Shown: one piece after another, positions 1 through 24,081 of the stretch
Layout of the letters: each line of letters starts with the position of its first letter
Position numbering within the stretch: the first letter of the stretch is position 1
From: a virus
DNA: 24,081 nt
Virus record (IMG/VR): IMGVR_UViG_3300005524_000022
Span: 1-24,081 of that record
Reading direction: 5' to 3' (one strand)
Notes under the pieces: model-generated
What the model was told of the DNA's origin: nothing
Database searches by the model: none
The model's input: only the letters and a program-made list of their open reading frames with translations
Translations under genes and position numbers: made by a program

Positions 1-764
1 ATAGTACCTCCAGCACGAGCGGACCATGTACCACCGAGAAGCTGTGCTCGCGTAATCGGATCGAGCTCCATTAGCGAGCGACGGTACTCCTCACGTGTGA
101 GGTGAGGGTTGTCGTCCAGCTTGGCCGGAACGAAGATGCGCTTCTTGGCCTTCCCCTCGACGAGGAAGCGTTGTCGCACCCACGAATGTCCGACACCTCC
201 GGGGTTCGACGCCCCGCGCATTCGTAGTGGAATGTTGACGGTTGCTCCTCGCCTCAGACGAGAGAAGAGGTAACGGTACTGTGGCTCCGTGAACTGCGTC
301 AGCTCATCGAAGCCAACGTACTGGAACTCCGCCGACTGGTAGCGGTACTTGTCGTTCTCGGACTGCAAGTATCCGAACGTGACCGTTGCACCGCTCGGGA
401 AGTGCCACGTCTTGGTGTCATCCTCCCACTTGGCATCCGTCGGCTTGAGCCACGCCATGGAACGATCCATAATAGCGCCCGGAAGGGACAAGTCGGCGTA
501 CGTGCGTCGGAGAAGCAGGGCAGCGTACCCCGGCGTATCCACGTACTGAAGCGCTCCCATCAAGAGCGCGTCCGACTTGCCACCTCCCGCGGCCCCCCCG
601 TACAGCGCCTCCAAGACGTCGAGCAACAGAAAAGCCGACTGTGGAGGCGTTGGCGTGTGTACCCAGTACGGAGACGACTTCGGCGTCAAGGCCTGCGCTA
701 GCTCGAGAAGCTCCTCATCCGTGAGCTCGTCGAATCTCGCGAGGTCAACTTGCGTCGGTATCAC
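1..764 (-). CDS. terL: Terminase large subunit (partial, C-terminus off the left edge)
   Basis: DNA-packaging motor ATPase/nuclease of tailed phages. Translation of the minus strand gives about 254 residues before the window edge. A Walker A motif GGAAGGGKS lies near residues 56-64, a Walker B-like YVGFDEL near 149-155 with the acidic pair D153-E154, and a GASNPGG segment resembling the ATPase coupling motif follows. These are hallmarks of the Terminase_6/Terminase_3 family; the nuclease half is outside the window. The GTG at 762-764 is the first start after an in-frame TAG, which is also the stop of the upstream gene, leaving a 24-nt gap; the Shine-Dalgarno (SD) sequence is weak (AGAGAG). 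It is the last gene seen in the minus-strand packaging operon. The family call is firm; the exact start is likely. Confidence 0.95.
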   Translation of the reverse strand, partial: MIPTQVDLARFDELTDEELLELAQALTPKSSPYWVHTPTPPQSAFLLLDVLEALYGGAAGGGKSDALLMGALQYVDTPGYAALLLRRTYADLSLPGAIMDRSMAWLKPTDAKWEDDTKTWHFPSGATVTFGYLQSENDKYRYQSAEFQYVGFDELTQFTEPQYRYLFSRLRRGATVNIPLRMRGASNPGGVGHSWVRQRFLVEGKAKKRIFVPAKLDDNPHLTREEYRRSLMELDPITRAQLLGGTWSARAGGT

Positions 765-788
765 AGTCGTCTCTCTTGCACAGGGTAA

Positions 789-1118
789 CTACAGCTCTTC
801 TGCCGGAGTTGCTGACGTGGTCTCCGACCCCGCAGAGGTCGTCCCCGTTGCCGTTACAGGGGCCCCACTCGCGGGCTGCGCTTCGGCGGGGGTCGAAGCC
901 GCCGACTCAGTCGGGGTCGGAGACGATGTGTGGGTGAAGTCCACAGTGAACACGCTGCCACTGGCGAGATGCGCGGGAAGAGTCCCGTCACCTCGGAGTG
1001 CGATTCCGACGGTGGTGATTCCGTCGCCGAAGTCGCTCACGTCTTGCGCGTGCATGCCTGCTTCCCACGAGCCAGCGTACTGCTGAGCGTTGGAAACCTG
1101 GAACTTGGCTTGAGGCAT
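789..1118 (-). CDS. Hypothetical protein between the terminase genes
   Basis: I do not recognise a family. The protein has 109 residues. The first ~60 look like a small folded beta-type domain (segments such as GITTVGIALRGDGTLPAHLASG). The C-terminal ~45 residues are low-complexity Ser/Thr/Pro/Ala, ending SATPAEEL, like a disordered tail. The ATG at 1118 is preceded by a very strong SD (GGGAGGGAGG, about 4 nt away), so the start is well supported. It lies in the packaging operon between a DUF6582-like gene and the large terminase. A capsid accessory or decoration role is possible from position only; nothing in the sequence shows it. Confidence 0.8.
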   Translation of the reverse strand: MPQAKFQVSNAQQYAGSWEAGMHAQDVSDFGDGITTVGIALRGDGTLPAHLASGSVFTVDFTHTSSPTPTESAASTPAEAQPASGAPVTATGTTSAGSETTSATPAEEL

Positions 1119-1155
1119 TGTGCCTCCCTCCCTTGGTCACGGTCAGTAGCGAGTG

Positions 1156-1374
1156 CTACTTGACGTTCATCTTCGGATACTTGCGCTTGACGCGCCCTTT
1201 CAGTGCTGCGAACTGCGATGGGGACAGGTACCGCTTCCCGTACGCCAGAGCGTCACGTGCTCGCCCGGGCGTGTCGATCGGGTAGTTTCCTGACTGCGAC
1301 TTGGCCTTTCCGTGTGCCTTGCTAGGAACGCCGAAAGAACTCGTTGGCAAGTTCTTTCGCCGAGACGCCGTCAT
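1156..1374 (-). CDS. Small basic protein with DUF6582-like C-terminus
   Basis: About 72 residues from the chosen ATG. The C-terminal part (YPIDTPGRARDALAYG..., then a run ending ALKGRVKRKYPKMNVK) resembles the DUF6582-type segment common in actinophage structural regions; this is recognition from memory. The frame is open much further upstream, to 1530, but that part is an out-of-frame reading of the acidic tail of the small terminase gene, giving a meaningless ATKATKATK run. I therefore favour the ATG at 1372-1374, which still overlaps the terminase gene by 53 nt. A TTG a few codons downstream is also possible. The SD for either is weak, so the start is uncertain. Function unknown. Confidence 0.65.
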   Translation of the reverse strand: MTASRRKNLPTSSFGVPSKAHGKAKSQSGNYPIDTPGRARDALAYGKRYLSPSQFAALKGRVKRKYPKMNVK

Positions 1375-2017
1375 CGGCGGACTCTTCTTGACCGTCCGCG
1401 ATGTCCCCGTCCTCTTCGTCGCTTTCGTCGCTTTCGTCGCTTTCGTAGTCCGCATCGCCTTCGTAGCTGCCATCCTCGACCTCCTCAGTGTCGATGACTC
1501 CACTGGAACCCGTTGGGAGAACTCCTGCAACTGCCAATCGCTCGACGATCTCCTTCAGACCGGTGCGATCAACCGTCACTTCGTGCTCGACGTGTGCGGC
1601 CCCCTCTAGGCGCACAACAGTCTCGCGCGGTTTGTCTCCCCACCGCTCACTGAAGCGCCGCTTGAGAAGTGCCTCCGCAGCTCGCCAATCGCGATCCGTT
1701 GCTGCTCGCCACTCCTCAACCAGCTGTGCTTCCGCGGAAGCCTCTGCACGCTGGACTTGAAGAACGAACTCGGCAATGTCCATCGGACACTGCGGTGTAT
1801 CTGCAGCGTCGATCCAGGCTTGAACGACGGACGGACGTACACCTGCACGGCGAGCAGCCGTCTCGAGGTGCTGCCCCATCTCGACCTCGTTGAGGAAGAG
1901 GCGACGGACTAGGTCCGGAAAGGAGTCTCGCAGCGACGTCCAGTCGATTGCTCGAACACGCGGCAGAGCGATGACGGTCGTGCCAGTCGTTCCTCCGCTA
2001 TCCGAGGGCGTAGACAT
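1322..2017 (-). CDS. terS: Terminase small subunit
   Basis: DNA-recognition subunit of the packaging terminase. The 231-residue protein has a helix-turn-helix-like segment around residues 50-70 (LETAARRAGVRPSVVQAW), an alpha-helical middle, and the typical DWRAAEALLKRRFSERWG signature near 110-127 found in many small terminases. After residue ~178 comes a very acidic repetitive tail (YESDESDESDEEDGD) encoded by a GAC/GAA/AGC repeat. The ATG at 2017 has no good SD; upstream lies a 3x heptamer repeat. It sits two genes upstream of terL in the same operon. The acidic tail is unusual and may contact partners or shield the DNA-binding head; that is inference. Confidence 0.85.
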   Translation of the reverse strand: MSTPSDSGGTTGTTVIALPRVRAIDWTSLRDSFPDLVRRLFLNEVEMGQHLETAARRAGVRPSVVQAWIDAADTPQCPMDIAEFVLQVQRAEASAEAQLVEEWRAATDRDWRAAEALLKRRFSERWGDKPRETVVRLEGAAHVEHEVTVDRTGLKEIVERLAVAGVLPTGSSGVIDTEEVEDGSYEGDADYESDESDESDEEDGDIADGQEESADDGVSAKELANEFFRRS

Positions 2018-2035
2018 CCGTTGATCGAGACCGTT

Positions 2036-2056
2036 GACTATCGACTATCGACTATC
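2036..2056. repeat. Three tandem GACTATC heptamers between two minus-strand genes
   Basis: GACTATC occurs three times head to tail, followed by GAC. The repeat covers the last bases of the upstream gene (its TAG is at 2052-2054) and sits about 20 bp before the small terminase start. It could be a protein-binding site near the packaging genes or simple slippage; no function can be assigned. Confidence 0.7.
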
Positions 2057-2417
2057 GACCGCGACGCCTGCGACCGCTGCCACTCGCGTTGCCGAACGGT
2101 GAACCTGTGCTCGACACGCGAGGCTGTGCAGAAGACGATGTGGCGTCTCGTCCGAGGCGGGAACCATCGAGGTCGACCTTCGTCTCGGAACGCAGAACAG
2201 TTCCGCCCGTGATAAGCGGAGTGTCGTCCGTCGTCATGGAGTTCGGTGCTCCCGACGGCACAGGAGTGCCGGAGTAGCCCTGCTTGGTTCCACTCGGTCT
2301 GAACGTCCCACGAGTCCGACCTCTGTCATCCGCGTCACCGTCCGTACCAGCAGAGTTGCCTCCACCTCGAGCGAGTCCTGGTGTCCGTGCACTCTTGCCA
2401 CGCTGTTGAAGTGCCAT
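2052..2417 (-). CDS. Hypothetical Gly/Arg/Ser-rich protein
   Basis: Unrecognised 121-residue protein of low complexity, with a Gly/Arg/Asp-rich N-terminal half and a basic C-terminal end (GSGRRRRGR). It probably lacks a compact globular fold. Its ATG overlaps the TAA of the upstream gene (TAATG), which points to translational coupling and supports the start. It is the second gene of the minus-strand operon, directly before the small terminase. A nucleic-acid-binding or head-assembly role fits the basic tail and the position, but this is inference only. Confidence 0.7.
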   Translation of the reverse strand: MALQQRGKSARTPGLARGGGNSAGTDGDADDRGRTRGTFRPSGTKQGYSGTPVPSGAPNSMTTDDTPLITGGTVLRSETKVDLDGSRLGRDATSSSAQPRVSSTGSPFGNASGSGRRRRGR

Positions 2418-2680
2418 TACGGTAGAACCTCCGTTCCCGTTGCATTGGCGTTTCCGGTGTACGTTGTGAGCTCTTCACCGTTTCCAGCCAGTGCACCGAG
2501 TGCTGCACCTGCTGATGCAGCTGCACTCTGGACTCGAGCCTTATGCGCTGGCGTGACTGAGGAGACGCCCGACACTTGCGACGGCGTACGTCCCGCCCAG
2601 TCACCGCTGAAGTTGGCTCCCATGTTGGCTCCCGGTCCTGTTGTGACGTTGAGAGCACCTGTTGTGTCAATGGAACTCAC
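2417..2680 (-). CDS. Hypothetical Ala/Thr/Gly-rich protein, first gene of the packaging operon
   Basis: Unrecognised 87-residue protein, rich in Ala, Thr, Gly and Ser, with a helix-prone middle (KARVQSAAASAGAALGALAG). The GTG start at 2678-2680 lies only 8 nt after the -10 box of the minus-strand promoter, so an mRNA from it would have essentially no leader. The alternative is the ATG at residue 20 (about 2623), which has a GGGAG motif 5 nt before it. The stop overlaps the start of the next gene (TAATG). No signal peptide or membrane segment is visible. Function unknown. Confidence 0.7.
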   Translation of the reverse strand: MSSIDTTGALNVTTGPGANMGANFSGDWAGRTPSQVSGVSSVTPAHKARVQSAAASAGAALGALAGNGEELTTYTGNANATGTEVLP

Positions 2681-2688
2681 TGAGTTGG

Positions 2689-2717
2689 ATTATATAGAGA
2701 GCGTCACCGTGAATCAA
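2689..2717 (-). promoter_or_regulatory. Sigma70-type promoter for the minus-strand packaging operon
   Basis: On the minus strand TTGATT (2717-2712) and TATAAT (2694-2689) are separated by exactly 17 bp. The core matches the ten plus-strand promoters, although its spacer lacks their shared TCG/TCCAC ends. The predicted transcription start (7-8 nt after TATAAT) falls at 2682-2681, right beside the GTG at 2680, predicting a leaderless transcript. Confidence 0.85.
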
Positions 2718-2739
2718 GAGGGAGACTCGGTGAAAGTGG

Positions 2740-2789
2740 GAGTTTCCAGTGAAAAACTCGGGAAAGTGGTGAGTTTCGCCCAAAAACTC
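2740..2789. repeat. Twin palindromes GAGTTT-N7/8-AAACTC
   Basis: Two imperfect direct repeats about 31 bp apart (three helical turns) each contain GAGTTT at 2740-2745 and 2771-2776, paired with AAACTC at 2754-2759 and 2784-2789. They lie 23-72 bp upstream of the -35 of the minus-strand promoter. The arrangement looks like a pair of dimer-binding operator sites. The 10-mer GTGAGTTTCG (2769-2778) recurs at the atypical promoter at 22947-22975. Confidence 0.6.
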
Positions 2790-2976
2790 GTACTTGCCGC
2801 GGGCTGCTACTGGGCGGACCCGCGTCGCCGCGTCGCTTTTGACGCCCGGGGCGTCCCGCGGGGGGTCGCGTCCCCTCCGGGGTCGCGTCGCGTTCCGTCC
2901 CCTCTCGGTCGACCTCCGTCTCCTCCTCTCACACGACCTCCTCCTCTCCTCCTCCTTCACCACTCGTTTCACGACG

Positions 2977-3019
2977 TTCACACTTCTTCACACTTCACGT
3001 CCTTTCACACCGTTCACAC
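2977..3019 (+). repeat. Four TTCACAC repeats (iteron-like)
   Basis: Exact TTCACAC copies begin at 2977, 2987, 3004 and 3013, with near matches around (TTCAC at about 2955, 2968 and 2994; GTCACAC at 3035). Spacing is 10, 17 and 9 bp. This could be an iteron set for an initiator or a regulator-binding array, or a by-product of the pyrimidine-rich composition. Confidence 0.5.
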
Positions 3020-3080
3020 CCTCCGTCCACGGAGGTCACACTCACCAAAAAAAAAATTCCCAAGAAGTTAGTGAAATCAC

Positions 3081-3109
3081 TTGATTTTTCCGTCGCACTC
3101 CATTATAAT
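3081..3109 (+). promoter_or_regulatory. Early promoter P1 (TTGATT-17-TATAAT)
   Basis: TTGATT at 3081-3086 and TATAAT at 3104-3109, with a 17-bp spacer ending CTCCAT. An A10 tract lies just upstream and could act like an UP element. The leader of about 55 nt contains ACACTCTCTCG, also found in the P4 leader, then the ACGGAAAAGGGG box before the first early gene. Confidence 0.9.
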
Positions 3110-3169
3110 ACATGTATAGGAAAGAAGAAGAGAGAAACACTCTCTCGCAAACGGAAAAGGGGAAAAGCA

Positions 3170-3430
3170 ATGGCAATGTCCGAAGCACAGAAGCAGGCGA
3201 TTCGGGAGTCTCTGAAGAAGTACTACGAGACGCACTCCGGTCCGCGCACCGGGATCGCTTGCGCGGACGAAACGAAAGCGAAGATCCGGGACAGGTTGAA
3301 GGAGTACTACGCAACGAACCCGGGACCGCAGACGGGGAAGCCGATGTCGGACGAGACGAAGGAGAAGATCCGTCAGGCCATGCTGCGACGCAGCCAGCCG
3401 CAGACGAAGGCGAAGGCGAAGCGGAGCTGA
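3170..3430 (+). CDS. NUMOD3-repeat small protein (paralogue 1)
   Basis: 86 residues made almost wholly of a 28-residue tandem repeat (residues 4-31, 32-59, and a partial 60-75) of the form (S/A)(D/E)ETKxKIRxxLxxYYxxxxGPxTG, the pattern of the NUMOD3 DNA-binding motif usually found beside homing-endonuclease domains. Here no nuclease domain is present; a Lys/Arg-rich tail follows. The start ATG at 3170 follows ACGGAAAAGGGG by 7 nt; the frame stays open upstream to the promoter but lacks an SD there. It is the first gene after P1, and its closest relative (6450-6779) is likewise first after P4. A sequence-specific DNA-binding regulator is my inference. A third, shorter member lies at 18987-19298. 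Confidence 0.85.
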   Translation: MAMSEAQKQAIRESLKKYYETHSGPRTGIACADETKAKIRDRLKEYYATNPGPQTGKPMSDETKEKIRQAMLRRSQPQTKAKAKRS

Positions 3431-3440
3431 GCCAGGAGGT

Positions 3441-3470
3441 CGAGCGCCAGACGGTCGGGTCTGGCGCTCG
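3441..3470 (+). other. Intercistronic hairpin 1 (12-bp stem, GGTCGG loop)
   Basis: CGAGCGCCAGAC (3441-3452) pairs perfectly with GTCTGGCGCTCG (3459-3470) around a GGTCGG loop. No U-run follows, so it is not a classic terminator. It forms a homologous cassette with hairpin 2 at 3668-3697, which has a different stem but the same loop, stem length and downstream sequence. An mRNA-processing, stabilising or attenuating element is plausible. Confidence 0.8.
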
Positions 3471-3513
3471 CACTCCGCACTCAGACGATGCGGAAACGGA
3501 AAGGGGACAGCAG

Positions 3514-3657
3514 ATGAGGAAGCTCGCACAGGTCAGGGACGCAGACCGAGACCGCTCGGACGAGATCGACACGGACGATCGGATCTACCTCGCGGAGCTC
3601 GCAAGGCAGTGGGCACTGCGGTCACTGAACGAGAGGCCGGCACTGGTCACGTACTGA
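3514..3657 (+). CDS. Small hypothetical protein (47 aa)
   Basis: Unrecognised. MRKLAQV at the N-terminus, an acidic/basic middle (RDADRDRSDEIDTDD) and a helix-prone C-terminal half (LAELARQWALRSLNERPAL). The ATG at 3514 follows AACGGAAAGGGG by 7 nt, the same box used elsewhere in this region. The frame is open far upstream but without another supported start. It lies in the P1 operon between two hairpin cassettes. The next gene begins similarly (MKRLVQV), suggesting that the cassette duplication included the first codons. Confidence 0.75.
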   Translation: MRKLAQVRDADRDRSDEIDTDDRIYLAELARQWALRSLNERPALVTY

Positions 3658-3667
3658 GCCAGCGCCA

Positions 3668-3697
3668 GAAGAGAGGGACGGTCGGGTCCCTCTCTTC
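3668..3697 (+). other. Intercistronic hairpin 2 (12-bp stem, GGTCGG loop)
   Basis: GAAGAGAGGGAC (3668-3679) pairs perfectly with GTCCCTCTCTTC (3686-3697) around GGTCGG. The stem sequence differs from hairpin 1 except for the three loop-closing pairs (GAC/GTC), yet length, loop and the downstream GCACTCAGA and AACGGA(A/G)AGGGG segments are kept. This looks like covariation that preserves an RNA structure. Confidence 0.8.
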
Positions 3698-3745
3698 GAG
3701 CGCGCACTCAGAGCGAATGCGCGGTAACGGAGAGGGGCAGGTCAG

Positions 3746-3901
3746 ATGAAACGGTTGGTGCAGGTCTTCGAACTCACAGAAGACACGACAGAGGAGGTGT
3801 GCGTTCGGACGGAGTGTCTCACGCTCACCGAGACGGTTCAGAAGTTCGGTCGGTGCGAGGTTCTCACGTCGGAGGGAACACAGCTTCGGGTGTGGGTCTG
3901 A
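3746..3901 (+). CDS. Small hypothetical protein (51 aa)
   Basis: Unrecognised. The start ATG is preceded by AACGGAGAGGGG. The protein is MKRLVQVFELTEDTT... with alternating hydrophobic residues suggesting a small beta fold and two Cys far apart (CVRTEC, then FGRCEV). Its TGA overlaps the ATG of the next gene (TGATG), so the two are probably translationally coupled. Part of the P1 operon. Confidence 0.8.
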   Translation: MKRLVQVFELTEDTTEEVCVRTECLTLTETVQKFGRCEVLTSEGTQLRVWV

Positions 3902-4008
3902 TGAACGGACACGTTCTCTTCGGTCACTGGTGGCACTTGTACGTCATCGGTCACTCGTTCCTTCTCGGTCACTGGTGGTTTGCAGACGCGGTGTTGCACT
4001 ACCGGTAA
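3901..4008 (+). CDS. His/Trp-rich micro-protein with internal repeat (35 aa)
   Basis: Unrecognised, unusually rich in His and Trp. A 15-residue repeat gives LFGHWWH and LLGHWWF with GHV and GHS between them; at the DNA level CGGTCACTGGTGG occurs at 3921 and 3966, with CGGTCACT also at 3948. The hydrophobic stretch could insert in or lie on a membrane, and clustered His could bind metal or heme; both are inference. Start coupled to the previous stop (TGATG). It may be an unusual small membrane peptide, or a spurious but open frame. Confidence 0.6.
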   Translation: MNGHVLFGHWWHLYVIGHSFLLGHWWFADAVLHYR

Positions 4009-4076
4009 CCGGGAGGGAACGGGTCGGCATACGTACAACTGTAAAGGAACAAACGAAACGGAAAGGGGAAGTAACA

Positions 4077-4154
4077 GTGGGAGTTACGGTAACGCAGTTC
4101 CAGGGACCGACTCACAGGTTCGAGACGGTCGGTCAGTACATCGAGGGGGAGTGA
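4077..4154 (+). CDS. Small hypothetical protein (25 aa)
   Basis: GTG at 4077 follows AACGGAAAGGGG (4057-4068) by 8 nt, the region's standard initiation box. The product is only 25 residues (MGVTVTQFQGP...GQYIEGE). Its TGA overlaps the GTG of the next gene (GTGA). It may be a real micro-protein or a leader cistron that delivers ribosomes to the next gene. Confidence 0.6.
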   Translation: MGVTVTQFQGPTHRFETVGQYIEGE

Positions 4155-4306
4155 AGGTGAGAAAGTCCGTTACGTTCACCGCGTGGGCGTTCGTTACACT
4201 GCCTGAGGACGCGGAGTATCCCGAAATCGAACAGGCGGTCACCGACAAGTTCGGAGACGTCCTAGTCGTCGTCAGCATCTCGAACGTGGAGGTGGTAGAG
4301 GAGTGA
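4151..4306 (+). CDS. Small hypothetical protein (51 aa)
   Basis: Unrecognised. Alternating hydrophobic residues (VTFTAWAFVTLP, DVLVVVSISNVEVVEE) with a central helix (EIEQAVTDKFG) suggest a small alpha/beta fold. GTG at 4151 overlaps the previous stop; a GTG two codons downstream is an alternative. Its stop overlaps the start of the next, broken ORF by GTGA. Confidence 0.75.
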   Translation: MKVRKSVTFTAWAFVTLPEDAEYPEIEQAVTDKFGDVLVVVSISNVEVVEE

Positions 4307-4511
4307 CAACACCCGTTGCAGAGGCTTCGGCACTGGCACCGGTGATCGAATACGCGAAGGCGGTGTTCGAAGACGAAGCCAGAACGGCTCGCCCAGATCG
4401 AGCACGTCTCCGATCGAAGTAGACGGGGACGACGTCTACGGCGTTCCGTACTTCACGATCAAGTTCAGGACAGGTGAGGCTCTGGAGGTCGAGCGACTGG
4501 TTCAGCTCTAG
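4303..4511 (+). pseudogene. Frameshifted small gene
   Basis: Starting at the GTGA overlap, one frame encodes VTTPVAEASALAPVIEYAKAV... and ends at TAG 4420-4422 after 39 codons, its last ~10 residues being Arg-rich and atypical. A different frame then encodes good protein-like sequence (PIEVDGDDVYGVPYFTI then KFRTGEALEVERLVQL) to TAG 4509-4511, but has no ATG/GTG start of its own. The simplest reading is one ~68-residue gene broken by a single-base indel around 4375-4405. A sequencing error or programmed frameshift cannot be excluded, but no obvious slippery heptamer is present. Confidence 0.6.
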
Positions 4512-4520
4512 GAGGTAACG

Positions 4521-4724
4521 GTGTAGACCGAGGAGGCGGCCGACGCTCAAGAACAGCCAACTGGTGTGGGAGAAGCCCAGACCCGGGGATGGTACCTGTC
4601 CAAACTAGCCCGTCGCTGCGACCGACCGTTCCTGCACAGGAGGCACCGGTGTCAGGCATGCCACTGGTACAGGGAGCTGTGTAGGGTCCTGAACAGGGTA
4701 CCGAGTCGCGGTGTCTGGCGGTAG
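4521..4724 (+). pseudogene. Cys/His-rich small ORF with stop at codon 2
   Basis: AGGAGG followed 8 nt later by GTG at 4521 is an excellent initiation site, but the second codon is TAG. The frame then stays open for 65 codons and encodes a plausible zinc-binding protein (RRCDRPFLHRRHRCQACHWYRELC). Either a nonsense mutation has killed it, or translation starts at the weaker in-frame GTG at 4566, which lacks an SD. It follows directly on another broken ORF, so local decay is likely. Confidence 0.5.
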
Positions 4725-4743
4725 TCCCCGCATCGGAACCAGC

Positions 4744-4774
4744 TCCGCATCGGTTCCGCATCGGTTCCGCATCG
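4744..4774 (+). repeat. 11-bp tandem repeat, 2.8 copies
   Basis: TCCGCATCGGT repeats at 4744, 4755 and 4766 (the last partial). A partial inverted copy (CGCATCGGAACC) lies just upstream at about 4729-4740. The 11-bp period is close to one helical turn. It lies in the gene-poor stretch 4725-5020. Confidence 0.75.
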
Positions 4775-4872
4775 TGGCTGCATCCTCGTCTGGCCCGACT
4801 GTAAATCAAGGCGCACCCAGTTCCACAGCCGGTTCCAGTCGGCTCCCAATTCCCTTGAGAGATCACGCTATC

Positions 4873-4981
4873 GATATGCTAAATCAAGCTTCTGTATCCC
4901 GGACGCCCGAAGAGGAGAGAAAATAAGGGAGAAAAGGAGAGGAGAGGGCAGGGGGGAAGACGGTCCTTGATTTAGCATATC
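4873..4981. repeat. 16-bp perfect inverted repeat in a gene-free stretch
   Basis: GATATGCTAAATCAAG at 4873-4888 is exactly inverted as CTTGATTTAGCATATC at 4966-4981, with 77 bp between. Each arm, read towards the outside, starts with CTTGATTTA, which resembles the -35 part of the window's promoters but lacks a TATAAT. A third TAAATCAAG lies at 4802-4810. The 77-bp interior includes a long purine-rich run (about 4906-4963). The surrounding 4725-5020 contains no credible gene. It could be a remnant of an excised element, regulator half-sites or an origin-type structure. Confidence 0.8.
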
Positions 4982-5020
4982 TATTCCGGTGCGCGCCTAT
5001 CAATAAATCTTGGAACGCAC

Positions 5021-5049
5021 TTGATTTCGTGAGGCGCTTCCATTATAAT
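5021..5049 (+). promoter_or_regulatory. Early promoter P2
   Basis: TTGATT 5021-5026 and TATAAT 5044-5049, 17-bp spacer beginning TCGTG and ending TTCCAT. The ATG at 5056 lies 6 nt after the -10, so transcription should start at or beside the start codon (leaderless mRNA). Confidence 0.92.
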
Positions 5050-5055
5050 CTATAC

Positions 5056-5205
5056 ATGGACAGCCACACACAAACGACTCAGTGCCCTAGATGCAACTCC
5101 AGCACAGTCGCAAATACCGACTCCTTCCACGTCTGCATCGATTGCGGCCACTCTTGGACAGATGCTGCGTCCACAAACTCACCTTCTCAAACGCCAGATG
5201 TCTAG
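5056..5205 (+). CDS. Zinc-ribbon mini-protein, probably from a leaderless mRNA
   Basis: 49 residues: CPRCNSS near residues 10-16 and CIDCG near 28-32 form a classic CxxC...CxxC zinc ribbon with Thr/Ser-rich ends. The ATG at 5056 sits at the predicted P2 transcription start, and no SD is available, so leaderless translation (common in actinobacteria) is the likely mode. It overlaps the next gene by 8 nt. The base composition of this and the next gene is C/A-rich and G-poor compared with neighbours, hinting at a different origin. Confidence 0.65.
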   Translation: MDSHTQTTQCPRCNSSTVANTDSFHVCIDCGHSWTDAASTNSPSQTPDV

Positions 5206-5464
5206 ACCGCAAACAAACACACAACCACACGTCATTCGCCGTCATCTTCGGTACGATCACGGCATCACATACGACACACCGGACCTGTACACCCAACTCC
5301 GTTTGCGTGACATGCACCTGGACGAACACGAAGGCAACCTCCGCAACGTTTTCATGCCGTTGCCGGAGTTCGGAGGCAAGCCGCATCGACACACGGGTCC
5401 GCATCGGCGAGCCACAGACTACCTCACCGGAACGAAGTCGAGAGGACGTGGTGATGGTGAGTAA
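5198..5464 (+). CDS. Hypothetical His/Arg-rich protein (88 aa)
   Basis: Unrecognised. Rich in His, Arg and Thr (QPHVIRRHLRYDHGITYDTPDLYTQLRLRDM...), probably basic and soluble. ATG at 5198 overlaps the end of the previous gene (ATGTCTAG), so coupling from the leaderless gene is the likely initiation route. C/A-rich coding strand, unlike flanking genes. It ends 8 bp before the -35 of P3. Confidence 0.65.
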   Translation: MSRPQTNTQPHVIRRHLRYDHGITYDTPDLYTQLRLRDMHLDEHEGNLRNVFMPLPEFGGKPHRHTGPHRRATDYLTGTKSRGRGDGE

Positions 5465-5472
5465 CTTTTCAC

Positions 5473-5501
5473 TTGATTTCGTGAGCGCTTTCCACTATAA
5501 T
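5473..5501 (+). promoter_or_regulatory. Early promoter P3
   Basis: TTGATT 5473-5478, TATAAT 5496-5501, 17-bp spacer TCGTG...TTCCAC. An ATG at 5508 lies at the predicted transcript start, but its reading frame runs across the next gene and looks spurious; the supported start is ATG 5575 after AACGGAAAGGGG (5555-5566). Confidence 0.92.
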
Positions 5502-5574
5502 AATAGTATGGAGAACCAACACTCCAGCTACAAACACACTCACTCTCAGTGGGTAACGGAAAGGGGAACAGGCA

Positions 5575-5793
5575 ATGGTAGTAGAGGACACCGAGCTGGC
5601 GATGACAGTCGTCAAGCTCTGCCCACACTGCGGGTCGGACTCCGTCAGGATCTGGACGCCGGAGACATTTCCGATGCAGGACAACGAGCAGTGGATGAAG
5701 TGTGACCACTGCTTCAGAGAGTTCTACGACTGGGAAGCCGTCGACTCACTCTCGGACTTCTACCAGTTGCAGCTCGAGGAGGTCGAAGTCTGA
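5575..5793 (+). CDS. Zinc-ribbon protein (72 aa)
   Basis: CPHCGSDS near residues 16-23 and CDHCFREF near 43-50 form a CxxC...CxxC zinc ribbon, followed by an acidic C-terminal helix (DSLSDFYQLQLEEVEV). The fold resembles small transcription-factor-type ribbons, but no specific family is recognised. The ATG follows AACGGAAAGGGG by 8 nt. TGATG overlap with the next gene. First gene after P3. Confidence 0.85.
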   Translation: MVVEDTELAMTVVKLCPHCGSDSVRIWTPETFPMQDNEQWMKCDHCFREFYDWEAVDSLSDFYQLQLEEVEV

Positions 5794-6011
5794 TGCCGAG
5801 TAGTGAAGACGTTGCCATTGCCGTTTGGCCAGATCGTGGCTTCCGCCCACAGTCAATCGTCATCACGACCGAGGACGGCAACCAAGCCTCAGTCAGGTTC
5901 AACCGCCTCGACAACGGCGAGCTAGAGGTCGTCGTCTACGTCTACACGCTCAGACCAACACAGGTCGTCGTAGTGGACGAGGCAGGACGCGACTGGAGGG
6001 TGCAGCCGTGA
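5793..6011 (+). CDS. Hypothetical beta-rich protein (72 aa)
   Basis: Unrecognised. Alternating beta-type segments (QSIVITTEDGNQASVRFNRL, GELEVVVYVYTL, TQVVVVDEAG) suggest a small beta-sandwich or barrel. Start coupled to the zinc-ribbon gene (TGATG) and stop overlapping the next start (GTGA), so all three are made together from P3. Confidence 0.8.
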   Translation: MPSSEDVAIAVWPDRGFRPQSIVITTEDGNQASVRFNRLDNGELEVVVYVYTLRPTQVVVVDEAGRDWRVQP

Positions 6012-6103
6012 GCAAGAACAAAGGTCAGCCAGTCAAGATTCGGAAGACGTGCAAGCATCCTCTCCGTGTCTTCAACAAGTGCAAGAACTGCCCGAGGAGG
6101 TGA
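6008..6103 (+). CDS. Basic Cys-containing micro-protein (31 aa)
   Basis: GTGA-coupled start. The sequence is very basic with C-x-H...C-x2-C (TCKHPLRVFNKCKNC), a possible minimal zinc knuckle for nucleic acid. The next gene's SD (GAGGAGG) is encoded in its last codons. Short, but the tight coupling on both sides argues that it is real. Confidence 0.65.
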   Translation: MSKNKGQPVKIRKTCKHPLRVFNKCKNCPRR

Positions 6104-6104
6104 C

Positions 6105-6272
6105 ATGCAGGGAACTCCAGAGTACTACGAGGATCAGACTCATCGCTGCCTGGAACAGGTGGAGCACGCCCCAACCCCAGAGCTGAGAGACGCCTACTTC
6201 CGTGAGGCACAGGTGTACGCGACGTTGGCACAAGCCGCGGCCATGGAGAGCATCTGGCGCCTCCTCACTTGA
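6105..6272 (+). CDS. Small helical protein (55 aa)
   Basis: Unrecognised; two predicted helices (PEYYEDQTHRCLEQVEH, PELRDAYFREAQVYATLAQAAAMESIW). ATG at 6105 lies 4 nt after GAGGAGG. It ends in ACTTGA, the same six bases that start the repeated promoters, although the real P4 -35 is 44 bp further on. Last gene of the P3 operon. Confidence 0.75.
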   Translation: MQGTPEYYEDQTHRCLEQVEHAPTPELRDAYFREAQVYATLAQAAAMESIWRLLT

Positions 6273-6315
6273 AGCATCCGTGATGGCGTGACCGCAACTT
6301 TCTTTTGGAATTCAC

Positions 6316-6344
6316 TTGATTTCGAGACCGAATTCCACTATAAT
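6316..6344 (+). promoter_or_regulatory. Early promoter P4 with flanking palindrome
   Basis: TTGATT 6316-6321, TATAAT 6339-6344, 17-bp spacer TCGAG...TTCCAC. A perfect 8-bp inverted repeat, TGGAATTC (6306-6313) and GAATTCCA (6330-6337), brackets the -35, which could be a private operator. The leader is long (about 100 nt) and shares ACACTCTCTCG with P1. Confidence 0.92.
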
Positions 6345-6449
6345 ATAGTTGTAGAGGGACACTCTCTCGAAGGAGCGGGAGAGCAGGAAAGGCAGCTGCG
6401 TTCGAAAGTCGGAGGAGGGGCGCGGCCAGAACAAGGAGACAGAACAGCA

Positions 6450-6779
6450 ATGGCAATGACCGAAGAGCAGAAGGAGGCCATCCGTCAGGGACTGAAGGCG
6501 TACTACAAGTCTCACCCAGGTCCGATGACCGGCCGACACCTGTCGGACGAAACGAAAGCGAAGATCCGGGAGAGGCTGGTGGAGTTCTACCAGTCACACG
6601 ACGGGCCTCAGAAGGGCAAGCCGATGTCCGAAGAGACGAAGGAGAAGATCCGTCAGGCCATGCTGCGTCGCAGCAAGATCGTGACGGAGGCGACTCCGGA
6701 AGTCGAAGCGGTCACGGAAGAGACGACGGTCTCGGCGGAGTCTCGATCGCAGCGGAGGCGGCAGAGGCAGGCTGCGTGA
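6450..6779 (+). CDS. NUMOD3-repeat small protein (paralogue 2)
   Basis: 109 residues. It closely matches paralogue 1 (3170-3430): MAMTEEQKEAIRQGLKAYY, then two more 28-residue NUMOD3-type repeats (SDETKAKIRERL, SEETKEKIRQAMLRRS), followed by a Thr/Glu-rich linker and a basic tail (SRSQRRRQRQAA). No nuclease domain. ATG at 6450 after AAGGAGACAGAACAGCA. It is first after P4, and promoter, leader motif and gene are all duplicated relative to P1, followed in both cases by intercistronic hairpins. Likely a DNA-binding protein; the target is unknown. Confidence 0.85.
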   Translation: MAMTEEQKEAIRQGLKAYYKSHPGPMTGRHLSDETKAKIRERLVEFYQSHDGPQKGKPMSEETKEKIRQAMLRRSKIVTEATPEVEAVTEETTVSAESRSQRRRQRQAA

Positions 6780-6782
6780 GAG

Positions 6783-6847
6783 CCGGCTCGACGGAGCCGG
6801 TGGGCGTCCGGGTTCGATATCCCCTTACCGTTTCCCGGGCGTCCACC
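6783..6847 (+). other. Tandem intercistronic hairpins after NUMOD3 paralogue 2
   Basis: CCGGCTC (6783-6789) pairs with GAGCCGG (6794-6800) around GACG. Immediately after, GGTGGGCGTCCGGG (6799-6812) can pair with CCCGGGCGTCCACC (6834-6847), allowing two G-U pairs, around a 21-nt loop. No U-tract follows. The position matches hairpin 1 after NUMOD3 paralogue 1, and an AACGGAAAGGGG box follows at 6864-6875. Confidence 0.65.
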
Positions 6848-6886
6848 AGCTCTGTCGACGATCAACGGAAAGGGGTACACTATCAG

Positions 6887-7114
6887 ATGTCCAACTACCC
6901 ACCAGGCGTAACCGGCAACGAGTACGAGATCGCCGGTGCCGACTTCGAGCAGGAGTTGTCTCGAGAGTGTCCGACGTGTGACGAGATGCGGAGCGGACTT
7001 CTCGAAGGCTACCGCGGAGAGCGTTGGTGGACGTGCAGCGTCTGCGGAGAAAGCGTCACAATGACGCTCTCTCCCGAAGACGAGTTCGAGACACACTACG
7101 GTGAGGAGGACTAG
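6887..7114 (+). CDS. Zinc-ribbon protein (75 aa)
   Basis: CPTC near residue 27 and CSVCGE near 50 form a zinc ribbon with an aromatic WW before the second pair. The C-terminus is acidic. ATG at 6887 follows AACGGAAAGGGG by 11 nt. The TAG overlaps the GTG of the next gene (TAGTG). No specific family recognised. Confidence 0.82.
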   Translation: MSNYPPGVTGNEYEIAGADFEQELSRECPTCDEMRSGLLEGYRGERWWTCSVCGESVTMTLSPEDEFETHYGEED

Positions 7115-7317
7115 TGACAGTCAAGGTTCACTTTCGAGTGCACTGCAAGTTGCACAACACGCCGGTCGTCTTCGACACAGAGGGCGACATCTGCGACGGG
7201 TCCGGTGACGGGACGCTGACGCTCAAGATGGGTACAGCCCGCTGCACGGAAACGGAACAGTCCTCTTGCAGAGACGGATGGGTTCTCGTGACGGACGCAG
7301 TCGGAAGGATGATCTGA
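7114..7317 (+). CDS. Hypothetical Cys-containing protein (67 aa)
   Basis: Unrecognised. Starts MTVKVHFRVHCKLHNTPVVF; five further residues of interest are Cys/His (C-x2-H near 11-14, then single Cys at DICDG, ARCTE, SSCRD), possibly metal-binding. Coupled by TAGTG before and TGATG after, so it is part of one tightly packed translational unit. Confidence 0.78.
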   Translation: MTVKVHFRVHCKLHNTPVVFDTEGDICDGSGDGTLTLKMGTARCTETEQSSCRDGWVLVTDAVGRMI

Positions 7318-7478
7318 TGCCTGATGCCCAGCCTAGACCGGTGGTCTTCTACCACGAGGGGGCGGGTGTCAATGTGGTCATTCGGCATACACACTCTCGA
7401 CGTCCATGCTTCGCCTGCTTCCTGGTCGAAGGAGATTCTGAGGAGGAACCTGATGCCAGCTCAACTCGTCCCCGGTGA
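7317..7478 (+). CDS. Hypothetical protein (53 aa)
   Basis: Unrecognised. MPDAQPRPVVFYHEGAGVNVVI, then CFACF and an acidic tail. TGATG-coupled to the previous gene. Its last 26 nt overlap the next gene in another frame and contain that gene's SD. The small size makes it less certain than its neighbours. Confidence 0.65.
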   Translation: MPDAQPRPVVFYHEGAGVNVVIRHTHSRRPCFACFLVEGDSEEEPDASSTRPR

Positions 7479-7794
7479 GTTCTGTTCCTCGTACTTCGCG
7501 ACGTACGAGGTGCGCTCGCAGTCGAATGCGCTCACCGTCTACACCGTCTCGCTGTGGGGGTCAGAGGCACCGGCGCTGTGCACGTGCCCTGCCTACCAGT
7601 ACTCAGGCGAGCGCCGAGAGTGCAAGCACATCGACTACGTCTTCAAGCACGCCTGCATGTGGAACTGTCAGTGGCACACAGGCAACAAGCCAGTCGAGCT
7701 CGAGCCCAAGTCCATCAACACCGGTAGCGTCATTCCGGACTCGCACTGTCCGAACTGCAACGCACCGCTCGTAGCCGTCATGATTGCCGTTTGA
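7453..7794 (+). CDS. SWIM-type zinc finger protein
   Basis: 113 residues. Residues 43-59 carry C43-x-C45-P...C57-x-H59, the CxCxnCxH signature of the SWIM zinc finger (a DNA/protein-binding module also seen in SNF2-associated and plant MuDR proteins). A second CPNC pair at 99-102 gives a possible zinc knuckle. The N-terminal ~40 residues are beta-like (SYFATYEVRSQSNALTVYTVSL), as usual before a SWIM finger. ATG 7453 lies 6 nt after GAGGAGG; the frame is open earlier but without a good start. Role probably in DNA or protein recognition. Confidence 0.85.
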   Translation: MPAQLVPGEFCSSYFATYEVRSQSNALTVYTVSLWGSEAPALCTCPAYQYSGERRECKHIDYVFKHACMWNCQWHTGNKPVELEPKSINTGSVIPDSHCPNCNAPLVAVMIAV

Positions 7795-7802
7795 GGAGGA
7801 GA

Positions 7803-7943
7803 ATGGAACGTCCAGACGAGTGTTGGGAGTGTGGTCGCGAGATCACACTGAACACCAGCGAGGAGTGCAAGAACTGTTCCGTGCCGCTGTGCGGTAGCGA
7901 GGAGTGCGAGCGAACGCACCGATGCCAAGGTCTGGCTGACTGA
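7803..7943 (+). CDS. Treble-Cys zinc-binding micro-protein (46 aa)
   Basis: Seven Cys plus His in 46 residues: CWEC, CKNC, C, C, then H-x2-C (ECERTHRC). The spacing recalls B-box or MYND-type cross-braced zinc folds and would hold two zinc ions. ATG at 7803 follows GAGGAGGAGA. No family recognised for certain. Confidence 0.8.
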   Translation: MERPDECWECGREITLNTSEECKNCSVPLCGSEECERTHRCQGLAD

Positions 7944-7954
7944 GAGGAGAGCGT

Positions 7955-8113
7955 GTGGCAACCGGATACGAAGTCGACGACAAGCCCATCGTCCGTAAGG
8001 GGCTCATCGAGTGGCGAACAGACCTCATGAAGGAGCCGAACCCGGACTGGGATCACGTCGTCCTTCTGTCACACGCTATCTGGTGGCTTGCGGATCGGGA
8101 AGAAATCACTTGA
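7955..8113 (+). CDS. Small hypothetical protein (52 aa) ending inside P5
   Basis: Unrecognised. MATGYEVDDKPIVRKGLIEWRTDLM...DWDHVVLLSHAIWWLADREEIT. GTG at 7955 follows GAGAGGAGAG. Its stop codon TGA (8111-8113) is part of the -35 hexamer TTGATT of P5, so coding sequence and promoter are physically fused. Confidence 0.75.
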   Translation: MATGYEVDDKPIVRKGLIEWRTDLMKEPNPDWDHVVLLSHAIWWLADREEIT

Positions 8114-8138
8114 TTTCGTGGCTGCATTCCACTATAAT
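8110..8138 (+). promoter_or_regulatory. Early promoter P5
   Basis: TTGATT 8110-8115, TATAAT 8133-8138, 17-bp spacer TCGTG...TTCCAC. The -35 supplies the stop of the preceding gene. The initial transcribed region ATGCATAGGA resembles that of P1 (ATGTATAGGA), and AACGGAAAGGGG follows at 8155-8166. Confidence 0.93.
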
Positions 8139-8173
8139 ATATGCATAGGAGAACAACGGAAAGGGGAAACCGA

Positions 8174-8359
8174 GTGACGGACCACTTCGAACACCGCGAG
8201 TACTACGGAGACGTCTACGACGATCCGACAGATGCCGATCAGTACGACACAGAGCCAGTTCACTCTCACGCGTCGGTCGGTCACTACGTCGAAGAGGTCG
8301 CGGACGTCTACCCGTACGAGGGTCACTACCCGACGGCAACAGATCGGAGGTTCACATGA
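8174..8359 (+). CDS. Tyr/Asp/His-rich protein (61 aa)
   Basis: Unrecognised. Very acidic and aromatic (EYYGDVYDDPTDADQYDTE, HYVEEVADVYPYEGHYP). The GTG at 8174, 7 nt after AACGGAAAGGGG, is chosen over the ATG at 8141, which lies too close to the -10 to be transcribed. The charge and Tyr richness could suggest a DNA-mimic or a protein-binding role; this is inference from composition only. Confidence 0.75.
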   Translation: MTDHFEHREYYGDVYDDPTDADQYDTEPVHSHASVGHYVEEVADVYPYEGHYPTATDRRFT

Positions 8360-8571
8360 AGCGCATCCGGAGAGTCTACGAGACAGGTCCTCGACCGGGA
8401 CCGGGGAAGCTCGCCGAGAACTACGTCGTCGAGACCCCACCAGCCGAGTCACCTCTCGGACGGTTCCTCTTCCCAAGTGGCGTCAAGGGAGACTTCGGTC
8501 AGATCGTCCAGCTCAAGATCACCTACGGTGACGGAGCCACGTGCACCTACACGGTGGAGGACGCCGAATGA
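8356..8571 (+). CDS. Hypothetical protein (71 aa)
   Basis: Unrecognised. Basic N-terminus (MKRIRRVYETGPRPGPGK), then beta-like segments (IVQLKITYGDGATCTYTVED). ATGA overlaps on both sides bind it into the P5 operon. Confidence 0.78.
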   Translation: MKRIRRVYETGPRPGPGKLAENYVVETPPAESPLGRFLFPSGVKGDFGQIVQLKITYGDGATCTYTVEDAE

Positions 8572-8765
8572 CGTTCGTCACACTTCCGCAGACGGAGAAG
8601 GCTGCTTCCGACCACGTTCTTCACTACCACATCGCGATGCGAGGAGTCGGAGGCGGACGCTACCCCGGCACGAGGTTCGCCAGCTGGCAGGAACTTCACG
8701 ACAACGAGCACGCAAACAACTACGCACCCATCGTGCCGCACAGGCACACACTCGAGGAGGACTAG
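8568..8765 (+). CDS. Hypothetical His-rich protein (65 aa)
   Basis: Unrecognised. Contains HVLHYHIAMRG, HDNEHANNYAPIVPHRH; the many His might bind metal. ATGA-coupled to the gene before and TAGTG-coupled to the gene after. Confidence 0.75.
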   Translation: MTFVTLPQTEKAASDHVLHYHIAMRGVGGGRYPGTRFASWQELHDNEHANNYAPIVPHRHTLEED

Positions 8766-8893
8766 TGTACCATCTCTACCACACACCGAACTACTCGCTC
8801 ATCAACATCGCGATGTGGTTCTGGGTAGTCGGAGTACCGTGCCTCGCGTTTCTCGCGCTGTCCGGTCGGAAGAAGAAGAAGGGGGCTAAGTGA
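8765..8893 (+). CDS. Small single-span membrane protein (42 aa)
   Basis: A hydrophobic segment around residues 12-32 (INIAMWFWVVGVPCLAFLAL) followed by SGRKKKKGAK, the positive-inside pattern of a single transmembrane helix with cytoplasmic C-terminus. Coupled by TAGTG upstream and GTGA downstream. Possible early membrane-acting peptide (superinfection exclusion or host takeover); function not shown. Confidence 0.75.
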   Translation: MYHLYHTPNYSLINIAMWFWVVGVPCLAFLALSGRKKKKGAK

Positions 8894-9108
8894 AGCTGAG
8901 TGAGTTCCGAGACCTGTTGAAGGAGCTCCTCCAAATGGGACTGGAGGAGCTCGACTGCATCGAGAAGGTCTCAACGTACGAGGAGGTCATGATGCTGACG
9001 AGGAACACAGGACTCGTCATCGACTTCGCAGACGGATCGCAAATCCAGATGACGCTCGTGCAGTCGAGATTCGGAGACGCACCGACAGACGAGGACACAA
9101 GATGGTAG
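8890..9108 (+). CDS. Hypothetical alpha/beta protein (72 aa)
   Basis: Unrecognised. Long N-terminal helix (KLSEFRDLLKELLQMGLEELD) then beta strands (GLVIDFADGSQIQMTLVQ). GTGA-coupled to the membrane protein upstream and overlapping the next gene by 7 nt. Confidence 0.78.
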   Translation: MKLSEFRDLLKELLQMGLEELDCIEKVSTYEEVMMLTRNTGLVIDFADGSQIQMTLVQSRFGDAPTDEDTRW

Positions 9109-9269
9109 GCAGCATTGCAGTGCGTCTCGTCGAGATCTACATCTTCGCTCTGCCTCTCCTCGTGCTGTGGTGCGTCGTCCTCACGATCCGAGGAGCTGTG
9201 CGACTCTGGCGCAACCGTCTACCGCGACGCTACACAGTCACGATTCACGAGCACCGAGAGGAGAGGTGA
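9102..9269 (+). CDS. Small single-span membrane protein (55 aa)
   Basis: A hydrophobic helix at about residues 8-30 (RLVEIYIFALPLLVLWCVVL) then a strongly basic region (RLWRNRLPRRY), consistent with one membrane span and a cytoplasmic tail. ATG at 9102 within the end of the previous gene; its TGA overlaps the ATG of the next (TGATG). It is one of three small membrane proteins between 8765 and 9975. Confidence 0.75.
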   Translation: MVGSIAVRLVEIYIFALPLLVLWCVVLTIRGAVRLWRNRLPRRYTVTIHEHREER

Positions 9270-9433
9270 TGCCGCAGACCGAGGGCACGGACGTCAGTGA
9301 CTTGCCCGCAACCGAACAGAACCGTCTAGCGATGGCGTGTCCTGGCGGTTGGGAGGCTCACGTTGAGCACATGCACATCAACGGCACATGTCCGTGGTGC
9401 CAGTGCTACGATCCAACGAGGTGGGACTTGTGA
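9269..9433 (+). CDS. Small Cys/His protein (54 aa)
   Basis: C-terminal part has H-x2-H and CPWCQCYDP, a likely zinc site together with an upstream Cys (MACPGGWEAHVEHMH). TGATG-coupled upstream and GTGA-coupled downstream. Family not recognised. Confidence 0.75.
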   Translation: MPQTEGTDVSDLPATEQNRLAMACPGGWEAHVEHMHINGTCPWCQCYDPTRWDL

Positions 9434-9702
9434 CAGTCTGTCTGCCGTTCATCAAGCGGTACCCACTGCGCAGCTCGCTCATCAAGTCAGCCGGGTACCG
9501 CACACGAGTGTTAGTCGATATGGGCACGTATACACTTCGCTTCGGGTGGGTCGAGATCGAGTTCGTCAGTGGCTCCATCTACCGCTACTACACAGTGCCG
9601 TGGCAAGTCTACCGCACGTTCAGGAAGGCTCGGTCGCACGGTCGCTACTTCAACAAGCACATTCGCAACGTCTACGACTACCAGTACCTCGACGAGGTGT
9701 GA
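9430..9702 (+). CDS. KTSC-domain protein (90 aa)
   Basis: The C-terminal ~60 residues fit the KTSC domain pattern: LRFGWVEIEFVSGSIYRYY then VPWQVYRTFRKARSHGRYFN, then IRNVYDYQYL. In the family the domain has a conserved F/Y-x-x-G-x-x-Y-x-Y and a VP...A...G-x-F-N-x-x-I segment, all visible here. KTSC domains occur alone or fused to nucleases in phages, sometimes linked to lysyl-tRNA synthetase-like proteins; biochemical role unknown. The GTG start overlaps the previous stop (GTGA). Confidence 0.85.
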   Translation: MTVCLPFIKRYPLRSSLIKSAGYRTRVLVDMGTYTLRFGWVEIEFVSGSIYRYYTVPWQVYRTFRKARSHGRYFNKHIRNVYDYQYLDEV

Positions 9703-9714
9703 GAGGAGGTGAAC

Positions 9715-9975
9715 ATGAAACGACCGCACTGGAGGAAGATGTCGTGGCTCGTCCTCGTCTTCAACGCGCTGATGCTCATCTGGGTCATCGTCGGAGCGGC
9801 AAGTGCGCACAACACAGTGTCGTGCGTGCACAGCATCGGTGAGAAGCTCTGCACGCAGGCAACGGAGACGGGTACGGCCATCGGAGTCGGCATCCTCATC
9901 GTGCTGTGGGCACTCGGAGACGTCATTCTCGGCGTCATCTGGATGGTCACGCGTCCGAAGGAAGTCAAGGCCTAG
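9715..9975 (+). CDS. Two-span membrane protein (86 aa)
   Basis: Hydrophobic helices near residues 10-32 (SWLVLVFNALMLIWVIVG) and 55-78 (GIGVGILIVLWALGDVILGVIW, broken by polar loop residues) with basic ends, a two-pass layout common for small actinophage membrane proteins. The loop between has two Cys (SCVHSIGEKLC). ATG at 9715 follows GAGGAGG. Could affect superinfection or membrane physiology; no direct evidence. Confidence 0.82.
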   Translation: MKRPHWRKMSWLVLVFNALMLIWVIVGAASAHNTVSCVHSIGEKLCTQATETGTAIGVGILIVLWALGDVILGVIWMVTRPKEVKA

Positions 9976-9988
9976 AACTGGAGGACGG

Positions 9989-10165
9989 ATGGCTAAAATC
10001 GTAGTTGAGCTGACGCTCAAACAGCACGAGACGCTGCTCCGCATCGTTCGCAAGGACATGGATCGACTCGAGAGCGCTCTCGACCGCACGGTCGGCGAGC
10101 GTCATCAGGAGCTCCTCGGTCTCGAGTACGCGGATGTGTGCAGCGTCTACGACGCGTTGAGCTGA
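9989..10165 (+). CDS. Small helical protein (58 aa)
   Basis: Unrecognised. Strongly helical and charged (LTLKQHETLLRIVRKDMDRLESAL, then HQELLGLEYADVCSVYDAL), like a small coiled-coil dimer. ATG at 9989 follows GGAGGACGG. It is the last gene before the intergenic element at 10201-10250. Confidence 0.78.
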   Translation: MAKIVVELTLKQHETLLRIVRKDMDRLESALDRTVGERHQELLGLEYADVCSVYDALS

Positions 10166-10200
10166 TGATCGTACTTGCATAGCCAGGAGAGGAGACCGGT

Positions 10201-10250
10201 CTAATACATCTAATACACGCGGGTCGGAACCCGGTGGATAGAGTAAAATA
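10201..10250 (+). promoter_or_regulatory. Intergenic element of a second type, copy 1 (possible promoter)
   Basis: Contains the motif ACGCGGGTCGGAACCCGG then TGGATAGAGT, closely matching the element at 15049-15078. A short hairpin CGGGT-CGGA-ACCCG is possible. Candidate -10 sequences are TAGAGT (10239-10244) or TAAAAT (10244-10249); no good -35 is present. It lies between two closely packed gene groups and precedes the gene at 10273. Confidence 0.35.
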
Positions 10251-10272
10251 CGAGGGTAGGAATCGAGGCAAT

Positions 10273-10536
10273 ATGGATCGCGACGAACCGTACGAATACG
10301 CTCTCGTGGTGACGGACTTCAACGGCGAACGTGTGGACTTCCACTACCGCAACCGAGAGACGGCTCAGTACGATGCACAGGTCGTTGTCAAGGAGCAAGG
10401 GAAGCGCTTCGCGGAGGTCCGAAGACTCGAGACGGGTGAGCTCCTCTTCTCGTGCTCGAGACGTTCTCCGGGAGACGACGCCATCGGGGTCGTACACGAC
10501 AACTGGACGCCACCCCTTCTCTATGGAAGCACTTGA
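10273..10536 (+). CDS. Hypothetical protein (87 aa) ending inside P6
   Basis: Unrecognised. EPYEYALVVTDFNGERVDFHYRN..., then KEQGKRFAEVRRLETGELL; alpha/beta. The frame opens at a GTG 39 nt earlier, but ATG 10273 is favoured since it follows the second-type element and a weak AGG. Its TGA (10534-10536) is part of the P6 -35 (ACTTGATT), so its final codons AGC ACT TGA lie in or next to the promoter. Confidence 0.75.
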   Translation: MDRDEPYEYALVVTDFNGERVDFHYRNRETAQYDAQVVVKEQGKRFAEVRRLETGELLFSCSRRSPGDDAIGVVHDNWTPPLLYGST

Positions 10537-10561
10537 TTTCGTGGCCGAACTCCATTATAAT
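10533..10561 (+). promoter_or_regulatory. Early promoter P6
   Basis: TTGATT 10533-10538, TATAAT 10556-10561, 17-bp spacer TCGTG...CTCCAT. The -35 carries the previous gene's stop codon. An ATG at 10569 lies at the predicted transcription start. Confidence 0.92.
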
Positions 10562-10601
10562 CAATGGCATGGAGGTACACCAAACGGAGAGGAGAGAGCC
10601 G

Positions 10602-10658
10602 GTGGAAGCGCGTTGGGACTTAGGCATCCGCGTCACACTTCCGCAGCCGGTCGCGTAG
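10602..10658 (+). CDS. Micro-ORF downstream of P6 (18 or 29 aa)
   Basis: GTG at 10602 follows AACGGAGAGGAGAGAG, giving an 18-residue peptide ending VTLPQPVA. The same frame is open from an ATG at 10569, exactly where P6 transcription should begin, giving a 29-residue leaderless product (MEVHQTERREPVEARWD...). Either a tiny protein or a leader peptide for the next gene, which starts 3 nt after its stop. Confidence 0.45.
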   Translation: MEARWDLGIRVTLPQPVA

Positions 10659-10660
10659 CG

Positions 10661-10804
10661 ATGCACTGTCGCGTTTGTGAGGAGCCACTCGTCAAGAACG
10701 GACTCCACTACGAGGACCTCAGCGGTCGGTCGACGTGCTACACGATCCTCGAGGACGGCATCGAGACCTACATCGAGCACGTGCCGAAGGAGGCGGAGGA
10801 GTGA
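10661..10804 (+). CDS. Small protein with CxxC (47 aa)
   Basis: MHCRVCEEPLVKNGLHYEDLSGRSTCYTI...: C3-x2-C6 with further H16 and C26 as possible zinc ligands. ATG at 10661 lies 3 nt after the micro-ORF stop, probably reached by re-initiation. GTGA overlap with the next gene. Confidence 0.72.
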   Translation: MHCRVCEEPLVKNGLHYEDLSGRSTCYTILEDGIETYIEHVPKEAEE

Positions 10805-11121
10805 GTCTGCACGAGTACCGAATCGGTCTGCGACTAGCGGACAACGACCCACCGTTCTACGCACTCATCCAAGCCGCAATGCGAAAGGCAGACTCCGTCA
10901 ATGCGGCAAAGCTGCGCAACGCCTTCCCGCAGGTGTGGAACGAGCTGCAAGCACGCTACAACGTTCCCGGAGGCATTCTCCCGTCTGACGACCTCCACGC
11001 GTGCGCCTCGTGCGGGTCGCTACAGACGATCAAGCGGCTGAACGGGTATCGCACTTGTCTCGACTGTCGCGCTCTCTGGTTCGTGGGAGAGGAGAAGGAT
11101 GTACTTCGGACGGAGACCTAG
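10801..11121 (+). CDS. Hypothetical protein with C-terminal zinc ribbon (106 aa)
   Basis: The N-terminal ~65 residues are helical (NDPPFYALIQAAMRKADSVN, KLRNAFPQVWNELQARYN), a pattern I associate with small actinophage early proteins of unknown role. Then CASCGS near residue 71 and CLDCRALW near 91 form a zinc ribbon. GTGA-coupled upstream. Its last 23 nt overlap the next gene, whose SD (GAGAGGAGAAGG) lies inside it. Confidence 0.8.
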   Translation: MSLHEYRIGLRLADNDPPFYALIQAAMRKADSVNAAKLRNAFPQVWNELQARYNVPGGILPSDDLHACASCGSLQTIKRLNGYRTCLDCRALWFVGEEKDVLRTET

Positions 11122-11401
11122 TTGCGGAATCGACAGTCGGCACACGGGACACACTCTCGACTTCGTTCCGCCGGTGTGTACACTCTCGCGGTGGCAGACG
11201 TGGAGAAACGACGTGTGTGACCTCATCATCGAGGCACCGTTCTTCGACTACAGCACAGGTGAGATCGTGACACTGTTGCGGAAGTTGCGAGAGGCTTCCG
11301 ACCCACCGAGCCTCGCGAGGCGGCTCGACAACTTTCGTCGGTGGTGTCGGGAGCGAGGCATTCACATCAAGCTCGAGCGACGTACGAAGGAGACGAAGTG
11401 A
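11099..11401 (+). CDS. Hypothetical protein (100 aa)
   Basis: Unrecognised. The middle and C-terminal part is helical and basic (GEIVTLLRKLREASDPPSLARRL, NFRRWCRERGIHIKLERRTKETK), compatible with nucleic-acid binding. ATG at 11099 with a strong SD. GTGA overlap with the next gene. Confidence 0.78.
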   Translation: MYFGRRPSCGIDSRHTGHTLDFVPPVCTLSRWQTWRNDVCDLIIEAPFFDYSTGEIVTLLRKLREASDPPSLARRLDNFRRWCRERGIHIKLERRTKETK

Positions 11402-11898
11402 AAACGGCAGCTACGCCGGGAGATGCGTGCCAAGAACCGAATGCCGGTTGTACACGTCCATGGTGGACGAAGTGCGACGACGGCATCAAACGATGCTTCA
11501 ACCACACCTCGACGTGGTGGTGGGCCAACAAGGCACCAACACACAAAGGTGTGGCAGAGACGCGAAAGGCCATGCAAGCGTGGCACGAGTGGTGTCAGGA
11601 GACCAAGAGTCGCGGACGCGGCCGAGCCGCTTCGCCAGAGTGCTCTGTGCAGTGGTGTCACAACCCCGTCAACAGTCGCGGGTGGTGCGTCAACCACTAC
11701 CAGCGTTGGCGTCGTCACGGCACAGCTCTGAAGCTGCGGACGGCCTTCGGCACCATGGTCACAGAGCGCACAGTCGCTCGCTTGATTCGCGGACTACGGA
11801 CGCCGGATCAACTCGGCTTCAACGAGACGGACACGAAGTGGCTGCGAGCACGCTACCTCGTTGAGGACTTCCTCGACTTCACGGAGACCGCTGCGTGA
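11398..11898 (+). CDS. Zinc-binding protein with CxxxxC...CxxHY motif (166 aa)
   Basis: Two related Cys/His clusters: residues ~11-35 (CQEPNAGC, KC, CFNH) and ~81-100 (CSVQWCHNPVNSRG then WCVNHYQRWRRHG). The second matches the C-x4-C-x(n)-GxCxxHYxRWxRHG module that many actinophage HNH-type and regulatory proteins carry as a DNA-contacting zinc element. No HNH catalytic motif is visible, so this may be a DNA-binding protein rather than a nuclease. The C-terminal ~60 residues are helical. GTGA coupling on both sides. Confidence 0.8.
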   Translation: MKTAATPGDACQEPNAGCTRPWWTKCDDGIKRCFNHTSTWWWANKAPTHKGVAETRKAMQAWHEWCQETKSRGRGRAASPECSVQWCHNPVNSRGWCVNHYQRWRRHGTALKLRTAFGTMVTERTVARLIRGLRTPDQLGFNETDTKWLRARYLVEDFLDFTETAA

Positions 11899-12308
11899 GT
11901 CCGTTCAACAACCGCTTCCGAACATTCACAGAGGTGGAGATACAGAGCCTCCGAACTGCGGCTCTGTACGCCGATGACGGAGAGGAGTTCTACCTCGCAA
12001 GCGATCTCGTCGTCAACCTCTGCGATCTGGCCTTGCGTCTCCGCAAGGTCGGTCTTCAGGAGTACCTGACGGCGCACAGTCGAGTCTGCGCAAACCACAG
12101 TCTAGAGACGACCTGTGCACATCCGATGCCGGAAGAGCTCAAGACACGATCCGTGGAGCACGCGAGTCACCCGAACGCGATTGTGTTCGTCACGATGTCT
12201 GCACTGTCGGACGTGTTCGAGGACTTCCACGCGCGCATACGCGACTTCGAGATACCGCCGGAACTGGTCGAGCTGATCAAGAACCTCGACGGAAAGAAGA
12301 GGAGGTGA
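11895..12308 (+). CDS. Hypothetical protein (137 aa)
   Basis: Unrecognised, mainly helical (EVEIQSLRTAALYADDGEEFYLASDLV, LCDLALRLRKVGLQEYLTAH). A Cys/His group lies in the middle (RVCANHSLETTCAHP). Ends basic (GKKRR). GTGA-coupled to the zinc protein before it. Its stop is followed by a nine-codon ORF (12308-12337) and a short GTGCGT/ACGCAC hairpin. Confidence 0.8.
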   Translation: MSPFNNRFRTFTEVEIQSLRTAALYADDGEEFYLASDLVVNLCDLALRLRKVGLQEYLTAHSRVCANHSLETTCAHPMPEELKTRSVEHASHPNAIVFVTMSALSDVFEDFHARIRDFEIPPELVELIKNLDGKKRR

Positions 12309-12375
12309 TGCGAAGGTCCCTTCCAAGCAAGGCCTAGCGTGCGTGTTGACGCACACGAACAGGAGGATTCGATGA

Positions 12376-12954
12376 GTGAGACTCAAACTGGCAGCAACCG
12401 GTATGGTGGTGGTCACGTCCGTATCCTTGGTGACGCTCGAGTTGTACCCCAGCGAGCCGAGCCAACACGAGAGCGCGCAGAGCGCCTTGTTGGTCGGGGA
12501 CATTGCCCAACTCCGGCCGCTGCCACATCCGCAGATGGAGGCACCGCCAACCGTCTCCACGTCATCTCCGGTGACGACGACTACGTTCCCGTCACCACCC
12601 ACGCCGCCGTCGGTACCGGTCGCTCCCCCACCCTCTACGCCGACGGTCTCGTACTCTTCCCTCACGGAGAGTTCTTCCGGGACACTTCTGGCGAATGAAC
12701 CGTCGTGGGTGCAGAACGAGTTCGCGTGCATTCGTCACGCCGAGTCGGACACAACACCGTCTGTGTGGAACGCCACAGGTTCCGGAGCTTCCGGTCTCTA
12801 CCAGTTCATGCAAGGGACGTGGCTCAGTCATAGCGGTGGGCAGTTCGCCTCGTACGCGGCAGATGCAACGGTGACGGAGCAGAACGACGTTGCTGTCTGG
12901 ACCTACGAGCGAACAGGGTGGAGTCCGTGGACTGGCGATCCTTGCGTCGGCTGA
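12376..12954 (+). CDS. Secreted Rpf-like / lysozyme-fold cell-wall hydrolase
   Basis: 192 residues in three parts: an N-terminal signal or anchor (about 4-23, LKLAATGMVVVTSVSLVTL), a Pro/Ser/Thr-rich linker (about 50-110), and a C-terminal domain from ~115 (WVQNEFACIRHAESD...SGLYQFMQGTW...GWSPWTGDPC). The Glu in HAESD aligns with the catalytic Glu of resuscitation-promoting factors and lytic transglycosylases, and GLYQFMQGTW with their GLxQFxxxTW motif. It should cut peptidoglycan from outside the membrane. GTG 12376 lies 9 nt after AGGAGG; an ATG at 12372 is better spaced but opens a different, less credible frame. Finding this among early genes, away from a holin or lysis cassette, is unusual. 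Domain call firm, role in lysis or host-wall remodelling open. Confidence 0.88.
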   Translation: MRLKLAATGMVVVTSVSLVTLELYPSEPSQHESAQSALLVGDIAQLRPLPHPQMEAPPTVSTSSPVTTTTFPSPPTPPSVPVAPPPSTPTVSYSSLTESSSGTLLANEPSWVQNEFACIRHAESDTTPSVWNATGSGASGLYQFMQGTWLSHSGGQFASYAADATVTEQNDVAVWTYERTGWSPWTGDPCVG

Positions 12955-12961
12955 CTTTCAC

Positions 12962-12990
12962 TTGATTTCGTGGGTGCGTTTCACTATAAT
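12962..12990 (+). promoter_or_regulatory. Early promoter P7
   Basis: TTGATT 12962-12967, TATAAT 12985-12990, 17-bp spacer TCGTG...TTTCAC. It begins 7 bp after the stop of the Rpf-like gene. The leader contains CAAGAGGTACAA, also in the P9 leader, then AACGGAAGGG. Confidence 0.93.
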
Positions 12991-13027
12991 ATAAGCAAGA
13001 GGTACAAACAAACGGAAGGGAGAGCAG

Positions 13028-13216
13028 ATGGCACGATTCCCGCTCATCGAACAGGTCGTTGAGGTGTCCGCACCGACGACGATGGACGATGACGAGTTCA
13101 ACCGGAAGCTGTCAGACAACATTGCCGCTGAGCTCAGCCACTCGCTTGCGGAGCTCGAAGCGAAGATCCGCGTGTGGCCGGGATGCGAAGAGGTGGAGAT
13201 TCGCGTCTATGGTTGA
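13028..13216 (+). CDS. Small hypothetical protein (62 aa)
   Basis: Unrecognised. MARFPLIEQVVEVSAPTTMDDDEFNRKLSDN, a helical middle (IAAELSHSLAELEAKIRVW), then EEVEIRVYG. ATG at 13028 follows AACGGAAGGGAGAG. Overlaps the next gene by 8 nt. First gene after P7. Confidence 0.8.
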   Translation: MARFPLIEQVVEVSAPTTMDDDEFNRKLSDNIAAELSHSLAELEAKIRVWPGCEEVEIRVYG

Positions 13217-13949
13217 CACTGCAATGGACAGCGATCGGAGACTCGAGAAGATCCGAGCTCTCCTCGCTAAGGCGGAGACAAAGCGCATTCCGCAAGAGGA
13301 GGCGGAGGCGTTCGCCGCCAAAGCACAGGAGCTCATGACGAAGTGGGCCGTTGACGAACTGCAGCTCGCGCTCCACGGTCAGGGTCTCGGCAAGATCGAC
13401 ACCGTCAAGTGGTTCATCACAGCACCACATGCAGACGTCAAGATCTACGGACTCGGATGGCTGGCGGAGGTCCACGACTGCAAGGTCGTTCTCGGTCCGA
13501 AGGAGTACCTCACAAGAGGTCGCTACCGAGCCAAGGGAGTGTGGGCTTGGGTGACGGGCTACGAGGCGGACCTGTTCCGACTGCAAGCTATCTTCCACTC
13601 GCTTCTGGTGCAGTGCTCCAACGAGATGCTGCGAGCCACCAAGCCATGGACATGCGAAGTGACCGAGTGGCGAAGAGGTTTCATCCACGGTTACTTCAGT
13701 CGCGTGACGCGCCTTTTCCGGGAGAAACACCACATCGACATCAAGGAAGCGGACACAGGTCGCCTTCTACCCATCCTCAAGAGCAAGGTCGACAATGTCG
13801 AGGACGTCTTCAAGGAGCGGTGGAAGAGCCTCCGCGAGGTCAGTGCCGGTTCGGTCACAGATCGAGGCTACCACTCCGGAGGCAAGGCCGCAGAGCGAGC
13901 GGACACGGGTGACCCTCGAATCGGTTCACGAAAAGCTCTCGGGAGGTGA
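13209..13949 (+). CDS. DUF2786 family protein
   Basis: 246 residues. The N-terminal ~45 residues match DUF2786 (RRLEKIRALLAKAE, then EEAEAFAAKAQELMTKW), a short helical domain found in phage and bacterial proteins of unknown biochemical role. The rest is a predicted alpha/beta domain typical of the longer DUF2786 proteins, with WVTGYEADLFRLQAIFHSLLVQ and a basic WRRGFIHGYFSRV segment near the centre. ATG at 13209 is used; ATG at 13224 (MDSDRR) is an alternative. Overlaps the previous gene by 8 nt. Confidence 0.85.
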   Translation: MVDTAMDSDRRLEKIRALLAKAETKRIPQEEAEAFAAKAQELMTKWAVDELQLALHGQGLGKIDTVKWFITAPHADVKIYGLGWLAEVHDCKVVLGPKEYLTRGRYRAKGVWAWVTGYEADLFRLQAIFHSLLVQCSNEMLRATKPWTCEVTEWRRGFIHGYFSRVTRLFREKHHIDIKEADTGRLLPILKSKVDNVEDVFKERWKSLREVSAGSVTDRGYHSGGKAAERADTGDPRIGSRKALGR

Positions 13950-13952
13950 GCG

Positions 13953-14141
13953 ATGGACGACGAAGAAGCGAGACTGACGGACCAGCTCTTCGAGCATTTG
14001 CAGAAGGATCACGGCTACGAGTTCGGACCGGACGATGCTGTGACCGCGGATGAGCGGTACGTCCTCGATCGACTGCACTGGGACCTTCACAAGCGTTCCG
14101 ACTACGGTCCGATCGGTCGACATAGCGTGGCTTCGCTATGA
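13953..14141 (+). CDS. Small acidic protein (62 aa)
   Basis: Unrecognised. Acidic and helical (MDDEEARLTDQLFEHLQKDHGYEF). Strong SD (GGGAGGTGAGCG-ATG). Its last four bases overlap the next start (ATGA). Confidence 0.78.
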   Translation: MDDEEARLTDQLFEHLQKDHGYEFGPDDAVTADERYVLDRLHWDLHKRSDYGPIGRHSVASL

Positions 14142-14389
14142 GCGCGACCTACGAGGTGACGTTCAGTCGACTTGGTCGCAATCACGAGCCGGAACCTCTC
14201 CGATGCACTGTTCGCGATCTCGACGAGCTTGAGATCGCCATCATCAAGCACGCTCGGAAGTACTGCGTGTCGCGGACACTCAACTGCATTGCGGAGTGGG
14301 ATCCGGATACGGGTAGAGGTATGTGCACGGTCTTTGCGGGCATACAAGTTGCCGGAGGCGGTCTGATTCGCGGGCTGGAGACGGTATGA
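14138..14389 (+). CDS. Hypothetical alpha/beta protein (83 aa)
   Basis: Unrecognised. Alternating strands and one helix (MSATYEVTFSRLGR..., CTVRDLDELEIAIIKHARKY, MCTVFAGIQVAGGGLI). ATGA overlaps both sides. Confidence 0.78.
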   Translation: MSATYEVTFSRLGRNHEPEPLRCTVRDLDELEIAIIKHARKYCVSRTLNCIAEWDPDTGRGMCTVFAGIQVAGGGLIRGLETV

Positions 14390-14631
14390 TCGAGCCGATT
14401 GACGTTGATCGTTGTCAAGCGACACGACCTACGACGTGGACGCCCATGTCGCTCGGTCCGAAGCCTACACGTCGGTGCACGAACCGACCGGTGGCGATTC
14501 TTGTTGAGAAGGAGCCCGATGCGAGCGGTGAGAGAGGGGCTATGTCCATTTGCGGCAACTGTCAAGACTTCCTTCCAGAGGACCTCACGAGTCGGCTCGA
14601 TCTTTTCTGGATCGCGGAGAGATCGAGATGA
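14386..14631 (+). CDS. Small protein with Cys clusters (81 aa)
   Basis: C-terminal CGNCQDF plus earlier Cys residues (DRCQATR, RRCTNRP) are likely zinc ligands (RCQATRP...RRCTNRP...CGNC), a layout seen in several small actinophage proteins. ATG at 14386 overlaps the previous stop; its own stop overlaps the next ATG. Confidence 0.78.
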   Translation: MIEPIDVDRCQATRPTTWTPMSLGPKPTRRCTNRPVAILVEKEPDASGERGAMSICGNCQDFLPEDLTSRLDLFWIAERSR

Positions 14632-14807
14632 AGCACAGAGCTAAGCACCACGTCTTCGAGACCAAGGACGACAACGGCCATCTGGTCGACATCAAGGTTT
14701 CGTCGGACATGTACTCCGACACTGCTCCTCGTCCATGGGACGTCAAAGCTCGTAACCGCAAGCGAGCCAAGCAAGCCGAGAAGTCACGACGTCGTAACCG
14801 TGGGTAA
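14628..14807 (+). CDS. Small basic protein (59 aa)
   Basis: Unrecognised. Strongly basic C-terminus (KARNRKRAKQAEKSRRRNRG) suggests nucleic-acid contact. ATGA start overlap; its last 8 nt overlap the next gene. Confidence 0.75.
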   Translation: MKHRAKHHVFETKDDNGHLVDIKVSSDMYSDTAPRPWDVKARNRKRAKQAEKSRRRNRG

Positions 14808-15090
14808 GCGCGCTCGCAAGGCGAGTCGCGAGGAACGAGCCCGCAAGACGTTTCGCGACCGTCCGCACCACTGTCATCCAAAACACTGTGCATACCCGGC
14901 ACCGCATCATCGCGGGTGGCGTCAGTGCGCAATCCTACCGTTCACGTGCATCTGCGGACGCAAGTGGACTCCGAGCAAAACAGGTCACGGCTGGTCGCCG
15001 ATGGCCGAACTTGCAGGGCCGGATGGGAAAAACCCCGTTATAGATGTATTGACGCAGGTCGAACCCGGGGGATACGATCGAATAGCCTAG
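14800..15090 (+). CDS. Basic Cys/His-rich protein (96 aa)
   Basis: Very basic N-terminus (GKRARKASREERARKTF), then a Cys/His group (HHCHPKHC...HHRGWRQC...CICGRKW) likely to bind one or two zinc ions. GTG start inside the end of the previous gene. Its last codons run through the second-type intergenic element, so the C-terminus (TQVEPGGYDRIA) may be promoter-coded. Confidence 0.72.
   Translation: MGKRARKASREERARKTFRDRPHHCHPKHCAYPAPHHRGWRQCAILPFTCICGRKWTPSKTGHGWSPMAELAGPDGKNPVIDVLTQVEPGGYDRIA
15049..15078 (+). promoter_or_regulatory. Intergenic element of a second type, copy 2 (possible promoter)
   Basis: TTGACG (15049-15054), an 18-bp spacer containing AGGTCGAACCCGG, and TACGAT (15073-15078). 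The spacer core matches the element at 10201-10250. TAAAAT at 15093-15098 is an alternative -10. It overlaps the 3' end of the gene before and lies about 35 bp before the endonuclease gene. Confidence 0.45.
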
Positions 15091-15112
15091 GATAAAATCT
15101 TGGAGGAGCAAT

Positions 15113-15481
15113 ATGCCTTTACCCAGGCGCGGAACGGTGGAGTACGAGGAGTGGAAGGCGTCTCCGCGCTACTCACAGTGGCTCGCCAACAGACCGAAGA
15201 ACGTTCGACCGAGCCTCGACTCACTCAACGCTCGTGTGCAAACCTTCCGATCGAAGCACGCCTCGACACCGTGCCAAATCTGCGGAGGACACGAACGTGT
15301 ACGATTCGTAGACCACAATCATCGAACGGGTCGGTTGCGAGGTATGCTCTGCAACACATGCAACGTCGCTCTGGGCTTCTTCCGCACAGACGCACGGCGG
15401 TTGCTTCGCTCGATCGTGTACCTTGCGGAGACGGATGACACAGTCGAAGCACGACGAATATTGGGCTGGAGATCCTCTTGA
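15113..15481 (+). CDS. HNH endonuclease, recombination endonuclease VII-like
   Basis: 122 residues. C54-x2-C57, then VDHNH (D67-H68-N69-H70), then GRLRGMLCNTCNVALG with C80-x2-C83: the zinc-bound beta-beta-alpha-Me active site of the endonuclease VII family. T4 endonuclease VII (157 aa) cuts Holliday junctions and branched DNA before packaging; many phage members are shorter, as here. The N-terminal 50 residues (YEEWKASPRYSQWLA...) are basic-aromatic. ATG at 15113 follows GGAGGAG. The TGA stop (15479-15481) is part of the P8 -35. Confidence 0.93.
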   Translation: MPLPRRGTVEYEEWKASPRYSQWLANRPKNVRPSLDSLNARVQTFRSKHASTPCQICGGHERVRFVDHNHRTGRLRGMLCNTCNVALGFFRTDARRLLRSIVYLAETDDTVEARRILGWRSS

Positions 15482-15506
15482 TTTCGCGGGGGTGTTCCAC
15501 TATAAT
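15478..15506 (+). promoter_or_regulatory. Early promoter P8
   Basis: TTGATT 15478-15483, TATAAT 15501-15506, 17-bp spacer TCGCGGGGG...TTCCAC, nearly the same as P9. The -35 carries the stop codon of the endonuclease gene. Confidence 0.92.
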
Positions 15507-15542
15507 CTCTTCATTGAGACAACCGAGCGGAAGGGGAACGAA

Positions 15543-15770
15543 GTGGTGGTTGCGGCAGAGAGACCTTGGAAGGCAACGTTGCAACCGGAGTGCGATCCAC
15601 ACGTCACTCGCCGCGTCAAGTTCGTGATCGATGACACAGGCATTCTCACGGAGGTTCCGCACTACATCGCCTGGTGCGGTACGCACTGGCGAGCCACGGG
15701 GGAGTTCGCGACGTTCAACAGTGCATGGAGGGCTGCTTGCGACCATGGATGGGGGAAGGACGAGGCGTGA
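15543..15770 (+). CDS. Hypothetical protein (75 aa)
   Basis: Unrecognised. Beta-like first half (RVKFVIDDTGILTEV), then WCGTHWRATGEFATFNSAWRAACDHGW, with Cys and His that could bind zinc. The frame is open upstream through P8, but the GTG at 15543, 6 nt after AAGGGG, is the supported start. GTGA overlap with the glycosylase gene. Confidence 0.78.
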   Translation: MVVAAERPWKATLQPECDPHVTRRVKFVIDDTGILTEVPHYIAWCGTHWRATGEFATFNSAWRAACDHGWGKDEA

Positions 15771-16357
15771 GAATCTGGTTAGTCCCGTTCAAGGAGTTGG
15801 ATGATCGGCGTCTTGTCGCTCAACACCATGAGTGGCATGGGATAGTCAACACCATCTTCGTCCGCGGGTGGCGCTGGAAGGGTTGGGAGAAGCCGGAGTA
15901 CCGTGCGGATCTCCTTGGACGTCACGCGGAGGTGTTGCAAGAGTTCGAGATCCGCGACTTCAAGCACGGTCCGGATAGCGAGACGCACACTCATCCCGAC
16001 CTCGGAACCTACCCGATCGCGAACCCTCCAAAGTCCTTCCGCGAGTACCCTCGTCCACTGGAGGTCCTGGACCTCGAACGCTGGACGTTGATGTGCCGAT
16101 GGGAAGGTGTGTTCAAGGGTCGCGGGTCAGATGATCCACTAACTTGGGGCCGGTTGGCAGGGAGGTACGATGCTCACGGGTGTCTGCATGACGGACCGTG
16201 GGAGGAGATGTCTCGCACACCGGAGACTGGTCGTCGGAACTACCTGTGCTTGATTTGCAAACGCTACACGAGGAGAGAGGGTGATGGAAGAGAGACACAC
16301 CAAGGCGGGGAAGAAGCGCAAGCGGCTTCCACCGGGGGATCCACGACGCACGCATGA
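15767..16357 (+). CDS. Pyrimidine-dimer DNA glycosylase, T4 endonuclease V-like
   Basis: 196 residues. The N-terminus (MRIWLVPFKELDDRRLVAQHHEWHGIV) matches the Pyr_excise family, in which T4 endonuclease V (DenV) removes UV-induced pyrimidine dimers. E22 aligns with the catalytic E23 of T4 endonuclease V (YREL versus HHEW), and the conserved N-terminal Arg is present. HAEVLQEFEIRDFKHGPDS and HTHPDLGTYP follow, as in this family. The final ~60 residues are an extra domain with CLIC near 161, perhaps a zinc knuckle. GTG start overlaps the previous stop; the last 74 nt overlap the next gene. Would give UV protection to the phage genome. Confidence 0.75.
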   Translation: MRIWLVPFKELDDRRLVAQHHEWHGIVNTIFVRGWRWKGWEKPEYRADLLGRHAEVLQEFEIRDFKHGPDSETHTHPDLGTYPIANPPKSFREYPRPLEVLDLERWTLMCRWEGVFKGRGSDDPLTWGRLAGRYDAHGCLHDGPWEEMSRTPETGRRNYLCLICKRYTRREGDGRETHQGGEEAQAASTGGSTTHA

Positions 16358-16613
16358 CGGTCGTCTGTTCCAGAGCAATCCGAAGCGACGGATGGCGAAG
16401 GTGCGGATGACCGAACACGCAGAGCAAGACCCGCGACTCTGGTCTCAAGCTCGCATTCGGGCTTTCGAGCGGAGTGGAGGGAACTACGAACGAGCCGTCG
16501 AACGGGCGCGGGAGAAGGAGCGCAAGGACGACAAGGCTACTGCCGATCTCAACAAGCTCGACCGCGGAGAGGTGACCGCAGCGGAGCTCGCCAAAGACTA
16601 CAGTTCGTCGTGA
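16284..16613 (+). CDS. Charged hypothetical protein (109 aa)
   Basis: Unrecognised. Basic N-terminus (KAGKKRKRLPPGDPRRTHDGR), then a highly charged helix (ERAVEREREK-type composition) and an acidic C-terminal part. ATG at 16284, after GAGGAGAGAGG, lies inside the end of the glycosylase gene. GTGA overlap with the primase gene suggests co-translation, and a role near replication is possible from position. Confidence 0.75.
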   Translation: MEERHTKAGKKRKRLPPGDPRRTHDGRLFQSNPKRRMAKVRMTEHAEQDPRLWSQARIRAFERSGGNYERAVERAREKERKDDKATADLNKLDRGEVTAAELAKDYSSS

Positions 16614-19012
16614 CCGTACCAGGAACGTCTGAGTTCCTGCGCGAGCTGTTTCCGAGACAGAGTGACGAACTCTTCGTACGCGTCATCACGGCTAGTGAGG
16701 ACCGCTTCCCGGAGAACACCTACTGGTTCAGCACGCAGGAACTGCACGCCTCTTCGTTCGAGCTTCGCCTGACGGAGAAGGACCGCGAAGTCTACTTCTC
16801 GCCCAACGCGTACGCCTCTCGTGGTCGCGGGACGAAGGACAACGTGGCTCCCGAGATCGACTGCGTCTGGATGGAGTCGGACGATGAGGCCTTCGACTGG
16901 CGCCTCATAACGGAGGCTGTGCCGAGCATTGTCGTGCAGTCCTCGCCAGGACATCATCACCTCTACTGGCTCTTGGCGGATGCGGCTACACGAACACGCG
17001 TCGAGAGGATCAACCGCGGTCTCTGTTACAAGTACTTGACGCGCGACCGATCCGGTTGGGATCTCTCGCAACTGCTACGCGTACCGGGCTACAAGAACTA
17101 CAAGCGCGCCATCGTCAACACAGTCATCGTTGTTGACTGGCATCCGGAGAGGCGCTACAGTCTCGACGTCTTCGAGACGGTCGCCTCCAAGACAGACACG
17201 GACAAGCTCGAGGAGTCCGCCATTCCGGGGACACTACCGAAGCTGCAGGACGTTCTGGCTCGGTGGAGTGACAAGTTCTCGAAGGGGTTGACGGACGCAC
17301 TCAAGGTACCGGCTGCAGACCGATCACGTGCTCTGTGGTTCCTCTACAACGAGTGTCAGCGCATCGGAATGACGCGCGAGGAGACGTTCACGCTCGCAGC
17401 AAGCAGCGTCAACAACAAGTTCGCGGACGATGCCTACAACGCGGAGTCATCACTGTGGCGAGACGTCTTGTCAGCCTATCACGCGCGTGAGACGACGGAC
17501 ATTCGCGACATCGAGTCCGCACTTGACTCGATTCGACAGTCGCAGCAGAGATCGGACAAGAAGCGCAGTCTCATGGCCAACGCCATCTTCGCGCACCTGT
17601 CCCAGAGTGGGAGGCTGTGCTACTCGGAGCGCACCAACGAGGCCTTCTTCTACCGCGAGAACGTCAGTATTCCGATCACACGGTCCAACTACCGCTACGG
17701 TCACCTCATGGACCTGACGTACGGCATCAACCCAGCCTCGGACGAGTTTCCGCACGTGACGGCTCGATTGCGCAACTTAGCTATCGAGTACGGTCTCCAC
17801 GTCGATCTCAAGTCGCTGTCGTACTACGACGTGACGCGAGGCTACCTCTACGTTACCAACTTCCGAGGTGGCATTTGGCGGCTTGATGGCGAGCGCATCG
17901 ACCTCGTCGAGAACGGCGTTGACGGTGGCGTCTTCTTCCGCAACGACATTGATGCGGAACCGTACACGCCCGCTTTCGAGGCGTCCGGTCTTCTCGACGA
18001 GCTCATCTTCAGTCGGGCTAACTTCGACTCGACCGTTCTCGATGTGTCCGTTGCGCGGTTCCTCGTCAAGTCGTGGTTCTTCGCGCTGTTCTTGCCGGAA
18101 CTCGTCGAGACGAGACCGCTCCTCATTCTCGAGGGGTCGAAGGGGTCCGGTAAGTCGACGGCGTTTCGCTCCTTCGAGTGGCTGATTCGCGGCTCGTCTG
18201 GAACGGTGACGGAGTTGCCGATCACATCTCGGGAGTTTCGCGAGGTCGTTCGCGAGCGCAACTACGTCTTCTTCGATGGTGTCGACTCGCTTTGGCCGGG
18301 ACTGTCCAACCTTTTGTCGACGTGCTCGTCCGGTGTCAAGGAGTCTGTGCGAGTCCTCTACACCAACAACACATTCGCGACGTACAACTTGCGGTGCTTC
18401 TTCGGCATCAGCACGATGGATGCGCGCTTCCTCCGCGACGACGTAGCCGACCGGTCGGTCATTCTCCGCGTCGAGCGTCTGCCCGTTATGGTTCCGGAGT
18501 CGGACCTCAAGCGTTCCGTCTTGCAGTACCGCAACGAGTTGTGGGGTGAGCTCCTCACGATGCTCAATCAGACGTTGCACAACCTCAAGATGACGGACTA
18601 CAGACCGACGGGCGTACGAGTAGCGGACTTTGCCAAGATCCTGTCGGCTGTTGCGGACGTCGACGGAGTCGATCCGACGGAGATGCTTCAAGCGTTGCGT
18701 CGGCAACAGTCGCAAGCCGTCACCGACCGATCGTCTCTGTGGCAAGTCATCGATGCGTGGCTGTCTCGAGAAGGCAATGAGGGTCGTACAGTGTCACTGA
18801 CGACGCTCTACCGCGAGTTGTCGAACACGTCCGCTCTCGTTGGTATGCCTCTCGATCGTGAGATACGCAACGCACGAACGCTGGCGTTTCGCGTACGGTC
18901 TCTGTTGTACGAGGTGGCCGACCTTGCGGAGGTCGAGATCACGAACAAGCCTGATGGTACCCACTACATCTTCCGGAGGAAGGCAGATGCCTCGCACGCA
19001 CTGGACGTCTGA
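16610..19012 (+). CDS. Primase-helicase fusion protein
   Basis: 800 residues. The N-terminal third looks like an archaeo-eukaryotic primase (RepB/PriCT-type prim-pol): DCVWMESDDE (residues 84-93) as the metal-binding motif, SSPGHHHLYWLL (111-122) as the His motif, and LLRVPGYKNYK (155-165). The C-terminal half is an AAA+/SF3-like helicase: Walker A GSKGSGKST at 509-517, a Walker B region RNYVFFDGVDSLW, and DARFLRDDVADRSVILRVERL as sensor/arginine-finger region. This architecture serves as the replicative primase-helicase in many phages and plasmids. GTG start overlaps the previous stop (GTGA). The primase call is from motifs; the helicase call is firm. Confidence 0.85.
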   Translation: MTVPGTSEFLRELFPRQSDELFVRVITASEDRFPENTYWFSTQELHASSFELRLTEKDREVYFSPNAYASRGRGTKDNVAPEIDCVWMESDDEAFDWRLITEAVPSIVVQSSPGHHHLYWLLADAATRTRVERINRGLCYKYLTRDRSGWDLSQLLRVPGYKNYKRAIVNTVIVVDWHPERRYSLDVFETVASKTDTDKLEESAIPGTLPKLQDVLARWSDKFSKGLTDALKVPAADRSRALWFLYNECQRIGMTREETFTLAASSVNNKFADDAYNAESSLWRDVLSAYHARETTDIRDIESALDSIRQSQQRSDKKRSLMANAIFAHLSQSGRLCYSERTNEAFFYRENVSIPITRSNYRYGHLMDLTYGINPASDEFPHVTARLRNLAIEYGLHVDLKSLSYYDVTRGYLYVTNFRGGIWRLDGERIDLVENGVDGGVFFRNDIDAEPYTPAFEASGLLDELIFSRANFDSTVLDVSVARFLVKSWFFALFLPELVETRPLLILEGSKGSGKSTAFRSFEWLIRGSSGTVTELPITSREFREVVRERNYVFFDGVDSLWPGLSNLLSTCSSGVKESVRVLYTNNTFATYNLRCFFGISTMDARFLRDDVADRSVILRVERLPVMVPESDLKRSVLQYRNELWGELLTMLNQTLHNLKMTDYRPTGVRVADFAKILSAVADVDGVDPTEMLQALRRQQSQAVTDRSSLWQVIDAWLSREGNEGRTVSLTTLYRELSNTSALVGMPLDREIRNARTLAFRVRSLLYEVADLAEVEITNKPDGTHYIFRRKADASHALDV

Positions 19013-19298
19013 GGAGCGAGCACAGCTATCAGCTCGGATGAAAGCATACTACGATACGCATGAGCATCCGCGGAAGGGTGCCAAGCATACGACGGAGACG
19101 AAGCGAGCTATCTCTCAGACTATGTCGACACGAGAGCCACTCGGTCACTGCATCTACTGCGGACACCCACTCTACGATCCGGATGTGGCTGAACGAGGTT
19201 ACGGCGACGAGTGTAAAAAGAATCACTTGATTTCGCGGGGGAGTTCCACTATAATATCTACAAGAGGTACAACAAGCGAAGGAGAGGAGACAACATGA
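18987..19298 (+). CDS. NUMOD3-like protein with zinc knuckle (paralogue 3)
   Basis: 103 residues. The first ~47 (WTSEERAQLSARMKAYYDTH then KHTTETKRAISQTMS) contain one and a half units of the NUMOD3-type repeat seen at 3170 and 6450. Then C55-x2-C58 and GYGDEC76 form a DUF6011-like zinc knuckle (CIYCGHPLYDPD). From about residue 80 the reading frame passes straight through promoter P9 (HLISRGSSTIISTRG...), so the last ~24 residues are promoter-coded and probably acquired. ATG at 18987, 26 nt inside the primase gene, follows GGAGGAAGG. ATGA overlap with the next gene. Confidence 0.8.
   Translation: MPRTHWTSEERAQLSARMKAYYDTHEHPRKGAKHTTETKRAISQTMSTREPLGHCIYCGHPLYDPDVAERGYGDECKKNHLISRGSSTIISTRGTTSEGEETT
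19227..19255 (+). promoter_or_regulatory. Early promoter P9, inside a coding frame
   Basis: TTGATT 19227-19232, TATAAT 19250-19255, 17-bp spacer TCGCGGGGG...TTCCAC. Unlike the other copies, the previous gene reads through it. The leader CAAGAGGTACAACAA resembles that of P7. Confidence 0.9.
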
Positions 19299-19765
19299 AC
19301 GACATTGAGGAGGAGGTCGAAATCGACGCGGAGGCAGAGGCCGCCGCTAGACGTGTGAAGTGGCTCGGAGATGCATACCGACTTCTCGACTTCCTTGCCG
19401 CTCACCCGACGCTGCTCGATTGGGTCGCTAGCCTCCACGTCAGCACGTGGGCGAAGGACGCCAAAGCATTCGCGGAACTCGCTCGAGGCGCACCAACGAA
19501 AGGACACGACCATGCAACTCCCTTCCACCCTCCATCCCCCGGGAGCAGAGCCATGAGTGACACGGGTGTGTGTGGCCACTGTGGAGTAGACGCGAGTCGT
19601 CCATGGCTGGGGACGCGAGAAGCGGTCTGTGGCCCCTCTAAGGGCACCCAGCCGATGTGGGCCTGCCGGTTTGGCGCAGATGCTCATGCCGCGTATCACG
19701 GGTCACACGAGCACGGGCCGACAGGAGCCTGTCAGCCGGTTTCCCAGGAGCAGAGCGATGAGTGA
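19295..19765 (+). CDS. Hypothetical two-part protein (156 aa); may be two genes
   Basis: The first ~75 residues are acidic then helical (EEEVEIDAEAEAAARRVKWLGDAYRLLDFLAAHP...), resembling a common actinophage small protein. From residue 87 (MSDTGVCGHCGVDASRPWLG...) a Cys-rich part starts with CGHC and later C residues. The ATG of residue 87 (19553) is preceded by GGAGCAGAGC and followed by AGTGAC, exactly as at the start of the next gene (19758), so an independent start is likely. A 14-codon ORF (19512-19556) with its own SD ends on that ATG (ATGA). The whole may therefore be a fusion of two former genes. The start at 19295 is firm. Confidence 0.7.
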   Translation: MNDIEEEVEIDAEAEAAARRVKWLGDAYRLLDFLAAHPTLLDWVASLHVSTWAKDAKAFAELARGAPTKGHDHATPFHPPSPGSRAMSDTGVCGHCGVDASRPWLGTREAVCGPSKGTQPMWACRFGADAHAAYHGSHEHGPTGACQPVSQEQSDE

Positions 19766-19766
19766 C
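19538..19766 (+). repeat. Direct repeat of a ribosome-binding/start segment (22 of 24 bp)
   Basis: CCCGGGAGCAGAGC-C-ATGAGTGAC at 19538-19561 and CCCAGGAGCAGAGC-G-ATGAGTGAC at 19743-19766 differ at only two positions and are 205 bp apart. Both contain an SD and an ATG. It suggests a duplication that inserted the Cys-rich segment ahead of the helicase gene. Confidence 0.8.
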
Positions 19767-21110
19767 CTCGTCCTTCGAGATGATCAGCTCAAGGACGCGC
19801 GATGGCTTCTTGATGTGAGACGCGGAGGGCTGTTCAACGATCCTGGAACCGGTAAGTCGTTTCCAGCCATCACGGCCGCACTCGAACTTCGTGACTACGC
19901 AGTGACGCTCATCGTCGCACCGCAGTATCTGTTGTGGAACTGGCGAGACATGCTCGTCGACTTCGGTGTGCCAGAGAGTGAGATCGGCATTTGCATCGGT
20001 GAGAGGGCCGAACGCAACGCGATCCTCCAACGTGAGTACGACTTCACGCTCGTCAACTACGAGATGTTCAGCTACGCCGATCGCTTCCCGACACTGCTGA
20101 AGCGGCAGTGGGATCTCGTCATCTGCGACGAGTCGCACAGGTTGCGAGGTCGGAACTCGGCCATGACGAAGGCGGCCTACCGACTCAAGTGCGACAGGTT
20201 CTGGGCTCTGACCGGAACTCCACTCGTCACTAACGCAGCTGACGTCTTTCCGATTCTCAAGATCATCGACAAGGATCGCTTTCGCTCGTATTGGCGCTTC
20301 GTCGATGAGTGGTGCAAGACGGAGACGAATCCGTGGGCGACGATCGTCAGAGGTCCGAAGACACCCGAGGACTACTTTCGCATGCTGCAGGGCTACTTCA
20401 TCATGCGTCCGTTCGACTCCATTCCGGAACTGAAGGGCGTCACGGCTGTTGAGCACGCTCCGTTCTACGTCACACTTCCGAAGTCCGTCATGGCCGCGCA
20501 CAAGAGAGCCAAGAAGGAGTACGTCCTCGAGCATCCGACAATGGAGAAGATCGAGGTCACATCCGCAGGAGCCATGCTGTCGTACCTCCGACGCATGTGT
20601 TCGTGGCCGCCGACGCAAGAGCAGCCGAAGTGGAAGGTTCTCAAGGACCTTCTCCTCGAGAACGGCGACGAGCAGATTATCGTCTTCTGCTGGTTCCACG
20701 ACACGGTTGACGGACTCGTCGAGCGCATACGTCAAGAGGTTCGCGGCACACGTCCAGTCGAAGTCGTCACGGGCAGCTTCAGTGCCGTGCAGAAGGACGA
20801 AGCCATTCGACGTCACCGACTCTCGTCCAACGGCATTCTCATCGCCAACATCGCGGCCTGCAACGAGGGAGTCAACCTCCAGACCGGTCACATCGTCGTC
20901 TTCTACGAGCAGGACTACCTGCGTACGGCCAACGAGCAAGCCATCGCTCGCTGCAAGCGAATGGGACAGGAACAAGTCGTGCAGGTCTACAACATCGTTG
21001 CTCGCAAGACGGTAGAGGAGGCGGTGTATCGCACGCAGCTCGGTCACAAGAGAGTCATCCACCAGCCGATTCGGCAGCTCATGCACGAGCTGTACGCTAT
21101 CCCGGACTGA
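19758..21110 (+). CDS. SNF2-like superfamily 2 helicase
   Basis: 450 residues. Q-motif-like LRDDQLKDARWLL, Walker A DPGTGKS (28-34), Walker B DESH (124-127), motif III ALTGTP, and in the C-terminal RecA fold ANIAACNEGVNLQ and EQAIARCKRMGQ...VQVYNIVARKTVEEAVY. This is the SNF2/Rad54-like class of dsDNA translocase, short and lacking obvious extra domains, frequent in phage replication modules where it may remodel forks or recombination intermediates. ATG at 19758 lies 7 nt after GGAGCAGAGCG. A 482-residue antisense frame over this gene is a codon-bias shadow. Confidence 0.92.
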   Translation: MSDLVLRDDQLKDARWLLDVRRGGLFNDPGTGKSFPAITAALELRDYAVTLIVAPQYLLWNWRDMLVDFGVPESEIGICIGERAERNAILQREYDFTLVNYEMFSYADRFPTLLKRQWDLVICDESHRLRGRNSAMTKAAYRLKCDRFWALTGTPLVTNAADVFPILKIIDKDRFRSYWRFVDEWCKTETNPWATIVRGPKTPEDYFRMLQGYFIMRPFDSIPELKGVTAVEHAPFYVTLPKSVMAAHKRAKKEYVLEHPTMEKIEVTSAGAMLSYLRRMCSWPPTQEQPKWKVLKDLLLENGDEQIIVFCWFHDTVDGLVERIRQEVRGTRPVEVVTGSFSAVQKDEAIRRHRLSSNGILIANIAACNEGVNLQTGHIVVFYEQDYLRTANEQAIARCKRMGQEQVVQVYNIVARKTVEEAVYRTQLGHKRVIHQPIRQLMHELYAIPD

Positions 21111-21170
21111 CTAGTGGGCCGCCGGCACACTCCTTTCCGAGTGTACCTCTACAAGCCGGCGGCCCACTAG
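21111..21170 (+). other. Large intergenic hairpin, 16-bp perfect stem with inner hairpin
   Basis: CTAGTGGGCCGCCGGC (21111-21126) pairs exactly with GCCGGCGGCCCACTAG (21155-21170). Inside, ACACTC (21127-21132) pairs with GAGTGT (21139-21144) around CTTTCC. It begins directly after the helicase stop. No U-run follows, so it is not a standard terminator. It could be an mRNA processing or stability element, a protein-binding site or a replication structure. Confidence 0.85.
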
Positions 21171-21190
21171 TTCGTTCGAGAGGAGGGAGG

Positions 21191-21427
21191 ATGCCGAGTT
21201 TCCGTGTATCGGACGGTCGGAGACCACGAAAGAAGCGGTGGCACGCACGAGCCAAGAGAGGTGTAATCGAGTGGAGTCTCGGTTACTTCACAACGAGGGA
21301 GGAAGCACTTGAGCGAGAAAGAGGGTTCAACGAGCACTGGCCGAGGCACAAGCTCGGCCACGAAGGGCGGAACCAAAGAGACGCTGTGTCAGGAAGCGGA
21401 TCGACTGATTCACAGCGTCAAAGCTGA
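21191..21427 (+). CDS. Small AP2/integrase-arm-like DNA-binding protein (78 aa)
   Basis: Residues ~15-50 (KRWHARAKRGVIEWSLGYFTTREEALERERGFNEHW) follow the three-strand-plus-helix pattern of AP2-like and integrase arm-binding domains: W at the start, G-x-F turn, TREEA helix. The rest is basic then low-complexity. ATG at 21191 follows GGAGGGAGG. The last 119 nt overlap the next gene. Likely DNA-binding; no catalytic domain. Confidence 0.7.
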   Translation: MPSFRVSDGRRPRKKRWHARAKRGVIEWSLGYFTTREEALERERGFNEHWPRHKLGHEGRNQRDAVSGSGSTDSQRQS

Positions 21428-21653
21428 GGAGTACGGTCACCCGAAGGACAACTTCCGACGTCTCGCGGTCCTGTGGACGGAGTATCTCAAACAGAAGTAC
21501 CCGTCCGTCCAAGTAGTCGTGGATGAGGACGACGTCATCAACATGTTCATCCTCCACAAGGTCGCTCGATCCATGCAGGTTCCGACGAGAGACACGTACG
21601 TAGATGTGGCTGGATATGCCGGTTGCTGGGCTCGCATCCACGAAGGAGAGTGA
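21309..21653 (+). CDS. DUF6378-like protein (114 aa)
   Basis: From about residue 25: LCQEADRLIHSVKAEEYGHP, NFRRLAVLWTEYL, EDDVINMFILHKVARSMQ, TYVDVAGYAGCWAR. This order (YGHPxxNF...LWxxYL...DVxxxxxxxKxAR...DxxGYAxC) is the DUF6378-type pattern found widely in actinophages, of unknown function, possibly nucleotide-pyrophosphatase-like (MazG-related helices). The TTG at 21309 has an excellent SD (GAGGGAGGAAG, 3-4 nt), so it is used despite the long overlap with the previous gene. Confidence 0.8.
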   Translation: MSEKEGSTSTGRGTSSATKGGTKETLCQEADRLIHSVKAEEYGHPKDNFRRLAVLWTEYLKQKYPSVQVVVDEDDVINMFILHKVARSMQVPTRDTYVDVAGYAGCWARIHEGE

Positions 21654-21655
21654 CT

Positions 21656-21829
21656 ATGCTGCTAGCCACATTCATTCGCCAGCTCCAAGTTCTGGCCGAG
21701 ACAGATAACGTCGGTCCGGCCGCTCACGTCTTCTTCGAGCCCGCACAGAACTGGACGGAGGTTCAGAGTACGGGTTGGAGCGGACAGATCGGTGGAGTCA
21801 TCCTGACGTCTAGACCGATTGCGAGCTGA
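21656..21829 (+). CDS. Small hypothetical protein (57 aa)
   Basis: Unrecognised. MLLATFIRQLQVLAETDNVGPAAHVFFEPAQ..., ending beta-like (GQIGGVILTSRPIAS). ATG 21656 lies just after the previous stop, with GAAGGAG upstream as SD. Three bp separate it from the nuclease gene. Confidence 0.75.
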   Translation: MLLATFIRQLQVLAETDNVGPAAHVFFEPAQNWTEVQSTGWSGQIGGVILTSRPIAS

Positions 21830-21832
21830 ACC

Positions 21833-22939
21833 ATGCCGATCACGACCGTCACTACAATGCAAGCCTTCCTACGTTGTCGTCGAGCCTGGTGGCTACAGTC
21901 TCCAACTGGACTTGGTCTCGAGCCGGACCGCCCACCCGCACTCGCTCTCAGCTTCGGTACGGCTGTCCACGCCGGTCTGGAAGCCAACGCTCGAGGTGAG
22001 GACTGGAGACGAGCGCTTGACGAGGTCCTCGTCCACCAGCGACAAGAGGTCTACGAGGCCTATTACAACAAGGTCGGAGCTCCAATGGCACCGGAAGAGG
22101 CGCTCAAGCTGAAGGACTCGGAGAAGCTAGCCGTGTCCGTCCTCGAGCACTACTTCGAGAGGTACTCGGAGGACCACCCACTCGGACAGACATGGGAGTA
22201 CATCCAACCGGAAGTCGGCTTCGAGATTCCGCTCGACTACCTCGGTGAGGCAGCAGAAGGTTGGCTTCTGCGTGGCTCCATCGACGGTTTGGCCGAACAC
22301 AAGAAGACGGGAGCCATCGGCGGTGTCGAGCACAAGACGTACTCGCAGAAGACGAACGAGGCTGCTCTCCAGATGGACGACCAGCTGACGGGCTACTTCT
22401 TCGCCGTCTGGAAGCTCTTCGGTGTCTTTCCCGAGTCGTTCCTCTACGACGGCATTGCCAAGAAGCTGCCGATCGAGCCGAGACTGCTTCAGAGCGGCAA
22501 GTTGTCGAAGGAGTGGATCGACACGACGGAAGGAGTGTATCGGCGCACGTTGGCCAAGCACGGTCTCGATGCGGCAGACTACGCGGACATCTTGGCCCGC
22601 CTAGCCGCTCGAGACAAGGAGCCGCAGACGCCGTTCTTTACGCGCTACCGCATCTACGTCCCGGAGCACAGTGTGAGACTGTGGGAACGCAACCTCTACT
22701 GGCGCATTCGCGACATGGACGAGGTCGTCTTCACGAACGGTGAGACGGCCTATCCCAACGTACCCTGGACCGGTTGCTGGGATTGCGGAGTGCAGGACCT
22801 GTGCAAGGCCATCCAGTTCGACGAGGACGTTCACGGCATTATTTCGCAGTTCTACCGCGAGAACCACGTCGGTCACGCCTCCTACACGCGAGAGGCTTCG
22901 CGACCGGGTGAGGTGACTCTGAGGCGAAAGAATCCTTGA
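21833..22939 (+). CDS. Cas4/AddB-like PD-(D/E)XK nuclease with Fe-S cysteines
   Basis: 368 residues. C15 in FLRCRRAWW, H46 in GTAVHAGLE, D151 in RGSIDGLAE, E166-H-K168 in GGVEHKTYS and Q184 in DDQLTGYFF form the RecB-type nuclease motifs (H, D, ExK, QxxxY). C315, C318 and C324 (GCWDCGVQDLC) complete the four-cysteine set that holds an iron-sulfur cluster in Cas4, AddB and related phage exonucleases. Such enzymes resect double-stranded ends for recombination. ATG at 21833; the following Sak4-like and DUF669 genes support a recombination module. Confidence 0.93.
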   Translation: MPITTVTTMQAFLRCRRAWWLQSPTGLGLEPDRPPALALSFGTAVHAGLEANARGEDWRRALDEVLVHQRQEVYEAYYNKVGAPMAPEEALKLKDSEKLAVSVLEHYFERYSEDHPLGQTWEYIQPEVGFEIPLDYLGEAAEGWLLRGSIDGLAEHKKTGAIGGVEHKTYSQKTNEAALQMDDQLTGYFFAVWKLFGVFPESFLYDGIAKKLPIEPRLLQSGKLSKEWIDTTEGVYRRTLAKHGLDAADYADILARLAARDKEPQTPFFTRYRIYVPEHSVRLWERNLYWRIRDMDEVVFTNGETAYPNVPWTGCWDCGVQDLCKAIQFDEDVHGIISQFYRENHVGHASYTREASRPGEVTLRRKNP

Positions 22940-22946
22940 AAACCTC

Positions 22947-22975
22947 TTGTGAGTTTCGGGTAACTTCACTATAAT
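22947..22975 (+). promoter_or_regulatory. Promoter P10, variant
   Basis: TATAAT at 22970-22975 with a 17-bp spacer to TTGTGA (22947-22952), a poorer -35 than the other copies. Its -35/spacer includes GTGAGTTTCG (22949-22958), identical to part of the twin palindromes at 2769-2778. The leader CAACAAGAGGAG resembles those of P7 and P9. Confidence 0.8.
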
Positions 22976-23003
22976 CTCAACAAGAGGAGAAGGAGGAAAC
23001 GCC

Positions 23004-23747
23004 GTGGCAGACATCTCTGACCGCTTCCTTCGCGCGTCGGATGTATCCGACAAGTGGGGACTCAATGTCGTACTCTTCGGTCCGAACGGTGCTGGGAAGA
23101 CGACGCTAGCGTCCACTGCGCAGGATTCGGAGTTCGGACGAGACGTCATCTTCTGTGACGTCGAAGGCGGTACGCGGTCGATCGCCGACCGAGAGGACAT
23201 TCAGGTCTTCGTCCCGGACCGGTGGAGCGAGATCGCGGACTTCTACGCCTTTCTCGCCGGTCAACAGCACCCGTACCGCACTATCGTGCTCGACTCGCTG
23301 GCGGAGCTCTACCACTACGCCATCAAGGACGTCATGGGTGGAGCGTCCGGGGCACCTCAACTTCAGCACTACGGAGAAGCCAACGACCGTCTGGCAACGC
23401 TCGTTCGCAACTTCAAGCGGTTCTCACGAGAACTCGGATGGAACGTCATCTTCACGGCTCCGGCCGTCGAAGTCAAGGACGACATCACCGGGATGGTCCT
23501 CACGCGCGTCGACCTGACGCCGGGAGCGGCCAAGAGTGTCTTCCAGATCGTCGATACGATGGCGTACCTGGGAGTCGAAAGCAAGAGAGAGGGAGGAACC
23601 CTCCAGACGCGGAGATACCTGCAGATCGGACCGACGGGCAACATCACGGCAAAGCACAGGCAGCCGCGATCGGGTAACCCGCTACCGACGCGCATCACAG
23701 ACCCGTCTCTGGTGAGCATCCTCGCACAGAGGAAGGAGAGCAAGTGA
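23004..23747 (+). CDS. Sak4-like RecA-fold ATPase (single-strand annealing/recombination)
   Basis: 247 residues. Walker A GPNGAGKT (26-33), CDVEGG after the second strand, Walker B TIVLDSL (93-99), and WNVIFTAPAVE as a later core strand. The short RecA-like core without the N- and C-terminal RecA domains fits the phage Sak4/AAA_24 group, which anneals or exchanges single strands with a partner SSB. GTG at 23004 follows AAGGAGG. GTGA overlap with the next gene, which is that partner type. Confidence 0.9.
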   Translation: MADISDRFLRASDVSDKWGLNVVLFGPNGAGKTTLASTAQDSEFGRDVIFCDVEGGTRSIADREDIQVFVPDRWSEIADFYAFLAGQQHPYRTIVLDSLAELYHYAIKDVMGGASGAPQLQHYGEANDRLATLVRNFKRFSRELGWNVIFTAPAVEVKDDITGMVLTRVDLTPGAAKSVFQIVDTMAYLGVESKREGGTLQTRRYLQIGPTGNITAKHRQPRSGNPLPTRITDPSLVSILAQRKESK

Positions 23748-24081
23748 GTCCAGTAACTCTCGACTTCAGCAACGTCGAGGACAGTCAGTTCAAGCAGCTG
23801 CCATCCGGTGACTACGAGTGCACCATCTTCGCGATCAACACGAAGAAGGCGAAGGGAGACGGGTCCGAGTACCTCGAGTTCGTCTTCAAGCTCGCAGACT
23901 CCGAGCAGCGGTTGTGGAGAAACTACTCTCTGAAGCCGCAGGCTCTGTGGGCGCTCAAGCAGCTCCTCATCCGTCTCGGCTTCAGCGAGGACGAGGTCGG
24001 CGGACAGTTTCAGTTCAACGAGCAGGAACTCCTCGGTACGAAGGTCATCTGCCGCGTGAAGGAGACCGAGTACCAGGGTCG
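23744..24081 (+). CDS. DUF669-type ssDNA-binding protein (partial)
   Basis: About 112 residues before the right edge. SPVTLDFSNVEDSQFKQLPSGDYEC, then KAKGDGSEYLEFVFKL and RLWRNYSLKPQALWALKQLLIRLG match the DUF669 pattern, which in phages accompanies Sak4-like or RecT-like recombinases and behaves as an OB-fold single-strand-binding protein. The GTG start overlaps the stop of the Sak4-like gene (GTGA), supporting a functional pair. The C-terminus is missing. Confidence 0.85.
   Translation, partial: MSPVTLDFSNVEDSQFKQLPSGDYECTIFAINTKKAKGDGSEYLEFVFKLADSEQRLWRNYSLKPQALWALKQLLIRLGFSEDEVGGQFQFNEQELLGTKVICRVKETEYQG

Follow-up and report, generated by a model that had tools for sequence, protein, structure and literature searches.

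Two 58-nt hairpins with identical base and loop modules at successive stop codons of an uncultured phage

In the early mRNA of phage T7, RNase III cuts at five sites, and the R1.1 RNA is about 60 nt long (PMC4858673). Intergenic stem-loops also process and stabilise the transcripts of the cip-cel operon; these GC-rich structures are proposed to set cleavage sites and stoichiometry (PMC10311766). Actinophages of Clusters K and EF carry a conserved box at the SD position (SAS), with an inverted repeat (ESAS) just upstream of it at some genes; the ESAS repeats have a sequence in common, and RNA pairing gained little support in the authors' analysis (PMC3203893, PMC7302621). We found no paper in the literature that gives actinophage gene-junction hairpins a tested function.

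We analysed a 24,081-nucleotide stretch of virus DNA (the window), the record of an uncultured phage. A terminase small subunit is encoded on the minus strand, and after it the plus strand carries a long series of small genes, a RepB-type primase, an SNF2 helicase, a PD-(D/E)XK exonuclease and a Sak4-type annealing protein. Weak protein similarity suggests that the host may be actinobacterial. The contig IMGVR_UViG_3300027968_000051 matches window positions 20436-24081 at 100% and adds 19.5 kb; scans of this phage over 43.6 kb cover the window plus this extension contig. Gene boundaries were taken from an in-house gene caller. The features at the locus are as follows.

3081-3109, plus strand: sigma-70-like promoter TTGATTT...TATAAT at the operon head, from a consensus scan
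3170-3430, plus strand: gene 1, an 86-aa NUMOD3-like protein, with its TGA within the basal arm of hairpin 1
3427-3484, plus strand: hairpin 1, 58 nt, with basal module 3427-3435/3476-3484, variable stem 3436-3449/3462-3475 and apical module GACGGTCGGGTC at 3450-3461
3474-3494, plus strand: predicted alternative helix of copy 1, TCCGCA (3474-3479) with TGCGGA (3489-3494), which excludes the middle and basal stems
3495-3506, plus strand: start-associated SD box AACGGAAAGGGG
3514-3657, plus strand: gene 2, a 47-aa ORF without family match
3654-3711, plus strand: hairpin 2, 58 nt, of the same architecture, with basal module 3654-3662/3703-3711 and apical module 3677-3688
3701-3723, plus strand: predicted alternative helix of copy 2, CGCGCA (3701-3706) with TGCGCG (3718-3723)
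3726-3737, plus strand: start-associated SD box AACGGAGAGGGG
3746-3901, plus strand: gene 3, a 51-aa ORF without family match

The first-pass annotation had described 12-bp perfect hairpins following two successive stop codons. These are real, but their extent was understated, since each is the upper part of a 58-nt structure that includes the stop TGA. Both hairpins begin within the last sense codon of the upstream gene, hold the TGA (3428-3430 and 3655-3657) inside the basal arm, and share a common fold of 5 bp, a 3x3 loop, 4 bp, a 2x2 loop, 12 bp and a 6-nt loop. Predicted dG was -40.8 for hairpin 1 and -39.3 for hairpin 2 (z -6.3), and none of 200 shuffles was as stable. The basal 5-bp stem is invariant between the copies, and is weak for copy 1 in longer context. 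In the 43.6 kb, hairpins 1 and 2 were the only places where 12 bp pair perfectly around a loop of 3-15 nt, and when about 1.66 Mb of retrieved DNA was scanned for the full 12/4/5 architecture, only these two appeared among the scores listed. A search of the window against Rfam 15 gave 0 matches at the gathering threshold.

Thirty nucleotides, in CTGAGCCAG, GACGGTCGGGTC and CGCACTCAG, are identical in both copies and make up the basal and apical modules. The 12 pairs between the modules agree in only 3 cases, which is chance level. When all 21 pairs were compared, 9 were changed on both sides, none was broken, and there was no G-U pair. The earlier observation that the stems differ, pair perfectly and keep a fixed GGTCGG loop was thus borne out, with compensation at 9/9 changed pairs, in two copies within one genome. 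The data do not support the further view that the whole forms a duplicated cassette extending through the SD sequence and the first codons. Flanking DNA is identical at 7-12 of 30 positions, at or near chance, and the downstream proteins are unrelated: the similar first codons (MRKLAQV and MKRLVQV) gave no BLASTP alignment and do not reflect homology, and homology of the 47-aa and 51-aa proteins was rejected for want of any BLASTP similarity. The locus is therefore better described as a recurring motif than as a visibly duplicated cassette. No simple recent duplication is visible, and the copies consist of two modules spaced by a sequence-free stem of fixed length.

The sequence AACGGA(A/G)AGGGG, which had been counted as part of the cassette, is not specific to it. 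Sequences close to it stand ahead of about nine starts in the window and of one in the extension, so that, as with SAS, many genes have a conserved box at their SD position; AACGGAAAGGGG marks start sites throughout the genome and lies outside the hairpin motif. Its consensus differs from GGGATAGGAGCCC and GGGAAAGGACCCC. Boxes of the AACGGAAAGGGG type were located on the plus strand at 3150, 3495, 3726, 4057, 5555, 6864, 8155, 10583 and 13011, giving this phage, which is not related to Clusters K and EF, a signal of the SAS type. The inverted repeats just upstream resemble ESAS in position. However, ESAS repeats are sequence-conserved over 17 bp, whereas here 3 of 12 pairs agree, and the stems differ fully while pairing perfectly.

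Ten near-identical promoters of the form TTGATTT(CG)...TATAAT, with a 17-base spacer, are present in the 43.6 kb. The copies lie on the plus strand at 3081, 5021, 5473, 6316, 8110, 10533, 12962, 15478 and 19227 in the window and at 33724 in window-plus-extension coordinates; over 77 bp the extension copy and the one at 12962 hardly differ. An inverted repeat at 4870-4984 (ATCGATATGCTAAATCAAG / CTTGATTTAGCATATCTAT, 95% complementary, 77 nt apart), just 5' of the promoter at 5021, contains the -35-like CTTGATTT. Between genes 1, 2 and 3, consensus and terminator scans predicted neither a promoter nor a U-run terminator. A leaky, U-less terminator or attenuator that reduces the levels of downstream genes is very unlikely here: hairpins 1 and 2 have no U-run and were not called by the terminator scan, and the downstream genes lack a promoter of their own. 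What speaks for such an element comes from actinophages: many terminator-like hairpins separate the genes of a single operon in Amigo, and in Parvaparticeps one hairpin that lacks a U-run has a TGA in its base and is followed by an SD sequence and ATG.

Three other large hairpins were detected.

3950-4028, plus strand: hairpin 3, overlapping the end and stop of a 35-aa ORF (3901-4008) and followed by the SD box at 4057
6788-6858, plus strand: hairpin 4, between the stop of a NUMOD3 paralogue (6777-6779) and the SD box at 6864
21103-21178, plus strand: hairpin 5, overlapping the SNF2-helicase stop (21108-21110) and preceding an HNH-like ORF at 21191

All three are at gene ends and are unrelated in sequence to hairpins 1 and 2. 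For hairpin 3, dG was -49.8 (z -9.2) on the sense strand versus -31.0 (z -4.2) on the antisense strand; the corresponding values for hairpin 4 were -50.4 (z -6.1) and -44.1 (z -4.7), and hairpin 5 had a dG of -52.6 (z -9.1). The HNH-like ORF matched phrog_24751 with an E value of 1.6e-4. Hairpin 3, which belongs to the same operon as hairpins 1 and 2, is far more stable on the sense strand, since its G-U pairs can form on that strand alone, and this points to a structure made as RNA. Among 81 gene ends, the stop windows of hairpins 5, 4, 1 and 2 were the four most stable, although the enrichment at gene ends is modest (binomial P 0.009 at a 1% threshold) and some promoterless gaps carry no hairpin. 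When T7 was put through the same scan as a positive control, its top-ranked gene ends adjoined known RNase III sites, which calibrates the scan. Within a coding region of the extension contig, a further, very stable hairpin was seen at about 24777-24840 in window-plus-extension coordinates (z -6.3 sense, -7.1 antisense).

For hairpins 1 and 2 both strands fold equally well, with minus-strand dG values of -41.6 and -41.8. Because of this, the two by themselves could also be explained by a DNA-level palindrome, that is, a site for primase or for recombination, or arms whose identity is maintained by templated correction, without an RNA role. The lack of any G-U pair among 42 pair cells fits such an explanation, as does the RepB-primase-like domain encoded by the phage. 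It is nevertheless highly improbable in our estimate, given that the hairpins are placed exactly at stop codons and ahead of SD boxes and that hairpin 3 close by folds with a strong sense bias owing to its G-U pairs. The conclusion drawn earlier, that RNA structure is under selection, is thus well supported for the two copies by the chance-level stem with perfect pairing, the same loop and base, and the sense-biased hairpin 3, with the qualification that hairpins 1 and 2 alone would also suit a palindrome. Both the palindrome and the U-less terminator are less likely than intercistronic punctuation, a dedicated binding site or a ribosome-gated switch.

We consider it about an even chance (roughly 50%) that hairpins 1 and 2 are RNA elements that punctuate a polycistronic early mRNA between its cistrons, as processing or stabilising signals. 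Each hairpin would form at the stop of one small gene, just 5' of the SD box of the next. Transcription would run through the hairpins, and the double-stranded, RNase III-type signal would separate and protect the neighbouring messages, which could give adjacent genes different expression levels. The same 58-nt architecture in both copies, the 9/9 compensation, the position at the stop codon and the other gene-end hairpins favour this reading. So do the chance-level middle stem between identical modules, the sense bias of hairpin 3, the lack of a predicted promoter or U-run terminator between genes 1, 2 and 3, the T7 control, and the precedents of T7 early mRNA and the cip-cel operon. Standing against it are covariation in two copies only, the invariant basal stem, the modest gene-end enrichment and the promoterless gaps that are free of hairpins. 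The structures are irregular intercistronic hairpins of about two helix turns (58 nt, 21 bp, two symmetric internal loops), as in an RNase III signal. They also resemble the T7 sites (R0.3 to R1.3 and the late R sites), which are intercistronic hairpins of about 60 nt with internal loops, in early polycistronic phage mRNA and directly 5' of the next SD. Unlike the T7 sites, the two copies here have the very same loop and basal sequences and enclose the stop codon in the stem. The cip-cel stem-loops belong, by contrast, to a cellular operon with mapped ends, and the part of the report cited here describes no conserved loop module (PMC10311766).

Processing alone does not explain the identical modules, because RNase III does not depend on a conserved sequence in the loop or internal loops. 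The punctuation signal probably also has a sequence-specific binder for the identical basal module and apical loop, and a processing site, a stabiliser and a protein-binding RNA, the functions first proposed, all remain candidates. That the hairpins serve chiefly as a binding site is rather improbable: a specific RNA-binding protein or trans RNA would recognise the GGUCGG loop together with the CCA/GCA internal loop, held at a fixed spacing, and act as a repressor, antiterminator or protector. The loop, its closing pairs and the 3x3 internal loop are identical, while the intervening stem is at chance level and of equal length, as would be expected for such a reader. However, there are just two sites in 43.6 kb and no candidate protein, and the excess of conservation at unpaired over paired sites is not significant alone (P 0.13).

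Translation of the upstream gene might also act through the hairpin. We considered a termination-gated switch, in which a ribosome at the TGA of the basal arm would alter initiation or decay of gene N+1 according to translation of gene N. The ribosome would cover approximately positions 1-15 of the hairpin and open the basal and middle stems, and the freed 3' arm would pair with the spacer as a 6-bp hairpin adjoining the SD box. The alternative helix occupies positions 48-53 of either copy, a shared register; it includes two compensated pairs and is lost when the spacers are swapped. When the stop region was masked in silico as though a ribosome covered it, almost all pairs of the helix, in copy 1 and copy 2 alike, had a pairing probability of 0.9 or more. 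Shuffled spacers yielded the helix in both copies at a frequency of 2.5e-5 (1.4e-4 for any shared register), the first figure being too favourable because the two spacers share a core. The helix was found post hoc, however, and the SD box is free in either state; a competitor helix was looked for at hairpins 3-5 and none was seen, and copy 1 prefers a third fold in longer context. We hold the switch to be rather improbable on this evidence. Quite unlikely is a combined form, in which a reusable two-module RNA motif would work as a cistron switch, with the ribosome opening the lower half, a competing helix forming by the SD box, and a loop-reading factor setting cleavage or translation of the next gene.

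The punctuation reading, like the others, draws its covariation from two copies, since no further copy was found. Exact-module patterns, with matches checked for a stem around GGTCGG, gave no further copy in GTDB genomes, nor among the matches listed in IMG/VR. A covariance model built from both hairpins recovered only the two known copies in the window, the extension and about 80 polymerase-related contigs, and again over 50 whole records. A phage BLASTN search with 1.1 kb around the hairpins gave no match, a terminase small-subunit search gave no relative, and helicase and polymerase searches returned the same virus or else proteins at no more than about 33% identity. In INPHARED or IMG/VR we found no close relative of this phage, and further examples in relatives were therefore not obtained; this lack is down to the collections covered and to the use of exact patterns. 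The D3/D4 repeat proved to be a paralogue of the NUMOD3-like gene, and the hairpin there is unrelated in sequence.

Hairpins of this general kind are found in actinophages, where gene ends with z <= -4 numbered 7/52 in Parvaparticeps and 18/68 in Amigo. In both phages, as here, a large hairpin lies right 3' of a stop and is followed by an SD sequence and ATG. The present layout, with TGA in the base and no U-run, recurs in one Parvaparticeps hairpin, so that hairpins of this sort are not confined to the phage studied here. Most of the gaps listed for Amigo have U-runs and are terminator-like, and the hairpins of Amigo and Parvaparticeps do not share their loops with hairpins 1 and 2. In hairpins 1 and 2 the sequence-specific parts, base and loop, are set apart from a stem of fixed length whose sequence is free, which makes them well suited to testing whether such hairpins act through cleavage, protein binding or refolding driven by the ribosome; if true, the punctuation reading would supply a rule by which phages tune neighbouring genes in one message.

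Some further features of this phage were noted. The small NUMOD3-like paralogues at 3170-3430 and 6450-6779 (the latter matching PF07460 NUMOD3 at 28.8 bits) each have a large hairpin 3' of them, the two hairpins being unrelated, and a third look-alike was judged by eye in the extension contig. ARAGORN called a 95-nt tRNA-Ile (gat) at 506-600 on the minus strand, which may be a false positive given its odd length. The extension contig also carries genes for a radical SAM protein, GTP cyclohydrolase I, QueC and a PTPS/QueD-type protein (L023:4988-6279, L023:10885-11574, L024:1056-1568), which suggests 7-deazaguanine DNA modification in this phage.
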